A DNA stretch of 64,000 bases, taken from NCBI RefSeq assembly GCF_003610195.1, contig NZ_RAPO01000001.1, forward strand, positions 496,001 to 560,000. The letters are read 5' to 3'. The notes under the pieces were generated by a model. The model had not been told where the DNA came from, made no database searches, and saw only the letters and a list, made by a program, of their open reading frames with translations. A program made the position numbers and the translations under genes. Numbering within the stretch: the stretch's first letter is position 1; the number at the start of each line of letters is the position of its first letter. This DNA comes from Halopiger aswanensis. GTDB taxonomy: Archaea; Halobacteriota; Halobacteria; Halobacteriales; Natrialbaceae. Below are positions 1 to 64,000 of the stretch, piece by piece.

Positions 1-396
1 CTCGAGAGCTACGTCGTCGACGACCTCCTCGCGGACGCGGAGGCGGGCGAGCTACCCGAGGACGTGACCGTCCTCGAGTCGAAGTCGTGGCTGTTCTACC
101 ACCTCGGATTCAACACGCGCAAGGCGCCGTTCAGCAACCCGCGTTTCCGGCGGTGTGTCGCGCAGGTGCTCGACAAGCAGTGGTTCGTCGAGACGGTGTT
201 CGACGGCCACGCGCGGCCGATCGCCGCGCCGGTCACCGAGGAGTGGACGCCGGACAGCCTCCGCTGGGGCGGCGAGGATCCGGAGACGCCGTTTCTCGGA
301 ACCGACGGCGAGATCGACGTCGCTGCGGCCCGGGAGGCGTTCGAGGCTGCTGGGTTCAGCTTCGACAGCGAGGGCCGACTACGGGTGAGACGCTGA
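1..396 (+). CDS. ABC transporter solute-binding protein, family 5 (C-terminal part only)
   Basis: The reading frame is open from the first base of the window, so this is the 3' end of a gene that starts outside it. The 131 visible residues contain 'FNTRKAPFSNPRFRRCVAQ' followed by 'LDKQWFVETVFDG', a pattern typical of peptide/nickel-type (SBP_bac_5) extracellular binding proteins, in which this helix follows the ligand cleft. Such proteins deliver oligopeptides or similar solutes to a Dpp/Opp-type ABC permease. No permease or ATPase gene follows here, so partners would lie upstream or elsewhere. Its stop codon overlaps the start of the next gene (TGATG), which suggests co-transcription. The substrate cannot be inferred. 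Confidence 0.75.
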   Translation, partial: LESYVVDDLLADAEAGELPEDVTVLESKSWLFYHLGFNTRKAPFSNPRFRRCVAQVLDKQWFVETVFDGHARPIAAPVTEEWTPDSLRWGGEDPETPFLGTDGEIDVAAAREAFEAAGFSFDSEGRLRVRR

Positions 397-1289
397 TGCT
401 CACGCAAGTCCTGACGCAACTGGTCGCCGTCGTGACGCTCATGATCCTGATCGGGATCGCCGTCTTCGTCGGCCGGTACCGGCTCCGCGCTACGATCGCC
501 GAGTGGCGCGAGCGGGTTCGCGCGGCCGCGCCGGTCACCGCCGTACTCGCGCTCGTCTTGCTCGGCAGCAGCGACGCCCGACTGGTCGGGCCCGAACTCT
601 CGTGGATCATCGGCTGGAACCTGACCGGGACGATCTTCGACCTCGAGGGGCAGTTCATCCTCTGGCTGCAGACCTACGAGACGCCGGCGGCGACGGCGTA
701 CTTCTCGTTCATCTACATCTACGGCTACGTCTTCCTGCTGGTCTTCCCCGTTATCGCCTACTTCGCGCTCTCGAACACGCGGCCCCTTCGGGAGCTGCTG
801 GCAGCCTACACGCTGAACTACGCGCTCGGGCTGGTGTGTTACATCTTCGTCATCGCCTACGGCCCCCGGAACATGATGCCCGAGGTTACGGCGCTGCTGT
901 ACGACACGTACCCGGAGTACCAGCACCTCACGCGGCAGGTTAACCGCAATACCAACGTGTTCCCCTCGCTGCACGCATCGCTCGCCGGTACGGTCACGTT
1001 ACTGGCGTATCGCACGCGGACGATCTATCCGAAGTGGCTCGTCGTCGCCCTCGTCCTCGCGATTTCGGTCGCAGTCTCGACGATGTACCTGGGAATTCAC
1101 TGGGCGACCGACGTCGTCGCCGGACTCGGACTGGCGTACGTCAGTGTCGCGCTGGCGCGAGCGCTGGTCGGTCGCTGGTCCATCTATCAGTGGGCCGCGG
1201 ATCGATTCCCCGACCTTCGACGGAGCGGCGGTCCCGACCCTGCCGAAACCGAACCCGAATCGGAGACGACGCGTACCGACCGCGACTAA
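396..1289 (+). CDS. PAP2-superfamily membrane phosphatase (Aur1-like)
   Basis: The product is a 297-residue membrane protein with about six hydrophobic segments. Two PAP2 motifs are visible: 'FPSLHAS' (from Phe189), with the catalytic His, and 'GIHWATDVVAG' (His235 and Asp239), the second His and its supporting Asp. Family members hydrolyse or transfer phosphate esters of lipids such as phosphatidate, polyprenyl diphosphate or inositol phospholipids. The layout, with 'NTNVFPSLHAS', resembles the Aur1/inositol-phosphorylceramide-synthase branch, but the substrate is unknown. The ATG at 396 was chosen because it overlaps the preceding stop and begins directly before the first membrane segment. 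The tail is short and acidic. Confidence 0.85.
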   Translation: MLTQVLTQLVAVVTLMILIGIAVFVGRYRLRATIAEWRERVRAAAPVTAVLALVLLGSSDARLVGPELSWIIGWNLTGTIFDLEGQFILWLQTYETPAATAYFSFIYIYGYVFLLVFPVIAYFALSNTRPLRELLAAYTLNYALGLVCYIFVIAYGPRNMMPEVTALLYDTYPEYQHLTRQVNRNTNVFPSLHASLAGTVTLLAYRTRTIYPKWLVVALVLAISVAVSTMYLGIHWATDVVAGLGLAYVSVALARALVGRWSIYQWAADRFPDLRRSGGPDPAETEPESETTRTDRD

Positions 1290-1391
1290 TCTCGAGCAAG
1301 CCGTTCGAACCCGTTAACGGATCCAGCGACGGCTGCGAGAGAATCTCGTCGAACCGAAACAAAGCGTCGCAGCGATGTCGACGCTACGTCG

Positions 1392-1766
1392 TCAGTTGTC
1401 GTCTTCGATCGCGTCGGCGATCCGCTTGAGTGCGCGGGTCTGATCGCGCATCTCGTCGCGGAGCTGGCGGACTTCGCGGACCAGTTCCTCGTTGCTCTCG
1501 TCGCTGCCGCCGCGGCCGCCCGGACCGCCGCCGGGGCCACCGCCCATCATGCCGCCCATCATCTGTGCGAAGGGGTTGCCGCCCCCGCCCATGCCGCCGG
1601 GGCCGCCACCGCCGCCGCCGAACGGACTCTCGGGTGCCTCGCCCTCTTCGCCTTCCTCGGCGCGCTTCTCGCGGATCTCCTCGACTCGTTCCCGGAACGA
1701 CTTCTCCTCGTCTCCGCCGTCGTCGTTGGACCCGGCTTCGGGTTCGGATTCGTTTTCGTCCGTCAT
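1392..1766 (-). CDS. Acidic Gly-rich coiled-coil protein, unknown function
   Basis: This is a 124-residue protein that I do not recognise. Residues 1-40 are very acidic. A central stretch at about 50-90 is almost entirely Gly, Met and Pro with repeated 'GGMMGG'-type units. The C-terminal 35 residues look like a short amphipathic helix ('VREVRQLRDEMRDQTRALKR') that could oligomerise. The ATG at 1766 was preferred to one 13 codons upstream because the extra residues are not acidic and look like untranslated sequence. A Gly/Met-rich tail also occurs at the end of prefoldin beta, the neighbour on the other strand; whether that is meaningful is unclear. Confidence 0.6.
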   Translation of the reverse strand: MTDENESEPEAGSNDDGGDEEKSFRERVEEIREKRAEEGEEGEAPESPFGGGGGGPGGMGGGGNPFAQMMGGMMGGGPGGGPGGRGGSDESNEELVREVRQLRDEMRDQTRALKRIADAIEDDN

Positions 1767-1972
1767 ACCCTCGAGTTCTGTTGCGCCGCGGAAAAGGATT
1801 GCCATGTTTCTGATCGGACGCAGATTCAGCGGCGCTCACGCTGCGTTCCAGAAACCGCCAACGTAGCGCCCGAAGAGGAGAAAACGGGGTCGTTGGAACG
1901 TTGCTGCGAATCTGACCCTCCGGGTCGACGACAAAGCTTGGCTTTATCAGTCCGGAGGGCGACGGTCGAGAT

Positions 1973-2371
1973 ATGCAAGGCAATCTGCCGCCGGAGGCAC
2001 AGGAGAAAATCGAACAGCTCCAGGACCTGCAGGAGACGGCTCAGGAAGTCGCCGTCCAGAAGCAGGAAGCCGAGACGAACCTCACCGAGGCCGAAAACGC
2101 CCTCGACGAACTCGAGAACATCGACGACGACACTACGATGTACCGAAACGTCGGCGAACTCCTCGTCGAGACCGACTACGACGAGGCCCAAGACGACCTC
2201 GAGGACAAGGTCGACTCCCTCGAGATCCGTCTCGAGACCCTCGAAAAGCAGGAAGAGCGCGTCCAGGATCAGTTCGAGAGCCTCCAGGAAGAGCTCGAGG
2301 AACTGCTCGGCGGCGCCGGCGGCATGGGCGGCCCAGCTGGCCCGGGCGGTCCGGGCGCCGGCGGCGCATAA
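1973..2371 (+). CDS. pfdB: Prefoldin subunit beta
   Basis: The 132-residue product begins '[20 protein letters not shown]' and has two long heptad-rich helices (about 5-50 and 75-115) joined by a short segment containing '[16 protein letters not shown]'. That is the prefoldin beta fold, in which the hairpin supplies the central barrel strands. With the alpha subunit it forms the hexameric chaperone that passes unfolded proteins to the thermosome. The extra Gly-rich tail (about 115-132) is common in haloarchaeal copies. A TATA-like 'CTTTAT' about 30 bases upstream fits a leaderless or near-leaderless transcript. The DUF3194-like gene begins directly after its stop. Confidence 0.93.
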
Positions 2372-2632
2372 ATGTCGAGCGGCGAACCGACTGACGACGA
2401 GGTCGTGCAGACGGCCTCTGACGCTGCGGAAGGCTACGTCTTCTCGCAGTACAAGCAATCGGACGTGCGCGATCTCGACGTCACCGTGACCTTCGAGGAC
2501 GGTATCCTCGAGGTCGACGTCTACCTGAACGCGCCCGACGAGGTGGACGGGCCCGACCCGGAACAGGTCGCCGACGACGCGGCGCTCACCGCGCGCCAGG
2601 CGGTCGACGAGTTGTTCGAGGACGCGGCCTGA
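2372..2632 (+). CDS. DUF3194-like conserved archaeal protein
   Basis: This 86-residue acidic protein begins at the base after the prefoldin beta stop codon (TAAATG), so the two are almost certainly translated from one message. It has an N-terminal helix, a beta pair ('LDVTVTFEDGILEVDVYLN') and a C-terminal helix, as in archaeal DUF3194 proteins, which usually sit beside prefoldin beta. The function is not established. The conserved pairing suggests a role linked to protein folding or to ribosome and KEOPS genes that often lie nearby in archaea, but that is inference from position only. Confidence 0.75.
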   Translation: MSSGEPTDDEVVQTASDAAEGYVFSQYKQSDVRDLDVTVTFEDGILEVDVYLNAPDEVDGPDPEQVADDAALTARQAVDELFEDAA

Positions 2633-2783
2633 GAGCGACACCGACTCCGCTTCTTCATCGGCGGCGTTTCGCCGTCGGTACACGCTTTCGAGAGCCATCG
2701 CTGGTCCTCAGTGCGATCGCCGTATTCGACGGCGAGACGGCTGTATCGGGACGAGAGCGCGAGAGAAAACGACGACGGGACCG

Positions 2784-3338
2784 CTACTGCGACTCGCAGA
2801 TCTCGATGAAGTTCTCGAAGATCTCCTCGCCCTCCTCGGTGTGGGCGACCTCGGGGTGCCACTGGACGCCGTAGATGTCGCGCTCGGTGTCGCTCATGGC
2901 CTCGACGTCGCAAACGTCGCTCCGGGCCGTGAGTTCGAAGCCCTCGGGGAGTTCCTTGACCTCGTCGGCGTGGCTCGCCCAGACCCGCGTGTCGGGGTGG
3001 AGCGATCCCGTGAGCGGATCGTCGCTGTCGACGATGTCGACGGTGACGTCCGCGTAGCCGCCGTAGTCGCCGCCGCCGACGCGGCCGCCGAGTTCCTCGG
3101 CGATCAGTTGCATGCCGAGACAGATCCCCAGCACCGGCATGTCGGCCTCGAGGTACTCGGGAGACTTACCGATCCGGTCCATGTCCGGCCCGCCGGAGAG
3201 GACGACACCGTCGGCGTCGACGTCTTCGGGGGGCGTGTCGTTGTCGATCAGTTCCGTCTCGACGCCGAGGTCGCGAAGCGCCCGGCGCTCCAAGTGGGTG
3301 AACTGTCCGTGGTTGTCCACCACGACGATTTTCGTCAT
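2784..3338 (-). CDS. guaAA: GMP synthase, glutamine amidotransferase subunit A
   Basis: The 184-residue class I glutamine amidotransferase has the nucleophile Cys73 in 'GICLGMQL' and the His161/Glu163 pair in 'QWHPEV'. It releases ammonia from glutamine for the separate ATP-pyrophosphatase subunit that converts XMP to GMP. The short stand-alone form is the archaeal arrangement; the synthetase subunit is not in this window. The ATG at 3338 ('MTKIVVVDNHGQF') matches the family N-terminus, and the in-frame upstream ATG adds 34 unrelated residues. A Gly/Tyr-rich loop at about 88-95 ('GGGDYGGYADV') is typical of the family. Confidence 0.92.
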   Translation of the reverse strand: MTKIVVVDNHGQFTHLERRALRDLGVETELIDNDTPPEDVDADGVVLSGGPDMDRIGKSPEYLEADMPVLGICLGMQLIAEELGGRVGGGDYGGYADVTVDIVDSDDPLTGSLHPDTRVWASHADEVKELPEGFELTARSDVCDVEAMSDTERDIYGVQWHPEVAHTEEGEEIFENFIEICESQ

Positions 3339-3433
3339 TGGGTGTCCGTAGCGAGTCAGCCGGTAAAAACGGTCCGGAACGCGCAACCGCCGTTCGTCGG
3401 CACGTTTATGCATCGTCCGCGTGACGTTCGCGT

Positions 3434-3571
3434 ATGGCACTCACTCGCATCGACCTCGAGCATCCCTCGTGGCTGACCGCGGCGAGTACGATCGCAGGCT
3501 ATCTCGTCATTCTCGCGATCCTGACGGTCGCGCTGTTCGTCGTGCCGTGGCTCGTTTTCGCGACGCTGTAG
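3434..3571 (+). CDS. Small single-pass membrane protein (45 aa)
   Basis: This short gene encodes 'MALTRIDLEHPSWLTAAS' followed by one long hydrophobic helix of about 26 residues ending 'VVPWLVFATL'. The start lies 95 bases from the divergent guaAA start, so the two share a promoter region. The clean architecture, a polar head of 17 residues then one membrane span, and haloarchaeal codon use (G or C at almost all third positions) support a real gene. I cannot assign a function. Small hydrophobic proteins like this often act as stabilising subunits of membrane complexes, but nothing here identifies a partner. Confidence 0.6.
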   Translation: MALTRIDLEHPSWLTAASTIAGYLVILAILTVALFVVPWLVFATL

Positions 3572-3739
3572 CGCGGCCCGTCTCGAGAGCGGCCGCGCGG
3601 AGCCGTAACTCTGGAGTGAAAATACACGCCGTATCGAGGGCGGATCGGCGAACCGAAAACGGCGAGCCCGCAGAAACCGGGAGCAAAAGCCGCTATATCG
3701 AGAGCGCCGCTGGTCGCAGTGGAGGTCCTCTGACGGTCG

Positions 3740-4957
3740 TCAGGCGAACGTCTTCGAGACGTCCTCGGTCTCGTCGGATTCGGCCTGCACCTTGTCCCAG
3801 GCGTTGCGGAAGTCTTCCATCTGGATCTCCGTGCGGTCGTCGCGGATCGCGAACATACCGGCTTCCGTACAGACGGCCTTGATGTCGGCGCCGGAGGCTT
3901 CTTCTGCCTCTTCGGCCAGTTCCGCGAAGTCGACGTCGTCGGAGACGTTCATGTTGCGGGTGTGGATCTGGAAGATGATCTCGCGGCCCTCCTGGTTCGG
4001 CTTGGGCACCTCGATGAGGCGGTCGAATCGACCGGGGCGCAGAATGGCGCGGTCGAGCATGTCGAAGCGGTTGGTCGCGGCGATGATGCGGATGTCGCCC
4101 CGATCCTCGAAGCCGTCCATCTCGGAGAGCAGTTGCATCATGGTCCGCTGGACCTCGGCGTCGCCGGAGGTCTTGGACTCCGTTCGCTTGGCGGCGATGG
4201 CGTCGATCTCGTCGATGAAGATGACGGCGGGCTCGTGCTCGCGGGCGACCTTGAACAGGTCCCGGACGAGCTTTGCGCCCTCGCCGATGAACTTGTGGAC
4301 GAGTTCCGAGCCGGCCATCTTGATGAAGGTAGCGTCGGTCTGGTTCGCGACGGCCTTCGCGAGCATCGTCTTGCCGGTGCCCGGCGGGCCGTACAGCAGG
4401 ACGCCGCTCGGCGGGTCGATCCCGACGTCGTCGAACATGCCGGGGTTCTCCAGCGGCATCTCGACGGTCTCGCGGACTTCCTGCATCTGCTCCTCGAGGC
4501 CGCCGATGTCCTCGTAGCTGACGTCGGGGCTTTCGGTGACCTCCATCACGCGAGCCCGCACGTCGGTGTCGCTCGAGAGCGTCTTGACGATAGAAAGCGA
4601 GTTGTTGACGGCGACGCGAGCGTCGGGCTCGAGTTCCTCCCGCATCTCGTCGGTGACCTCCGTCAGGGCCTCCTGGTTGTTCCCGTGTTGCTTGATGATG
4701 ACGCCTTCGTCCGTGATCTCCTGGACCGTGGCGACGAACAGCGGGGACTGCTTTAGCTTCTTGTTCTCGTGGGTCAGTCGCTCGAGCTTCTGCTGGTACT
4801 TGTTGTTCTCGGCGTTCGCGTCGAGGAGTTTGTCACGCATCTCCTCGTTTTGCGACTCGAGGACCTCCAGCCGTTCCTCGAGCGCCTGGATCTTCTCCTG
4901 TTGGGACGCCTCGTCCTCGTCGTAGGGGAGGTCGACGTCGTCCACAGTATCGGTCAT
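3740..4957 (-). CDS. pan: Proteasome-activating nucleotidase PAN
   Basis: The 405-residue protein has an N-terminal coiled coil (about 20-70), an OB-like domain (about 75-130) and a single AAA+ domain with Walker A 'GPPGTGKT' (190-197), Walker B 'VIFIDEID' (about 245-252), sensor 1 'IIAATNR' and the arginine fingers in 'RAILRPGRFDR'. It forms the hexameric ring that unfolds substrates and feeds them into the 20S proteasome. The chain ends in Thr-Phe-Ala, so the usual HbYX tail with penultimate Tyr has Phe instead. A GTG one codon upstream is an alternative start; the ATG at 4957 is preferred. It is divergent from a small winged-helix gene, so a shared promoter region is likely. Confidence 0.95.
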   Translation of the reverse strand: MTDTVDDVDLPYDEDEASQQEKIQALEERLEVLESQNEEMRDKLLDANAENNKYQQKLERLTHENKKLKQSPLFVATVQEITDEGVIIKQHGNNQEALTEVTDEMREELEPDARVAVNNSLSIVKTLSSDTDVRARVMEVTESPDVSYEDIGGLEEQMQEVRETVEMPLENPGMFDDVGIDPPSGVLLYGPPGTGKTMLAKAVANQTDATFIKMAGSELVHKFIGEGAKLVRDLFKVAREHEPAVIFIDEIDAIAAKRTESKTSGDAEVQRTMMQLLSEMDGFEDRGDIRIIAATNRFDMLDRAILRPGRFDRLIEVPKPNQEGREIIFQIHTRNMNVSDDVDFAELAEEAEEASGADIKAVCTEAGMFAIRDDRTEIQMEDFRNAWDKVQAESDETEDVSKTFA

Positions 4958-5080
4958 CACACTTGCTTTGGGGGTTGGTTCATAAGAGGCTTCGGGTCAG
5001 CATACCCACCCGAGAATATAACCAACAAGCATCACACGAAACAGAAAATATTATCACTCCGTATTGGAAAGGGGTACGTG
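4958..5080. promoter_or_regulatory. Divergent promoter region between pan and the winged-helix gene
   Basis: This AT-richer 123-base gap separates two divergent starts. On the minus strand 'TTATATTC' near 5013-5020 and 'CTTATGAA' near 4979-4986 are TATA-like and could serve pan. On the plus strand 'AAAATATTATCA' near 5045-5056 lies 25-35 bases before the ATG at 5081, the spacing expected for a leaderless haloarchaeal promoter. No clear inverted repeat was seen. Confidence 0.5.
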
Positions 5081-5350
5081 ATGAGTGCTTCAGAGTCGAT
5101 CCGACAGGAGGCCGACGACAGGGGGAGCTGGGAGGACGTCCGCGATCTGCCGCCCAGCGCCAAACTCGTCGCGAAAGTCCTCGAGTACAACGAGACGATG
5201 ACCCAACAGCAGATCGCCGAGGAGACGCTGCTGCCGTCCCGGACGGTCCGCTACGCGCTGAACCGACTCGACGAGGAGAACGTCATCGACTCGCGGTTCT
5301 CCTTCTCGGACGCCCGCAAGCGACTGTACAGTCTCGATATCGACTCGTAA
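5081..5350 (+). CDS. Small winged-helix DNA-binding protein (MarR-like)
   Basis: The 89-residue protein is essentially one winged helix-turn-helix domain: 'SAKLVAKVLEYNETMTQQQIAEETLLPSRTVRYALNRL' contains the helix-turn-helix with recognition helix 'PSRTVRYALNRL', followed by the wing ('VIDSRFSFSDARKRLYSL'). It resembles short archaeal MarR/TrmB-type regulators that lack an effector domain. It is divergent from pan with a shared 123-base intergenic region, so it may act on that promoter or its own; this is a positional inference. The ATG at 5081 sits 25-35 bases after a TATA-like element, supporting this start. Confidence 0.8.
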   Translation: MSASESIRQEADDRGSWEDVRDLPPSAKLVAKVLEYNETMTQQQIAEETLLPSRTVRYALNRLDEENVIDSRFSFSDARKRLYSLDIDS

Positions 5351-5514
5351 CCGCTACGCTCGAGCGTCGCTGCGCTGCCTCCGTTCGTCCGGTTTGTCGA
5401 TTGTCGCTCCTTACTGCGTCTCACCGATCAGTTCGCGACGGCGACCAGTCGGCACGGGTTACTTTCACCGCGGTCGCGGAACCCCTTTAGGGGCCGCTCT
5501 CCAACGACAGAGCA

Positions 5515-6933
5515 ATGACGCGGGTAATCCACACGGGCGATACCCACATCGGGTACCAGCAGTACAACTCGCCCGAGCGACGCCGGGACTTTCTCGCGGC
5601 CTTCCGGGGGGTCGTCGAGGACGCCGTCGACGACGACGTCGACGCCGTGATCCACGCCGGCGACCTCTTCCACGACCGCCGCCCCGGACTGATCGACCTG
5701 CAGGGAACGATCGATATTCTGCGAACTCTCGCCGACGCCGACATCCCCTTTCTCGCCGTCGTCGGTAACCACGAGGGGAAACGCGACGCCCAGTGGCTCG
5801 ACCTCTTCGAGGATCTCGGGCTGGCGACGCGACTCGGCGCCGACCCCGAAGTGATCGACGACGTCGCGTTCTACGGGCTTGACTTCGTGCCCCGTTCGCG
5901 ACGCGAGGACCTCGAGTACGAGTTCGACCCGGTGCCCGACGACGCCGACCACGCGACGCTGGTGAGTCACGGCCTGTTCGAGCCGTTCGCCCACGCCGAC
6001 TGGGACACCGAGCGGCTGCTCACCGAGTCGACTGTCGACTTCGACGCCGTCCTGCTCGGGGACAACCACGCGCCCGATACGGCGGAGGTGCAGGACGCGT
6101 GGGTCACCTACTGCGGCTCGACCGAGCGCGCGAGCGCCAGCGAGCGCGAGGATCGGGGCTACAACCTCGTCGAATTCGAAGACGAGGTCGCCATCAGTCG
6201 GCGCGCGATCGCCGAGACCCGCGACTTCGTCTTCGTCGACGTCGAACTCGAGGCCGACGAGGGGATCGACCGCGTGCAGGAGCGGGTCCGCCAGCACGAT
6301 CCGGGCCTCGAGGACGCGGTCGTCATCGTCACGATCGAGGGCGAGGGCCGACCGATCACCCCGGCGGCCGTCGAGGAACTGGCGATCGACCGCGGCGCCT
6401 TAGTCGCCCGCGTCAACGACCGCCGCGAGTTGCCCGACGAGGACGAGGAGGTGTCCGTCAGCTTCGCGGACCCGGACGCCGCCGTCCGCGAGCGCGTTCG
6501 GGACCTCGGACTCAGCAACGCCGCCCTCGAGATCGACGAGACCGTTCGCAACGGCGACCTCGCGGACGCGAACGTTCGCGAGACGGTCGAACGCCGCGTT
6601 CGGGACTTACTCGAGGAGGACGATTCGGCGTTCGAACCCGCGCCGGAGCGGGAACCGAGTGATGCGGACGTGACGACGGTCGCGGATCAGTTGAGCGGCG
6701 ACGGTGATTCCAGGGCTGACGCCGAGCCGGCCGATTCGGACGCGACGGCCGAAGCTGCGGCCTCGAGCGATGGTTCTGCAACGGCCGATGATGAGCCCTC
6801 GAGCGACGATGCCGCCGACGCGGGACCGGCCGACGAAGGGGTTACCGGAGCGTCTGGCGCTGATGACGCGGAGGAGACCGGCGACGAAGAACCCGCCGAC
6901 GCCGACACCGCCTCCCTGGGTGATTTCGCATGA
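5515..6933 (+). CDS. mre11: DNA double-strand break repair nuclease Mre11
   Basis: The 472-residue protein carries the calcineurin-like phosphoesterase motifs of Mre11 in order: 'GDTHIGY' (Asp9, His11), 'HAGDLFHDRRP' (Asp50), 'VVGNHEGKR' (Asn85, His86), 'SHGLFE' and 'GDNHA'. These bind two metal ions for 3'-5' exonuclease and ssDNA endonuclease activity in the Mre11-Rad50 end-processing complex. The last ~90 residues are a low-complexity Asp/Ala/Ser/Glu tail, usual for haloarchaeal copies. The rad50 start overlaps the stop (ATGA at 6930-6933), so the two subunits are translationally coupled. A CCCC-TTTA-GGGG stem 20-31 bases before the ATG may overlap the promoter. Confidence 0.95.
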   Translation: MTRVIHTGDTHIGYQQYNSPERRRDFLAAFRGVVEDAVDDDVDAVIHAGDLFHDRRPGLIDLQGTIDILRTLADADIPFLAVVGNHEGKRDAQWLDLFEDLGLATRLGADPEVIDDVAFYGLDFVPRSRREDLEYEFDPVPDDADHATLVSHGLFEPFAHADWDTERLLTESTVDFDAVLLGDNHAPDTAEVQDAWVTYCGSTERASASEREDRGYNLVEFEDEVAISRRAIAETRDFVFVDVELEADEGIDRVQERVRQHDPGLEDAVVIVTIEGEGRPITPAAVEELAIDRGALVARVNDRRELPDEDEEVSVSFADPDAAVRERVRDLGLSNAALEIDETVRNGDLADANVRETVERRVRDLLEEDDSAFEPAPEREPSDADVTTVADQLSGDGDSRADAEPADSDATAEAAASSDGSATADDEPSSDDAADAGPADEGVTGASGADDAEETGDEEPADADTASLGDFA

Positions 6934-9614
6934 GGGTCGATCGGATCCGCCTGCGAAACTTCAAGTGCTACGGCGACGCCGACCTCGGCCTCGACCGGGG
7001 CGTCACCGTCGTCCACGGCGTCAACGGCAGCGGCAAGTCGACGCTGCTCGAGGGCGTCTTCTTCGCGCTGTACGGCTCGAAGGCCTTAGACGATCGCACG
7101 CTCGACGACGTCATCACGACCGGCGAGGAGGAGGCCGAGGTCGAACTGTGGTTCACCCACGATGGCCGCGACTACCACGTCGAACGCCACCTGAAACTGC
7201 GCGGGGATCGAGCGACGACGACCAAGTGCGTCCTCGAGACGCCCACGGAGACGATCGAGGGCGCCCGCGACGTGCGCCGCGAGGTGACCGAACTTCTGCG
7301 GATGGACGCCGAGGCGTTCGTCAACTGTGCATACGTCCGCCAGGGCGAGGTCAACAAGCTGATCCACGCCTCGCCGAGCGATCGGCAGGACATGATCGAC
7401 GACCTCCTGCAACTGGGCGCGCTCGAGGACTACCGTGAACGGGCCAGCGACGCCCGGCTCGGCGTCAAGTCGGTGCTCGACGGCCAGCGCGAGGTCCTCG
7501 AGGACGTCCGCAAGCAGGTCGAGCGCAAGGAGGACAAGGGGCTGCACGAGCGGCTGAACAACTTAGAATCCCAGCGCGGCGAGGTCACCGAGGAGATCGA
7601 CCACTACGAGACTCAGCGCGAGCAGGCCCAGAATACGCTCGACACCGCCGAAGACGTCCTCGAGCGCCACGCCGAAACGCAGGAAGAGATTTCGGACCTC
7701 GAGGAGGCGATCGAGGAACTCCGATCGAAGATTTCCGAGACCGAGCAGCAGCGCGAGGAGGCGAAAGAGCGGATTCGCGAACTCGAGGCCGAGCGCGAGG
7801 AGTTAGCCGAGGAGCGAGCCGACCTGCTGGCCGACGCTGACCTCGAGGCCGCAAACGCCGACACCGACGCCGTCGAGGCGCGCATCGAGGATCTCGAGGG
7901 GCGCGACGAGGAACTGCGCGACGACCTCGAGGAGGTCCGCGTCGCGATCACGGAGACCAACGGCGAGATCGAACGGCTCCGCGAGGAGGCCGACGACCTC
8001 GAGTCTCAGGCCGAACAGGCCCGCGAGGAAGCCGACGACCTCGCCGAGCGCATCGAGCGCGACGAGGACGACATCGCCGACCGCGAGGCGAAACTCGAAG
8101 AACTTGAGGACGATATCGAAACCGCCCGCGAACAGTTCGACGACGCACCGGTCGAATTCGGTAACGCCGCCGACCACCTCGAGGACCTCGAGAGCGAGCG
8201 CGAGGACCTCACCGACGAAATCGGCGACGTCACCGCCGACATCAGAGCCGCCGAGAACGCCATCGAGGAAGGCGAGCGACTGCTCGAGGAGGGCAAGTGC
8301 CCGGAGTGTGGCCAGCCCGTCGAGGACTCTCCCCACGTCGACGTTCTGGACGACAAGCGCGAGGAACTCGCCGACCTCGAAGATCGGCTCGAAGAACTCG
8401 AGGCCGAACGGGACGATCTGGACGACCGAATCGAGCGAGGTGAGGAACTTCGCGAGGCCGAGCGCCGCGTCGACCGCCTCGAGGAGAACCGCGACAACGT
8501 CGAGCAGTTAGTCGCCGAGAAGCGCGAGAGCCTCGAAGACCGACGCGAGCAGCGCGAAGGACTGCTCGAGGACGCCGACGAATACGAAAGCGAGGCCGAA
8601 CGGAAGCGCGAGGAGGCCGACGCGCTCGAGGAGGAAGTCGCGGAAAAACGCACGGAACTCGGCGAGATCAACGGCGAGCGCGGCGCGATCAAGGAGACCC
8701 TCGAGGCGCTGCGTCGCATCGCCGAAATCGACGACGAGCGCGACGACCTCGCGAGCGAGATCGAGAACTACCGCGAGCGCCGGCGGAACCGGCAGGAACT
8801 CAACGACGAGCGCCGCGAGACGCTCTCGAGCAAGCGCGAGCGCAAACGCGACCTCGAGTCGGAGTTCGAAGAGGAACGCGTCGCGACGGCTCGAGAGGAC
8901 AAGCAAAACGCCGAGCAGTACATCGAGAAGGTCGACGCGAAACTCGAGGACCTCGAGGAACGGCGCACCGAGATCCAAAACGCGATCGGCGCCGTCGAGA
9001 ACGAACTCGAGGAACTCGAGCGCCTGCGCGAGCGCCTCGAGACCCTCGAGGAGCGGTGCGACCGCCTCGAGTCGCTGTACGACGAGGCCGAGACGCTGCA
9101 GACGACCTACGGCGAGCTCCGATCGGAGCTGCGCCAGCGCAACGTCGAGACCTTAGAGCGGCTGTTGAACGAGACGTTCGACCTGGTCTACCAGAACGAC
9201 TCCTACGCCTCGATCGAGTTAGACGGCGACTATCGGCTGACGGTCTACCAGAAGGACGGCGAGGCGCTCGAGCCCGAACAACTGTCGGGCGGCGAGCGGG
9301 CGCTCTTTAACCTCAGCCTGCGGTGTGCGATCTACCGCCTGCTGGCGGAGGGCGTCGAGGGCACCGCGCCGATGCCGCCGCTGATTCTCGACGAGCCGAC
9401 GGTCTTCCTCGACTCCGGCCACGTCACGCAACTCGTCTCCTTGGTCGAGTCGATGCGCGAACTGGGCGTCGAACAGATCGTCGTCGTCAGCCACGACGAG
9501 GAACTCGTCGGCGCGGCCGACTCGCTGGTCCGCGTCGAGAAGGATGCCACGTCGAACCGCTCGCGCCTCGAGCGCGGCGAGCCGCCGGAGATGGAGCTGC
9601 TCGCGTCGGATTGA
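6930..9614 (+). CDS. rad50: DNA double-strand break repair ATPase Rad50
   Basis: The 894-residue SMC-like ATPase has Walker A '[11 protein letters not shown]' (from residue 30), a very long Glu/Arg-rich coiled coil (about 170-770), a zinc hook 'CPECGQPVE' at the apex (first Cys at 457), the signature 'LSGGERALFNLSLR' (about 785) and Walker B 'LILDEPTVFLD' (about 820). The hook dimerises through zinc and the head domains bind Mre11, tethering and processing broken DNA ends. The short arms relative to eukaryotic Rad50 are normal for archaea. It is coupled to mre11 by a 4-base overlap. Confidence 0.96.
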   Translation: MRVDRIRLRNFKCYGDADLGLDRGVTVVHGVNGSGKSTLLEGVFFALYGSKALDDRTLDDVITTGEEEAEVELWFTHDGRDYHVERHLKLRGDRATTTKCVLETPTETIEGARDVRREVTELLRMDAEAFVNCAYVRQGEVNKLIHASPSDRQDMIDDLLQLGALEDYRERASDARLGVKSVLDGQREVLEDVRKQVERKEDKGLHERLNNLESQRGEVTEEIDHYETQREQAQNTLDTAEDVLERHAETQEEISDLEEAIEELRSKISETEQQREEAKERIRELEAEREELAEERADLLADADLEAANADTDAVEARIEDLEGRDEELRDDLEEVRVAITETNGEIERLREEADDLESQAEQAREEADDLAERIERDEDDIADREAKLEELEDDIETAREQFDDAPVEFGNAADHLEDLESEREDLTDEIGDVTADIRAAENAIEEGERLLEEGKCPECGQPVEDSPHVDVLDDKREELADLEDRLEELEAERDDLDDRIERGEELREAERRVDRLEENRDNVEQLVAEKRESLEDRREQREGLLEDADEYESEAERKREEADALEEEVAEKRTELGEINGERGAIKETLEALRRIAEIDDERDDLASEIENYRERRRNRQELNDERRETLSSKRERKRDLESEFEEERVATAREDKQNAEQYIEKVDAKLEDLEERRTEIQNAIGAVENELEELERLRERLETLEERCDRLESLYDEAETLQTTYGELRSELRQRNVETLERLLNETFDLVYQNDSYASIELDGDYRLTVYQKDGEALEPEQLSGGERALFNLSLRCAIYRLLAEGVEGTAPMPPLILDEPTVFLDSGHVTQLVSLVESMRELGVEQIVVVSHDEELVGAADSLVRVEKDATSNRSRLERGEPPEMELLASD

Positions 9615-9646
9615 CGCCTGCAGAACGGGTCTCCGAATCGGTATTT

Positions 9647-10153
9647 CTACGTTTCCGTTTCGTTCGTTTGCGTTGACCGCTCGTTGACGTCGAACGCATC
9701 GCCCGTCGCCGACTCGTCGGCGGCGTCGGACACGTCGGACCGGATGACGCCGAGCGCATCGGCACATTCCTCGGTGGTCCGGTAGCCGCGGGCGCCGTCG
9801 ACCTCGGTTTCGGCGAGTAGTCCGGCGGCGGAAAGCACCGTCAGTCGGCCGTGGAGGTCGCTCTCGCAGAAGTCGCTTACATCGAGAAGCGTTCGGATGC
9901 CGAGCGGACCGCGGCGCTCGAGTTCGACGAGGAGGCCGAGGGTCTTCTCGTCCGGCACGGCCTCGAGGAGCGTCCGGACGGAACGCGGAACGGTGCGTGC
10001 GGCCGTTTCGAAGGGGTGTTCGTCGGTCGATTCGAGGCGATCGTTCTGGACGTAGCACTCGTTACCGCTCTCCGGATCGCGCACGAGACTCGCCTGTTCG
10101 GACCGCTTGAGCAAGAGATACCGTTTGCCGGTGTCGTCCTGGACGGTTTTCAT
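9647..10153 (-). CDS. Haloarchaeal conserved protein with a helix-turn-helix-like core
   Basis: This 168-residue protein has an N-terminal segment ('TGKRYLLLKRSEQASLVRDPESGNECYVQN') that looks like a small beta domain, then a winged-helix-like stretch ('LGLLVELERRGPLGIRTLLDVSDFCESDLHGRLTVLSAAGLL') and an acidic tail. The helix-turn-helix reading is by eye. Its start overlaps the stop of the upstream membrane-protein gene by 4 bases, so the two form an operon that converges on rad50. I recall a similar pair beside mre11-rad50 in other haloarchaea, which would suggest a link to repair, but no function is known to me. Confidence 0.7.
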   Translation of the reverse strand: MKTVQDDTGKRYLLLKRSEQASLVRDPESGNECYVQNDRLESTDEHPFETAARTVPRSVRTLLEAVPDEKTLGLLVELERRGPLGIRTLLDVSDFCESDLHGRLTVLSAAGLLAETEVDGARGYRTTEECADALGVIRSDVSDAADESATGDAFDVNERSTQTNETET

Positions 10154-10851
10154 GATGGGTCTGAGTCGTCCGGTGACCGTTGTTCGGTCACATCGTTTGA
10201 AGATGTTTCGCTGCTCGCTGACTCGTCAACGCTCGCGGGGGAATCGGCCGACGCCGCGGGGTCGTCGATGTCGGCGTCTGCCCCGCTTTCCGAGTCGGCG
10301 TCCGCCGTCGCTTCGACGTCCGAATCGGCACGGTCGGCCGATCGCCGATAGCCCCTGTAGCGACGAACTGCGAACCCGAAGAGGATGAGTCCTCCGGCCA
10401 GCAACGCAGCGCCGCGTCTCGTCGCGCCCTCGAAGACGAGAAAGAGGACCCCGAGCGAGACGGCCAACAGTGCGGCGTTGATGACGAGTACGAGCGCCCA
10501 GAAGGTCTTGACAAGTTCCGGCGGCGCGTCCGACGGTGCGGGTGCCATCTCGGCGGACGCGTTAGCGTCGGCATTGCTATCGGCGTCGGTGACGTCGTTC
10601 GAGACTTCGGGAATGTCGATCGAGTCGATCTCGAGGTCGGCTTTCAGGTCCGACCAGAGGCCCGACCCGGCGTTCTCTGTTCCGACGCTCGGAATCGTTA
10701 TGGCATCGTTATCCGGGTTACGATCGGGGGAGGACTCTCCGCTCGGTGCGGTCTCGTCTGCGTCCCCGTCTCCGGCGTCGGTGTCCGGGTCTGGTTCATC
10801 TGCCTCGTCGGGTCGGTCGGAGGCCACGTTGGCAGCGTCGCAGGGCGGCAA
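10150..10851 (-). CDS. Haloarchaeal membrane protein with acidic flanks
   Basis: The 233-residue protein has a long disordered acidic N-terminus (1-120), two adjacent hydrophobic helices ('FWALVLVINAALLAVSLGVLFLVF' cannot be split from the next, 'GAALLAGGLILFGFAVRRY') at about 125-165, then an Arg cluster and a low-complexity Ser/Asp/Ala tail. It is therefore a two-span membrane protein with both tails probably cytoplasmic. It is the first gene of a two-gene unit with the regulator-like gene at 9647-10153 (ATGA overlap) and faces rad50. Both tails are low complexity, so homology would rest on the membrane core. Function unknown. Confidence 0.65.
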   Translation of the reverse strand: MPPCDAANVASDRPDEADEPDPDTDAGDGDADETAPSGESSPDRNPDNDAITIPSVGTENAGSGLWSDLKADLEIDSIDIPEVSNDVTDADSNADANASAEMAPAPSDAPPELVKTFWALVLVINAALLAVSLGVLFLVFEGATRRGAALLAGGLILFGFAVRRYRGYRRSADRADSDVEATADADSESGADADIDDPAASADSPASVDESASSETSSNDVTEQRSPDDSDPS

Positions 10852-10888
10852 GAAAAGGATTCGCGTTTGGATCTAGGAGCTACGCTGG

Positions 10889-11038
10889 TCAGGCGACCTC
10901 GTCCAGCGTCAGGGTCTGCGATGTCTCGACCCACGCGAGGGGGTTCTCGGCGTCATAGAAGACGACGCCGTCGTCGGTCTCGTACGCTTCGATCGTCTCG
11001 GTACCCGCGGGTTCACTACTCGGTTCGCGTTCGTCCAT
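10889..11038 (-). CDS. Small acidic haloarchaeal protein (49 aa, DUF7331-like)
   Basis: The gene encodes 49 residues ending 'YDAENPLAWVETSQTLTLDE' plus two residues. This compact, strongly conserved-looking tail ('FYDAENPLAWVE') matches a family of very short haloarchaeal proteins I associate with DUF7331. The ATG at 11038 is used; a TTG seven codons upstream is possible. It is divergent from polB and separated from it by about 210 bases that hold a palindrome and hairpins. Function unknown. Its size puts it below usual gene-finding cut-offs. Confidence 0.65.
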   Translation of the reverse strand: MDEREPSSEPAGTETIEAYETDDGVVFYDAENPLAWVETSQTLTLDEVA

Positions 11039-11081
11039 CGCGTCGTCGGTTCGGGTAGACAACCTCAATCACCTATCGCTA

Positions 11082-11096
11082 TGGTATGTGTTACCA
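11082..11096. promoter_or_regulatory. Inverted repeat TGGTA-N5-TACCA in the polB/small-protein intergenic region
   Basis: TGGTATGTGTTACCA is a 5-5-5 inverted repeat, directly followed by a TATA-like 'CATTATATG' on the plus strand. It lies 44 bases before the minus-strand start at 11038 and 152 bases before polB. The spacing suits an operator for one of two divergent promoters. No regulator can be named. Confidence 0.35.
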
Positions 11097-11247
11097 CATT
11101 ATATGTCTTGTTGCTCCCGCAAGGTCGTGGGAGCGGTTCACACCGCGTGACGAATCGGGGACAGGACGTGGGCTTCGGCGGGCGAAGCCGGCCGGTCGAG
11201 ACCGGGATTGCGGGGGTTTTTATCCGGCGACTGCAAAGCAGGATATC

Positions 11248-13986
11248 ATGACTGAGGCGGGCCAAACCGGACTCGCGGAGTTTTCCGAGGCGGACGAGGA
11301 GTCCGCCGATCGGCCGGACGAGGAGGCGATCCACGTCGCCGGCAACGGCGGCTCGAACGCCGCCGAGGTGATCGACGTTCTCGAGGAGACCCTCCCCGAA
11401 CCCCAGGGAGAACTCGAACTCGCCGTGATGCAGGTCGACTACACTATCGCGGGCTACGGCGACGAGGAGCGGCCGATCATGCACGTGTTCGGCCGCACGG
11501 CCGACGACGAACTCGAGCACGTCCAGGTCGTCGGCTTCCGGCCCTACTTCTACGCGCCGACGGAGACGCTCGAGCGACCGCCCGAGGAGCAGTACGAGCG
11601 GCTGACGGGCAGCGAGGAGTACGACGAGGACGGCGAGCACTACGAGAGCATCCGCGGGGAGAAACTCACCAAGATCTTCGGCCAGACGCCGCGGGACGTC
11701 GGGAAGGTGCGCGACGACTTCGAGCACTACGAGGCCGACATCCTGTTCCCGAACCGATTCCTGATCGACAAGGACGTTCGCAGCGGGATCCGCGTGCCCG
11801 AACGGCGCGCCGAGGACGACTCGCTCGTCGTTCCCCACGACGAGGTCGAACCGGTCGACGTGAACGCGACGCCGCGGATCAATACCTTCGACATCGAGGT
11901 CGACGACCGCTCGGGCTTCCCCGAGGACGGCGAGGAGCCGATCGTCTGTCTCACCAGCCACGACTCCTACCGCGACGAGTACATCATGTGGCTCTACGAG
12001 GCCCCGATCGGCGACGGCGAAATCCCGACCGAAATCGAGGACTACGACCCGATCGAGGGCGAGATCGATCACGCGGTCCGCAGCTACGAGGAAGAGGAGG
12101 CGATGCTCGACGACTTCCTCGCGTACATCGAGGACACCGACCCCGACGTGCTGACGGGCTGGAACTTCGAGGACTTCGACGCCCCCTACTTCCTCGATCG
12201 GCTCGAGGAGTTGCAGGGGCCCCACCACGAGTACGATCTGAATATCGATCGGCTCTCGCGGGTCGACGAGGTCTGGCGGAGCAACTGGGGCGGCCCGGAC
12301 GTGAAGGGCCGAATCGTCTTCGACCTGCTCTACGGCTACCAGCGGATGGTCTTCTCCGAACTGGACTCCTACCGCCTGGACGCCGTCGGCGAGGAGGAAC
12401 TCGGCGTCGGCAAGGAGCGCTACGCCGGCGACATCGGCGACCTCTGGGAGGACGATCCTACCCAGCTGCTTGCGTACAACCTGCGGGACGTCGAACTCTG
12501 CGTCGAACTCGACCGCCAGCAGGAGATCATCCCCTTCTGGGACGAGGTGCGCTCCTTCGTCGGCTGTAAACTCGAGGACGCCCCCACGCCGGGCGACGCG
12601 GTCGACATGTACGTCCTCCACGAGGCCTACGGCCGATTTGCCCTGCCCTCGAAGGGCCAGCAGGAGGCCGGCGAGGAGTACGAGGGCGGCGCCGTCTTCG
12701 AGCCGATCACGGGCGTCAAGGAGAACGTCACCGTGCTGGACCTGAAGTCGCTGTACCCGATGTGCATGACGACGATCAACGCCAGCCCGGAGACGAAGGT
12801 CGACCCCGACGAGTACGACGGCGAGACCTACGTCGCGCCGGTCGGCGACGACGAGATTCACTTCCGCAAGGAGCCCGACGGCGTCATGCGCGAGATGATC
12901 ACGGAACTGCTGGCCGAGCGCGAGGAGAAGAAGGAACTGCGCAACGAGTACGAGCCCGGCAGTCCGGAGTACGAGCAGTACGACCGCCAGCAGGGCGCCG
13001 TGAAGGTCATCATGAACTCCCTGTACGGCGTCTCGGGCTGGGAGCAGTTCCGGCTCTACGACAAGGAGGCCGCCTCCGCGATCACCGCCACCGGCCGCGA
13101 GGTCATCGAGTTCACCGAGACCGCCGCCACCGAACTCGGCTACGAGGTCACCTACGGCGACACCGACAGCGTGATGCTCGAGCTCGGGCCCGACGTTTCG
13201 AAGGAAGAGGCCCTCGAGACGTCCTTCGAGATCGAGGAGCACATCAACGGCCGCTACGACGACTTCGCGCGCGAGGATCTGAACGCCGAGTCCCACCGGT
13301 TCCAGATCGAGTTCGAAAAGCTCTACCGGCGGTTCTTCCAGGCCGGCAAGAAGAAACGCTACGCCGGTCACATCACCTGGAAGGAAGGGAAGGACGTCGA
13401 CGACATCGACATCGTCGGCTTCGAGTACCAGCGCTCGGACATCGCGCCGATCACCAAGGAGGTCCAGCACCGGGTCATCGAGATGATCGTCCGCGAGGGC
13501 GATATCGAGGGCGCCAAGGAGTACGTCAACGGGGTCATCGAGGACGTGCTCGCCGGCGAGACCAGCCTCGAGGACATCGCCATTCCGGGCGGGATCGGCA
13601 AGCGCCTGGACAACTACGACACGGACACGGCCCAAGTTCGGGGCGCGAAGTACGCGAACCTCCTGCTCGGGACTAACTTCCAGCGCGGGAGCAAGCCCAA
13701 GCGGCTCTACCTCGACCGGGTCGACCCCGCGTTCTTCCGGCGGATGGAGAGCGAGGAAGGGTTCGATCCGCAGCGCGACCACCTCTACGGCGCGTTCAAG
13801 CGCGATCCCGACGTCATCTGCTTCGAGTACGAGGACCAGATCCCCGCGGAGTTCGAGATCGATTACGACACGATGCTCGAGAAAACGCTGAAGGGACCGA
13901 TCGAGCGCATCCTCGAGGCGCTGGACATCTCGTGGGAGGAAGTGAAGTCGGGCCAGGAGCAGACTGGTCTAGACAGCTTTATGTAG
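11248..13986 (+). CDS. polB: Family B DNA polymerase (PolB1)
   Basis: The 912-residue replicative-type polymerase shows the exonuclease motifs 'NTFDIEVDD' and 'LTGWNFEDFD', then the polymerase motifs 'LDLKSLYPMCM' (motif A), 'KVIMNSLYGVSG' (motif B) and 'YGDTDSV' (motif C, catalytic Asp pair). All catalytic residues are present, so it is a proofreading polymerase. Haloarchaeal polB genes often carry inteins in motifs A and C; none is present here. The ATG at 11248 was chosen because a T-rich box ('GTTTTTATCC', about 11215-11224) sits 25-33 bases upstream; an in-frame start 54 codons earlier falls in the hairpin region and lacks conserved residues. Confidence 0.95.
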   Translation: MTEAGQTGLAEFSEADEESADRPDEEAIHVAGNGGSNAAEVIDVLEETLPEPQGELELAVMQVDYTIAGYGDEERPIMHVFGRTADDELEHVQVVGFRPYFYAPTETLERPPEEQYERLTGSEEYDEDGEHYESIRGEKLTKIFGQTPRDVGKVRDDFEHYEADILFPNRFLIDKDVRSGIRVPERRAEDDSLVVPHDEVEPVDVNATPRINTFDIEVDDRSGFPEDGEEPIVCLTSHDSYRDEYIMWLYEAPIGDGEIPTEIEDYDPIEGEIDHAVRSYEEEEAMLDDFLAYIEDTDPDVLTGWNFEDFDAPYFLDRLEELQGPHHEYDLNIDRLSRVDEVWRSNWGGPDVKGRIVFDLLYGYQRMVFSELDSYRLDAVGEEELGVGKERYAGDIGDLWEDDPTQLLAYNLRDVELCVELDRQQEIIPFWDEVRSFVGCKLEDAPTPGDAVDMYVLHEAYGRFALPSKGQQEAGEEYEGGAVFEPITGVKENVTVLDLKSLYPMCMTTINASPETKVDPDEYDGETYVAPVGDDEIHFRKEPDGVMREMITELLAEREEKKELRNEYEPGSPEYEQYDRQQGAVKVIMNSLYGVSGWEQFRLYDKEAASAITATGREVIEFTETAATELGYEVTYGDTDSVMLELGPDVSKEEALETSFEIEEHINGRYDDFAREDLNAESHRFQIEFEKLYRRFFQAGKKKRYAGHITWKEGKDVDDIDIVGFEYQRSDIAPITKEVQHRVIEMIVREGDIEGAKEYVNGVIEDVLAGETSLEDIAIPGGIGKRLDNYDTDTAQVRGAKYANLLLGTNFQRGSKPKRLYLDRVDPAFFRRMESEEGFDPQRDHLYGAFKRDPDVICFEYEDQIPAEFEIDYDTMLEKTLKGPIERILEALDISWEEVKSGQEQTGLDSFM

Positions 13987-14127
13987 TCGTTCGGCCGGCG
14001 TGATCCGCTCGCTTCCCTCGTCAAAATCTGACACACTACCGACCGTTCGTATCGGAATCGCGAGCCGGCAGCCCGATCGAGCCCAACTCGAGTTTTCCTT
14101 TCGGAAAATTATTTTTCTAATGTGGGA

Positions 14128-14147
14128 TCGTATCCAATTGGATACGA
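14128..14147. promoter_or_regulatory. Perfect 20-bp palindrome in the suf promoter
   Basis: TCGTATCCAATTGGATACGA reads identically on both strands over all 20 bases. It lies 46-65 bases upstream of sufC, 15-20 bases after an AT-rich TATA-like stretch (AAATTATTTTTCTAA, about 14106-14120), so it would cover the transcription start. That is the expected position for a repressor operator controlling the suf operon, for example by an iron- or cluster-sensing regulator. Which protein binds is not visible here. Confidence 0.6.
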
Positions 14148-14192
14148 AACCGTTATGAGTGATACGCCCCACCGTTCATATGACAGAGTACT

Positions 14193-15098
14193 ATGGCACG
14201 TCTCGAGCTAAACAACCTGCACGCAGAAGTAGCGGACGGCGACGAGAAGATTCTCGAGGGCGTCGATCTCGAGGTCCAGTCGGGCGAGATTCACGCCCTG
14301 ATGGGACCGAACGGCTCCGGGAAGTCGACGACCGCGAAGGTCATCGCCGGCCACCCCGCCTACGAGATCACCGAGGGCGAGGTGCTGCTGCACCTCGAGG
14401 AGAACGAGTTCGGCGACGAGGTCGAGATCGACGAGGACCAGCGCACCTGGGACCTGCTGGACCTCGAACCTAACGAGCGCGCCGCGCTCGGCATCTTCCT
14501 CGGCTTCCAGTACCCCGCCGAGATCGAGGGCGTCACGATGACGAACTTCCTGCGGACGGCGCTCAACGCCAAGATCGAGGAGCGCGAGGAGCTCTTCGAG
14601 GAAGAGGAGGGCGACGAAGAAGAGGAAGACGAAGGCTTCGAAACCTCGCCGATGGAGGGAGACGTCGACGAGGGCGAAGTCGGCGTCGCCGAGTTCCAGC
14701 AGATCCTCCAGGAGAAGATGGAGCAGCTGGACATGGACGAGAAGTTCGCCCAGCGCTACCTCAACGCCGGCTTCTCCGGCGGCGAGAAGAAGCAAAACGA
14801 AGTGCTGCAGGCCGCCATCCTCGAGCCCTCGATCGCCGTCCTCGACGAGATCGACTCCGGGCTCGACATCGACCGCCTGCAGGACGTCTCCGAGGGCATC
14901 AACGCCCTGCGCGACGAGCAGGGCACCGGCATCCTCCAGATCACCCACTACCAGCGCATCCTCGACTACGTCGAGCCCGACCACGTCCACGTGATGCTCG
15001 ACGGCCAGATCGCCAAGAGCGGCGGTCCCGAGCTCGCCGAGAAGCTCGAGGACAAGGGGTACGACTGGGTCCGCGAAGACGTCTACGGCACCGCGTAA
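14193..15098 (+). CDS. sufC: Fe-S cluster assembly ATPase SufC
   Basis: The 301-residue ABC-type ATPase has Walker A 'GPNGSGKST' (39-47), the signature 'FSGGEKKQNE' (about 195) and Walker B 'IAVLDEIDSGLD' (about 213). SufC binds SufB and SufD to form the SufBC2D scaffold on which Fe-S clusters are built. At 301 residues it is about 50 longer than bacterial SufC because of a very acidic insertion at about 126-165, a common halophilic feature. It is the first gene of sufC-sufB-sufD and is preceded by a perfect palindrome and TATA-like element. No SufS/SufU cysteine desulfurase lies in the window. Confidence 0.95.
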   Translation: MARLELNNLHAEVADGDEKILEGVDLEVQSGEIHALMGPNGSGKSTTAKVIAGHPAYEITEGEVLLHLEENEFGDEVEIDEDQRTWDLLDLEPNERAALGIFLGFQYPAEIEGVTMTNFLRTALNAKIEEREELFEEEEGDEEEEDEGFETSPMEGDVDEGEVGVAEFQQILQEKMEQLDMDEKFAQRYLNAGFSGGEKKQNEVLQAAILEPSIAVLDEIDSGLDIDRLQDVSEGINALRDEQGTGILQITHYQRILDYVEPDHVHVMLDGQIAKSGGPELAEKLEDKGYDWVREDVYGTA

Positions 15099-15159
15099 CC
15101 GGATCCGGCTAGAACAACCGTCATAACCCTACGGCCGTAACCATAGACACAATCAAATT

Positions 15160-16590
15160 ATGAGTTCCGAACAAGACCACCTCAAAGACACTGACACCGA
15201 AGCGCGGTTCGAGTTCAAGAAAGAACAGAACGCCGCGGTGAAATCCGACAAGGGCCTGACCGAGGAGGTCATCCGCATGATCTCCGAGGACAAGGACGAG
15301 CCCGACTGGATGCTCGAGCGCCGTCTGCGCGCGCTCGAGCAGTACCAGAACATGCCGATGCCGACGGATTGGCCCGGCATGCCCGACCTCTCGGGACTGG
15401 ACGTCGAGGAGATCGTCCCGTACATCCGCCCGGACGTCGACAAGCGCGAAGGCGTCGACGACTGGACGGAGCTGCCCGACGAGATCAAGGACACCTTCGA
15501 CAAGCTCGGCATCCCCGAAGCCGAGAAGAACGCCCTCTCGGGCGTCGGCGCCCAGTACGAGTCGGAGGTCGTCTACCAGAACATGCAGGAGCAGTGGGAG
15601 GAGAAGGGCGTCATCTTCATGAATATGGACCGCGCGGTCCAGGAACACCCCGAGCTCGTCAAGGAGCACTTCATGACGACCTGCGTGCCGCCGAGCGACA
15701 ACAAGTTCGCGGCGCTGCACGGCGCCGTCTGGTCCGGCGGCTCGTTCGTCTACGTCCCCGAGGGCGTCACCGTCGAGATGCCCGTCCAGGCGTACTTCCG
15801 CATGAACTCGGAAGGGATGGGCCAGTTCGAGCACACGCTCATCATCGCCGAGGAAGGCTCCGAGGTCCACTACATCGAGGGCTGTTCCGCGCCCAAGTAC
15901 GGGACCCACAACCTCCACAGCGGCGGCGTGGAAGTCTTCGTCGGCGAGGACGCTCACGTCCAGTACTCGACCGTCCAGAACTGGTCGAAGAACACCTACA
16001 ACCTCAACACCAAGCGCGCCATCGTCGAGTCCGGCGGCACGATGGAGTGGGTCTCCGGTAGCATGGGCTCGAAGGCCACCATGCTCTACCCGTGCTCGAT
16101 CCTCAAGGGTCGCGGCGCGACCGACACCCACATCACCATCGCCTTCGCCGGCGAGGGCCAGGACATCGACACCGGCGCGAAGGTCTACCACAACGCGCCC
16201 GAGACGTCCTCGACCATCGAGTCCAAGTCGATCTCCAAGGACGGCGGCCGCACCAACTACCGCGGTCTCGTCCACATCGCCGACGGCGCCGAGAACTCGA
16301 GCACCGCCGTCGAGTGCGACGCGCTGATGTTCGACAACGAGTCCACGTCGGACACCATGCCGTACATGGAGATCGAGGAGTCGAAGGTCGACGTCGCACA
16401 CGAGGCGACCGTCGGCAAGATCGGCGACGAGGACATCTTCTACCTCCAGTCTCGCGGACTGGACGACGACGACGCCAAGAAGATGATCGTCGCCGGCTTC
16501 ATCGAGCCGATCACGGAGGAACTGCCGATCGAGTACGCGGTCGAACTCAACCGCCTCATCGAACTCGAGATGGAAGGTAGCCTCGGATAA
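15160..16590 (+). CDS. sufB: Fe-S cluster assembly scaffold SufB
   Basis: The 476-residue protein has the SufB beta-helix core with 'HYIEGCSAPKYGTHNLHSGGVEVFVGE'-type sequence (cut here at the family-typical 'EGCSAP' Cys), 'SMGSKATMLYPCSILKG' and the C-terminal 'SRGLDDDDAKKMIVAGFIEP'. It is the cluster-assembling subunit of SufBC2D, where conserved Cys and Glu residues hold the nascent cluster. It follows sufC by 61 bases and is followed by sufD after one base, so the order is C-B-D in one transcript. Length is normal for the family. Confidence 0.95.
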   Translation: MSSEQDHLKDTDTEARFEFKKEQNAAVKSDKGLTEEVIRMISEDKDEPDWMLERRLRALEQYQNMPMPTDWPGMPDLSGLDVEEIVPYIRPDVDKREGVDDWTELPDEIKDTFDKLGIPEAEKNALSGVGAQYESEVVYQNMQEQWEEKGVIFMNMDRAVQEHPELVKEHFMTTCVPPSDNKFAALHGAVWSGGSFVYVPEGVTVEMPVQAYFRMNSEGMGQFEHTLIIAEEGSEVHYIEGCSAPKYGTHNLHSGGVEVFVGEDAHVQYSTVQNWSKNTYNLNTKRAIVESGGTMEWVSGSMGSKATMLYPCSILKGRGATDTHITIAFAGEGQDIDTGAKVYHNAPETSSTIESKSISKDGGRTNYRGLVHIADGAENSSTAVECDALMFDNESTSDTMPYMEIEESKVDVAHEATVGKIGDEDIFYLQSRGLDDDDAKKMIVAGFIEPITEELPIEYAVELNRLIELEMEGSLG

Positions 16591-16591
16591 T

Positions 16592-17806
16592 ATGAGCACG
16601 CAGGTACACGCCAATCTGACGGAGGAACAGGTCCGCGAAATCAGCGGGAACTTAGACGAGCCCGACTGGCTCCTCGAGACCCGCCTCGAGGCCCTCGAGG
16701 CGCTCGAGGCCCTCGACATGCCCGACGTTATCAAGACGCCGGGTCGCGAGTGGACGAACCTCCACGAACTCGACTTCGAGTCGCTCGTGGACCCGCTGAA
16801 CGCCGCGGAGGACAAGGATCAGGTCGGTCCCGACGAGGTCGACGTCCTCCCATGGGCCGAGGCCGTACAGGAGCACGAGGACCTCATCCAGGAGCACTTC
16901 GGCTCGATCGTCGACCCGCAGGAAAACTACCTGACGGCGCTCTCGACGGCGCTGTTTAGCACCGGGACCGTCGTCTACGTCCCCGAGGGCGTCGACGCCG
17001 AGGACGTCACCATCCGGACCGAGCAGAACTCCCGCTCGCTGTTCAACTACACGCTCGTCGTCGCAGAGGAATCGTCCTCCGTGACGATCCTCGAGCGCCA
17101 GTCGACGGGCGCCGAACAGGACGAGCAGTACTACAGCGGCATCGTCGAAGTCGTCGCCGGCGAGAACAGCAACGTCCAGTACGGCAGCCTCCAGAACCTC
17201 TCGGAGGAGGCCTACAACTTCGCGCTCAAGCGCGGCGACGCCGACACGTACGCGACGATCGACTGGATCGAGGTCAACCTCGGCACGCAGCTGACGAAGT
17301 CCGGCGTTTCGACGGAGCTCAACGGCGACTCCGCCGAGACCCAGATCGTCGGCGCCTTCTACGGCCACAACGACCAGCACTTCGACCTCGACGCGAAGGT
17401 CTGGCACCGCGCCGAGCACACCACCGCTGATCTGGTCACCCGCGGCGTCACCGACGACATCGCCCGCTCGGTCTACGAGGGCGTTCAGGACGTCGGCCAA
17501 GATGCGTGGGACACCAGCTCCTACCAGCGCGAGAACACGCTGATGCTCAGCGACGAAAGCGAGGCCGACGCCTCGCCGAAGCTGATCATCAACAACCACG
17601 ACACCGAGGCCAGCCACTCCGCGACGGTCGGCCAGATCGACCGCGAGGACCTGCTGTACATGACCTCCCGCGGCATCGACGAGCGATCCGCGACGAACAT
17701 GCTCGTCCAGGGCTTCTTCGTGCCGGTCCTCGAGGAGATCGCGGTCGACGAACTGCGCGACGACCTCGAGGAACTGATCGCGACCCGACTCCGCCAGCGC
17801 GACTAA
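16592..17806 (+). CDS. sufD: Fe-S cluster assembly protein SufD
   Basis: This 404-residue paralogue of SufB begins one base after the sufB stop. The beta-helix core contains 'LVVAEESSSVTILERQ' and 'GAFYGHNDQHFDLDAKVWH', and the C-terminus has the family pattern 'ATVGQIDREDLLYMTSRGID'. The His in 'YGHNDQHFD' corresponds to the SufD residue that joins SufB at the cluster-binding interface. It completes the SufBC2D complex and is thought to help iron entry. A ferritin-like gene follows 150 bases downstream. Confidence 0.94.
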   Translation: MSTQVHANLTEEQVREISGNLDEPDWLLETRLEALEALEALDMPDVIKTPGREWTNLHELDFESLVDPLNAAEDKDQVGPDEVDVLPWAEAVQEHEDLIQEHFGSIVDPQENYLTALSTALFSTGTVVYVPEGVDAEDVTIRTEQNSRSLFNYTLVVAEESSSVTILERQSTGAEQDEQYYSGIVEVVAGENSNVQYGSLQNLSEEAYNFALKRGDADTYATIDWIEVNLGTQLTKSGVSTELNGDSAETQIVGAFYGHNDQHFDLDAKVWHRAEHTTADLVTRGVTDDIARSVYEGVQDVGQDAWDTSSYQRENTLMLSDESEADASPKLIINNHDTEASHSATVGQIDREDLLYMTSRGIDERSATNMLVQGFFVPVLEEIAVDELRDDLEELIATRLRQRD

Positions 17807-17956
17807 CGCGTTCTCTCCAGTCTCTTTCCGTTCTCGTCGCGTTCTGTTCTCCTGGTGCCGAAACCGTCGGCTCCCAGCCGCGGGTGCGAGCAAAATGTAC
17901 TCCTCACCCGATGGTGCTCCGAGACGACTAAGTAACAGCGGCCCACTTATCGAGAT

Positions 17957-18451
17957 ATGAGTCTGGGACAGCGCGTCTCGAACGACCACCAGCTTGCGCG
18001 ACTCCTGCAGATCGGGGTCGTGTTAGAGGAGGTCGTCGAGTCTCGCGCCGCCCACCACCTCGAGTCTCTGCCGGCGGACGAACGGGCGGAGGTCGATGAG
18101 GCGGTGGAGGAGTTGCTCGTAGAGGCCAGCGAGGAGTCGGCCGAGCACCGCGAGCGACTCGAGGCGCTGATCGACGATCTCGACGCCGAGACGGTGGCGT
18201 ACGAGGAAATCAATGCCCTGGTCGACGCCCAGTACGGGCCGCCGGAGGACACCGACGGCGTCCTCTACGACCAACTGGCCAACGAGGAGACCGCCTACAA
18301 GTTCTACGACGACCTGATCGACGCGATCGAAGCCGCCGACGGCGAGTTTGCGATCGATCGCGATCGGCTGCTCGAGACGCTGTACGACATCCGCGAGGAG
18401 GAGAAGGAAGGCGTCGAAGAGGTCGCGGAAATCATGGAGCACAGAGCATGA
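17957..18451 (+). CDS. Ferritin-like (rubrerythrin-type) four-helix protein
   Basis: The 164-residue all-helical acidic protein has Glu/His-rich helices ('VVLEEVVESRAAHHLESL', 'EASEESAEHRERLEAL', 'NEETAYKFYDDLIDAIE', 'EEEKEGVEEVAEIMEH') spaced as in ferritin-like domains, where such residues form a di-iron site. Exact ligands cannot be assigned by eye. Such proteins handle iron or peroxide. It follows the suf operon and precedes a DtxR-type regulator gene, a context that supports an iron role. Its stop overlaps the start of a 34-codon ORF (ATGA at 18448-18451), suggesting continued translation. Confidence 0.7.
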   Translation: MSLGQRVSNDHQLARLLQIGVVLEEVVESRAAHHLESLPADERAEVDEAVEELLVEASEESAEHRERLEALIDDLDAETVAYEEINALVDAQYGPPEDTDGVLYDQLANEETAYKFYDDLIDAIEAADGEFAIDRDRLLETLYDIREEEKEGVEEVAEIMEHRA

Positions 18452-18552
18452 TCGGGGCGACCGAGATCGCCGCCGCGGGTGCGGCATCGACATCGGTTTC
18501 GACCCGAGCACCGACGACCGACAACACCAACGGCAACGGAGGGACGCGATGA
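18448..18552 (+). CDS. 34-codon linker ORF between ferritin-like and DtxR genes
   Basis: The ATG at 18448 overlaps the previous stop (ATGA), and the TGA at 18550-18552 overlaps the next ATG at 18549 (ATGA again). The product is Ala/Thr/Asn-rich ('MIGATEIAAAGAAST...') with no recognisable fold and no membrane span. It could be a translational relay that delivers ribosomes to the downstream regulator rather than a functional protein. Only the double overlap supports it. Confidence 0.35.
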   Translation: MIGATEIAAAGAASTSVSTRAPTTDNTNGNGGTR

Positions 18553-18782
18553 ACACCGCAGATCAGTATCTCAAGGCGATTTACCTCGCACAACGGATGG
18601 AAGACGGACCGGCGTCGACGGGGACGCTCGCGGATCTCCTCGAGGTGAGCCCGGCGAGCGTCAACGAGATGATCGGCAAACTCGAGGAGCGCGAGCTCGT
18701 CGGGGACGGTCTTCTCCTCCTCGCCGTTTTCGCCGAGTTCGGCCCCGCTTGCGGGCTCGAGATTGCTGGGAAGCGTTACTGA
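18549..18782 (+). pseudogene. DtxR/SirR-family metal-dependent regulator, truncated after the DNA-binding helix
   Basis: The first ~50 residues, 'MNTADQYLKAIYLAQRMEDG' through 'VSPASVNEMIGKLEERELV', match the start of DtxR/MntR/SirR-type metal-dependent repressors, including the recognition helix. From about base 18702 the frame reads 'GDGLLLLAVFAEFGP...', unrelated to the family, and stops at 77 residues. Full-length relatives are usually over 130 residues and in haloarchaea about 220. The rest of the winged helix, the metal-binding dimerisation domain and the SH3-like domain are missing. The 3' end overlaps a gene on the other strand that is also cut at this point, so one deletion probably removed both ends. 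Confidence 0.75.
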
Positions 18783-19289
18783 GGTTCCGAGCAGGTCGTT
18801 TAAGTCCGCGAGGAAGGCTTCGGTCGCGTCGATCAGTTCCTCGTCGCCCTCCTCGGCCCAGCGCGTGCCCGTGATCGTGCCGCTGACGCCGTCGATCTCG
18901 CCGATGACGTCTTCAGCGTAGGGGCCGCGCTTGTCCTCGAGGTCGTCCTCGAGGTCGGAGACGTCGCTTTCGATCTCGTCGTAGGTCTCCTGGAGTTGTT
19001 CTTCGGGTGCGGGTTCGGACTCTTCGTCGTCTTCGTCCTCGTCTTCTTCCTCCGGCGGTTCCGGAATCTCGATTTCCTCGAGGTCCGCGCGGAACTCCTC
19101 GATGTCGGCCTCGACGACGTCTAAGTCGTCCTCGGTCTCGGCCGCCTCGAGGTCACTTTGGAGCCCCTCGAGGTCGTCGTTCAGCGCCTCGAGCCGGGTC
19201 CGAATGGCCTCGAGGTCGGCGGATTGTTCTTGGTCCGCCTCGTCCTCGGCTTCGGGCTCGGTCTCGTCGCCGTTCGATTCCTCACTCAT
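18702..19289 (-). pseudogene. Acidic coiled-coil (HEAT-like) protein gene, C-terminus lost
   Basis: From the ATG at 19289 the protein is a Glu/Asp-rich coiled coil (1-75), an acidic linker, and a region 'LEDKRGPYAEDVIGEIDGVSGTI' followed by 'ALLADLN'-like helices ending '...EEKTVPDEL'. It resembles a haloarchaeal coiled-coil protein that I recall with a C-terminal HEAT-like domain. At about 18702-18693 the sequence passes into the antisense of the DtxR gene, and the frame then runs Arg-rich for some 90 codons to 18432, clearly not coding. The native C-terminus is therefore missing. The end given here is the junction, not a stop codon. Confidence 0.65.
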
Positions 19290-19358
19290 GGTACCACCCG
19301 TGCGAGACGACGCCGACGCGTGACACTGTCCATACGTGACGGTCGTGGCAGGATCGCC

Positions 19359-20084
19359 CTAAGCGTTTCCATGCACGTCGGTCTCCGCGGGCTGGGGGTC
19401 CTCCCGCCAGTAGAACCAGGGGCTGAGCGTCATGTACGCGATTCCGAGCGTCAGGAGTGCGTACGGGAAGGTCCGACCCGCGAACGTGGGGATCAGAATC
19501 GCGAGGACGTGGACGACGCCCATGATGCCCGCGTCGCGAGCGAGGAGGTCCGGGTACCGGATCCGCGAGACCATCAGGTAACAGAACGCGGCGGTGACCG
19601 CGAGCACGAGCCACGGATCCGCGACGCCGGCGAGGATCGCCGCTCCGAGAATCGTCGCCGCGAGCGTCGTCTGGATCCCCTCCGTGTAGTTGGCCGCGAC
19701 GTCGTAGGCGGTGTACATCCCGAGGCGGGTGACGGCCGTCGCGACGAACAGCGCGCAGACGACCGCCACGAGCAGCAGTTCCGGCGTGACCGTCTCGAGG
19801 GAGATCTCGAGGCCGCGGGAGACGACGACGAACGCGAGGACTGCGGGAGCGACGCCGAAGGAGGCGACGTCGGCGAGCGAGTCGAGGTAGGGACCGGCTT
19901 CGGTGCCGCCGTAGCGGCGGGCGAGGATCCCGTCGAGGCCGTCGGCGACGGCCGCGAACAGGATGAGGCGAGCGGCGAGATCGATGTCGACGAAGGCAAC
20001 GACGACGGCGACGAATCCCAGGGCGGCGTTCGCGATCGTCACCGCGTCGGCGACGCCCAACCGGCCGACGAACCGCGGAAGCAT
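19359..20084 (-). CDS. pssA: Archaetidylserine synthase (CDP-alcohol phosphatidyltransferase)
   Basis: The 241-residue membrane protein contains the CDP-alcohol phosphatidyltransferase signature split over 'ADGLDGILARRYGGTEAG' and 'PYLDSLADVASFGVAP', with the catalytic and metal-binding Asp residues spaced as DG-x2-AR-x8-G-x3-D-x3-D. It transfers serine to CDP-archaeol at the cytoplasmic membrane. Hydrophobic segments fill the rest of the chain. In haloarchaea this enzyme also supports lipid attachment of surface proteins by archaeosortase, as known for the family. The ATG at 20084 starts at 'MLPRFVGRLGVADAVT', which matches relatives; upstream in-frame sequence is Arg-rich and unlikely to be coding. 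Confidence 0.88.
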   Translation of the reverse strand: MLPRFVGRLGVADAVTIANAALGFVAVVVAFVDIDLAARLILFAAVADGLDGILARRYGGTEAGPYLDSLADVASFGVAPAVLAFVVVSRGLEISLETVTPELLLVAVVCALFVATAVTRLGMYTAYDVAANYTEGIQTTLAATILGAAILAGVADPWLVLAVTAAFCYLMVSRIRYPDLLARDAGIMGVVHVLAILIPTFAGRTFPYALLTLGIAYMTLSPWFYWREDPQPAETDVHGNA

Positions 20085-20245
20085 ACTCGCGGATTCGGCG
20101 GGCCGATCCCTTACGTGTTTTCGTTTCGCCACGGTGTCGCTGGAACTGACTTTCGATCGCGTTTCGGCGCTGGGATGACCGCGATAGCTGTCCGGTTCGA
20201 GCCGCGAACCACGGCGGTTATGTCGCGGTGTGCCCAACGGTCGGT

Positions 20246-20686
20246 ATGCACCGGCGCGCCTACCTCGCCGCCGTCGGAACCGCCGTGTCGGTCAGCCTAG
20301 CCGGCTGCTCGACCGTCATGAGCGCCTTCAGCGACGACGAACTCTGCGCGGGCGAGGACTGCACTATCGGCATGACCCGCAACTCCTTCGTCCCCGAGGA
20401 GTACGAGGCGACCGTCGGCGAAACCGTCGTCTGGAAGAACACGAGCGGCGCCGACCACACGATCACGGCCCGCGAAGGGAGCCTGCCCGAGGGCGCCGAG
20501 TACTTCGCCACCGGCGGCTTCGAGGACGAACAAACGGCCGTCGACGCCTGGCACGACCACCGCGGCGGCCGGCTCGGCCCTCGAGAGACGTTCGAGCACA
20601 CCTTCGAGGTCCCCGGCACCTACACCTACTTCTGCGAACCCCACATTCGGGCGGGAATGGCCGGGACGATCGTCGTCACCGAGTAA
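20246..20686 (+). CDS. Halocyanin-like blue copper lipoprotein
   Basis: The 146-residue precursor has a signal peptide with an Arg pair and the lipobox 'LAGC' (Cys21). The mature part is a cupredoxin domain with copper ligands recognisable as His71 ('ADHTI'), Cys130 and His133 ('FCEPH') and Met138 ('AGMAG'). It would be a membrane-anchored outer-surface electron carrier like halocyanin. Two extra Cys at 34 and 39 ('ELCAGEDC') may form a disulfide. The ATG at 20246 was chosen because the signal starts there. A second cupredoxin gene lies at 24.9 kb. Confidence 0.88.
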
Positions 20687-20925
20687 CTGAGCGGCCGGTC
20701 CGGCCTCGAGTACGAGCATCGCGACCAGCCCACCGCCCGTATTCTCCGCCGATCCCCGCTTCTCGATCACTCTCGGTGCCGACCGCCGTCTTGGCCCGTC
20801 GATCTCGAGACGAGATACTGCGAATTTCGCACTCGAGAGGCGTCACTAGCGGCGAATCGCGAACGGATATCAAACGGATTACATCGCGACAGATTTTTCA
20901 CCACTGGTTGCTACCACCTAGTTGT

Positions 20926-21855
20926 ATGAGCGAATTTGATCAGTTCAGTCAGGTGGGCGAAGCAGATGTGACCCGAGCGATCGGCCAGGAGTGGACCGAG
21001 GAGTTTATGGACTTCTCGGACTCGGACGTCATCATCGTCGGCGGCGGCCCCTCGGGGCTGACCGCGGCGAAGGAACTCTCCGAACGGGGCGTCAAGACGA
21101 TGGTCGTCGAGAAGAACAACTACCTCGGCGGCGGGTTCTGGCTCGGCGGCTTCCTGATGAACAAGGTGACGGTGCGAGATCCGGCCCAGCAGATCCTCGA
21201 GGAACTCGACGTGTCCTACAAACAGTCCGAGGACAGCGAGGGCCTTTACATCGCCAACGGCCCCGAAGCCTGTTCCGGGCTCATCAAGGCCGCCTGCGAC
21301 GCGGGCGCGAAGATGCAGAACATGACCGAGTTTACGGACATCGTCATCCGCGAGGACCACAAGGTGTCCGGTATCGTGATGAACTGGACGCCGGTCCACG
21401 CGCTGCCTCGCGAAATTACGTGCGTCGACCCGATCGCGGTCGAGGCCGACCTGGTCATCGACGCGACGGGCCACGACGCGATGGCGGTCAAGAAACTCGA
21501 CGAGCGCGGCGTGCTCGACGCACCCGGCATCGAGGACGCGAAGGAGAACGCCGGCATGGACCAGACCGGTGACGACAGCTACGGTGCACCCGGCCACGAC
21601 TCGCCCGGCCACGACTCGATGTGGGTCGGCAAGAGCGAGGACGCCGTCGTCGAGCACACCGGCCTCGTCCACGACGGCCTGATCGCGACCGGCATGGCCA
21701 CGGCGACGACCTACGGCCTCCCGCGCATGGGTCCGACCTTCGGCGCCATGCTCGTCTCCGGCAAGCGCGCCGCGCAGGTTGCGCTGGACGAACTCGAGGT
21801 CGACGCCGAACCCGTCGACATCACCTCGCGCGCGGCGACGCCGGCCGACGACTGA
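20926..21855 (+). CDS. thi4: Thiamine thiazole synthase Thi4
   Basis: The 309-residue FAD/NAD-fold protein has '[21 protein letters not shown]' as its Rossmann region (first 20: [20 protein letters not shown]), '[14 protein letters not shown]' and '[19 protein letters not shown]'. Cys166 in 'PREITCVDP' corresponds to the Cys that yeast-type Thi4 uses as a sacrificial sulfur donor; haloarchaeal Thi4 is reported to need it. The enzyme makes ADP-thiazole carboxylate for thiamine. A His/Asp-rich loop near residues 225-230 ('GHDSPGHDS') is a haloarchaeal feature. The probable regulator ThiR is encoded at 31.2 kb. A weak TGGT-N4-ACCA repeat lies 10-21 bases before the start; no TPP riboswitch was seen. 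Confidence 0.93.
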
Positions 21856-22001
21856 GCCGGCATCGGCCGACGCGAGACCGACGCAGCCGTCGCTATCCGT
21901 TTTTGGACCGCGACCGCTCGTCGAGCTCGTTTCAACCGATAAAGTAATTTTCGTCGATACGAAAGGGGCGGCGTAATGCCGAACCGAGACGCGACGCCGG
22001 G

Positions 22002-24674
22002 ATGGCGGCCGCGACCGCGACGAACGCAGCGGGTGATCTGGCGCGAATGATTCCGAGCGGAATCGACGTCGATCGGCCGCTGTCCGCGGCGGGGGCGATC
22101 GGCCACGCGCTTGAGGCCAACGCCGTCGCGTCGGTGGGACCGGACGCACAACTGACCAGACTCCACCGCGTCTTCTACCCGGTGTTCCGGGTCGAGTACC
22201 GCTATTCCGACTCGAGCACGCTTCCCTGGGGCGACCAGACCGACCACGGCGTAACGCTGCTCGACGGGCTCTGGACGGACAACCACGCCGCCCTCCAGCA
22301 GTACCGGTCGGGTACCGATTCGCTCGAGACCGTCTCGCTCGACTACTACGATTTCGGACGCGACGAGCCGGGACTGGGAAGAACCGTGCTGTTGGACTTC
22401 CAGGTGCCGACCCAGCGAGCGCGCCAGTTGCTCCCAGAGCGGGTCGAGGACGTCGCCGAGTCGCGAGCGTTCGGCGATCCGGAGTCGATCACCGCCTCGT
22501 TCGCCGACCAACTGCGCGAGACGTTCGGCCTGCCCGACGACCTCGATCTCGAGTCGTTCGAGGGCGTCGCCGACGTGACCCGCCTCTACCTCCCGTTCTG
22601 GGTCTGCGAGGTGTACCGTCCGGACGAACGCGACCTCATCGGCGTCGTCCGCGGCCTCGAGGATGCACGTACCGACGACGCGAGCCACGGCTGGCTGTCG
22701 GCGTTTCTCCGCGAGGACAAGAGTCGACTCGCGCGGTACGCGCACACGTCGATCCGCGAGGCGATCGACCAGTCCGGGTCGGCCGACCGCGACGCCGACG
22801 GCGACGGAACCGCCGGGGGAGCCGGTGAGACCGGGAACGAGCGCTCGAGCGACGAACAGCAGCCGGACGACGCGACTGCCCGCGGCGACGGGAAGCGGAG
22901 CGATGACGGAGACGCGACTGGTGACGGCGGTGCGGACGAACGGAACGCCGGCGGCCGACGAACGGACCGAGACGAACCGGTACAACCCGAGGACGCCGAA
23001 CTCGAGGCCAAGACGCTCGTCGACCCGAGCCCGGACCGCTGTTTCGGCGACGTCGGCGGGATGGTCGAACTGGAGCGAACGCTGCGCCGGTCCGTGATCG
23101 GGCCGGTCCGGCGGCCCGACGAGTTCCGCGAGTACGGGCTCGATCCCGTCTCGGGGGTGCTGTTACACGGCCCGCCGGGCTGCGGGAAGACTCACGTCGC
23201 CGGCGCGCTCGCGGGCGAACTCGACTACGCGTTCCTCGAGGTGACGCCGGCGGACCTCTCGAGCAAGTACATGGGCAAACCCGCCGAGAACGTCCAGGAC
23301 GTCTTCGCCATCGCCGAGGCGAACGCGCCCTGCGTCCTCTTTTTGGACGAGATCGACGCCATCGCGAGCGCCCGCGAGGAGCAGTCGAGTACGAGCGAAC
23401 GCGGAATGGTCAACCAACTGCTGACCGAACTCGAGGACGTCGGCGACGACGTGCTCGTGCTCGCGGCGACGAACCTGCTCGACGACGTCGACGACGCCAT
23501 CGTTCGCACGGGCCGATTCGACGAGCAGATCGAGGTGCCGCCGCCGGACGAGCCGGCGCGGCGGGAAATCCTGCGGATCCACCTCGAGGAGCGGCCGCTG
23601 GCCGACGGCCTCGAGTTCGATCCCGTCGTCGCCCGCACCGCGGGGTACGCCGCCAGCGACCTCGAGTACATCGCGACGGACGCGGCGCGGCGGGCACTCA
23701 GGGAAGACGACCGAATCGGGACCGAGCACCTGCTCGCGGCAGCCGACGAGGTCGACTCGAGCGTTCCCGATTGGGCGGGCTCGGCGCTGGGCGACGGGAA
23801 GACGATCACCCAGCCCGATGGCGTCGAGTTGAGCGCCCGATCGTTGGTGACGCCAAGCGTCGATCGCGACTTCGACGACGTCGGCGGCATGGACGCGCTC
23901 AAAGACCGCCTGCACGAGACCGTGATCGATCCGTTCGAGAACGCCGACCAGTATGCCAAGTACGGGCTCGGCACGGCCGGCGGCATCCTGCTGTACGGGC
24001 CGCCCGGCTGCGGGAAGACCCACGTCACCGGCGCGCTCGCGGGCGAACTCGACGTTGCATTCCTCGAGGTGTCGCCGGCGGAGTTGACCAGCAAGTGGAT
24101 GGGAAAGCCAGCACAGAACGTCGCGGATCTCTTCGAGATCGCCCGGCAGAACGCCCCGTGTCTGGTCTTCCTCGACGAGATCGACGCCATCGCCGGCGCG
24201 CGCGGTGGACACGGGAGCGGGGGCGCGAGCCAGCGCCAGATGGTCAACCAACTGCTGACCGAACTCGAGTCCCTCGGCGACGCCGACGAAGACGTCGTCG
24301 TGGTCGCCGCGACGAACCGCCCGGGGGACGTCGACGATGCCGTGTTGCGGTCCGGTCGGTTCGACGAGCGAATCGAGGTGGCGCCGCCGGACGCGGCCGC
24401 CCGGAAGGCGATTCTTCAGGTCCACCTCGCGGATCGGCCCGTCGCCGACGACTGCGACTGGGAGACGATCGTCGAGCGCACCAGCGGGTACGCTGCCAGC
24501 GACCTCGCCCTGCTTGCGGACAACGCGGCGCGACGGGCGATGCACGACGGCGATCAGGTCCGCGAGCGCCACCTTCTGGACGCAGTCGCGGAGACGACGC
24601 CCAGTCTCGAGCGGGCCGGCGAACCGGCAGGTGTCACCGCGACGGCCGACCGAACCGATAGTTGGTACCGCTGA
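22002..24674 (+). CDS. Tandem AAA+ ATPase (Cdc48-like) with an unassigned N-terminal domain
   Basis: The 890-residue protein has two AAA+ domains, each with Walker A 'GPPGCGKTH' (from residues 390 and 666), Walker B 'FLDEIDAIA', the pore-loop segment 'SKYMGKPAENV' or 'SKWMGKPAQNV', and arginine-finger regions ('GRFDEQIEVPPP', 'GRFDERIEVAPP'). That is the Cdc48/VAT double-ring layout. The N-terminus (1-260) is not a Cdc48 N-domain: it contains 'RVFYPVFRVEYRYSDSS' and 'YLPFWVCEVYRPDERD', suggesting a beta-rich substrate module. A disordered Asp/Gly/Arg linker spans about 262-345. The start at 22002 is the first in frame; an ATG 15 codons later is possible. It probably unfolds or remodels proteins; the target is unknown. 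Confidence 0.85.
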   Translation: MAAATATNAAGDLARMIPSGIDVDRPLSAAGAIGHALEANAVASVGPDAQLTRLHRVFYPVFRVEYRYSDSSTLPWGDQTDHGVTLLDGLWTDNHAALQQYRSGTDSLETVSLDYYDFGRDEPGLGRTVLLDFQVPTQRARQLLPERVEDVAESRAFGDPESITASFADQLRETFGLPDDLDLESFEGVADVTRLYLPFWVCEVYRPDERDLIGVVRGLEDARTDDASHGWLSAFLREDKSRLARYAHTSIREAIDQSGSADRDADGDGTAGGAGETGNERSSDEQQPDDATARGDGKRSDDGDATGDGGADERNAGGRRTDRDEPVQPEDAELEAKTLVDPSPDRCFGDVGGMVELERTLRRSVIGPVRRPDEFREYGLDPVSGVLLHGPPGCGKTHVAGALAGELDYAFLEVTPADLSSKYMGKPAENVQDVFAIAEANAPCVLFLDEIDAIASAREEQSSTSERGMVNQLLTELEDVGDDVLVLAATNLLDDVDDAIVRTGRFDEQIEVPPPDEPARREILRIHLEERPLADGLEFDPVVARTAGYAASDLEYIATDAARRALREDDRIGTEHLLAAADEVDSSVPDWAGSALGDGKTITQPDGVELSARSLVTPSVDRDFDDVGGMDALKDRLHETVIDPFENADQYAKYGLGTAGGILLYGPPGCGKTHVTGALAGELDVAFLEVSPAELTSKWMGKPAQNVADLFEIARQNAPCLVFLDEIDAIAGARGGHGSGGASQRQMVNQLLTELESLGDADEDVVVVAATNRPGDVDDAVLRSGRFDERIEVAPPDAAARKAILQVHLADRPVADDCDWETIVERTSGYAASDLALLADNAARRAMHDGDQVRERHLLDAVAETTPSLERAGEPAGVTATADRTDSWYR

Positions 24675-24747
24675 CGAGACGCCGAGCACCTCTTTTCAGT
24701 CTGGCGTGGATAACCCTCCCCAGTATGACGGGATGAAAGCTATTCGA

Positions 24748-24762
24748 CTGTAGTACTTACAG
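24748..24762. promoter_or_regulatory. Small inverted repeat CTGTA-N5-TACAG upstream of the DUF5059 gene
   Basis: CTGTAGTACTTACAG has 5-base arms and a 5-base spacer, about 105 bases before the start at 24869. It could be an upstream regulator site or chance. The nearer and better palindrome at 24848-24865 is the stronger candidate for control of this gene. Confidence 0.25.
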
Positions 24763-24847
24763 TACCGAACGTCGGAACTTGGACGTATTTGGATGCGGAT
24801 ATCGTCGGAACTTGCGTTCGGTTGGAATTCCCGAAAGGTATTTCAAT

Positions 24848-24865
24848 TTTTAGGCCAGCCTAAAA
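24848..24865. promoter_or_regulatory. DtxR/SirR-type palindromic operator ahead of the DUF5059-halocyanin gene
   Basis: TTTTAGGCCAGCCTAAAA has perfect 8-base arms (TTTTAGGC/GCCTAAAA) around a 2-base centre. It resembles the TTAGG...CCTAA operators recognised by DtxR-family metalloregulators. It ends 3 bases before the ATG at 24869, so it would span the start of a leaderless transcript, a position where bound protein blocks transcription. This is the only clear copy I found in the window. Confidence 0.65.
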
Positions 24866-24868
24866 GAT

Positions 24869-26410
24869 ATGGCAACGAGACGGAAGCTACTGGCGTTGAG
24901 CGCAGCAGTCGCAGGAACGGCCGTCGCCGGCTGTACGGGCGGCTCGGACGAGACGGGAACGAACGACTCCGATTCGGGCGACGACGACTCGAACAGCAGC
25001 GATTCGAGCGGCAGCGAAGAGGACGAAATGGCCGCCGGTCCGGAACTCGGGGTCGCGGCCGAGTGGAACGCCATCCGCGCCCGAACTGCCGACGCGCTCG
25101 CGCTCGGCATCGCCGAGGAGTTCGAGGTCGGCGGGTCGGTAGTAGGCGACACGCTCGCTCGATTCGAAGCCGCGACCGCTGAATGGGGCGCCCACGAGCA
25201 ACTCGAGGAGACGGATCACGAGTTCTACGAGGAATTCGAGGAGGCCGTCGAGGAACTTCGCCTCGAGGGGCTCGACGAGGGCGACCTCGAACGGGTCCGA
25301 ACGGAGGTCGGGCTCGCCGACGAACAGCTGCAGGCGGCCCAGCGCGCCCGCCTCGAGGAGGCGAACGCGCTCGCGCTCGAGATGGCGCTGTTCGGCGCTC
25401 GCGTCGCGGATATCGACGTGCTCGCGACCGCCGGCCACTTCGGGGCTGCCGAGACGCTCGCCGAGGAGACGGACGAGCGCTGGGAGTCCGCGACCGTCCA
25501 CGACGAACTCAGCGGAACGAACGGCGACCTGTACGCGGCCTTCGAGGGCGAACTGCCGACGTTGGCGGAGGCAGCGAGCGACGAGAACGGCGATGACGTC
25601 GCGTCCGCGGCGGACGCCGCGCTCACGGCTGCCGTCGACGCGGCGTACGAACTCGCGGCCGACGACGCCGCCGCCCACGCGGCCCAACTGGCGACCATGC
25701 AGGCCCGCGCCTGGGACGCCGCCGTCCTCAACGATCTCGAGGGCGTCGACGCCGAAGCGGCCGCAGACGTGATGCGCGATACCTTCGGGCGGTTCGAGAG
25801 CGCTCGCTCGCACGAGGCGCTCGAGGAAGCCGACCACGCCACCTACGAAGCCTTCGAGAGCGAACTCGAGGCCTACATCGAAGCGCTCGCGGCCGGCGAA
25901 GGCGTCGACGAGGCGGCCAGCAACTTCGCCGCGGCCGCACAGCGGGCGCAGTTCGCCGTCGCCGGCGCGCTCGAGGAGGCGCCGGGCAAGGGCGGCGAGC
26001 ACGGACACGAACATGAGGACGGCCACGGCCATCAGGAGGACCTCGAGGGCGGCCCGAACGTCGTCGACGGGGTGCCCGAGGACGCCGATCACGTCGTCGA
26101 GATGCACGCCGTGTCCTTCGAGCCGGCGGAGATCACGATCTCTGCGGGCGACACCGTCGCCTGGGAGTTCGTCGAGGGCGAACCCCACTCCGTCACGGCC
26201 TACGAGGACGACATCCCCGAGGACGCCGAGTACTGGGCGTCCGGCGACTTCGAGAGCGAGGACGCCGCCCGCGAGGGGTGGGACGACGGCGTCGGAGCGG
26301 TCGTAGACGGCCAGTCCTACGTCCGAACCTTCGAGACCGTCGGCGAGCACGAGTACGTCTGTATCCCCCACGAAGCGGCCGGGATGACGGGAACGATCGT
26401 CGTCGAGTAA
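24869..26410 (+). CDS. DUF5059-type lipoprotein with C-terminal halocyanin (cupredoxin) domain
   Basis: The 513-residue precursor starts with a signal ending in the lipobox 'VAGC' (Cys22), then a Ser/Asp linker, a long helical Ala/Glu region (about 60-375) with two related halves ('LGIAEEFEVGGSVVGDTLARF' trimmed to its 20-residue core, and 'LFGARVADIDVLATAGHFGA'), a His-rich stretch ('GEHGHEHEDGHGHQED'), and a C-terminal cupredoxin domain with 'EPHSVTA' and 'CIPHEAAGM' copper ligands. The helical part matches haloarchaeal DUF5059. It would be anchored outside the cell and bind copper, possibly storing or passing metal through the His-rich linker. The DtxR-type palindrome before it suggests metal control. 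Confidence 0.82.
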   Translation: MATRRKLLALSAAVAGTAVAGCTGGSDETGTNDSDSGDDDSNSSDSSGSEEDEMAAGPELGVAAEWNAIRARTADALALGIAEEFEVGGSVVGDTLARFEAATAEWGAHEQLEETDHEFYEEFEEAVEELRLEGLDEGDLERVRTEVGLADEQLQAAQRARLEEANALALEMALFGARVADIDVLATAGHFGAAETLAEETDERWESATVHDELSGTNGDLYAAFEGELPTLAEAASDENGDDVASAADAALTAAVDAAYELAADDAAAHAAQLATMQARAWDAAVLNDLEGVDAEAAADVMRDTFGRFESARSHEALEEADHATYEAFESELEAYIEALAAGEGVDEAASNFAAAAQRAQFAVAGALEEAPGKGGEHGHEHEDGHGHQEDLEGGPNVVDGVPEDADHVVEMHAVSFEPAEITISAGDTVAWEFVEGEPHSVTAYEDDIPEDAEYWASGDFESEDAAREGWDDGVGAVVDGQSYVRTFETVGEHEYVCIPHEAAGMTGTIVVE

Positions 26411-26467
26411 CGCCGACGCCGCGGGTCGACCGCAAGTATTTCACCGAATGGTACCACCATCTTATAC

Positions 26468-27295
26468 ATGGTCGACCGCGTCATCTGCTACCGCGCACCG
26501 ACGCCCGTTGTCGGCGAGGCGTCTCGAGGTGGCGACACCGAGGAGGGAGACAACACCGAACCCGTCGCCGACGTCGACGAAATCGCCGACTGGCTCGAGT
26601 CGCGCATCGACGCGACGGTGACGGTCCGCGATCGATTCCTCGACGTGCACCGAACGGCGGATCTCGCCGAGCGGTTCGCCGAGGCGCGCGTCAAATCGGC
26701 CCACGAGCGCGAGACCGGCAACACGATGCTCGGAACGATCCGCTACGAGGAGCGGGCGCTCGAGCACCCCGAACGCGAGGGCGGCGTGCTCTACGACGGC
26801 GTGCAGGTCCAGCGGGCGCTGAACGCGGCGCTGCCGGACGACGAACGCGACCTCGAGACGCTCCACGTCGCCGTCCTCGACCGGGCGATCGGCACCTGGG
26901 GCGACCACGACGGCCGCTGGCACAAGCGGGTAACCGTCCTCGGCCAGCCGGCGCTGGTGTCGGTGCCGGGGCTCTACGAGGCGCCCGCGAAGCCCGAGGC
27001 GTACTACAAGGAAAAGCAGCGCCACGCTCTGCTGTCGGGCGATACGCCGCCGCGGGAGGTCCTCGAGAACCAGGTCGAGGGCGACTTTCTGATCGAGAAC
27101 GATCCGCGGACGACCGAGGCGTTGAAGGGATACGTCCTGCAGGCGTACCACGTCCTCGAGACCGGCGAGGAGTTCTGCGATCGGGAGGGGTGTCGACTCT
27201 ACAACGCCCACTATCACGAGGAGTTGATCGACGCCCAACTTCGCGAACCGGCGTTCTGTGCGGAACACGCCCGACTGTACGGGGGCGGGGACTAA
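26468..27295 (+). CDS. Archaeal DUF6775-like putative metallopeptidase
   Basis: The 275-residue protein has no signal peptide. Its C-terminus carries a metal-binding-like array: 'FCDREGCRLYNAHYHEEL' followed by 'PAFCAEHARLY', giving Cys, Cys, His-x-His-Glu, Cys and His in about 40 residues. The spacing resembles archaeal proteins grouped as DUF6775 and described as putative metallopeptidases; I am not certain of this assignment. Residues 15-37 are a short acidic insertion. The gene starts about 57 bases after the DUF5059 gene behind its own TATA-like 'CTTATAC', and stands alone. Confidence 0.6.
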   Translation: MVDRVICYRAPTPVVGEASRGGDTEEGDNTEPVADVDEIADWLESRIDATVTVRDRFLDVHRTADLAERFAEARVKSAHERETGNTMLGTIRYEERALEHPEREGGVLYDGVQVQRALNAALPDDERDLETLHVAVLDRAIGTWGDHDGRWHKRVTVLGQPALVSVPGLYEAPAKPEAYYKEKQRHALLSGDTPPREVLENQVEGDFLIENDPRTTEALKGYVLQAYHVLETGEEFCDREGCRLYNAHYHEELIDAQLREPAFCAEHARLYGGGD

Positions 27296-27394
27296 CGAGC
27301 GACACTGTGGAATCGTCTCCGGCCCGCTGGCGGCCAGCGACTCGGACTATGAAAGGCGCCCCTTGATACCAGTAGCTAAGGTGTCAGTTGATGT

Positions 27395-28198
27395 ATGCCT
27401 TACATCACGGCTGAAGATGGCGCCGACGTATTTGTCCGGGACCTCGGGGAGGGCGACCCCATCGTTTTCCTCCACGGCTGGCCGCTTAACCACCGGATGT
27501 TCGAGTACCAGTTCACTCACCTCCTCGAGGCGGGCTTTCGCTGCATCGGGATCGACCTCCGCGGCTATGGTAAATCGGCGAAACCGTACGGCGACTACAG
27601 TTACGACCGGTTCGCCGACGACGTCCGTGCGGTGCTCGACGAACTGGCCGTCGACGGCGTCACGTTAGCGGGGTTCTCGATGGGTGGCGGGACGGCGACG
27701 CATTACATGAGCCGACACGACGAGGCCCGCGTCGACAAGCTGGCGTTGCTGGCCCCCGCGAGCCCGGTCATCACCGAGAAACCGGACTTCCCGGAGGGGC
27801 TCGCAGCGTCAGAGGTGAACCCGCTGATCGAGGGCGCGCGGACCGACCGCGCGAAGATGAACGCCGACTTCGCCGCGATGCTGTTTCACACCGACCAGAG
27901 CGACGAGCTGCTGCACTGGATCTGGAGCCTCGGGATGGAAGCGGCCGGCCACGCGACGGTCGCCTCCGCCGAGACGTGGCGCGACGCCGACCTCCGGCCG
28001 GACATGGACGATATCACCGTCCCGACGAAGGTCTACCACGGCACCCACGACGAGGTCACCCCGATCGAGATCACCGGCGAGGTGCTCGAGGACGGAATCG
28101 AGAACGCCGAACTGGTCCGGTTCGAGAACAGCGGCCACGGCCTCGTCACCGACGAAACCGAGAAGATCAACGATGAACTGGCCGATTTCGCCGGCTGA
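27395..28198 (+). CDS. Alpha/beta hydrolase
   Basis: The 267-residue protein has an intact alpha/beta-hydrolase triad: Ser95 in 'GFSMGG', Asp219 in 'HGTHDEVTP' and His248 in 'SGHGLV'. The oxyanion region 'FLHGWPLNHRMFEYQ' and the cap 'DADLRPDMDDITVPT' resemble the non-haem chloroperoxidase/esterase branch. It is cytoplasmic, with no signal. The substrate cannot be predicted. The neighbours are unrelated, with promoter-sized gaps on both sides. Confidence 0.88.
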   Translation: MPYITAEDGADVFVRDLGEGDPIVFLHGWPLNHRMFEYQFTHLLEAGFRCIGIDLRGYGKSAKPYGDYSYDRFADDVRAVLDELAVDGVTLAGFSMGGGTATHYMSRHDEARVDKLALLAPASPVITEKPDFPEGLAASEVNPLIEGARTDRAKMNADFAAMLFHTDQSDELLHWIWSLGMEAAGHATVASAETWRDADLRPDMDDITVPTKVYHGTHDEVTPIEITGEVLEDGIENAELVRFENSGHGLVTDETEKINDELADFAG

Positions 28199-28324
28199 CC
28201 GAACGGCTCCTAGCCGTTCGGGTTTTCTCGAACGGGAACGCGCCGCCGCTCCCGTCGCGACGTCGCGCCGTCCCTGCCGGAAACCCAGCCCACTTCTATC
28301 GGAGTCCCGTTCGATGAGCTACAT

Positions 28325-28735
28325 ATGAGCGATCCGATCACCGTCGACGTCGACGTGCGGTACCGCGACCTCGACACGATGAATCACGTCAACAACGCGG
28401 TCTACGCGAGCTACTTCGAGGAGGCTCGCGTCGCCTACGTCGAGGAGGTCTTCGACGTCGACCTCGAGAACCTGAACTTCGTCATCGCGCACCTCGAGAT
28501 CGACTTCGGACGGCCGCTGACGATCGAGGACGATCCGATCGTCACCGCCGAAGTCACCGACCTCGGCGACTCGAGCGCGACGATGGCCTACGACCTCCGG
28601 GTCGACGGCGACTCGGTCGCGACCGGCGAATCGACGGTCGTATTCGTCGACCCCGAAACCAAGCGGCCGGGGCCGATTCCGTCCGCTATTCGCGAGCGGA
28701 TCGTCGCGCACGAGGGATCGGAACCCGAGGAGTAG
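28325..28735 (+). CDS. Acyl-CoA thioesterase (4HBT hot-dog fold, YbgC-like)
   Basis: The 136-residue protein opens with 'VRYRDLDTMNHVNNAVYASYFEEAR', the signature of 4-hydroxybenzoyl-CoA-thioesterase-like hot-dog enzymes (the catalytic Asp/Glu lies in 'DLDTMNHVNN'), followed by 'HLEIDFGRPLTIEDD'. Such enzymes hydrolyse acyl-CoA thioesters in the cytoplasm. The acidic C-terminus ends 'EGSEPEE'. It appears to be a single-gene unit. Confidence 0.9.
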   Translation: MSDPITVDVDVRYRDLDTMNHVNNAVYASYFEEARVAYVEEVFDVDLENLNFVIAHLEIDFGRPLTIEDDPIVTAEVTDLGDSSATMAYDLRVDGDSVATGESTVVFVDPETKRPGPIPSAIRERIVAHEGSEPEE

Positions 28736-28785
28736 TGTCGTTGTTGGAATAGCAGTCGGGGACAGCAAAGCGGGGAACCCCTGCA

Positions 28786-29676
28786 CTACGCGTCAATCGC
28801 CTCGAGCACGCCGTCGTCGAGTTGCTTTGCGTCGGTGAAGACGTACCGGCTGACCAACAGGGTGCTCGACATGCTCGTCAGCGCACCGGCCGCGAAGAGC
28901 AGGAGCATGATGGCGAATTGGTACTGGGCGGCGTAGATCGGGTTCGCGCCCGCGACGATCATCCCCGACATCAGCCCGGGGATCGAGACGATACCGAGGC
29001 TCTTGATTTTGTCCAGGACCGGCACCAGCGCCGCGTAGACGCTCGTCGAGACGTACTCCCCGACGACGCAATCAGGCGGTGCGCCGACACTCAGGGCCGC
29101 CTCGATCTCCGCTCGGTTCGCTGATATCTCGCCAGTGAACCGCTCGAGAGTCAGCGAGTTGGTCTTCATCGCCATCGCGATGACCATGCTCCCGATGACG
29201 ATCAGGTCCCGCATCGTTTGCTCGATCACGGCGACCAACGCCATCGAGCCGATTACGAGCCCGGAGCTGACGGCAATCGCGAGCAGCGACGCACGGAACG
29301 CCCCTGGAATCGCCGCGCCGCGCTTGTGGGAGATCCACGCTGCGGCGACGATCATGAACGTCAGGACGACGCTCGCCCACGCGAGGTGTGCCGCGAGCAG
29401 CGTGCCGATCACCGCGCCAGCCGCAAGTATCTGGACGAATCCGCGTCCAGCGGTCGTGGCGAGTTCGCGACCGAACCCCATATCCCGGACGTAGGTGACC
29501 AGCAGGACGAGCACTGCGAGGACGATCGCGATCCCGATCTGGACGAAGCCGGTGACGACCGCCGAATCGGTCGCGTGCTCGAAGAGCGTCGCGAGGGCAT
29601 CCTCACCGGCGCTTGCAGTCGCGAGCGTGAGTCCGCTCGCGATCGCGCTTGCGGTTACGGCACTACTCGGCGTCAC
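28786..29676 (-). CDS. ABC transporter permease, FetB/YbbM family
   Basis: This 296-residue membrane protein has about seven hydrophobic segments and the YbbM/FetB family core ('RGFVQILAAGAVIGTLLA' and 'GEYVSTSVYAALVPVLDKIK', with 'SIPGLMSGMI' following). In E. coli FetAB this is the permease of an iron exporter that protects against iron-driven oxidative stress. Its start overlaps the stop of the ATPase gene by 4 bases (29673-29676), so the two are one transporter. An iron substrate is inferred from family knowledge and from the iron-related genes nearby, not from visible ligands. Confidence 0.85.
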   Translation of the reverse strand: MTPSSAVTASAIASGLTLATASAGEDALATLFEHATDSAVVTGFVQIGIAIVLAVLVLLVTYVRDMGFGRELATTAGRGFVQILAAGAVIGTLLAAHLAWASVVLTFMIVAAAWISHKRGAAIPGAFRASLLAIAVSSGLVIGSMALVAVIEQTMRDLIVIGSMVIAMAMKTNSLTLERFTGEISANRAEIEAALSVGAPPDCVVGEYVSTSVYAALVPVLDKIKSLGIVSIPGLMSGMIVAGANPIYAAQYQFAIMLLLFAAGALTSMSSTLLVSRYVFTDAKQLDDGVLEAIDA

Positions 29677-30344
29677 GGAAACACCTCCCGGGGCTCCCCG
29701 GAGCGGGTCACGCGGCCGCCCTCGAACTCGAGGATGCGATCGCCAAGCCGGCGCGCCTGCTCGGTATCGTGGGTCACGAGCACGCAGGTCAGGTCGTCCT
29801 CGCGGACCAGTTCCTCGAGCAGGTGTTCGATCTGCAGTTCAGTTTCGGAGTCGAGGTGGGCAGTCGGTTCGTCGAGCAACAGTACTTCGGGGTCGACGTA
29901 CAGCGTGCGGGTGATCGCGATCCGCTGTTTCTCGCCGCCCGACAACTCCTCGACGGATCGATCGCGGTACCCCGCCAGCCCGACGCGCTCGAGCAATCGG
30001 TCGACGCGCTCGTCGTCGACCGGCCGGTCGCGCAGTCGGTCGCCGAGCGCGGTGTTCTCCCCGACGGTCCCGGACTGTAACGCGGAATCCTGCGGGACGA
30101 ACCCGACCCGACGGCGGAGTTCGAGCGGATCGATGTCGCGGTAATCGCGCCCGTCGAGAGAGACCGTCCCCGAGGTCGGTTCGTCGAGGCGGTTGAGCAA
30201 CCGGAGGAACGACGACTTGCCGGCCCCGGACGGTCCGATAACGGCCGCGACTTCGGCGGCCGGGACGTCGACGGAGACCGAGTCAACGATCCGCTCGCCG
30301 TCGACGACTCGGGTGAGTGCCGCCGTCTCGAGTTTCGACGCCAT
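29673..30344 (-). CDS. ABC transporter ATPase, FetA/YbbL family
   Basis: The 223-residue ATPase shows Walker A 'GPSGAGKSS' (37-45), Q-loop 'VGFVPQDSAL', signature 'LSGGEKQRIA', Walker B 'VLLLDEPTAHLD' and the switch His in 'LVTHD'. It energises the adjacent YbbM-type permease. The ATG at 30344 ('MASKLETAALTRVV') was preferred over one 11 codons upstream because the ATPase fold begins directly after it. Together the pair matches the FetAB-type exporter. Confidence 0.88.
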   Translation of the reverse strand: MASKLETAALTRVVDGERIVDSVSVDVPAAEVAAVIGPSGAGKSSFLRLLNRLDEPTSGTVSLDGRDYRDIDPLELRRRVGFVPQDSALQSGTVGENTALGDRLRDRPVDDERVDRLLERVGLAGYRDRSVEELSGGEKQRIAITRTLYVDPEVLLLDEPTAHLDSETELQIEHLLEELVREDDLTCVLVTHDTEQARRLGDRILEFEGGRVTRSGEPREVFP

Positions 30345-30449
30345 TGGTTGTGACGCCGGTACGGACGGCACTCTCAAGTCACTGTTCCTTGGCCGAACAG
30401 ACGGTCGTAATCGCCGGCGGAGCCGGGGAAGAGCCGGCGTCTCGAGTTG

Positions 30450-31202
30450 CTAGTTGCTAGCGATTCGACCGCCGGTGAGCCGTACGACCCCGAAGACGTG
30501 CGTCTCGTCGGCGATAGCAGCCGATCGCTCGCGGAGTCGCGCGTGGGCGGCGTCGATCTTCTCGTCGAGGCGCAGGTGCGGGTCGTTCTCGTAGCGAAGC
30601 TTCGTCGTCGGCGGGGTCGAGAGGACGACGATCGCCCGGAAAACGGCGTTGACCGGCGGCGCGTACCACGCGTCGCTGCGGGCGGCGTTCGCGAGGACGA
30701 CGTGGCCGCCGGGACCGACGAGGTCGCACCAGTCGTCGACCGCACCCGCGGGGTCCTCGAGCATCCCGACGACGAAGGTCGCGAGCAGGGCGTCGATCTC
30801 GCTGCCGTCGACGCCGACGTTCTCGAGCGCGTCGCCAGCAAATGGCGGCCGCGTCGCGTCACCCTGAACCACGTGGACGTTGTCGTACTCGGCCGTCAAC
30901 TCGCGGGCGCGCTCGAGAACGGGGCCCGTGAAATCGAGGCCGACGACGGTCCCCTCGGGGCCGACCCGCTCGCGCAGGTAGGGGAGGTTCGCACCCGTGC
31001 CACAGCCCATCTCGACGACGGTGTCGCCGGGCTCGAGGCGGCAGGCGGCGGCCGCTCGGCGGCGCAGCGCCGGGATGCCGGGCGTCCGGCGCGCGATCAG
31101 ATCGTAGAGGCGCGCCCAGCGGCCGTAGAACTCCTGGGCGGTTTCCGAGCCCGTACTCGAGTTCGAGTCCACGTCCGAGGTGCCGCGCGTCGGCTCTTGC
31201 AT
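30450..31202 (-). CDS. Class I SAM-dependent methyltransferase
   Basis: The 250-residue protein has motif I 'VVEMGCGTGANLPYL' (62-76), an acidic motif II 'VVGLDFTG' and motif IV-like 'VGVDGSEIDALLATFVVGML', the layout of the UbiE/Methyltransf_11 group. The N-terminal 25 residues are disordered and Ser/Thr-rich. The second half ('PPVNAVFRAIVVLSTPPTTKLR') may hold a substrate lid. Substrate unknown. It is followed at 16 bases, upstream in transcription, by the thiR gene, so the two could share a transcript. Confidence 0.85.
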   Translation of the reverse strand: MQEPTRGTSDVDSNSSTGSETAQEFYGRWARLYDLIARRTPGIPALRRRAAAACRLEPGDTVVEMGCGTGANLPYLRERVGPEGTVVGLDFTGPVLERARELTAEYDNVHVVQGDATRPPFAGDALENVGVDGSEIDALLATFVVGMLEDPAGAVDDWCDLVGPGGHVVLANAARSDAWYAPPVNAVFRAIVVLSTPPTTKLRYENDPHLRLDEKIDAAHARLRERSAAIADETHVFGVVRLTGGRIASN

Positions 31203-31218
31203 GTCAATTCCGTTCCGA

Positions 31219-32118
31219 TCAGAGCAGCGACCGGACCGTATCCGCGACCGACTCCGCGTCCGGTCCCAGGACGTAAATCAGCGGCTCGATCCCCATGCCG
31301 CCGGTCTGGTAGAGCACCGACGCCTCGGGTTCGTCCTCGATCGCCGCGCCGATGCTCGAGGGGATGTCGTCGGATTCGTCGAACTCCGCGGTGACGCGGC
31401 CGGCTTCCCGGAGGTCGCCCAGCAGGTCCTCGTCGTACTGGATGTTGATCGCCGCCGCGGCGTCCGAACCGTGTCGTCGCGCCGCCAGCAGCACCGTCGC
31501 AACGTGTTCGGAGACGCCGAACTCGGGTTCCGCCGGGACGGTCGTCCGACCCTTCACGTCGAAGATCCGGCCGGGAACGCCGGCCACGTCGTCGACGTCG
31601 TTCGCGTCGGGCGTGCAGGCGACCAGATTCGAGCCGACCGCGGGGATCAGCGTCGAAAATCCGCTCGCGTTCTCGAGGATGCGCAGGCCCCGTCGCAGCG
31701 AGGAGAGCACGCGCTCGCTGGTCCGGAGGTCGCTCTCGGGGTCGTGAACGCGGAACCCGGTGCCGTGCTCGGCGAGTTCGGGGACGGCGTCCTCGTGGAG
31801 TTGTGCGAGCAGGTCGCCGCCGGACTCGAGTTCGCGGATCAGCACCTCGATCTCGATGAGCGCCTGGACTGGGGTGACGTCCCCGGCCGCAAGTCCCTCG
31901 GCGAGATCCGTGACGAGGGTCTGGACGCGCTCGTCCGCGGCGATGCGATCGTTGGTCGTCACGTCGCCGTGGGCGTACTTCGAGACGGCGCTCTGGCTGA
32001 TCCCGAGCACCTCCGCGACTTCGCTCTGGGTGAGCCCCTGCTCGCGGAGTTCGCCGGCCAGCAGAGACCGGACGGTCGGCAGGAACTCGTCCACGACGAT
32101 TTCTTCGACGAATTGCAT
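31219..32118 (-). CDS. thiR: Thiamine-responsive regulator ThiR (HTH-ThiN)
   Basis: The 299-residue protein has an N-terminal Cro/C1-type helix-turn-helix ('GLTQSEVAEVLGISQSAVSK', 28-47) and a C-terminal ThiN-like domain (about 130-299; 'GFSTLIPAVGSNLVACTP' and 'GGMGIEPLIYVLG'). In archaea the same pairing forms ThiR, which senses thiamine phosphate through ThiN and represses thiamine genes. ThiN alone is a thiamine-phosphate synthase. The thi4 gene about 9 kb away is a likely target. The ATG at 32118 ('MQFVEEIVVDEFLP') is the family start; a further upstream ATG adds 12 Arg/Ala-rich residues. Confidence 0.85.
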   Translation of the reverse strand: MQFVEEIVVDEFLPTVRSLLAGELREQGLTQSEVAEVLGISQSAVSKYAHGDVTTNDRIAADERVQTLVTDLAEGLAAGDVTPVQALIEIEVLIRELESGGDLLAQLHEDAVPELAEHGTGFRVHDPESDLRTSERVLSSLRRGLRILENASGFSTLIPAVGSNLVACTPDANDVDDVAGVPGRIFDVKGRTTVPAEPEFGVSEHVATVLLAARRHGSDAAAAINIQYDEDLLGDLREAGRVTAEFDESDDIPSSIGAAIEDEPEASVLYQTGGMGIEPLIYVLGPDAESVADTVRSLL

Positions 32119-32292
32119 TTGCGCGGGCCTACGGGCGCGCGCCGGATAACTCATTTGTCCCGGCGGTCCGCCAGTGGCGACCGCGGCCGACTGTCACAAC
32201 TCTCGTACTGGGCCGCTCGAGGACGCATGCCGACGCCTGCGGCGACTCGAGACACTGCATATACTTGTCCCTGGGGACGGAAGCTATCAGTA

Positions 32293-32670
32293 ATGTCCCT
32301 CAAAACTGGCGTGTTCGCGCTCGTCGCGGGGATCGCGGCCTTCTTCGGCGTCGGCATCGGCGTGACCGCGATTACCGCTCACTGGATCGAGTTCTCGGTC
32401 TTTCTCGGCCTGCTCACCGGGACCATCGCGGGTGCCGTCGTGACGATCGCGGTCTCGGTCGGGTTCGTCGACGACGTCCCCGATGGCCGACAGCGAATCG
32501 GCGGCACCGCGATCGGATTCGGGGTCGGCTTCGTCGCCGGGATCGTCGGCGGCGCCGCCCTCGAGCCTATCGGGACGGTGAGTTCGCTGGGCGTCGGCCT
32601 CCTCCTCGGCGTTCTTGTGGCTGTCGGCGTCTGGCGCTACACCGCCCGCTCGGCGGCCACGCCGTCGTAA
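32293..32670 (+). CDS. Small four-span membrane protein
   Basis: The 125-residue protein consists mainly of hydrophobic helices (about 5-30, 35-58, 70-92 and 98-117), Gly- and Ala-rich, with a short basic end ('RYTARSAATPS'). It is a haloarchaeal-type membrane protein of unknown role. The ATG at 32293 lies about 30 bases after 'TGCATATACTTG', a plausible TATA element. No motif identifies a transported solute. Confidence 0.7.
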   Translation: MSLKTGVFALVAGIAAFFGVGIGVTAITAHWIEFSVFLGLLTGTIAGAVVTIAVSVGFVDDVPDGRQRIGGTAIGFGVGFVAGIVGGAALEPIGTVSSLGVGLLLGVLVAVGVWRYTARSAATPS

Positions 32671-32751
32671 GCGGATCGTCGTAATCGGCTCGAGTCTCGA
32701 GAACGGTGAATCGCTGCGACCGGTCGTGGGCGAGGCTGCTGAAGGTGGCGC

Positions 32752-33363
32752 TTACTCGCCCTCAGCCTCTCGCTCGAGTTGGTCGCCGCCGAACTCGTGG
32801 TCGCTCTGGATGCGCGAGGCCTGCGGGCCGTCCTGATCCTGATACTTGGAACCGCGTTCGCTGCCGTAGGGCCGCTCGGCCTCCGTCTTGAGTTCGGTGA
32901 AGGTGAGCTGTGAGATCCGCATGCCGGGCGTAAGCGCAACGGGTGCCGTGCCGAGGTTCGAGAGTTCGAGCGTGATCTGCCCGCGGTAGCCGGGGTCGCA
33001 GAGCCCCGCGGTGGCGTGGACGACGACGGCGAGCCGGCCCAGCGAGGAGCGCCCCTCGACGTGGGCGATCAGGTCCGCCGGAATCTCGACGCGCTCGTGG
33101 GTCGTGCCGAGGACGAAGTCCCCCGGGTGCAGAATGAAATCGTCGCCTTCGTCGACGACCGTCTCGGTGACGTACTCGTCGACTTCCTGTTCGGAGTTGG
33201 GGTGGATGCAGGGGATGTTCGTCCGCTGGAACTCGAGGAACTCGCGACCGAGTCGAAGGTCGACGCTCGCGGGTTGGATCTGTAACTCGGGCTCGTCGAG
33301 GGGGTCGACGACGAGGTCGCCGGCCTCGAGGCGCTCGAGGATGTCCGCATCGGAGAGGATCAT
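32752..33363 (-). CDS. dcd: dCTP deaminase
   Basis: The 203-residue enzyme has the dCTP deaminase core '[17 protein letters not shown]' and '[20 protein letters not shown]' (Arg105, Ser106, Ser107), then '[16 protein letters not shown]' with the catalytic Glu133. It converts dCTP to dUTP as a step to dTMP. The monofunctional or bifunctional (dUTP-forming versus dUMP-forming) status cannot be told by eye. The ATG at 33363 ('[18 protein letters not shown]') is the normal start. The tail '[15 protein letters not shown]' is a short acidic extension. Confidence 0.93.
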
Positions 33364-33482
33364 ATCGAGTAGGAGCGAGCCACGGGCCCCTAAATGACCC
33401 GATCCGACTCGAGCGAACGCGTCACGGGAGTTGCACGTTCGCGTTCGGCGGCAGTGTTCGGGTTTCCGAATCGGGGATCGGC

Positions 33483-33497
33483 CTAATCGATTATTAG
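33483..33497. promoter_or_regulatory. AT-rich inverted repeat in the promoter of the 33.5-kb gene
   Basis: CTAATCGATTATTAG has 5-base arms (CTAAT/ATTAG). It spans positions 23-37 upstream of the ATG at 33520, where a haloarchaeal TATA box is expected, so it may be the promoter itself rather than an operator. Confidence 0.4.
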
Positions 33498-33519
33498 TCC
33501 CCGGGCCGTACGTCGCCGC

Positions 33520-34335
33520 ATGACCGGGGGACGGGACCGCTTCTGCGGTGATGCGCAGGTGCTGCACCAGCGTGCCGTCCGCATACCCCTTCCGGACGCG
33601 GACGCCGAGCGGGCCTTTCACGAGAACGCAGTGACGCTCGCGGAGGCCGAGGAGCGACGGGCGTCCCTGCTGGCCGACCCCGACGTGCCGCTCTCCGTCG
33701 CCTTCGAGACGAGTTTCGAACACGCAGCCCAAATCATCGAACGGCAACTCCAGGACATCGCCGGCGAGGACTACGAGGACGTCGCGATGGCCTACTACCG
33801 CGACGAGCGCGACGACCGGGTGGCCGAGATCACCGCGTACTTCGTCGAGGGGCTCTGGCGGATCCAGCAGTCCGCAACCGTGACGGAACTGCTGTACGTC
33901 CCGCTGATCCTGCGGTACCCCGATAGCTTCGTGGTGAACGTCCGGTTCGCCGACGACTACACCACGCCGAAATCGATCCACTACGAGTCGCCGGAACACG
34001 CCGCCGAGGAACTGGCCGACGAGTACGCCGAGACCTACTACGAGGAGAGCCAGTACTCACAGCGCCGAGCGGCCGAGCGCGTCCGAGACGGCGCGGCCCT
34101 GATCCGCGAGGAGTTCCCCGACCCGGACGAAACGTCCTTCGCGGAGCGCAAGTACGGCGGGATCGTCATGGCGGGCGGCCGACGCGGCTCCGTCTTCACG
34201 ACGATGACCGAGCGCGTCGAGCCCGACCCCGATCGATTCTCGAACTCGATCGAGAAGCCGGCGCTGGTCGAGGCGGGGCCGGAGGCCGAACGGACCGAAC
34301 GGGAGCTTCGGCTCGAGGACGGGCTCGTTCACTGA
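33520..34335 (+). CDS. Haloarchaeal conserved protein, unknown function (271 aa)
   Basis: I do not recognise this soluble, acidic 271-residue protein. It has a helical N-terminus ('[20 protein letters not shown]'), a central segment rich in aromatic residues ('[20 protein letters not shown]', '[20 protein letters not shown]'), and a Ser/Gly-rich stretch '[19 protein letters not shown]' near residue 210. No catalytic motif or signal peptide is apparent. The promoter-like palindrome 23-37 bases upstream supports the ATG at 33520. It precedes pth2 by 76 bases on the same strand. Confidence 0.65.
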
Positions 34336-34411
34336 TCGGCGCGCAGTAGAACGGAGAGCGCAGCAGGAACGGATAGCCAGTGATAAAGGCGCTCCCGTCG
34401 TCGGATCGGCT

Positions 34412-34750
34412 ATGAAACAGGCCATCGTCGCTCGCACCGACATCGGCATGGGCCAGGGCAAACTCGCCGCACAGGTCGCCCACGCGTCGCTGTCGGCCTA
34501 CGAGAAGGCCGACAGCCAGCTCCGACGGCAGTGGAAAGACGGCGGGCAGAAGAAGGTCGTCCTCAAGGGCGAGAGCGAACGGCAGCTCCACGAACTCGCC
34601 GAAATCGCCAACAGCGAAGGGATTCCCAACGCACTCGTGCGCGACGCCGGCCACACGCAACTCGAGCCCGGCACGGTCACGGCGCTTGCCGTCGGCCCCG
34701 CCGCGGACGATCGGATCGACCGCGTGACGGGCGAGCTCTCGCTGTTCTGA
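34412..34750 (+). CDS. pth2: Peptidyl-tRNA hydrolase Pth2
   Basis: The 112-residue protein matches archaeal/eukaryotic Pth2: '[20 protein letters not shown]' at the N-terminus (the conserved Lys and Gln of the active site are in '[11 protein letters not shown]'), then '[17 protein letters not shown]' and '[20 protein letters not shown]'. It recycles peptidyl-tRNAs released by stalled ribosomes. Length and start are normal. It sits just before truD, in a cluster of translation-related genes. Confidence 0.95.
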
Positions 34751-34776
34751 GTCGCCGGGCGTCGCTACTCGTCCTC

Positions 34777-34977
34777 TTACTCCTCCTCTTCGGGGAGTTC
34801 GACCAGTTCGACCGAACTGTAGACGTCCGACCGGAGTTCGTCCGCCTGTTCTTCGTCGAGGAGATCGCCAGCCTCGAGCGCGTCGACGAGTTCGACGATC
34901 GCGTCGCACAACTGTTCCGGATCTTCGATACCCGGTGGCGAATCGTCGTCCAGCGAACGGGATGGGGCATCGCTCAT
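34777..34977 (-). CDS. Small acidic haloarchaeal protein (66 aa)
   Basis: The 66-residue protein is about one third Asp and Glu ('[20 protein letters not shown]', '[20 protein letters not shown]', '[20 protein letters not shown]'). It is mostly helical with heptad-like hydrophobic spacing and could dimerise. It faces pth2 (26 bases apart at the 3' ends) and is divergent from truD across a 146-base gap. I do not recognise it. The ATG at 34977 is supported by its adjacency to an upstream region without coding character. Confidence 0.55.
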
Positions 34978-35123
34978 GTATGTGCGTTCGCGGCGATGAA
35001 TTTGAGCGACGGGCGTGCAAGCGCAGGTCGCGGTGCCGGACCCGCCGCCACCGCTCGAGTTCCGCCATTCGCCGGGCGAAGAACGAACCGATTTACCGCC
35101 GGCGACCGAATCGCCGCCAAGCG

Positions 35124-36521
35124 ATGCGTCCAGCCCACCCCACAGAGCAGGCCGTCGGCATGGCATACTACGTCAGCGACGCCGACGGCGTCGGCGGCCA
35201 CCTGCGCGACGACGACGACCAGTTTCGGGTCCGCGAACTCGAGCGGTTCGACACCGAGCCCGCGGACGCGAATACGGACGCCTATCCCCACCTCGTCGTC
35301 CGCGCGACGCTGCGGGGCTGGGACACGAACGACTTCGCGACCCGGCTCTCCGATGCGCTCGGGGTCTCCCGCGAGCGAGTCAACTGGGCCGGCACGAAGG
35401 ACAAGTACGCCGTGACGACGCAGTTGTTCTCGGTCTACGGCGCCGACCCCGCGGACCTGCCCGAGGTCAACGGCGCCGAGATCGAGGTGCTCGGGCGGGC
35501 GGGCCGCTCGCTCGAGTTCGGCGATCTCGCGGGCAACGAGTTCGAACTCGTCGTGACCGATCCCGAGCGGCCCGACAACGCAGCGCAGATTACGGACGAA
35601 CTGCACGAATTCGGCGGGTTCGACGAGTCGAACGCTCGAGGCGGCTCGAGGCGCTCGGGGGCGGAGACCGAGGATGGAGACGTGGACGCCGTCTCCGTCG
35701 GCGTCCCCAACTTCTTCGGTCAGCAGCGCTTCGGCAGCCGCCGTCCGATCACCCACGAGGTCGGCCTCGAGATCGTCCGCGGGGACTGGGAGGGTGCAGT
35801 CATGGCCTACCTCGGCCGACCGACCGAGGCCGAACCCGAGGGGACTCAGAAGGCAAGAACGTTCGTCGAGGAGACTCGCGACTGGCAGGCCGCCCTCGAG
35901 CGGTTCCCCAACCGCCTGCGCTACGAGCGCTCGATGCTCCACGAACTCGCGGAGTGTGACGGCGAACCCGGACCCGATGAGTTCAGGGCCGCGCTCGAGC
36001 GCCTCCCCTCCAACCTCCAGCGGCTGTTCGTCCACGCCGCGCAGTCCTACGCGTTCAACCGAATGCTCTCGAAACGCCTCGAGCGCGGGCTGCCGTTCGA
36101 CCGGCCCGTCGCGGGCGACGTGGTCTGTTTCGCCGACACCGACGCACCCGAGGGGCTCGTCCTCCCGGACACGGATCGACTCCAGCGGGTCGACGAGCGG
36201 CGGGTCGACTCGGTGACGCGTCACTGCGAGCGCGGCCGCGCGTTCGTCACCGCGCCGCTTGTCGGCACGGAGACGGACCTGGCCGACGGCGAGCAGGGCG
36301 AAATCGAGCGCGAGGTGCTCGACGATCTCGACCTCGATCCCGACGACTTCGACCTCCCCGACGAGTTCTACTCGAGCGGGACGCGGCGGGCGATGCTGGT
36401 GCAGACGGATCTCGAGGTCGGAACCGACCCGCTCTCGCTGTCGTTTGCGCTGCCGAAAGGGTCCTACGCGACGGTCGTGGCGCGGGAGTACCTGAAGGTC
36501 GACCCCATCGATCTCGGGTGA
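35124..36521 (+). CDS. truD: tRNA pseudouridine synthase TruD
   Basis: The 465-residue protein has the TruD catalytic motif '[14 protein letters not shown]' with the nucleophile Asp93, followed by '[10 protein letters not shown]', '[13 protein letters not shown]' and '[13 protein letters not shown]', all family landmarks. TruD modifies uridine 13 of tRNA. An acidic insertion at about 170-190 ('[20 protein letters not shown]') is a haloarchaeal addition. The ATG at 35124 is the family start; the frame is open upstream but non-homologous. Neighbours pth2 and ribosomal genes make this a translation-linked region. Confidence 0.94.
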
Positions 36522-36564
36522 ACGACCGGTAGCGACTAGTAGCGCGTCGTCGTTGCTATCCCGC

Positions 36565-37026
36565 ATGGACAGCGCGTCGATCACGCTCCGTCCGATCGGC
36601 GAGCGAGGAGGTGCCCGCGACCCTGACCTCGCGTACGTCGAATCCCTGCTCGAGGCCACTAACCTCCCGAACGATGATGTCCGCGAGAAGCCGGAGGCGT
36701 TCTACATCGCTTCCGACGGCGACGAGCGGGTCGGAATCGGCGGCCTCGAGCAATACGGCGGCGACGGACTCCTTCGGTCGCTCGTCGTCGAATCGGGAGC
36801 GCGGTCGAACGGCTACGGAACGGCGATCTGCGACGCACTTGAGGAGGCCGCTCGAGCCGACGGCATCGAGCGGCTGTACTTGCTGACGACGACCGCGGCC
36901 GAGTTCTTCGCGGATCGTGGCTACGAACGGATCGACCGATCTGACGCGCCGCCGGCGATCCGCCGGACCGACCAGTTCGCCGACCTCTGTCCGGCGACCG
37001 CAACCTGTCTGCGACGGTCGCTGTAG
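36565..37026 (+). CDS. GNAT acetyltransferase, ArsN2-like
   Basis: The 153-residue GNAT protein has the ArsN2 pattern 'YVESLLEATNLPNDDV', 'GIGGLEQYGGDGLLRSLVVE', then 'LLTTTAAEFFADRGYERI' and 'APPAIRRTDQFADLCPATAT'. ArsN2 proteins acetylate arsenic-type compounds in resistance operons. No ars gene is seen here, so the substrate may differ. The ATG at 36565 starts the conserved fold. It follows truD after 43 bases, close enough for read-through. Confidence 0.8.
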   Translation: MDSASITLRPIGERGGARDPDLAYVESLLEATNLPNDDVREKPEAFYIASDGDERVGIGGLEQYGGDGLLRSLVVESGARSNGYGTAICDALEEAARADGIERLYLLTTTAAEFFADRGYERIDRSDAPPAIRRTDQFADLCPATATCLRRSL

Positions 37027-37145
37027 TACTCGAGCGTAACGGTCAGCAGTGAACGAGCGCGGACGTGGAACGCAGCGTTAGCGTTGGCACTGGTCGACTC
37101 CGTGTCCCGTAAAAAACGAAATTGTCGTCGCGTTCGGTATCGCGA

Positions 37146-37787
37146 TTAGTCGCCCGTAGCGACGTCTTCCTCGTCGACGTCGACTGCGGTCGCTTCCTCT
37201 TCGGCGACTTCCTCGGGGTGTGCCTCGAGGGTCGTCTTCTGGATCTCGACGCGGCGCAGTGGGTAGATCGTCTTGGCCTCGCCGTAGATGCCCGAGGAGA
37301 GCCGTCCCTCGACGATGCTGCTGATGAGCTCCTCGAAGGTCCGCTCGGCGGCGGCCTCCTCGACCATCTCGACCATCTGCTCGCGGATGGCCTTTTCCTG
37401 GCTCGCGTCGGCCTTCTTGGTCGTGAAGGCGACGGGCTGGACCTGCACGCGGTAGTCGTCCGTCGTGAGGACGGTGACGTAGGCCTCGATCTTCGAGGCA
37501 CCGCGGCGGACGAGCGAGCGCAGGTAGTCCCGGGTCAGGGAGTGCTCCTGGAACTCGGTGTAGGCCGAGTCGCTGCCGACGTCCGTGATCTTGAAGGTCA
37601 GCTTGGTGTTGTTCTCGCTGGCGTTGTTGTTGAGTTCGCCGAGCGTCGTTTCGATGGTTCGGTCGTAGACCTTTTCCGGTTCGTCAGCGGGGGTTTCGCC
37701 GAGCTCCTGCCGGTCGAACTGCTCCGGCGCGAGCACGGTGTACCACCGCTTCTCCTGTTTCGCGCGTGAAACTGAGCGTTCACTCAT
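37146..37787 (-). CDS. rps3ae: 30S ribosomal protein eS1 (S3Ae)
   Basis: The 213-residue protein starts 'MSERSVSRAKQEKRWYTVLA' and carries the eS1 family pattern: 'RTIETTLGELNNNASENNTK', 'EFQEHSLTRDYLRSLVRRGA' and 'IYPLRRVEIQKTTLEAHPEE'. It is a small-subunit protein on the mRNA exit side. The acidic tail ('VAEEEATAVDVDEEDVATGD') is the usual haloarchaeal extension. The ATG at 37787 overlaps the pcc1 stop (37780) by 8 bases, so the genes are co-translated. Confidence 0.95.
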   Translation of the reverse strand: MSERSVSRAKQEKRWYTVLAPEQFDRQELGETPADEPEKVYDRTIETTLGELNNNASENNTKLTFKITDVGSDSAYTEFQEHSLTRDYLRSLVRRGASKIEAYVTVLTTDDYRVQVQPVAFTTKKADASQEKAIREQMVEMVEEAAAERTFEELISSIVEGRLSSGIYGEAKTIYPLRRVEIQKTTLEAHPEEVAEEEATAVDVDEEDVATGD

Positions 37788-38076
37788 TGGTATCTGTGTG
37801 GTTGTGTTCTTGGTCGGACGCTGTCCCGCGTCCGTCGGTTGTGCGTGCTGTCCGTCGTGCGCCGTCGACGATCTCGGTCGCAACCTCGAGGTTGACCACG
37901 TAGTCGTCGACCGTCGAATGGAGTCCGCCGGTCGTCTCGCGTTCGATCCGCGTGACGACCGCGCCGGACTCGTCGTCGACCGTCGTCGTCATCTCGTCGG
38001 TGTTGTCCGGACGCAGCGCCCGCGCGACGAGTTCGGGGTCGTCGTGGGTCGTCCGGATCGTCGCTCGCCGACTCAT
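37780..38076 (-). CDS. pcc1: KEOPS complex subunit Pcc1
   Basis: The 98-residue protein has a Pcc1 alpha/beta fold pattern: 'RRATIRTTHDDPELVARALR' then 'GGLHSTVDDYVVNLEVATEI', with a disordered acidic tail. Pcc1 is the dimerising subunit of KEOPS, which adds threonylcarbamoyl to A37 of ANN-decoding tRNAs. The gene lies between the RecJ-like gene (overlap at 38073-38076) and eS1 (8-base overlap), which is a conserved archaeal order. Confidence 0.85.
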   Translation of the reverse strand: MSRRATIRTTHDDPELVARALRPDNTDEMTTTVDDESGAVVTRIERETTGGLHSTVDDYVVNLEVATEIVDGARRTARTTDGRGTASDQEHNHTDTNE

Positions 38077-39290
38077 AGTAGCTCCCTCACTGGCGCGATG
38101 ATCGTCGACTCGTCGATGTCCGCATTTGCGTCCTCGTCCGCGTCCGCGTCGTACCGCAGGTAGCCGCGCCGCCGCCCGACGTCGTACGCGGTCTCGCACG
38201 CGAGCTCTCGAGCGACGCCCTCGACCGCCGGACCCAGCGACTCGTCGTCGCGGGTTGCCAGCGCCGCCTCGCCGTCGCCGACGACGAGGACGGTCGGCTC
38301 CGGCGACCGATAGGCCGCGGCGATTTGTGCGACGCCGTCGACGGGGCCGTCGTCGATACCGACGACGAAGAGCCCGTCGTAGCGGCCGGTCGAGGCGCCC
38401 TCGAGCGCGCGATGTGCGCGTCGGCCGTACTCGCGCCAAGCGGACAGGGCCGACTCGTGGACGTCGTGGCCCATCGCGAGCGCAGCGCCGGTGCCCGGCT
38501 CCGTGCGGGCGGTCGCCTCGAGCACGTCGGCGTAGCCGCCGATCGTCTCGAACGGCGCGTCGGCCCCGGGGGTCGCGTACGGCCGGAGCGCGCGCTGGAT
38601 CGACTCCGCGGCGACCTCTGCGGCCGCGTCGGCGCTGACCGCCTCGAGAGCGACCAGTGAGGCAATCGTGCGGTGGTCGTCGTTCTCGAGCGACGCGTCG
38701 AGATCGACCGCGTCCGCGAGCGCGTCGCGGGCCGCATCGGCGTCGCCGGACCACGGCCCGCGGAGCCGCGTCGAGTGGGCGACGCCGTCAACCGGATCCG
38801 CCGTCGGCACCGCAAGCCCCGGTCGACGGTCGACCAGGCCGCGCTCCTGGGCCGTCTCGAGGACCCACTCGCTTTCGCCCGCTCCCGGCTCGAGGCCGGC
38901 GGCCGCGAGGCCGGCCAGCGCGAGTACGAGGTCGGGCGTCGCACCGAGATCGCGGACGTGATCGACGGCCGCGAGCGTCGCGGGTCGATCGTCCGCGTCG
39001 AGTCGGGTCACCGTGGCGGTCGCGTCGGCCTTGGCGTCGATATCGGCGGCACCGATAACGAGCGTCAGATCTCGCTCGTCGCCGGCCGCCACTTCGGCGC
39101 GCGCGGTTCGGTCCGCGATCGTCCGGCCGACGGTGAGCTGGAACGGCGTTCCGCGGTCGGCCAACGCCTGCGCGACGAGACCGCTCGCCGCGAGCGCGTC
39201 GCCGTCGGCTCGGGCGACGAGCCGAACGAAGCTCGCGCTCTCGAGGGCGGCGCGGGCGTCTGCGTCTGCGGACCGACCGTCTGCGGACAT
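38073..39290 (-). CDS. RecJ-like DHH-fold protein with degenerate active site
   Basis: The 405-residue protein fits the RecJ/DHH-family layout by context and by 'RADGDALAASGLVAQALADR' (27-46), which aligns with the HxDxDG motif but has Arg27 in place of the His. The expected DHH triplet appears as Asp-Ala-Asp in 'VTRLDADDRPATL' (98-100). The rest ('GGYADVLEATARTEPGTGAA') is DHHA1-like. Family enzymes are single-strand exonucleases or phosphodiesterases, or partners of the archaeal replicative helicase. It sits between uS15 and pcc1, the usual archaeal place for such a gene. The altered residues make catalysis doubtful. Confidence 0.7.
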   Translation of the reverse strand: MSADGRSADADARAALESASFVRLVARADGDALAASGLVAQALADRGTPFQLTVGRTIADRTARAEVAAGDERDLTLVIGAADIDAKADATATVTRLDADDRPATLAAVDHVRDLGATPDLVLALAGLAAAGLEPGAGESEWVLETAQERGLVDRRPGLAVPTADPVDGVAHSTRLRGPWSGDADAARDALADAVDLDASLENDDHRTIASLVALEAVSADAAAEVAAESIQRALRPYATPGADAPFETIGGYADVLEATARTEPGTGAALAMGHDVHESALSAWREYGRRAHRALEGASTGRYDGLFVVGIDDGPVDGVAQIAAAYRSPEPTVLVVGDGEAALATRDDESLGPAVEGVARELACETAYDVGRRRGYLRYDADADEDANADIDESTIIAPVRELL

Positions 39291-39311
39291 TGAATTGACT
39301 ATGACTATCGA

Positions 39312-39782
39312 TTACTCCTCGTCGATGAGGTCCTTCGCAACGTCGTAGGAGTACGTAAAGTCCGGCTCGAGCTCGTCACCGCGGTAGTAGTCGACGAGAC
39401 GGCGGACCTTCGACTCCGTGTTCTGCAGGGCGCGCTTGTTCTGGTAGTCCTGCGGGTTCTGCTGGACGTGCTCGCGCAGGCGCACGGCGCGCTCCATCAG
39501 GTTGTACAGGTCCTCGGGGATGTCCGACGTAGCGTCGTTCTCCTCGAGGATCTCGGTGACCTTCTTCCCGGTCGCCAGCTTGACGTCCGGGATGGGCGTG
39601 CCGGTGACGCCTTCGTCACGCAGCTTCATCCCGATCTGACTCGGGTCGTAGCCCTGCTCTGCTAGTTCGACGACGCGGTCTTCGATGTCCTCCGCGTCGA
39701 CGTCGCTCCACTCCGGAGGTTCGTCTGCCGCCGGCTTGTCCGAACCGGACGAGCCGCGACGGCGGGTGTGCATTCGTGCCAT
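39312..39782 (-). CDS. rps15: 30S ribosomal protein uS15
   Basis: The 156-residue protein has the archaeal uS15 start 'MARMHTRRRGSSGSDKPAAD' and the core 'LRDEGVTGTPIPDVKLATGK', then 'DLYNLMERAVRLREHVQQNP' and 'NKRALQNTESKVRRLVDYYR'. It binds the central domain of 16S rRNA. The ATG at 39782 matches the family; an earlier in-frame ATG adds unrelated residues. It leads the likely operon uS15, RecJ-like, pcc1, eS1. Confidence 0.95.
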   Translation of the reverse strand: MARMHTRRRGSSGSDKPAADEPPEWSDVDAEDIEDRVVELAEQGYDPSQIGMKLRDEGVTGTPIPDVKLATGKKVTEILEENDATSDIPEDLYNLMERAVRLREHVQQNPQDYQNKRALQNTESKVRRLVDYYRGDELEPDFTYSYDVAKDLIDEE

Positions 39783-40017
39783 TGTTCGAGGATAGGAACC
39801 GCACTGACCGCACGATGACGCGACAGTCGCGGATACGGCTCGACGACTGTCGGTGCACTTCCGCAATCCCAAGTCGCCCCGAATAGCGGGCGACGCAGTC
39901 AGATTTGCGGCCGTGCGCTTCCCACCGTCGCTTTCGCCGGGACGAACTAAAGCGTTTCTAGGTCAGCACGCGCAGCGGACCGTGCCAGTGATTGACTCCA
40001 CGACCTCGAGAATTTCG

Positions 40018-40060
40018 AGGGGTTTATCTATCCGTCCGGAATACTATGGAATGCGAACGA
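40018..40060 (+). promoter_or_regulatory. Promoter of tRNA-Ala
   Basis: A box-A-like 'GTTTATCTA' sits about 31-39 bases upstream of the tRNA 5' end, the expected spacing for an archaeal RNA-gene promoter, followed by a GC-poor stretch ('GGAATACTATGGAATG') leading to the start. The gene has no other promoter-like element upstream. Confidence 0.5.
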
Positions 40061-40132
40061 GGGCTCGTAGATCAGAGGTAGATCACTCCCTTGGCATGGG
40101 AGAGGCCCCGGGTTCAAATCCCGGCGAGTCCA
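40061..40132 (+). tRNA. tRNA-Ala (anticodon GGC)
   Basis: The acceptor stem pairs GGGCTCG (40061-40067) with CGAGTCC (40125-40131) and includes the G3:U70 wobble pair that marks alanine tRNAs. The anticodon arm CTCCC-TTGGCAT-GGGAG holds anticodon GGC, decoding GCC. The T arm reads CCGGG-TTCAAAT-CCCGG with the invariant TTC. CCA is not fully encoded. The D arm fits 'GTAGATCAGAGGTAGATCA'. All four arms close, giving 72 bases with no intron. Confidence 0.97.
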
Positions 40133-40542
40133 CTACCGTTTCTTCGTTGTGCTCAGGGATCTACATCGGAAAGAGTAGCGTAACTCGGGCCGCGTTTCTG
40201 CCAGCTAATTTCCTGTAGTCTACTCGAGCGCGTTTCGCCTCAGTGAACCGTTCAACCGATTACGCGGCCGATATCGCGAGTGATAGTCGCTGTCAATGAA
40301 CTGACTCGAGCCCCCACAAAGAACCCCTGAACAGATCAGGCAAAGGGCTACGCGGATCGACGGCACAGGTACGGATGACCTGCCTTCGGTTCGTTCCCGA
40401 CCCTGTCGAGGGCAGGTCGAAGCGCAGTCACCGCTGAGCGATCCGTCCACTGGGGGCGCGGGCCGCGCGCAATACCCCTTTCCCGCTCGATGTCCGCACG
40501 CCGCACGTAGGAGAGCGACCGCCGTCGGACGGCGCGAGTGCG
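40133..40542. other. Non-coding stretch after tRNA-Ala with one 8-bp hairpin
   Basis: No convincing coding frame was seen in this 410-base stretch. It holds a perfect 8-base inverted repeat (GACCTGCC at 40377-40384 and GGCAGGTC at 40411-40418) enclosing 26 bases with a weak inner TCGG/CCGA stem. It could be part of a small RNA or a terminator region. The tRNA 3' end is not duplicated nearby, so no integrated element is indicated. Confidence 0.4.
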
Positions 40543-40914
40543 TCAACTCTCGTTCTCCTCCGTCTCGTTTTCTTGGGCGCTCGTTTCGTTGTCCGTCGCT
40601 GCGTCCGTGCCGTTTTCCACGATGCTGCTTTCGTTTTCGTCCTCCGTAGCGTTTCTCTCCGTCGACGCTTCGCTCTCGGAGTCGTTCTCGCCGGACTCGT
40701 TCTCCGTCGTCGGATCGTCTTCCGGATCCTCGCCTTCCGGTTGGGCGGGCTCCTCCGGGGTTTCCTCGACGTCGGTGTTTTCGGGCTCGTTCTCATCGTC
40801 CTGGGAACAGCCCGCGAGCGCAGTCATCGAGCCGGCTGTGGCCAGCCCGAACAGCCGGAGCGTCCGGCGACGACCCAGCGGCGAGCGGTCCGTCTCGAGT
40901 GGCTCGTCGGTCAT
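40543..40914 (-). CDS. Acidic Tat-type lipoprotein, unknown function
   Basis: The 123-residue precursor has an Arg-rich head ('RRRTLRLFGLATAGSMTALA') and lipobox 'LAGC' (Cys36), so it is exported, probably by Tat, and lipid-anchored. The mature part is entirely low complexity: Glu, Asn, Asp, Ser and Thr repeats with several Asn-x-Ser/Thr sites that could be glycosylated. It looks like a disordered surface anchor or spacer. The ATG at 40914 is chosen for the signal. Function unknown. Confidence 0.6.
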   Translation of the reverse strand: MTDEPLETDRSPLGRRRTLRLFGLATAGSMTALAGCSQDDENEPENTDVEETPEEPAQPEGEDPEDDPTTENESGENDSESEASTERNATEDENESSIVENGTDAATDNETSAQENETEENES

Positions 40915-40991
40915 GTGGTAGTGACACTCGAGTGTCGGGGATAGCCCCTGTGCTTGCGAGGGGCTCGAGGCGCGACGGCAGGGCCGTGCGC

Positions 40992-41138
40992 TCAGAGCAG
41001 CAGCGAGACGACGGCAAGCACGAGGAAGACCAACACGAGCCACTTCCCGACGGCCATCGAGAGTCCGGCGACGTTGCCCGCACCGAGTGCGCCGGCGATG
41101 ATCGCGATTACGAAGAACATGAGTGCAAGTTCTAACAT
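40992..41138 (-). CDS. DUF1328-like small membrane protein (48 aa)
   Basis: The 48-residue product 'MLELALMFFVIAIIAGALGA...' has two hydrophobic helices joined by 'GNVAGLSMAVGKW', the pattern of DUF1328/YtjA-type proteins, which are often stress-induced in bacteria and common in haloarchaea. Function is not established. It is too short for most gene callers but has a clean start at 41138 and stop at 40992-40994. Confidence 0.75.
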   Translation of the reverse strand: MLELALMFFVIAIIAGALGAGNVAGLSMAVGKWLVLVFLVLAVVSLLL

Positions 41139-41643
41139 ATCCGTTTAATCGAGTGGAGAACTGAAACCGATTCGGCCTGAACATGCCGCCGTAGCTGCGT
41201 GCAGCGGCTGTATCGAGTTCAGGCCGGATGACCTCTCGACGGCAGCGACTGTCGTTCGCAGGACGGAGACGGGGATCGACACGGCAGCGAGGTCTCGCCA
41301 GCGATCGAGGGTCCCTGATCGGCTCTCGATACTCGAGACGGACTCGAGTCGCCGATCGGCGAGCCGACAGCGCGTGCCGCCGCAGATTGACTCGAGCGAG
41401 GTGTTACTGGGAGTTGCCAATGCGCGCCGCTGCTCGAGGAGTCGACGTAGAAACGAACGTGAAAAGGGAGACGCACGCGAGCGATGGGTGCCCGATCGAA
41501 CGCGTCGCCCGCGATCGGTACCGGTTCCGGTTCCAGTTTCGAGGTTCCGGTTTTCGGATCCGGATCGTGCCGGTCCGAGTTTGGTCTGGGTTTGGGTCCC
41601 GGTTTGGACTCGAGTTCGAGTTGGGTTCGAGTCGGAAAGCAGC
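41139..41643. other. Non-coding stretch with degenerate GGTTCC/GAGTTC-type repeats
   Basis: No gene could be supported in these 505 bases; frames here encode Arg/Ser-rich sequence without motifs. From about 41513 to 41640 short units such as GGTTCCGG, TTTGGGT and GAGTTCGAGT recur in degenerate fashion on the plus strand, giving a G/T-rich low-complexity tract. It ends where the winged-helix gene at 41644-42039 stops. Confidence 0.4.
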
Positions 41644-42039
41644 CTACTCGTTGAGATGCGACCGGTAGCCCTTCGGTTCGAAGCCTCGCCGACAGATGAC
41701 GCGCTTTCGCCCGACCGTGATCGCGCTGATCTGGTTGTCGTCCTCCATGCGGTCGATGACGTCGGCGAGTCGGTCCTCGGACCAGCCGGTTTCCTCGCGC
41801 ACGGTCGATTGATCGACGCGCCCGCCGCGTTTGACGAGCAATCGGAGGATCTTGTCCTCGTCCTGGAGGTCGTGCTCGTCGACGCCGTACTCGATTTCTT
41901 CGGCGTAACTCAGCGTTTCGTCCTCGGGTGATTCGTCGGTCGATGCCTCGTCCGTCGTTGTGGACTCGTTCGGTGTCTCGTCGGTCGATTCGGTCGACCA
42001 GAGCGACGAGAGGCGAGCCCGGAGTGCACTCAGTACCAT
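41644..42039 (-). CDS. Winged helix-turn-helix protein
   Basis: The 131-residue protein has an acidic Ser/Thr-rich N-terminus (15-50) and a C-terminal winged helix ('EDKILRLLVKRGGRVDQSTV', 'REETGWSEDRLADVIDRMED' and the wing 'ISAITVGRKRVICRRGFEPK'). Its position after a hydrophobic start ('MVLSALRARLSSLW') might indicate weak membrane association. This type is a common haloarchaeal regulator of unknown target. The ATG at 42039 is the only good start in frame. Confidence 0.75.
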   Translation of the reverse strand: MVLSALRARLSSLWSTESTDETPNESTTTDEASTDESPEDETLSYAEEIEYGVDEHDLQDEDKILRLLVKRGGRVDQSTVREETGWSEDRLADVIDRMEDDNQISAITVGRKRVICRRGFEPKGYRSHLNE

Positions 42040-42248
42040 GTGTCTACCCTCGATTGTCCGTACAGGAGCCTGAACACGCAGTTACATTGATCTTCTGTCT
42101 TATCGGTTATATTTCTGCTGCCGGCAGGTGGTGACAGGCCGTCCGCATCTCGAGTTGTCAGGCCCCGTTGCGAAGGTCGATTACCTTGCAACCTGCAAGG
42201 TCGCTATCTCCTCGATTGCCCGATAGATACCGGCAGCAACGCCGACGG

Positions 42249-42479
42249 TTACAGCTGATCCCGGACCCGTCTGACGATTTCGTCGACGTCGTACTCGTCT
42301 TCACTCTTATCGAAGATGACAGTATCGTCGACGCGGACGACGAAGACGCCGTCGGCACCCGTCGCGAGCGTGACCGCATCGAGTTGCTCGCCGAACGTCG
42401 ACAGCAGGGCGTGCTGGACGTCTTCCGCTCGTGACAAGAATCCACACGGAACGCAGTATTCGATCTCGACCGTCGGCAT
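42249..42479 (-). CDS. SelT/SelW/SelH-like (Rdx) selenoprotein-family protein
   Basis: The 76-residue protein begins 'MPTVEIEYCVPCGFLSRAED' with a CxxC pair (Cys9, Cys12) and continues with a thioredoxin-like beta-alpha-beta pattern ('AVTLATGADGVFVVRVDDTV'). The position of the CxxC in the first strand-loop matches the Rdx family, where it may act in thiol redox reactions. All codons are ordinary Cys, with no selenocysteine. The ATG at 42479 ('MPTVEIEY') is the family start. Confidence 0.82.
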   Translation of the reverse strand: MPTVEIEYCVPCGFLSRAEDVQHALLSTFGEQLDAVTLATGADGVFVVRVDDTVIFDKSEDEYDVDEIVRRVRDQL

Positions 42480-42557
42480 GCGCGACTGTTCACCGTCGGC
42501 GTACATATCCCTCGGGGTTGCAGCGAACGACGTAGCGTCGCGGGCCGCGAGCGGCGC

Positions 42558-43376
42558 TTACTGGACGAACTCCGGGACGCCGACCGACTCGGCGTAGCGA
42601 TCCGCGAGGTCCTCGAGCGTCTCGTGGTGGTTCGTCGAGTGGGGCGCGGTCAGCGGCGAGACGCTGATCCGGCCCTCGGCGACGGCGCGGCGGTCGGTGC
42701 CCTCAGGATCGGGGATTTCGTCGGGGTCCATCGACTCCCAGACTCGATCGTGGAGGTGGACGCGCTCGCCGTCGCGCTCGGCGTCCATCTCGTAGCGCTG
42801 GGAGGGGCGGGTGATCTCGACCGGCGCCGGCTCGCCGTCGGGATCCGCAACCGGGACGTTGACGTTGAGATACGCCGCGTGCTCGAAGACGTCGGTCTCG
42901 AGGGTGTGTTCGGCGAGGAACGAGGTAATTCGGGTCGCCTCGGCGTAGTCGTCCACCGAAAGGTCGACCGCCTCGAGCGAGGCGCCGTCGACGGGGACGT
43001 ACATCGAGGTCGCGATCGCGGGCACGTCGAAGAAGGCGGCCTCGACGGCGGCGCTGATCGTCCCCGAGCGGCCGAGGACGTACTCGCCTAAGTTCGCGCC
43101 CTTGTTACAGCCCGCGACGACGAGGTCGGGGAACGGCCCGAGTTCCGCGAGGCCGGCGACGACGCAGTCGGCGGGCGTCCCGTGGACCGCGTAGCCGAGT
43201 TCGTGCTCGCTGACGTCGACCTCGTGGGAGATCGACCGCCCGCAGGCGCTCTGGTCGTCGGCGGGGGCGACGACCGTGACGTTCGCGTATTCCGAGAGCG
43301 CGTCGTATAACGCGTACAGCCCGGTACTGTCGATCCCGTCGTCGTTGGTCAGCAGGATCTCGAGGGCGTCGCTCAT
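42558..43376 (-). CDS. surE: 5'-nucleotidase SurE
   Basis: The 272-residue enzyme shows SurE motifs 'ILLTNDDGIDSTGLYAL' (Asp12, Asp13 metal ligands), 'APADDQSACGRSISHEVDV', 'GTPADCVVAGLAEL' and 'VAGCNKGANLGEYVLGRSGT'. It dephosphorylates nucleoside 5'- and 3'-monophosphates. The C-terminus ('SVSPLTAPHSTNHHETLEDL') is the haloarchaeal form. The ATG at 43376 is in place; an in-frame ATG 63 codons upstream adds Arg-rich sequence. Confidence 0.93.
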   Translation of the reverse strand: MSDALEILLTNDDGIDSTGLYALYDALSEYANVTVVAPADDQSACGRSISHEVDVSEHELGYAVHGTPADCVVAGLAELGPFPDLVVAGCNKGANLGEYVLGRSGTISAAVEAAFFDVPAIATSMYVPVDGASLEAVDLSVDDYAEATRITSFLAEHTLETDVFEHAAYLNVNVPVADPDGEPAPVEITRPSQRYEMDAERDGERVHLHDRVWESMDPDEIPDPEGTDRRAVAEGRISVSPLTAPHSTNHHETLEDLADRYAESVGVPEFVQ

Positions 43377-43494
43377 ACCGTGTGGGTCGGAGGCCGGCGC
43401 GAAAAGCCCACCGTTTTGCGGCATTTTATCATAGCGGTACGACGGTACGTGTCGCGCCCGTCGTTCATTGCTTCGGATCAGAAGTGATGGGATC

Positions 43495-43802
43495 ACTACG
43501 AAAGCCCCTGTCGCTCTCGGTGGCTGCGACTCGCTTCGGTCCTCGTTACACTGCGGTCCTTGCATCGTCTCGCCGACCGAGAGCGACAGCCCCTTTCATT
43601 CCCGCCCGTGTCGCCTGACCGGCAAGCCACCGCTGGGTGGGAATGAAAGGGGCTGCCGCCATCCGGGAAGACGGACGACGTAAGCACGCGAGCGTAGCGA
43701 GCGCGCGCAGCGAGGTCTTCGCGAACGAAGTGAGCGAAGGGCAGCGAGACGCTTCGCGTCTCGCCAGGCCCTCGACCGGATGGCGGCAGGGGCTTTCGTA
43801 GT
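43495..43802. repeat. 308-bp nested inverted-repeat element with perfect 16-bp ends
   Basis: ACTACGAAAGCCCCTG (43495-43510) is repeated in inverted form at 43787-43802. Inside are further perfect inverted pairs: 14 bases at 43508-43521/43576-43589, 17 bases (CAGCCCCTTTCATTCCC) at 43587-43603/43639-43655, and 14 bases at 43653-43666/43776-43789. The right half holds short alternating AGCG/CGAA-type repeats common in haloarchaeal dispersed elements. No ORF encodes a transposase. It resembles a MITE-like or REP-like repeat between surE and the Rsm22-like gene. Confidence 0.8.
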
Positions 43803-43886
43803 ATTCGAATCTGCCGTTCAACCCGGAGATACGGAGATAGTAGCAGAAACAGTTCGATCGATCCGGAGCAGCGCTCGAGATGGACC

Positions 43887-45494
43887 TCAGGTAATTCGAT
43901 CGACGACGGTCTCCTCGTCGACGACCAGATTGTAGGCCGCCTCGTCGTCGTTCCAGAGCGCGAGGATCGATTCGAACGACAACACGTCGCCGTAGTCGGC
44001 CTCGAGCAGCGGCCGGTTGAGCGCGGTTTCCTTCGTGAGGACCGCGTAGTGGTCGACCTGCTCGCTGCCGTCGCTGATCTTGAACAGGGGGTTCGAGCGG
44101 CCGCTGTGGCGGCCGTCGCCGTCATTGTCGCTCAGCGAGCGGCTGAGTTTGGCCGCGACGAGGTCGATTCGGTTGGTGACGTGGCGCTCCATGTCGGCCA
44201 TCTTCGCCCAGTCGCTGGTCTCGAGCGCGATGTCGATCCGGCGTTGGCCGTCCAGCCGCAGCAGCGAGTAGGAGAACTGGACGTCGACGTTGACGAACTC
44301 GCCGGGGGCGTGCTCGGCGTCGCCCTCGGGCGTCGCCTCGTCGAGTTTGCGCTGGAAGGACGGCACCTCGAGGTCGGGCCGGACGTCGAACGACCAGCCG
44401 CGGTCGGCGGGGCGCTCGTCGGGCCAGAGGCGGACGGCGGGGCTGTAGACGGTGACGGTGCCGCGGCGGTTGCGAGCGCGGTCGGCGGTTTCGCCATCTC
44501 CGCGCTCGCCGTCGCCACCGTCCCCGCCGTCGCTATCCTCGAGCGCCTCGAACACGTCTCGATCCAGCAGCCGTTCGTCCTCGAGGGCTCGTTCTACCTC
44601 GCGCAGTTGGACGCTCGTGTTCTTGTCCGCGGGGGCCATCGCGAGCGCGGTGCCGTCGGGGGCGAGCCACTCGAGGGCGTCCCGCAGCACGGCTTCGGGG
44701 TCCTGCAGTTCGCTCAGGACGTTGCAGGCGAGCACGAGGTCGAAGCCGTCGTCGGGTGCGGTGGGGTCGAAGGTGTCATCCCCGCCGTCGCCGTCCCCCG
44801 ACACCGCCGCCGGATCGAACGCCTCGGCCGTCGTTCGATGAATCGTCGTGTGCACGTTCCGACCCGTCTCTCCCAGCAACTCCTCGAGCACGTCCGCGGC
44901 CGCGCTGGGCTCGATCGCGTGGTATTCGACCAGCGCGTCGTCGGGTAGGTAGTCGCAGAGTCCCAGCGCGGGGCCGCCGACGCCGGCGCCGATGTCGAGC
45001 ACGCGCAGGTCGCGCCCGAGCAGGCCGCGCTCGGCCAGCTCCGTCAGCGCGTACTGGACGGCCGCGTAGTAGGCCGGCAGGTGGTAGATCGCGTAGCCCG
45101 CCGCGACGTCGTCGTCGTACTCGACGCGGCGGCCCTCGAGGTAGCGGGACTTGAACCGCCGAATCGTCGATCGCAGCAGGTCGCCGGCCCCGTCCTGGTG
45201 CCAGTTGACGCCGTAGCGCTCGACGAGCAGGTCCTCGAGCGCCGTCTCGTAGTCGGCGGGGAACGCCCGCACCGGCCCCCGGCTGGGGGGAACGGGCTCG
45301 TCCTCGACGGGGACGAAGGTGCCGTCGTCGCGCTCGACCAGACCGAGGTCGACGGCGTCCTCCCGGAGATGCTGGCGGACGACGGCCGGATGGGGGTTCC
45401 CCGCGACGTACTCGCAGATCTCGTCGGGGTCGATCGGCCGGACGTTGCGCAGGTACTTCGCGTTCGATCGGATCGCCTCCCGTTGCTCGCTCAT
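43887..45494 (-). CDS. Rsm22-like SAM-dependent methyltransferase
   Basis: The 535-residue protein has a helical N-domain (1-150), a methyltransferase motif I 'LRVLDIGAGVGGPALGL' (about 163-179), 'VLACNVLSELQDPEAVLRDA' and 'RRGTVTVYSPAVRLWP', then a C-terminal region rich in 'FSYSLLRLDGQRRID' and 'PLLEADYGDVLSFESILALW'. This fits the Rsm22 family, which acts on small-subunit rRNA. The Cys motif that binds a 4Fe-4S cluster in mitochondrial Rsm22 is not apparent. An acidic Gly/Asp insertion lies at 310-330. It overlaps the TyrA-like gene by 4 bases (45491-45494). Confidence 0.75.
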   Translation of the reverse strand: MSEQREAIRSNAKYLRNVRPIDPDEICEYVAGNPHPAVVRQHLREDAVDLGLVERDDGTFVPVEDEPVPPSRGPVRAFPADYETALEDLLVERYGVNWHQDGAGDLLRSTIRRFKSRYLEGRRVEYDDDVAAGYAIYHLPAYYAAVQYALTELAERGLLGRDLRVLDIGAGVGGPALGLCDYLPDDALVEYHAIEPSAAADVLEELLGETGRNVHTTIHRTTAEAFDPAAVSGDGDGGDDTFDPTAPDDGFDLVLACNVLSELQDPEAVLRDALEWLAPDGTALAMAPADKNTSVQLREVERALEDERLLDRDVFEALEDSDGGDGGDGERGDGETADRARNRRGTVTVYSPAVRLWPDERPADRGWSFDVRPDLEVPSFQRKLDEATPEGDAEHAPGEFVNVDVQFSYSLLRLDGQRRIDIALETSDWAKMADMERHVTNRIDLVAAKLSRSLSDNDGDGRHSGRSNPLFKISDGSEQVDHYAVLTKETALNRPLLEADYGDVLSFESILALWNDDEAAYNLVVDEETVVDRIT

Positions 45495-46318
45495 GTAGAA
45501 TCACCGCCGTTGTCGCTGGTCGCCGTCGTCCGTGCGTCGGCGTCGCCGTTCTGCGCTCGATCCTGTGTCTGCCAGGTCGCCGCCGCCTCCCGGTACAGCG
45601 ATTCGAACTCGTCGGGATCGGCCGCGGCGATCGAGGCGGCGGCCTCGGCAACTGCATCGGCGCCGTCGAAGGCGGTCTGGATGTCGGCGTAGACCCGCGG
45701 CGTCCCCTCGGTCATCTGCTCGGTCAGCGTCGCCAGCCCCTCGTAGATCGGCGTCTCGAATCCCTCGGGGACCGGCTCGGCCGCGAGCGCGAACGAAAGC
45801 ACCGCGGCGTGGGTCGCCGCCTGCACCGTCTCCATGGCCTCGTCGTGCTCGCTCGCCGTCGTCTCGATGAGTTCGTTTCCGCGCTCCTCGAGTCCGGCGA
45901 GCACCTCATCGACCGTCGGTCCGCCGGCGTCGCGGACGACGGCGATCGAACCCGGCGCGCGTTCGGGTGCGAACAGCGGGTGCAGGCTGGCGCGCTCGAG
46001 GTCGGGCGCGTGTTCGGCCATCGCCTCGAGTGCGGGTTCCATCACGCCCGAGACGTCGACGACGGCCCGCTCGGCGCGGCTCGCGTGGGTCGCGATCGCG
46101 TCGGTGACGTGGGCCATCGGGACGGCGAGACAGACGACGTCGTAGTCGTCGCTCGCGTCCGCCCCGTCGGGCGCGAGCGGGGCGACCTCGGCGCCCTCGA
46201 CGGCGTCGGCGGCCGCCGCTGCGGCGTCGGGATCGACGTCGGCGAACGCGACGGCGGCGTCGACCGCGCGTCCGAACCAGGCGCCCATCGATCCCGCGCC
46301 GACGATCAGTACGTCCAT
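45491..46318 (-). CDS. tyrA: Prephenate/arogenate dehydrogenase-like protein (TyrA)
   Basis: The 275-residue protein has an NAD(P)-binding N-terminus 'MDVLIVGAGSMGAWFGRAVD' and the TyrA-type pattern 'VVCLAVPMAHVTDAI', 'VVDVSGVMEPALEAM', 'SLHPLFAPERAPG' with a conserved His. It would oxidise prephenate or arogenate toward tyrosine. The aroA gene of the same aromatic pathway lies at 60.8 kb. The acidic tail is disordered ('NGDADARTTATSDNGGDST'). It heads a two-gene unit with the Rsm22-like gene. Confidence 0.85.
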   Translation of the reverse strand: MDVLIVGAGSMGAWFGRAVDAAVAFADVDPDAAAAAADAVEGAEVAPLAPDGADASDDYDVVCLAVPMAHVTDAIATHASRAERAVVDVSGVMEPALEAMAEHAPDLERASLHPLFAPERAPGSIAVVRDAGGPTVDEVLAGLEERGNELIETTASEHDEAMETVQAATHAAVLSFALAAEPVPEGFETPIYEGLATLTEQMTEGTPRVYADIQTAFDGADAVAEAAASIAAADPDEFESLYREAAATWQTQDRAQNGDADARTTATSDNGGDST

Positions 46319-46475
46319 CGCCCGGTGCTACCGCCCGGGGTCGCAAAAGGCGTTCGATCGATTTCCTCATTTCCTCGCCCGTCACGCGAGTTACCGTCCG
46401 GTTCGAATCCGACCCCGAACATGTTGGATGTTGGCACGCACCAAACCATAAGCCGACCGTCCGCGTACTGGGGGT

Positions 46476-47207
46476 ATGGGATCGACCGAACGACCGACGT
46501 TTTCGTCCGACGCCAACCGACGGCTCTACGAGTACGTCGAACGCCACGGCACCGTCGAGCGCCACAAGCTTCGGGAGTACGTCTCAGTGTCGGCCGACGA
46601 GTTCGCATCGCGGCTCGAGGAGCTGAAGGCGGACGGCTATCTCGAGGAGGACGGCGGGACGCTTCGGATCGGGTTCGAGTTCGGGGCGGTCGCGGAGTAC
46701 GAAACCGACGACCTCGCGTTCGCGATTCGGCCGGGGCGCCACGACGATTTCGACGGCCTCATCGAGACCATCCGAGACGTGACCGACACGGAGACCTACG
46801 TCGTCGCGGAGACGGTCGCCGAAGAACTGCTCTACGAGAACGCCGTCACCAGGCACAACGCGGTCCGCTCGCGGGTGTTTTTCGTCGCGACGGTCGAGGG
46901 CGACGTCGTCGGCTGGACCCACCTCGAGCTTCCGCAGGTCGAGCGCCTGCGGGGGACCGCCCAGCAGACCGTCGGGGTTCGCGAGGCCTTCCGCGGGCAC
47001 GGCATCGGCAGCAAACTGCTCGAGCGCGGCGTCGAGTGGGCCGACGCCAACGGCTACCGGAAGGTCTACAACAGCGTTCCGGTCACCAACGACCGCGCGC
47101 TCGAGTTCCTGACCGACCACGGCTGGGACACCGAGGCGATCCGTCGGAACCACTACGCGATCGACGACGAACTGGTCGACGAGGTGATGATGGCGCGCGA
47201 GCTGTAG
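46476..47207 (+). CDS. Winged-helix/GNAT acetyltransferase fusion
   Basis: The 243-residue protein combines an N-terminal winged helix (about 12-65; 'HGTVERHKLREYVSVSADEF', 'LEELKADGYLEEDGGTLRI') with a GNAT domain (about 80-243) holding the acetyl-CoA site 'VREAFRGHGIGSKLLERGVE' and 'SVPVTNDRALEFLTDHGW'. The fusion suggests a regulator that also modifies a protein or small molecule. The ATG at 46476 follows a TATA-like 'CCATAAGCC' by about 25 bases. It is divergent from the tyrA-like gene. The substrate is unknown. Confidence 0.8.
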   Translation: MGSTERPTFSSDANRRLYEYVERHGTVERHKLREYVSVSADEFASRLEELKADGYLEEDGGTLRIGFEFGAVAEYETDDLAFAIRPGRHDDFDGLIETIRDVTDTETYVVAETVAEELLYENAVTRHNAVRSRVFFVATVEGDVVGWTHLELPQVERLRGTAQQTVGVREAFRGHGIGSKLLERGVEWADANGYRKVYNSVPVTNDRALEFLTDHGWDTEAIRRNHYAIDDELVDEVMMAREL

Positions 47208-47370
47208 CCGGTTCCGCCAGTCGTCGCTGTAAGCGGTGCTGAACGCCGCCACTCGCTCGCGGCTCGATTACTCGTCGGTCGGATTCCGTCCCAAAATACT
47301 GTTTCCTGTATGCGGTCGACAACAATAAGATCTGGACTCCGTCTCCGATTATGATACGGTTTCCGGAGCT

Positions 47371-47385
47371 ACATATACATATACC
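47371..47385 (+). promoter_or_regulatory. TATA-like element of the Lrp/AsnC gene
   Basis: ACATATACATATACC ends 15 bases before the ATG at 47400, with the core around positions -22 to -29. The spacing fits a leaderless or nearly leaderless transcript. It lies in a generally AT-rich 190-base gap that follows the fusion gene. Confidence 0.5.
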
Positions 47386-47399
47386 GTGTACTGATACGT

Positions 47400-47891
47400 A
47401 TGTCGAGCGACCTCGACGACGTCGACCGGGGGATCCTCTTTCTCCTGCAGGACGATGCCAGAAACACGACCGCGATCGAGATGGCCGAACGACTCGACGT
47501 CTCGCCCAGCACCGTCCGAAACCGAATCGAACGGCTCGAGGAGACCGGCGTCCTCACCGGCTACCACCCGCAGATCGACTACACCCGACTCGATATTCCG
47601 CTGTTGACTACGTTCGTCGTGACAGCGGCCCCGACGCAGCGACACGAGGCCGTCGAGGCGCTGCTCGAGGTCGAGGGGGTCCTCGAGGTCCAGGAGTTGC
47701 TCGGCGGCCGGGAGAACATCCACGTCAAGGTCCTCGCGCGGGACAACTGCCACCTCTCGGAAATCACGCAGTCGATCCACGAGTTAGACGTCGAGATCGA
47801 GCGGACCGAAATCGCGAAACAGCGGCGAACGGGGTCCCCGTCGATCTTCGAAACTGCGCTCGAGTCGGTTCGTCGCGATGGGGACAACTGA
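47400..47891 (+). CDS. Lrp/AsnC-family transcriptional regulator
   Basis: The 163-residue protein has an N-terminal helix-turn-helix ('RNTTAIEMAERLDVSPSTVR', 22-41) and a RAM ligand domain ('PLLTTFVVTAAPTQRHEAVE', 'VQELLGGRENIHVKVLARDN'). Lrp-family proteins form octamers and respond to amino acids or small metabolites. The ATG at 47400 is 15 bases after a TATA-like box. No adjacent operon is obvious, so its target cannot be named. The basic tail ('KQRRTGSPSIFETALESVRR') may contact DNA. Confidence 0.9.
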   Translation: MSSDLDDVDRGILFLLQDDARNTTAIEMAERLDVSPSTVRNRIERLEETGVLTGYHPQIDYTRLDIPLLTTFVVTAAPTQRHEAVEALLEVEGVLEVQELLGGRENIHVKVLARDNCHLSEITQSIHELDVEIERTEIAKQRRTGSPSIFETALESVRRDGDN

Positions 47892-48365
47892 GCACCGTCG
47901 ACCGTCGTTATACTAGACGGCTCCGTTCAGTTATTTTCGGACGTTATCCGCGTACCGTTTTGATTTCCGCAGTTGGGTCGGCATTAGTTCCGCAATTCGC
48001 AATCTGTCTATTCGCTGTAAGACAACACCTATACCCGGTATCGGAGTACCGTACGATATGTCGTCTCCTCATTCGCGGACGATCCGTCATCGCATCGGCA
48101 GTCGCGACGACCGATCGGCCGATTCAGTTGCAGTCTACAGCCGGCGGTACCGTCGGTCCGCCAGTCGCCAAGTCCGGATCGCTACTCGACTGTCGCGAGC
48201 ACAGGTGGGGTGTCGCCGCCGGCTGCGCCGGATTCGCTGGATGTACCCCGATGAGCCCTTGGTACGATCGCTCGAGAAAACCGCTACGACGCGCACGACA
48301 TCGGCGACGGGCGCCCTGACACACCGGGCGGCTTCGGAACTGTGCTTCGAGTCAGCGGGGAACGA
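47892..48365. other. Intergenic stretch without a supportable gene
   Basis: This 474-base region has TATA-like elements near 47918 (GTTATACTAG) and 48025 (CACCTATACCCGG) and an ATG at 48058 that opens a 103-codon frame. That frame is Arg/Ser-rich without motifs. A second frame shows more normal composition ('SVIASAVATTDRPIQLQSTA') but has no proper start and ends Arg-rich. It may be a decayed or frameshifted gene; I could not choose a coding strand. Confidence 0.4.
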
Positions 48366-48746
48366 ATGACTGGCGACCGCGACGGCCCCGATTGCAGTCC
48401 GGTGCCGGATGACGATCGTGCGGCGCGAATCGACGAGCTCCTTACCGCGCTCGCCGACGCCCGTCGGCGGTACGTGCTCTACTATCTGCGGGACGAGCGG
48501 CGGGCATCGCTCACCGAGACGGCCCGTCAGGTGGCGGCGTGGGACAGCGATCGCTCGCCGACCGCCGTCCGAGACGAGACCCTCGAAGACATCGAGATTC
48601 AGTTGTATCACATCCATCTGCCGATGCTGGAGGAGGCGGATATCCTCGAGTACGACGACCGGTCCGAACAACTCGTCTTTCGCGATCCGCCGTCGCTCGT
48701 CGAGTGCTGTCTCGATCAGTGTCTCGACGACGACCTCGAGGGGTGA
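48366..48746 (+). CDS. DUF7344-like winged-helix protein
   Basis: The 126-residue protein has a winged-helix pattern common in haloarchaea: 'DELLTALADARRRYVLYYLR', 'SLTETARQVAAWDSDRSPTA' and 'IQLYHIHLPMLEEADILEYD', ending with an acidic tail. The 'LYHIHLPML' segment is a hallmark of the group I know as DUF7344. It probably regulates an unknown promoter. The ATG at 48366 was preferred to one 8 codons upstream because the conserved part begins soon after. Confidence 0.78.
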   Translation: MTGDRDGPDCSPVPDDDRAARIDELLTALADARRRYVLYYLRDERRASLTETARQVAAWDSDRSPTAVRDETLEDIEIQLYHIHLPMLEEADILEYDDRSEQLVFRDPPSLVECCLDQCLDDDLEG

Positions 48747-48857
48747 CTGCAGGTAGCCGGGCTGTGGCTGGCCGAGACCACACCCGCACGTCCGAAGTGG
48801 CGGCAACGCTCCCAACCTGTGCTGAGATACTTCCCGCACCGGGTCCGAGTATCCCAC

Positions 48858-49925
48858 ATGACCAAAATCGGTATCGTCGGCGCCGGCGCGGCCGCCGCGG
48901 CCGCAACATACGTGCTCGAGGAGACCCTGCCCGACGCGACGGTGACGGTGCTCGAGAAGTCCGGCGGCGTCTGCGGCCGCGCGGCGACGAGACGCCGCGA
49001 CGACATCGTCTACGATTACGGCGCGAACTACGTCAAAGACGACGACGAGCGCGTCACCGATCTGCTGACGACAACCCTCGGGACCGACGGATTGGTCGAT
49101 ATCACCGATCCCGTCTGGACCTTCGATCGCGACGGCGACGTCTCGGAAGGGCGCGACGCCGACGAGCACAAGTGGACGTATCGGGCGGGACTGACCCAGA
49201 TCGCCAAGCGACTGTTCGCTCGCACGGACGCCGACGTCCACCGCAGGACGCGGGTCGAACGGTTGATCCGCGATGCCGGCGGCGATGAAAACAGTGACGA
49301 AGCGGCCGGCTGGCGCCTCGAGGACGCCGACGGCGAGGAGTGGGGCCCCTTCGATACGCTCCTCCTGAACCCGCCGGCCCCCCAGACCGCCGATCTCCTG
49401 CGGTCGGCCGAGTGGGACGCCGACGAACTCCGCGAGACGCTCGTCGACGCCATCTCGGGGGTTCCCTACCGGACGATCTGGACCGCCGTCCTCCACTACC
49501 CGTTCGAACTCGAGCACCCCTACTACGCGCTGGTCAACACGGACAAAGAGCACGAGGTCGGCTGGATCGCCCGCGAAGAGTGCAAGCCGGGCCACGTCCC
49601 CGACGGCGAGTCGCTACTGATCGTCCAGGCCAACCACGAGTGGTCGGTCCAGCACTACGACGACCCGCCCGAGGACAACTGCGCGGCACTCGCCCGGATC
49701 GCCGCGGACGTACTCGACGACGAGCGGCTGACCGATCCCGACTGGACCGACCACCAGGGCTGGCGCTACGCGCTGCCCGAGGACGGCGTCCCGACCGGCC
49801 CGCTCCGGAGCGCGGAGGCCGAGGGACTGTACTGTCTCGGCGACTGGGTCGCCGGCGAGGGACGGCTCCATGCCGCGCTTCGATCCGGCCTCGAGGTCGG
49901 CGAGCGGATCGCGCTCGAGCGGTAG
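48858..49925 (+). CDS. NAD(P)/FAD-dependent oxidoreductase (amine-oxidase-like)
   Basis: The 355-residue flavoprotein opens with an FAD-binding motif 'KIGIVGAGAAAAAATYVLEE', followed by 'VTVLEKSGGVCGRAATRR' and the C-terminal 'GLYCLGDWVAGEGRLHAALR', where the final Gly-Asp binds FAD. The layout resembles renalase or phytoene-desaturase-like oxidoreductases. The ATG at 48858 follows a 110-base gap from the previous gene. The substrate is unknown; no carotenoid or amine pathway genes are nearby. Confidence 0.85.
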   Translation: MTKIGIVGAGAAAAAATYVLEETLPDATVTVLEKSGGVCGRAATRRRDDIVYDYGANYVKDDDERVTDLLTTTLGTDGLVDITDPVWTFDRDGDVSEGRDADEHKWTYRAGLTQIAKRLFARTDADVHRRTRVERLIRDAGGDENSDEAAGWRLEDADGEEWGPFDTLLLNPPAPQTADLLRSAEWDADELRETLVDAISGVPYRTIWTAVLHYPFELEHPYYALVNTDKEHEVGWIAREECKPGHVPDGESLLIVQANHEWSVQHYDDPPEDNCAALARIAADVLDDERLTDPDWTDHQGWRYALPEDGVPTGPLRSAEAEGLYCLGDWVAGEGRLHAALRSGLEVGERIALER

Positions 49926-49960
49926 CGCGAAGTGTAATCGCAACAGGGGGGACGGAGAAG

Positions 49961-51109
49961 CTATCCGCGCAGCGCCTCGACCGGTCGGTCGTTCGCTGCC
50001 TTCCAAGCCGGATAGAGGCCACTCAGGACGCTCGCAACGACGGCGAAGCCGAAGCCGTAAATCAGATATCGCAGGCTCAGCCAGTCGAAGACGAGCATCG
50101 CGTCCCCCACGATCGTTCGGAAGATAACGAATCCGATGGCCAACGACACGAGTGCACCGATCAGGCCGCCGATCGCGCCGAGGAAACCGGCTTCGGCCAG
50201 GATCATGCGGAGCACCTCGCCGCGGCGAATGCCGACCGCCCGGAGCACGCCGATCTCGCCGCGCCGTTCGATCGTGCTCATCAGCATTACGTTGAGGATG
50301 GCCACGCTCGCGACGATCAGCGAGATCGAGCCGATGCCGAGCAGCGCGAGGTTGAGGGTGTTCATGAACGACCCGATGTTTTCCTGGGCGTACCCGTAGC
50401 TTGAGACCCTCAACTCTTCGTTCTCCTCGGTGTTGAAGCGCTCGTTGAGGGTGGCGGCGATCTCGGTCGCCGCGTCACCGTCCTCGGCCACGATTGTGAC
50501 CGAGTTATAGTTTCCCTGGTCGGCCAGCGCCGCCTCCGGCAGGACGAGTTCGCCGCCTCCCGTGAGTCCGAACCCTTGATCGGACTCGATGAGGCCGCGG
50601 ATGCGGTAGAGTTGTCCGTCGTACGTGACGGGATCGCCGAGATCGAGCCCCAGTTTGGTAGCCGTGCTCTCTGTGAGCAGGGCGCCCGACTGGAGCCGGT
50701 CCGGTTCCTCGCCCGCCGACACGTTGTACTGCGCGCTGGCCTGGGTCACCCCGGTGACGGAGACTATCTCTTCCTGCCCACTTCGTGATGTGAGCGTCGT
50801 CCGATTGGAGTACTCCGGTACCACGGTGGCGTCGTCGGCGATCCCGCGGATGCGTCTCACCCGATCGGCGGTGACGCCGGCTGTATCGCTATCTTCACCG
50901 GATGACACCGTCACCTCGTTCGTGAGGTCGTCAAGATTCGACGAGGCCTGTTGCTGGAGAGCCACACCGGTGATACCCAGCGACGCAATGGCAACGACGC
51001 CGATGACGATTCCCAGCGCCGCCAGCGCCGTCCGGACGCGGTTACGGCCGAGGTTGCGCCACGCCATCTGGGCGCTCGGAAACCGCCATAGCAGATCCGC
51101 GATCCCCAT
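49961..51109 (-). CDS. MacB/FtsX-type ABC permease
   Basis: The 382-residue protein has a membrane helix at about 27-50, an extracytoplasmic domain at 55-250 ('TVVPEYSNRTTLTSRSGQEE' and similar), and three C-terminal spans including 'SIERRGEIGVLRAVGIRRGE'-type sequence ('IERRGEIGVLRAVGIRRGEV'), the FtsX/MacB permease signature. MacB-like systems use mechanotransmission to act on outer-face substrates. It is translated directly after the ATPase (TAATG overlap at 51109) and is the last gene of a three-gene unit. Confidence 0.9.
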   Translation of the reverse strand: MGIADLLWRFPSAQMAWRNLGRNRVRTALAALGIVIGVVAIASLGITGVALQQQASSNLDDLTNEVTVSSGEDSDTAGVTADRVRRIRGIADDATVVPEYSNRTTLTSRSGQEEIVSVTGVTQASAQYNVSAGEEPDRLQSGALLTESTATKLGLDLGDPVTYDGQLYRIRGLIESDQGFGLTGGGELVLPEAALADQGNYNSVTIVAEDGDAATEIAATLNERFNTEENEELRVSSYGYAQENIGSFMNTLNLALLGIGSISLIVASVAILNVMLMSTIERRGEIGVLRAVGIRRGEVLRMILAEAGFLGAIGGLIGALVSLAIGFVIFRTIVGDAMLVFDWLSLRYLIYGFGFAVVASVLSGLYPAWKAANDRPVEALRG

Positions 51110-51771
51110 TACTTGATCACTCCGTCGACGAGTCGAACGGCTCGATCCGCGTAGTCAACCATCTGCTCATCGTGGGTCACCGACACGATCGCGATGTCTT
51201 CCTCCTCCTTCAGCCGCGTCATCTCCTCGAGGATCGTCCGGCCGGTGTCCTGATCTAAATTTCCCGTCGGTTCGTCCGCGAGGAGGATCTCGGGCTCGTT
51301 GATCAGCGCGCGAGCGATGGCGACCCGCTGGCGCTGGCCGCCCGAGAGCTGTTCGGGCGTGTGCTCGAGCCGGTCGCCGAGTCCGACTCGCTCGAGAAGG
51401 TCCCGGGCCCGGTCGCAGCGGTCGACCGACGTGTTCCACATCGAGGGGAGCTCGACGTTCTCGAGCGCGGTGAGCATCGGGAGCAGGTGGAAATCCTGGA
51501 AGACGAAGCCAATCCCCGAACGGCGCTCTTCCGTGAGTTCGTCAATCGTGAAGTCGGTCACCACGCGGTCGTTCAGCCGGACTGTGCCCTCCGTCGGCGT
51601 ATCGAGCAGGCCGATCATGTTGAGTAACGTGCTCTTCCCCGAACCCGAGGGCCCGATGATGGTGACCATCTCCCCACGGGCGGCACTGAAGTCGATCCCC
51701 TTCAGCGCTTCGACGGTCTGCTCGCCGCTCCGATACCGCTTGACGACCCGCTCGAGTTCGATGACGCTCAT
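51109..51771 (-). CDS. MacB-type ABC transporter ATPase
   Basis: The 220-residue ATPase has Walker A 'GPSGSGKST' (40-48), Q-loop '[13 protein letters not shown]', signature '[15 protein letters not shown]', Walker B '[12 protein letters not shown]' and a switch His in 'VTHDEQM'. It closely follows the LolD/MacB pattern. It is coupled by overlaps to the surface protein upstream (51768-51771) and the permease downstream (51109), so the three form one system. Confidence 0.93.
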
Positions 51772-53042
51772 GGGTTGCGCCAGCGATAGATCGTGAAGCC
51801 GCCCCCAGCGATGACGAGTACGGCGATCGCGAGCCCGATCGTGGTCAGCGGCAGTCCGCCGTCACCGCTCGTTCCACCGGGCGGTCCCCGTTCGGCGTTC
51901 GCGGCGGCCGCTTGCACGTTCGTTCCGACTGCCGACGCGCCCGCAGCGTCGATATCCACTTGCTGGGTCGTCGTCACCCGTTCGTCCTCGACGATGTACT
52001 CGATCTTGATGGGGACCGACGACATCTCGCTTTGTGCGTCCGCCGTCAGCTCGAAGGTGGCGAACTCGCTAGCGTCGACCGAGCCGACGAAGTACTCGCC
52101 GGACGGAGCCGTCGGCGAGACGCGTTCCGTGTTCTGGACACTCACGAGCACCGACTCGACGTCCGTACCGCCAATATTCGCGGCTTCACCCTGAATCGTT
52201 AGGCCGTCGACGCCCTGTGACGTTTCGGTTCCGGTCAACCGAATCTCGCCCGGAATGTCGTCGCTGAGCGTGTCCGAAAGATCACGCAACATTGAGTCCG
52301 TGTACGATCCGCCTACCGACTCGTACTCGAGCGTGAACCGCGCGGGCCGCGGCTCGAACTTATCGGGATCGAACTCAACGGTCGCACTCGAGTGAGCGGC
52401 GATGTCTCCCACGAGCGCTCGTTCGATAACTTCGCCGCCCTGAGTGACGTTCAGCGCGGCATCCTCGAGGGGCGCCGTTCCGAAGTTGTTGACGTCGACG
52501 GCGAGTACGTCTTCGCTGTTGTCGTTGCTATTGCCGTCGCCCTCGCCCTCGCCATCGCCTTCAGTCCCGGACGCGGACGACTGGACCGTCGTCGAGATGT
52601 CCCAGTCGATCACCGCCTTCGTGACCGTTACGTCCAGCGGGTAACTGACACGGTGTTCGATACCGTCGTCGTCTTCGACCGTCGCGTACACGGTCAGATC
52701 GTACTCACCCGGCTTGTCGATGGAGAGTTCGACCGGCACGTCCTGACTGTTGCCCGGCGAGATCGAACCGATTGACGTGGACGTTCGACCGTACACGTCC
52801 TCGTTGCTATAGCTGCCACGTTCTCGGATGAAGACTTCCTCGAGGGAGACCGCTTTCTCGCTGGTCTGCCGGTTTGCAACGGTGACAGTGACCGTTTCGC
52901 TGTCCCCTGCGACCAGTTGGTCGGCCGACACGGAGACTGATTCGACGGCGATATCTGGTTGGGAGCCGCTGGCTGGCGCGGCAGCCGTCGCCGACGTAGC
53001 AACGAGAATAGCAGCGAGAAGCACCGTTCTAAAACGTCTCAC
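51768..53042 (-). CDS. CARDB/COG1361-like surface protein of the MacB-type operon
   Basis: From a GTG at 53042 the 424-residue precursor has a signal ('[20 protein letters not shown]'), several beta-sandwich repeats of the CARDB type ('[20 protein letters not shown]', '[20 protein letters not shown]'), an acidic Gly/Asn/Ser insertion ('[20 protein letters not shown]'), and a C-terminal helix with basic stop ('[20 protein letters not shown]' then Arg-rich). It would stand on the outer face, anchored at the C-terminus. An ATG at 53174 is an alternative start with a 44-residue extension. It is the first gene before the ABC ATPase and permease and may supply the extracytoplasmic part. Confidence 0.78.
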
Positions 53043-53435
53043 TGCGACTTCACCCCCGTCGCGCACGTACGATAAGCGCGCGGCGAACTCGTACCGCACG
53101 CGGACGTCTTCGCTTCCCACCACATCCGTAAACCGTCCTGAAATAGTTTTTTCACTGTCACGTTCGCGTCTCATTACTGCAGTGACTTATTTCATTTCCT
53201 GAATTAAGGGGAGAGATATTGCAATTCAGACCCAAATTCTCGTCTGTCGGACGGATGATCCCGGATCGGCGGGTTCCAGTTGGCTTCGACTGGGTACTGT
53301 TCTCGCTGACGGACACCCCACACAACATCTACCGACCGGCAGCCGTCGACCGCTTCGATTTGGGTCTAATTTTCCCGGAAGTTGGAACCAAACTCGGGAA
53401 AGAAACAGGTATTGGCAGTGGATATTCGCTCGTAA
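53043..53435. promoter_or_regulatory. Divergent control region between the surface-protein operon and the HtrA-like gene
   Basis: About 390 bases separate the two start codons if the GTG at 53042 is right. On the minus strand TTAATT near 53205 and a TATTTC tract near 53140 are candidate promoters. On the plus strand a 7-base inverted repeat TTTCCCG/CGGGAAA (53371-53377/53395-53401) sits 35-65 bases before the HtrA-like start and might be an operator. Nothing else was seen. Confidence 0.35.
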
Positions 53436-54539
53436 ATGTCTCGCGAACCAGTATCGCGACGGCGACTCCTTCAAGGTCTCGGGGTGACGGCAACGACTGC
53501 GCTCGCGGGTTGTACGATGCCAGGCGCAAACACGGACGACAGCGGGACGAGCGCCGAGACATCGCAGTCGACGGCCAATCAATCAGATGCGAACCGGGAT
53601 CCGCCGTCGAACGGGGACTACGCGTCGGTGTACGAATCGGCCGTCGACTCGGTCACCCAGATGGAAACGTCGTCCGGGCAGGGGACGGGGTTCGTCTACG
53701 ACGAATCGCACCTCGTGACGAACGCCCACGTCGTCGGGGACGCGACCGAACTCGACGTCCGGTTCCGGAACGGCGAGTGGCGGTCGGGGACGGTCGTCGG
53801 CACCGACGTCTACAGCGACCTCGCCGCGGTCCGGGTCGACGAGCGGCCGGAGTACGCGACGCCCCTGCCGTTCATCGACGGCGACCCGGTCGTCGGCGAG
53901 GAAGTGCTGGTCATCGGCAATCCCTACGGGCTCGACGGCACGCTCACGACAGGCGTTGTCAGCGGCGTCAACCGGTCGCTCCCGAGTTCGCTAGGCTACG
54001 ACATCCCCGACGCGGTCCAGACCGACGCCGCGGCGAACCCCGGCAACAGCGGCGGTCCGATCGTCTCGCTGGACGGGAAGGTGATCGCCGTCATCAACTC
54101 CGGCGGCGGCGACAACATCGCCTTCGGCATCTCCGCGGCGCTCGCACAGCGGGTCGTCCCCTCGCTCATCGAGAACGGCGAGTACGACCACGCGTACATG
54201 GGCGTCTCGCTCGCGACCGTGACGCCGGCTATCGCCGAGCCCAACGACCTCGAGAATCCCCGCGGCGTGATCGTCGAGCGCGTCCGGTCCGGCGGGCCGT
54301 CCGACGGCGTGCTGCAACCGAGCACCGGAACCGCAGTCGTCGACGGAACGCGGGTGCCGACGGGCGGCGATATCATCGTCGCGCTGGACGGAACTGAGAT
54401 CGCTTCGCTGGAAGAACTCTCGAGCTACCTGGCGCTCGAGACGAGTCCGGACGAGACGATTTCGGTGACGGTCATCCGCGATGGACAGGAGCAATCGGTG
54501 GAACTGACCCTCGGCACGCGACCGCGGCCGCGGGTCTAA
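53436..54539 (+). CDS. HtrA/DegP-like serine protease lipoprotein
   Basis: The 367-residue precursor has a Tat signal 'SRRRLLQGLGVTATTALAGC' with lipobox Cys26 and a Ser/Asp linker, then a trypsin-like protease with His98 ('VTNAHVV'), Asp128 ('YSDLAAVRV') and Ser205 ('GNSGGPIV'), and a C-terminal PDZ domain (about 260-360; 'YMGVSLATVTPAIAEPNDLE'). It is a surface-anchored protein-quality-control protease. The ATG at 53436 is supported by the signal peptide. A HalOD1 gene begins two bases after its stop. Confidence 0.93.
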   Translation: MSREPVSRRRLLQGLGVTATTALAGCTMPGANTDDSGTSAETSQSTANQSDANRDPPSNGDYASVYESAVDSVTQMETSSGQGTGFVYDESHLVTNAHVVGDATELDVRFRNGEWRSGTVVGTDVYSDLAAVRVDERPEYATPLPFIDGDPVVGEEVLVIGNPYGLDGTLTTGVVSGVNRSLPSSLGYDIPDAVQTDAAANPGNSGGPIVSLDGKVIAVINSGGGDNIAFGISAALAQRVVPSLIENGEYDHAYMGVSLATVTPAIAEPNDLENPRGVIVERVRSGGPSDGVLQPSTGTAVVDGTRVPTGGDIIVALDGTEIASLEELSSYLALETSPDETISVTVIRDGQEQSVELTLGTRPRPRV

Positions 54540-54541
54540 CG

Positions 54542-54787
54542 ATGGAGCGACGAATTGACGACGGACGGTCGGTTTGGACGATCGTTCGCGCCGTGGCGGA
54601 CGTCAGAGGTGTCGATCCGCTCGAGTTGCCGCCGCTGGGGGAGCACTTCGATGCGGATGCGCTCGACCGGCTCCTCGCTGCCGCCGACGAGGTGATGGTC
54701 ACGTTCGACTACGCGGGCTGTGCCGTGCGGGCGACGCCGACCCGAGTGACGGTCCGCCAGCAGGGGCCGCGTGTCGGGGGCCGGTGA
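54542..54787 (+). CDS. HalOD1 output-domain protein
   Basis: The 81-residue protein consists of one HalOD1 domain: 'TIVRAVADVRGVDPLELPPL', 'DADALDRLLAAADEVMVTFD' and 'YAGCAVRATPTRVTVRQQGP'. In haloarchaea this fold occurs alone or after sensor domains and is thought to be an output module. It starts two bases after the HtrA-like stop, so the two are surely co-transcribed, an unusual partnership for a signalling module. The tail is short and basic. Confidence 0.85.
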   Translation: MERRIDDGRSVWTIVRAVADVRGVDPLELPPLGEHFDADALDRLLAAADEVMVTFDYAGCAVRATPTRVTVRQQGPRVGGR

Positions 54788-54931
54788 CCGCACGTCGATA
54801 GCGATCGGTGGCTGCCCGTCCTCGGGACGGCACTGTTTTGCACGTCGATCGCTCGAGCGATAGCGGAATAGACTTCCAGCAATCGAGCCAGAGCAGGGAG
54901 ATGACCGCCGATACGCGACGGACGACCCGGG

Positions 54932-55348
54932 CTAGGTCTGGCTCTGGTAGAACAGCACGATGATCGCGAAGCCGACGAACACGTCCGGAATGAACCCGAA
55001 GGGCCCGAGGTCGCTCACCGGCGGAAAGCCGAACAGCAACTGGACGAGCGGATTCGAACTGATCGCGTACAGGACGAGCGCGAGACTCAGAACCACGAGG
55101 CTCATGCTGTACTTGTTCGGCAGGTCCCGGTAGAGCGAGACGTACGACCACGTCAGCGCGACCAGCAACACGAGGTTGAACGTCGTGATGAACAGCTCCA
55201 TCCGGATCAACAGGTGGACGACCTCGAGCGTCGGCGCCCGGGCCGGGAGCGGAACGTTCGGTAGGATGACGGTGCTCAACAGCCCGAACACCGTTGCGAT
55301 TCCGGTGACGAGCGCCGTTTTCGCCGGTGCACTGAGTTCGCGTATCAT
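54932..55348 (-). CDS. DUF7521-like four-span membrane protein
   Basis: The 138-residue protein has four hydrophobic segments (about 10-32, 42-68, 78-100 and 116-134) and short polar loops ('NVPLPARAPTLEVVHLLIRM', 'YRDLPNKYSMSLVVLSLALV'). The pairing with an upstream winged-helix gene (overlap 55345-55348, ATGA) is a frequent haloarchaeal module. It may be a sensor or partner for that regulator. Function unknown. No catalytic motif is seen. Confidence 0.75.
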   Translation of the reverse strand: MIRELSAPAKTALVTGIATVFGLLSTVILPNVPLPARAPTLEVVHLLIRMELFITTFNLVLLVALTWSYVSLYRDLPNKYSMSLVVLSLALVLYAISSNPLVQLLFGFPPVSDLGPFGFIPDVFVGFAIIVLFYQSQT

Positions 55349-55644
55349 TGGTCGGTGGGATCAGGGTCGATATCCGCTTGCTCGACGATCTCCTCCAGGA
55401 TGTCGAGGTTCTGTTCCATGCGATCCGACAAGAAGTACAGCTGACCGTAGTTGTCGCCCTGCGTCGTGACGATGTCGTTCTCCTCGAGCACCTCGAGGTG
55501 GTGCTGGACCGTCTTGTAGTTCAGATCGAGGTCCTCGGCCAACTGGTTCGTGTTCATCGGCCGCTCCTGTAGCGTCCGGACGATTCGAAGGCGGTTGTGC
55601 CCGCCCCGGGAACCGCCGATGAGCCACCACAGGAGCTGGCGCAT
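55345..55644 (-). CDS. Winged-helix (ArsR-like) transcriptional regulator
   Basis: The 99-residue protein is an ArsR-like winged helix: 'GGHNRLRIVRTLQERPMNTN', 'QLAEDLDLNYKTVQHHLEVL' and 'ENDIVTTQGDNYGQLYFLSD'. No metal-binding Cys is present, so it is not a classical ArsR sensor. Its ATG at 55644 was chosen over earlier in-frame starts because the family begins 'MRQLLWWLIGGSRGGHNR'. It is coupled to the DUF7521-like membrane protein gene, which may modulate it. Confidence 0.82.
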   Translation of the reverse strand: MRQLLWWLIGGSRGGHNRLRIVRTLQERPMNTNQLAEDLDLNYKTVQHHLEVLEENDIVTTQGDNYGQLYFLSDRMEQNLDILEEIVEQADIDPDPTDQ

Positions 55645-55778
55645 ACGAATGGACCTCGGGACAACGCGTAAAAATAGATTCCGGGATATCGATACGTTCG
55701 GTCGCCGAACCGGCGGTCGGTAGTCGAGTCTCGAGTCGACGCGGTGGCCAGCGAGAGCCAATACGACCGGGGCCGGGT

Positions 55779-56714
55779 TCAGGAACTCGCGTCGCGGCAG
55801 TCTACGAGCGCATCGGAGACGGCCTCGCGCAATCGATCAGCGACAGCCGGGCGTCGCTCCGGGGCGACGTTTCGCTGGAGGAAGACCGACTCGAGGAACG
55901 CGACGCCGGTGATCGCGCGATAGATCGGGTGCTGAGACTCGAGGTCAGCAGGGAGCGAGCGGACGAATTCGTAGCCGTCGCGAAACGCGCGTCGTACTGC
56001 GTCGTCGACGTCGTCGCGCATCTCGAGGTACGGAATCGCCGTTCGCCAGTAGTCGTACTCGGCCGGGGCGACGAGCGCGTGTTCGAAGTCGATGGCCGCG
56101 GTCGTCTCCCCCACCGATGCGACGTGCTCGGGATGGACGTCACCGTGACAGAGCACGGGCTCGCCGGCGCCGTCGAGCGCGTGCGGATGCGTCCGCAGAA
56201 ACTGCAGGACAGCGTCCGCGGTATCTGCGTAGCCGAACTCCTCGAGGTACGCGCGATGGTAGTCGATCTTCGCCATCAGGGCGTCGACCCAGTCACTGTG
56301 GCCCTCGAGTTCGAGCCCCGAGCCGCTGTCTCGAGGCCGTCCGTAACCGTCGAACGCGCCGACTGTGTCGTCGTGTAGGGCTCCGAGCCAGGCACCGGCT
56401 GCTCGAGCCCAGTTCACGTCGAGCGTCTCGGGCGTCTGTGCGATCGTGTCGGACCATGCCGTGACGTAGTGGTCGTCGCCGACGGCAATGACGTCGGGAA
56501 CCGGTGCTTCAGTGCGTTGAGCGACGTACTCGTGGACCCGTCCTTCGTCGGCGGCGTGCCCTCGCGGATGGGCGTCGCGTTTCAGGACGGCTCGACGACC
56601 ATCGAGCCGAACCTCGTAGACGCGGTAGGGCGGGACGTCGTGTAACTCGCGGACGACGGTCGGCTCGTCGGCGTACGGCTTGAGCGTTGCTGCGATGCGT
56701 TCGTGTTCGGTCAT
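55779..56714 (-). CDS. Aminoglycoside-phosphotransferase-fold kinase
   Basis: The 311-residue protein has the kinase-like APH fold: Lys45 in 'RAVLKRDAH' for ATP binding, the Brenner-type motif 'LCHGDVHPEHV' with catalytic Asp192, and the metal-binding 'AAIDFEH' with Asp209. Substrates in this family range from aminoglycosides to choline and homoserine, so drug resistance should not be assumed. It is a single gene between unrelated neighbours, with a conventional ATG at 56714. Confidence 0.85.
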   Translation of the reverse strand: MTEHERIAATLKPYADEPTVVRELHDVPPYRVYEVRLDGRRAVLKRDAHPRGHAADEGRVHEYVAQRTEAPVPDVIAVGDDHYVTAWSDTIAQTPETLDVNWARAAGAWLGALHDDTVGAFDGYGRPRDSGSGLELEGHSDWVDALMAKIDYHRAYLEEFGYADTADAVLQFLRTHPHALDGAGEPVLCHGDVHPEHVASVGETTAAIDFEHALVAPAEYDYWRTAIPYLEMRDDVDDAVRRAFRDGYEFVRSLPADLESQHPIYRAITGVAFLESVFLQRNVAPERRPAVADRLREAVSDALVDCRDASS

Positions 56715-56768
56715 GAGAGGAACTCACTACGGAGCCACCATCGCGTAGAGGGAACGGACGATGTGCCG

Positions 56769-57965
56769 TTAGTCGGACTCGGCGACCGGCTCGAGACCCA
56801 CGCGGTAGTCGGTCAGGTTCTCGTAGCCGTCCTCGGTGACGACGACCAGATCCTCGATACGGACGCCGCCGACGTCGGGGTCGTAGATCCCCGGCTCGAT
56901 CGTGACGACGTGGCCCGGCTCGAGATCGCCGCCCGACGGGGAGACGCTCGGCTGTTCGTGGATATCCAGCCCGACGCCGTGGCCGGTGCTGTGGATAAAG
57001 CCCGTCTCGGTGCTCGGGTCGCTGCGCAGCGTCTCGTAGCCGGCCTCTTCGATCACGTCGCAGGCCGCGCCGTGGACGTCCGCGCCCGTCGCGCCGGGTT
57101 CGATCGCCTCGAGGGCGGCCTCGAAGGCTTCCCGCGTTACGTCGTACCGCCGTCGGGCCTCGTCGCTCGGGTCGCCGCGAGCGAAGGTCCGGGTCATGTC
57201 GCCGAAATATCCCGTCTCCTTGTCCTTCGGGAAGATGTCGATCACGATCAGTTCGTCCGCCTCGAGCGGGCCGCTGCCCCGATCGTGGGGATCAGCGGCG
57301 TCGGCGCCGCAGGCGACGATCGTCTCGTCGAGGCTGCAGCCGTGACGCAGGAGCGTGACTTCGATCTCCTCGGCGACGAACTCGCTGGTGAGCGGCTCGC
57401 CGTCGTGGACGAGCGTGCCGTCCTCCGCGATATCGGCGGTCGCGATCAGTTCCTCGGCGCGAGCCATCGCGGCTTCGTTGGCCCGCTGGGTCTGGTGAAT
57501 CTGGTCGACTTCCCAGTCGGTCTTGGTCGCGCGGATCTCCTCGACGACGCCCTCGGATTCGACCGTGACGTCGACGCCCCGGTCGCGCAGTCCGTCCGCG
57601 GTTCCCGTCGGGAAGTTCCGCGGGACGGCGACCGTCTCGACGCCCTGGTCTTCGAGGAAGGCCTCGAGCATCCGGATCTTCCCGTCGTGCGGGCCGTGTT
57701 CCGCGACGAGTTGTTGGTAGTCGTAGGCGGCGCGGCGCGTAACCGTGTCTGCGCCGCTTTCGGCGGTCGCCCGACCGTACTCGAGGCCGGAGACGAGCAG
57801 GTGGACGCCGTCGTCGGTGACGAGCGTCTGGTAGGGGTCCGGCGCCGTGAAGCCGGAGACGTACCGCTGGTCGGAGTCCGTCGCGTCGTCGTCGATGAGG
57901 TAGCCGTCCGCACCGGCCGACGCGACGGCCTCGCGGAGCGGGGACAGATCGGGATCGACGTTCAT
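56769..57965 (-). CDS. M24 peptidase (Xaa-Pro aminopeptidase-like)
   Basis: The 398-residue protein has an N-terminal creatinase-type domain (1-160) and a C-terminal pita-bread domain with the five metal ligands Asp243, Asp256, His329, Glu357 and Glu371 in 'VIDIFPKDKE', 'GYFGDMTRTF', 'STGHGVGLDIHE', 'VTIEPGIY' and 'VRIEDLVVV'. It removes an N-terminal residue next to proline or cleaves a dipeptide. The ATG at 57965 ('MNVDPDLSPLREAV') is preferred over one 9 codons upstream. No peptide-transport genes are adjacent. Confidence 0.92.
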   Translation of the reverse strand: MNVDPDLSPLREAVASAGADGYLIDDDATDSDQRYVSGFTAPDPYQTLVTDDGVHLLVSGLEYGRATAESGADTVTRRAAYDYQQLVAEHGPHDGKIRMLEAFLEDQGVETVAVPRNFPTGTADGLRDRGVDVTVESEGVVEEIRATKTDWEVDQIHQTQRANEAAMARAEELIATADIAEDGTLVHDGEPLTSEFVAEEIEVTLLRHGCSLDETIVACGADAADPHDRGSGPLEADELIVIDIFPKDKETGYFGDMTRTFARGDPSDEARRRYDVTREAFEAALEAIEPGATGADVHGAACDVIEEAGYETLRSDPSTETGFIHSTGHGVGLDIHEQPSVSPSGGDLEPGHVVTIEPGIYDPDVGGVRIEDLVVVTEDGYENLTDYRVGLEPVAESD

Positions 57966-58097
57966 ACGCGTCCGTGCGGCCGGCGGGCACATAATTTCGC
58001 GGATCGCGGAAGCCGGGATCGACGTAACCTGTTCGAGCTGTTACACGCTGCTAAACGGACATACAGACTTATCAATTTACGATCCAATCGGTCGTGT

Positions 58098-59291
58098 ATG
58101 CGACGTCGACGGCTCCTGACGGCGGGCGCGGCCGCGCTTGCGGGATGCGTTAGCGTTCCCGGGAGCGACGCCGATGCCGACGCTGACGACCCCTCGAGCG
58201 ACGCGCTCCTGCGGGAGGCCATCGAAACCCGCGCCGGGCTGACCGACCTCGCGGCGACACGCCGGGTGCAACTCGAGACGCCGACGACGTCCGCCGGTCG
58301 GACCGAGCGCGTGTTCTCGCGCCCGCCGGCCGCGAAGCGCATCGAGGTCGTCGACTCGACCGACCCGCAGGAGCCGGCGGACTCGGTCGCGGTCACCAAT
58401 CGGACGGTCACCTGGGAGTACGACCCCGAGCGGAACGTCGTCGAGAAGCAGTTCCACCCCAACAAGACCGATACCGATCGGACGCGGCTCATCCTCGAGA
58501 AACTGCGCGAGTCGTACCGGCTCGAGTACGCCGGTACCGAGACCGTCGACGACCGCGAGGCCCACGCAATCGAGGCGCGGTCGCCGCTCGAGGAGACGGG
58601 CCCGGCGATCGAACTCGTCGTCGGCGACTCGGTGTACGCGATTCCGCTGGATCCCTCGACCGACCTCGAGGAACTGTCGATCAGCCGGACCGTGCTGATC
58701 GACGACGAGCACCGCTACCCGGTCGGCGAGCGAAACGTGGTTCGCGACGGCGACGACGAACTCCTCCACCGGACGGCGGTCACCTACGCGGACCTGGCGA
58801 TCGACGAGGGGGTGCCCGCGGGAACGTTCACGTACGACCCGCCGGCCGACGCCGAGATCGAACGGGAGGGAACCGAGCCCGACGGCGTCTTCGACTCGCT
58901 CGAGGCGGCCGCGGACGCCGTCCCCTACGACCTGCCCGACCCGGCGGTCCCCGACTCCTTCGTCCTCGATCGGGTCACCGTCGTCGAGCGGTCCGAAAAG
59001 TTCGGCACGACCGCAACCCTGTGGTACACCGATCCCGGCGTGAACGGCCGCGAACTGTTCGTTGCCGTCCGCGAGGTCCAGCGATTCAATCCTGATTCGA
59101 GCGCGCTCGAGGAGATCGAGGCCGACGGGATGGCGGTCCCGGCCTATCATCAGGACGGGCGGCTCGAGACGATCTTCTGGACGTGCGAGGACGGGAACGG
59201 AACGTCGGGGCTGAGTTATCGGGTCGCCAGTCCCGCGATCGACGAGCGGGAACCGCTGCTCGAGATCGCGTCCTCGATCGGCTGTTCGTAA
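58098..59291 (+). CDS. LolA-like Tat lipoprotein
   Basis: The 397-residue precursor has a twin-arginine signal 'MRRRRLLTAGAAALAGC' with the lipobox Cys17, then two LolA-type half-barrel regions ('KRIEVVDSTDPQEPADSVAV', 'VELVVGDSVYAIPLDPSTD'-like sequence, and 'DRVTVVERSEKFGTTATLWY'). LolA-fold proteins bind lipids or lipoproteins in bacteria; in haloarchaea the role is unknown. The ATG at 58098 follows a TATA-like 'CTTATCAATTTAC' by about 20 bases. It is divergent from the M24 peptidase. Confidence 0.78.
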   Translation: MRRRRLLTAGAAALAGCVSVPGSDADADADDPSSDALLREAIETRAGLTDLAATRRVQLETPTTSAGRTERVFSRPPAAKRIEVVDSTDPQEPADSVAVTNRTVTWEYDPERNVVEKQFHPNKTDTDRTRLILEKLRESYRLEYAGTETVDDREAHAIEARSPLEETGPAIELVVGDSVYAIPLDPSTDLEELSISRTVLIDDEHRYPVGERNVVRDGDDELLHRTAVTYADLAIDEGVPAGTFTYDPPADAEIEREGTEPDGVFDSLEAAADAVPYDLPDPAVPDSFVLDRVTVVERSEKFGTTATLWYTDPGVNGRELFVAVREVQRFNPDSSALEEIEADGMAVPAYHQDGRLETIFWTCEDGNGTSGLSYRVASPAIDEREPLLEIASSIGCS

Positions 59292-59360
59292 CGTCGTTCG
59301 AACGCTCACTGCGGGTCGCATCTCCGCGGACGCCGCGGACGGCCAGCCGAGTCGACGCGG

Positions 59361-60677
59361 CTAGCCGCGCTCGACGTAGTAGACGACCACCTCGGCGCGG
59401 TGCGACTCGATGAGCGGCCCCGTCGGTAACTGAATCGCCGACTCGGCGACGACGCTCTCGCGGGATCGAATGCCGTCGCTGATCCGCGGCGGATCGGTGC
59501 CGATCGGATGCGAGACCCGAACGACGACCCGTTCCGGCTGGCGGATCGGAACCGGGTCGTCGTAGTCGACCGCGACGTCGATGAGCGCGAGGTCGTCGTA
59601 CTCGGGCGACTCGAGAACGGCGACCACGTCCTCGTTGACCTCCTCCTCGTACACCCCGGTTCGGTAGGTGTCGTACGTGACGACGCCGAGAAACGCCGAG
59701 AGGACGAGGATCGTGACGGCGAAGACGACGGCGCGCTTTTGGGTAGTGACGCGCGCTTCGTCCTGCTGGAACCAGGTATCCGGCCGATAGCCCTTGTACC
59801 AGAGGACAGCGAGACTGGTGATGTTGATCGTGAGTATGTTCACGAGGACGAGGATGCCCGCGGCGACGGCGACCGACGGCAAGCCCCACGCGATGCCGAT
59901 GCCGACGACGCCCAGCGGCGGCACGAGCGCGGCGGCGATCATCACGCCGACGAGCGCGGTCGACGTGCCCGCGGTGAGCGTCCACGCGCCCGCGACGCCG
60001 GCGCCGATCGCGATGGCGAGCGAGAGCAAATCGGGGGTTAACCGGCCCTCGATCTCCGAAATCTCGTAGATGTTGAGCATCGGCGAAATGAGCCCGGTCG
60101 TCCGGACAGTGAACGCGAAGAGGGCAGCGGTGGCGACGCCGGCTCCGAGCCCGATCGCCTGGAGCTTGATCCCGCGTCGAAACAGCGCGCGGTCGTTGAT
60201 CACCGTGCCGACGCTCGCGCCGAGCGCCGGGCCGATCAACGGGGCGATCACCATCGATCCCACGACGACCGCCGGCGAATCGAGCAACAGGCCGGCGGTC
60301 GCGACGACCACGCTCATGATCGTCATGACGAGATACGTGTTGAACTGGGGCGTGAGATCCTTCGCGTGCGACTGCATCTCCTCGCGGGAGATACGCGCGG
60401 TGTTCTGGGCGTACCGCTTCTCGAGTTCGTCGTACCCCTCGGAGACGACGGTTTCCGCCTCGACGACCACGGTGTAGGAGTCCTCTTCGATGCCCGTCTC
60501 CCGGAGCCTATCGAGGACGGATTCGACCGCGGGCGCCGGCAACGGGAACGTGATGACGACCGAGGGCTCCTCGCGACTTTCCTCCGCGACGAGGGTGAAG
60601 TCGAGCCCCTCGTCCTCGAGCGTCTCCTCGATGGCGTCCCGCTTTTCTTCGGGAACGAGGATTTCCACGAGCCGCAT
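59361..60677 (-). CDS. TIGR00341-family (DUF389-like) membrane protein
   Basis: The 438-residue protein has a soluble N-terminus (1-95; 'VEILVPEEKRDAIEETLEDE', 'VVVEAETVVSEGYDELEKRY'), about six membrane spans (about 110-330) with the family core 'VVVGSMVIAPLIGPALGASV' and 'MIAAALVPPLGVVGIGIAWG', and an extended C-terminal beta domain. The DUF389/TIGR00341 group is common in haloarchaea; its function is not established. The ATG at 60677 ('MRLVEILVPEEKRD') is the family start. It is divergent from aroA over 115 bases. Confidence 0.88.
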   Translation of the reverse strand: MRLVEILVPEEKRDAIEETLEDEGLDFTLVAEESREEPSVVITFPLPAPAVESVLDRLRETGIEEDSYTVVVEAETVVSEGYDELEKRYAQNTARISREEMQSHAKDLTPQFNTYLVMTIMSVVVATAGLLLDSPAVVVGSMVIAPLIGPALGASVGTVINDRALFRRGIKLQAIGLGAGVATAALFAFTVRTTGLISPMLNIYEISEIEGRLTPDLLSLAIAIGAGVAGAWTLTAGTSTALVGVMIAAALVPPLGVVGIGIAWGLPSVAVAAGILVLVNILTINITSLAVLWYKGYRPDTWFQQDEARVTTQKRAVVFAVTILVLSAFLGVVTYDTYRTGVYEEEVNEDVVAVLESPEYDDLALIDVAVDYDDPVPIRQPERVVVRVSHPIGTDPPRISDGIRSRESVVAESAIQLPTGPLIESHRAEVVVYYVERG

Positions 60678-60792
60678 GGGCGCACGTCCACGATGCCGCG
60701 GATAAACCTGGGTCCGGAGACGACAGGGGGACCCGTCCGATCGCTCCGCTCGGATCGGTATCGGTATAGGATATCCGCTCGACACCCCCACC

Positions 60793-62085
60793 ATGAACGT
60801 CACTATCACGCCCTCGAGCCTCCGAGGGACCGCACGGGCACCGCCGTCGAAGAGCTACACGCACCGAGCGATCCTCGCCGCGGGCTACGCCGACGGGGCG
60901 ACCGTCCGGGACGCCCTCTGGAGCGCGGATACGCGAGCGACCGCCCGCACAGTCGGACTGTTCGGCGGCGACGTCGACCGGCGAGAGGACGGCACCCTCG
61001 AGATCGAGGGGTTCGACGGGCGCCCCGGCGTGCCGGCGGACGTCATCGACTGCGGGAACAGCGGAACGACGATGCGGCTCGTGACCGCCGCGGCAGCGCT
61101 CGCCGACGGCACGTCGGTACTGACCGGCGACGAGTCGCTGCGCTCGCGGCCCCAAGGGCCGCTGCTCGAGGCCATTGCAGACCTCGGCGGCGAGGCCGAG
61201 AGCACCCGCGGCAACGGGCAGGCGCCGCTGGTCGTCACCGGCCCGATTTCGGGCGGCGAAGTGTCGATCCCCGGCGACGTCTCCTCGCAGTACATCACCG
61301 CCCTGCTGATGGCCGGCGCCGTCACCGAGGAGGGTATCGAAGTCAACCTCGAGACCGAACTCAAGTCCGCGCCGTACGTCGACATCACGCTCGAGTTGCT
61401 CGAGGCCTACGGCGTCGACGCCGAGCAGACCGAACAGGGGTTCGCGGTCGAGGGCGGGCAGTCCTACCGCCCTGTGGACGGCGAGTACGCCGTCCCCGGC
61501 GACTTCTCGTCGATCTCCTACCCGCTGGCCGCGGGCGCGATCGCCAGCGATGAGGGCGTCCGCATCGAGGGCGCCAACCCGAGCGCGCAGGGCGACACCG
61601 CCATCGTCGAGATCGTCGATCGGATGGGCGCCGACGTTGACTGGGACCGCAATGCGGGCACGATCGACGTCGCGGCGGGCTCGCTCGAGGGGATCGAGGT
61701 CTCCGTCGAGGACACGCCGGACCTCCTGCCGACGATCGCGACGCTGGGTGCCGCGGCGGACGGCGACACGCACATCACGAACGCCGAGCACGTCCGCTAC
61801 AAGGAGACCGATCGCGTGAGCGCGATGGCCGAGGAACTCGGAAAGATGGGCGTCGAGACCACCGAGGAGCAGGATTCGCTGACCGTCCACGGCAGCGAGT
61901 CGACGCTCGAGGGCGCGACCGTCGAGGGACGGGGCGACCACCGGATCATCATGGCGCTGGCGCTCGCGGGACTCGTCGCCGACGGTGAAACGACGGTGCA
62001 AGGTGCCGACCACGTCGACGTCTCTTTCCCCGGCTTCTTCGACATGCTCGACGAGCTGGGTGCGGACCTCGAGCACAGCGAGTAG
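60793..62085 (+). CDS. aroA: 3-phosphoshikimate 1-carboxyvinyltransferase (EPSP synthase)
   Basis: The 430-residue enzyme carries EPSP-synthase landmarks: '[20 protein letters not shown]' (with the phosphate-binding Lys and Arg), '[20 protein letters not shown]', '[20 protein letters not shown]', '[10 protein letters not shown]' and the C-terminal '[20 protein letters not shown]'. It joins shikimate-3-phosphate and PEP in aromatic amino-acid synthesis. The TyrA-like gene at 45.5 kb acts later in the same pathway. Length is normal. It is divergent from the TIGR00341 gene. Confidence 0.95.
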
Positions 62086-62169
62086 GATCGCGCTCGAACG
62101 GCAAACCGCCGCGTTACGCAGTGACATACTCGCCGACCTTTTAGGACCGGCGGCGTCGAACCGTCGCTC

Positions 62170-63414
62170 ATGCTCCGGGCCGACCTCGAGGACCAGCTCC
62201 GCGACCGGTACGAGCGCGACGGCTACCTCTATCCGGGGTACGACTCGTTTTGCTTCGCGAACGTCCCCCACACCGTCGCGTCGATTCTGGGCGCGGAGAC
62301 AGGACGGACGCTCCCCGACGAAGCGCTTCGGGGCGTCGAGACGGACGTCGAGAACGTCCTCGTCGTCCTGCTCGACGGCCTCGGACTCAACCGCTGGCGG
62401 AGCGAGCGGACCGACGTGCCGCTGCTCGAGCGCCTCACGGAACGCGGCACCGTCACGCCGCTGACCTCGGTCTACCCCTCCGAGACCGCGGCGGCGATGA
62501 CGACCTACCACACCGGCGCACTGCCCGCCGACCACGGCGTGATCGGCTGGAACGTCCACGAGCCGACCGTCGGCACCTCGTTCCTGGCGCTCCCGTTCGT
62601 CGACAAGGCGGGTAATCCGCCCGCCGGCCTCGAGCCCGACGATGTCGCCGACGCCGACCCGTGGGTCGCGGCCCTCGAGAGCGAGGTCGACGTCCGCTAC
62701 GTCACGGGCTACCCGGAACACGAGGCGCACGCGACGAACCACGAGTACGACGCGCTCGAGAATCTCGGCGAGACGCTCGAGGACGCCCTCGCGGCCGCCG
62801 CGTCGCCGTCGTACACGTTCGCGTACGTTCCCCACGTCGACGTCGCCGCCCACCAGCACGGGACGACGTCCGAGCAGTACCGCGAAACGCTCGCGCAAGC
62901 GTGTGCGCAACTCGAGGACGCGCTGGCAGCCGTCGACCTCGAGACGGCCGAGGAGACGCTGGTGCTCGTCACGGCCGACCACGGCCACGTCGACACCGAC
63001 CTCGACCGGAACGTCGATCTGACCGCGTTCGACGTCCTCGAGGAGAGCCTCGAGCGCGGCCCGGACGGCGAGCCGATCCGCTACGCGGGGAGTCCGCGCA
63101 ACGTTCACCTCCATCTACGGGAGGGAACCGTCGAGCGCGTGCGTGAAGAACTGAGTTCTCGGCTCGACGCCCGTATCTTCCGGCGCGAGACCGTCCTCGA
63201 GGAGGGGCTGTTCGGCGACTGCGAGCCGTCCGCGACGTTCGAGCGGCGGCTGGGCGACCTCGTCGTTTCCCACCGCGAGTTGGGCGTCTGGTACGGCGGC
63301 GACTACGAACCCGACGAACTCGAGTTGGTCGGGATGCACGGGGGGCTCAACCCCGATGAGATGCTCGTGCCGCTGGCGGCGTGTCGGCTGTCGGCGTTGC
63401 GGTCCTCGGCGTGA
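62170..63414 (+). CDS. Alkaline-phosphatase-superfamily protein (nucleotide pyrophosphatase-like)
   Basis: The 414-residue soluble protein has the fold's metal site in order: Asp69 in 'VVLLDGLGLN', a Thr/Ser nucleophile region 'SVYPSETAAAMTTYHTGALP' (Thr106 likely), 'GVIGWNVHEP', 'YVPHVDVAAHQHG' and 'LVTADHGHVDTD'. It resembles nucleotide pyrophosphatase/phosphodiesterases of the AP superfamily. The substrate is unknown. It follows aroA after 84 bases; the ATG at 62170 is preceded by 'CTTTTTAGGAC', a TATA-like box about 30 bases upstream. Confidence 0.85.
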   Translation: MLRADLEDQLRDRYERDGYLYPGYDSFCFANVPHTVASILGAETGRTLPDEALRGVETDVENVLVVLLDGLGLNRWRSERTDVPLLERLTERGTVTPLTSVYPSETAAAMTTYHTGALPADHGVIGWNVHEPTVGTSFLALPFVDKAGNPPAGLEPDDVADADPWVAALESEVDVRYVTGYPEHEAHATNHEYDALENLGETLEDALAAAASPSYTFAYVPHVDVAAHQHGTTSEQYRETLAQACAQLEDALAAVDLETAEETLVLVTADHGHVDTDLDRNVDLTAFDVLEESLERGPDGEPIRYAGSPRNVHLHLREGTVERVREELSSRLDARIFRRETVLEEGLFGDCEPSATFERRLGDLVVSHRELGVWYGGDYEPDELELVGMHGGLNPDEMLVPLAACRLSALRSSA

Positions 63415-63419
63415 GGAGC

Positions 63420-63830
63420 CTACAGTTCCTCGCGGATCCGATCCGTCAGTTCCCGAGCCGTCTCGTCCTCGAGGGCGGTTCGGCGCAGACTGAGCGAGAT
63501 GTCGTCGTCCTCGTACCGGGGCAGGAGGTGGACGTGCGCGTGCTCGACGCGGCCGACGATCGGCCCCGTGGAGTAGAAGACGCTGAACCCGTCGGGCTCG
63601 AGCGTCGCCTCCATCGCGGTCGAGACCTTGCGGACGGTCTCGAAGACGGCGGCGTTGGTTTCGGCGTCGGCGATGAGCAGGTCGGGCCGGTGGGCCGTCG
63701 GCACGACGAGCGTATGGCCGACGCAGGCCGGGTTCTCGTCGAAAAACGCGATCGTCCGCGCGTCCTCGTAGACGACGTGGGCGTCCTTCTCGCCCTCGAT
63801 AACTCGACAGAACGGACACTCCTCGTCCAT
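63420..63830 (-). CDS. HIT-family protein
   Basis: The 136-residue protein has the HIT active site 'HAHVHLLPR' with His97, His99 (nucleophile) and His101, and the family N-terminus 'CPFCRVIEGEKDAHVVYEDA'. HIT proteins hydrolyse nucleoside phosphoramidates or dinucleoside polyphosphates. Cys5 and Cys8 (CxxC) could bind a metal with other residues. The 3' end lies 5 bases from the stop of the AP-superfamily gene, which it faces. The ATG at 63830 is the only good start. Confidence 0.93.
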   Translation of the reverse strand: MDEECPFCRVIEGEKDAHVVYEDARTIAFFDENPACVGHTLVVPTAHRPDLLIADAETNAAVFETVRKVSTAMEATLEPDGFSVFYSTGPIVGRVEHAHVHLLPRYEDDDISLSLRRTALEDETARELTDRIREEL

Positions 63831-63910
63831 ACGCGGTGCCCGCAGCGAGGGGAGTTAACGATTCCGCCGCTTGTCTCGGTCGTGTACGGCGACGCCGTCC
63901 GCGGAGCCAC

Positions 63911-64000
63911 CACGGTTCCGAAAGCCCTCGCGGCGTTCGACTCCCGCGGCTCGCTGCGCGCTTCGGCCGGAGTCGCGGCCTCCAGTGCTTGCTTCGCCGG
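63911..64000 (+). repeat. Partial repeat element at the window edge (related to the 43.5-kb element)
   Basis: CCGAAAGCCCTCGCGGCG (63918-63935) shares the CGAAAGCCC core with the ends of the 43.5-kb element, and the sequence after it (CGGCTCGCTGCGCGCTTCGG) has the same GCTTCGG/GCGCGC character. The element runs off the window, so its other end and full length are unknown. No protein-coding frame of note is present. Confidence 0.4.

Follow-up and report, generated by a model that had tools for sequence, protein, structure and literature searches.

The palindrome that stands just before the ATG at which a gene for a DUF5059-cupredoxin lipoprotein begins, in a stretch of 64,000 nucleotides of haloarchaeal DNA (the window, G000:C1:496001-560000 of a 4.87-Mb genome), is most probably an operator of the known haloarchaeal DtxR-family iron regulon, and the gene would be repressed when iron suffices. 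An earlier note had proposed, from the window alone, that a DtxR-type operator controls this gene, and the claim gains support from the enrichment of the motif in the genome, from the genes beside its other copies and from its conservation. The reading as a DtxR-family iron operator draws on sequence, enrichment, neighbouring genes, conservation and spacing, together with published co-variation in Haloferax; from these we infer occlusion of the promoter, iron as the signal in this organism, a leaderless start and the binding of a DtxR protein. The elements concerned are as follows.

24830-24846, + strand: BRE-like CCCGAAA (24830-24836) and TATA-like GGTATTTCAA (24837-24846), recognised in the sequence and with a counterpart in the consensus of the relatives; function putative
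24848-24865, no strand assigned: predicted DtxR-type operator TTTTAGGCCAGCCTAAAA, an 8-2-8 inverted repeat, from the palindrome, the genome enrichment and the conserved position
24869-26410, + strand: gene for the DUF5059-cupredoxin lipoprotein, 513 aa, from the open reading frame and Pfam

Read on the + strand, TTTTAGGCCAGCCTAAAA consists of arms of 8 bases around the 2-base centre CA, and a spacer of 3 bases (24866-24868) separates it from the ATG at 24869, just as the earlier note had described it. The BRE/TATA-like element lies directly upstream of the palindrome, and the spacing of its TATA-like part to the ATG suggests that the message is leaderless. The case made by the window is modest: TTTTAGGNNNNCCTAAAA has one match there with at most 3 mismatches (the second-best site has 4), and 11 of 100 shuffles also contain at least one such match, with a shuffle mean of 0.12. 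Palindromy by itself is unremarkable, since three perfect 8-2-8 inverted repeats occur within the window. The evidential weight of TTTTAGGCCAGCCTAAAA comes from the count in the whole genome and from its conservation before related genes.

With at most 2 mismatches, TTTTAGGNNNNCCTAAAA occurs at 35 sites of the genome, against 1 for the reversed control pattern. With at most 1 mismatch it is present in 116 of 116 Halobacteria genomes and the control pattern in 12 of 116; one genome (G013) is the only one where the control outnumbers the motif (5 vs 3). Twelve of the 35 sites, that of the window included, end within 5 bp of a plausible start codon, and 24 within 50 bp. The surroundings of the other 34 sites were taken and their reading frames called by a simple script, the 35 sites were grouped into 28 units, for some of which the gene assignment is ambiguous, and Pfam was run on 30 chosen neighbour genes. 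Lipoproteins of Peripla_BP_2, the family of Fe3+-siderophore binding proteins, lie downstream of 11 of the 28 units and FecCD permeases downstream of two; an SBP_bac_6 protein, an ABC ATPase with TOBE_2, a ZIP transporter and a ScdA_N-hemerythrin protein were found for one unit each. Three sites, taken as one group, lie to either side of a DtxR gene that adjoins a ferritin-like (Dps-type) gene. An iron link is not evident for the units with a family-2 glycosyltransferase, an RGP protein, LPG_synthase_TM, DUF7551/7552, aldehyde dehydrogenase/HTH_10 or methyltransferase/DUF7090, nor for two sites that lie around a cupin gene and a Mur-ligase/pterin-binding gene; a further site lacks a clear gene. 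The earlier note had proposed listing the genes downstream of such sites; the recognisable targets turn out to be mostly genes of iron or metal uptake, and, judged by these neighbours, the sites together make up a predicted iron-uptake regulon with some unexplained members. Four sites, two of them perfect, lie within about 10 kb in one locus (L035, G000:C1:1388500-1404500), where the genes that follow them encode a glycosyltransferase, an SBP_bac_6 protein and proteins of the RGP family and of LPG_synthase_TM, an unexplained connection of the iron operator with the envelope or with glycans.

A lack of the motif before orthologous genes had been set beforehand as a possible refutation of the operator; conservation held in two sets of genes. 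The family search gave some match in 81 of 81 genomes, with 15 full DUF5059 genes among the matches listed, where the remaining genomes contributed the cupredoxin part only. Eight of the 15 are short forms of about 500 aa, that of the window included, and seven are long forms of about 825 aa; in the short form a central part of the Pfam profile is missing, positions 2-234 and 545-619 of 619 being those that the gene of the window matches. Before all 15 genes (the window's own counted) the operator ends 2-3 bases ahead of the ATG and has 0-2 mismatches. A scan of named genomes yielded 52 DUF5059 loci from many halobacterial genera, at which the start was chosen by a start codon, an arginine and a lipobox, blind to the operator site, and a proximal site was defined as one with at most 3 mismatches that ends 1-6 bases before the start. 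Such a site was found at 51 of the 52 loci versus 2 of 416 control windows; the sole exception (L131) is a truncated gene of 300 aa, with 5 mismatches in its best proximal site. Several genomes are common to both sets (L083/L052 and L087/L081 among others), which are therefore not independent. The exceptional locus belongs to Natrinema gelatinilyticum, in which gene and operator may be decaying together. DUF5059 itself was found in 26 of 97 Halobacteria and, among 14 well-known control genomes, in Haloferax volcanii only. No operon partner conserved within 3 kb of the DUF5059 gene was found across the 52 loci, and the two largest clusters of neighbours (10/52 and 8/52 loci) look like shared synteny. 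At three loci (L093, L099, L110) siderophore ABC transport-like genes were noticed by eye near the DUF5059 gene.

The promoters of the relatives share a further trait. In 44 of the 51 loci there is a second operator 33-37 bp upstream, 36 bp being the commonest distance, with at most 3 mismatches in 43 and with 4 in one, and the paired operators flank BRE/TATA from both sides; the seven loci where it is missing comprise three short and four long forms. The consensus between the paired operators of the long forms, aAAaatCgaa.gg.tTtt, resembles BRE and TATA. Near the 8 short forms of the family set every candidate second site has 5 mismatches or more, and the window's short-form gene accordingly has one operator. 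Tandem pairs of sites 34-36 bp apart occur six times elsewhere in the window's genome. In bacteria, the DtxR/IdeR iron box is a TTAGG...CCTAA palindrome recognised by a family of metal-dependent repressors. The haloarchaeal operator is like it in that palindrome and unlike it in its setting, an archaeal BRE/TATA promoter where two copies, 33-37 bp apart, are frequent.

From this geometry a simple scheme of control may be drawn. When iron is sufficient, a metal-loaded DtxR-family dimer would cover the 18 bp between TATA box and start codon, and the bound dimer would keep the transcription complex from assembling or from escaping. Under iron shortage the operator would be vacated, and the DUF5059-cupredoxin lipoprotein would be made along with the siderophore-uptake proteins. 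In most relatives the second operator abuts the BRE on its far side and two dimers would bracket BRE/TATA, while the short forms, that of the window among them, would use the start-proximal operator only. Paired operators around BRE/TATA, together with the natural one-operator variants, offer a clean system for the block of a TBP/TFB promoter by an archaeal repressor.

Regulons of this kind are known from haloarchaea. As cited in PMC11349517, the DtxR-family iron regulon comprises the ferR signal (Leyn and Rodionov 2015), Idr1/Idr2 of Halobacterium and TroR/Idr/SirR of Haloferax, and the same source has all fhu operons in Haloferax under the ferR regulon signal, with Idr, SirR and TroR as named regulators. 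The sites described here resemble that system in lying before siderophore-uptake (fhu-type) genes and in pointing to DtxR-family regulators, the likeness being one of target genes and regulator family. Among the top ten up-regulated genes of an endA CRISPRi strain, PMC7714728 gives the DUF5059 gene HVO_1228 at log2 +4.2, and most of those ten are siderophore or Fe(III)-transport genes. The table in the Cas1 section of PMC9051519, where HVO_1228 is named hcpE, puts it at -2.92, in a list that also names iucA and an Fe(III) substrate-binding protein. In these two lists, the shifts of HVO_1228 are co-variation with siderophore genes and not iron tests. For the proteome of iron-starved Haloferax (PMC11349517), the table of changes of at least 10-fold does not list HVO_1228, and no DUF5059 or halocyanin gene stands in the 14 rows that PMC11218638 gives to iron-uptake genes repressed under denitrification. 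The open literature searched, with PMC6267482 and the papers named here in it but not the primary papers on the motif, gave no statement placing this gene in the iron regulon; a DUF5059 protein appears under the name hcpG in PMC9240420. The DUF5059-cupredoxin gene would join a known kind of regulon, and the target protein is little explored.

An operator of DtxR type might also answer to another metal, either manganese or, by way of the cupredoxin, copper, the likeness of the motif at the iron genes then reflecting paralogous DtxR proteins that recognise similar sites. The genome does contain several DtxR-family genes, one unit precedes a ZIP transporter and the target carries a copper domain, yet most of the recognisable neighbours are Fe3+-siderophore uptake genes, the published co-variation in the two Haloferax lists is with siderophore genes, and a site with at most 3 mismatches occurs at none of 15 loci of other cupredoxins (49,737 bp); we therefore consider another signal improbable. 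Upstream of the halocyanin gene 20243-20683 in the window there is no site better than 7 mismatches. A regulon devoted to copper was rejected because the 15 other-cupredoxin loci are without the operator, which by this comparison is tied to DUF5059 and not to copper domains as such. The suggestion that a copper-binding surface protein is under metal-dependent control has consequently come through in part: genome enrichment and conservation support the DtxR-type operator, whereas the copper theme finds no echo in the other cupredoxin loci or before the halocyanin gene, and those co-regulated genes that can be recognised serve mainly the uptake of iron or metal.

Alternatively, the motif could serve an activator, or be a promoter element of a general kind. 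Archaeal activators can act directly upstream of the BRE, which is where most relatives carry the second copy. However, the best-conserved copy is the one between TATA and start codon (51/52), where a bound protein is expected to block, and the motif has no more than a few dozen sites per genome; both versions are very unlikely. As for a chance palindrome without function, the three perfect inverted repeats of the window and the 3-mismatch matches in 11 of 100 shuffles speak for it, but sequence and place are conserved at 51 of 52 named loci versus 2 of 416 control windows and the genome has 35 sites versus 1 control, which leaves it next to no credit. Under the preferred reading, an operator of the iron regulon, a copper-domain protein has apparently been recruited to the iron response, and the switch that this surface protein seems to share with iron-scavenging genes suggests that it helps to gather iron, not to manage copper. 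If this is true, comparative evidence from many halobacterial genera would place a protein annotated as halocyanin in the iron response and no longer in copper or respiratory electron transfer.

Which protein might bind the operator was approached through PF01325. The earlier note held the sole DtxR-like gene of the window to be truncated.

18549-18782, + strand: truncated DtxR-family gene, with the HTH part at 18549-18701 and unrelated residues from there to the stop, from the PF01325 search and the comparison with a sister genome

This gene is indeed cut short, but it is not clearly the sole one, as a borderline PF01325 match (25.7 bits, 26 with neighbours) also lies at 47445-47555 in an open frame of 178 aa. 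The sister genome (G023) has a copy of 144 aa that is 96% identical over 51 residues, and the DNA similarity to it ends at about 18702; the intact copy and this breakpoint make a rearrangement or deletion in the window's genome the likely cause of the truncation. The corresponding gene of two further genomes (G021 and G037) is a match of 39-41%, and matches of like score occur in most of 97 genomes. Directly before the truncated gene stand two genes of SufB/SufD type and a short acidic gene that may be ferritin-like, all assigned by eye (15160-17806, 17957-18451).

That a regulator from elsewhere in the genome would be needed agrees with strong PF01325 matches outside the window, at C2:133407, C5:118116 and C2:1209791. 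The first (229 aa) has, by eye, histidines and acidic residues at the metal-binding places of DtxR/MntR, and that at C5:118116 is a shorter DtxR-family gene. The gene at C2:1209557-1209967 lies beside a Dps-type gene and by eye is without obvious metal ligands. Strong matches to this Dps-linked DtxR (E up to 4.3e-32) occur in 31 of 97 genomes, and it is present in just 17 of the 26 genomes with DUF5059, so it was ruled out as the only regulator. The operator is found near 22 of 30 Dps-linked DtxR loci, a raw count free of control windows; 15 of the 22 have a site within 330 bp upstream (at most 3 mismatches) and 7 more have one only 300-1000 bp past the start (at most 2 mismatches).

The earlier note had described the gene product as a DUF5059/halocyanin-type lipoprotein with a His-rich linker, and these parts are all present. 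Pfam assigns DUF5059 (PF16502, E 5.7e-79, two stretches) and a C-terminal Copper-bind domain (PF00127, E 5.3e-15).

24869-24937, + strand: twin-arginine-like and lipobox start MATRRKLLALSAAVAGTAVAGCT, signal type judged by eye
25040-25960, + strand: DUF5059 helical part, residues 58-364, three predicted four-helix bundles (AlphaFold2, alignment)
25994-26035, + strand: His-rich linker, about residues 376-389, poorly conserved and absent from most relatives (alignment)
26051-26407, + strand: cupredoxin domain, residues 395-513, with candidate type-1 copper ligands H440, C498, H501 and M506 (Pfam, structure, alignment)

R4, R5 and C22 of the start are invariant in 42 aligned proteins. The linker, poorly conserved in the same alignment, was rejected as the key metal site. 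Modelled alone, the helical part folds in AlphaFold2 into bundles of residues 58-161, 164-262 and 266-364 (mean pLDDT 97.5). All 42 proteins share E100, E105, H109, E110, E113, Y120 and E124, and the signature repeats at 309-330, where E310, H315, Y326 and E330 are found in 40 of 42, the other two having a gap or X. Three predicted four-helix bundles with invariant His and Glu make an iron-handling surface protein plausible. Searches with the helical part gave no significant sequence match in the PDB (best E 0.54) and no Foldseek match at E ≤0.001 (best E 0.27). Its VIA-align matches (PsbQ, vinculin, SMBP, cytochrome c', imelysin; best Z 12.0) are generic helical bundles, and kinship based on them was set aside.

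EfeO, a component of the EfeUOB iron uptake system, joins a cupredoxin to an M75/imelysin domain. An exported helical domain with invariant His/Glu, a cupredoxin and an iron regulon invite comparison with it, for both are exported proteins in which a cupredoxin is joined to a helical domain with His/Glu and which are linked to iron. The domain order is the reverse of that in EfeO, and no M75 domain was found in the window protein, Pfam at E ≤0.001 giving DUF5059 and Copper-bind only. Imelysin 3n8u_A superposes on the helical part with Z 9.5 (rmsd 2.5, 107 aligned) amid unrelated helical bundles of Z 8-12. We offer, as a tentative and rather doubtful proposal, that the DUF5059-cupredoxin lipoproteins are EfeO-like, though not of the EfeO family, and serve at the surface in iron capture or in a change of its redox state: the invariant Glu/His cluster of the tandem bundles would hold the iron, and the type-1 copper domain would carry the electron before siderophore or ABC uptake, with expression gated by two DtxR dimers that bracket BRE/TATA, or by one in the short-form lineage.

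Halocyanins, the small blue copper proteins of haloarchaea, share with this protein the lipoprotein start and the plastocyanin-type domain; unlike them, it carries the long helical DUF5059 part ahead of the copper domain and has the operator, which other cupredoxin loci are without (15/15). The AlphaFold2 model of the cupredoxin part has the plastocyanin fold (against 2plt Z 15.0, rmsd 1.1, 91 aligned), and the candidate copper ligands are kept in most of the 42 proteins (H440 40/42, C498 41/42, H501 40/42, M506 38/42). In the 8 short forms (alignment A2, L046-L053) the axial ligand is Met in 2, His in 4 and Gln in 2; where Met is missing, HEFCC replaces HEYVC, and the redox potential may differ.
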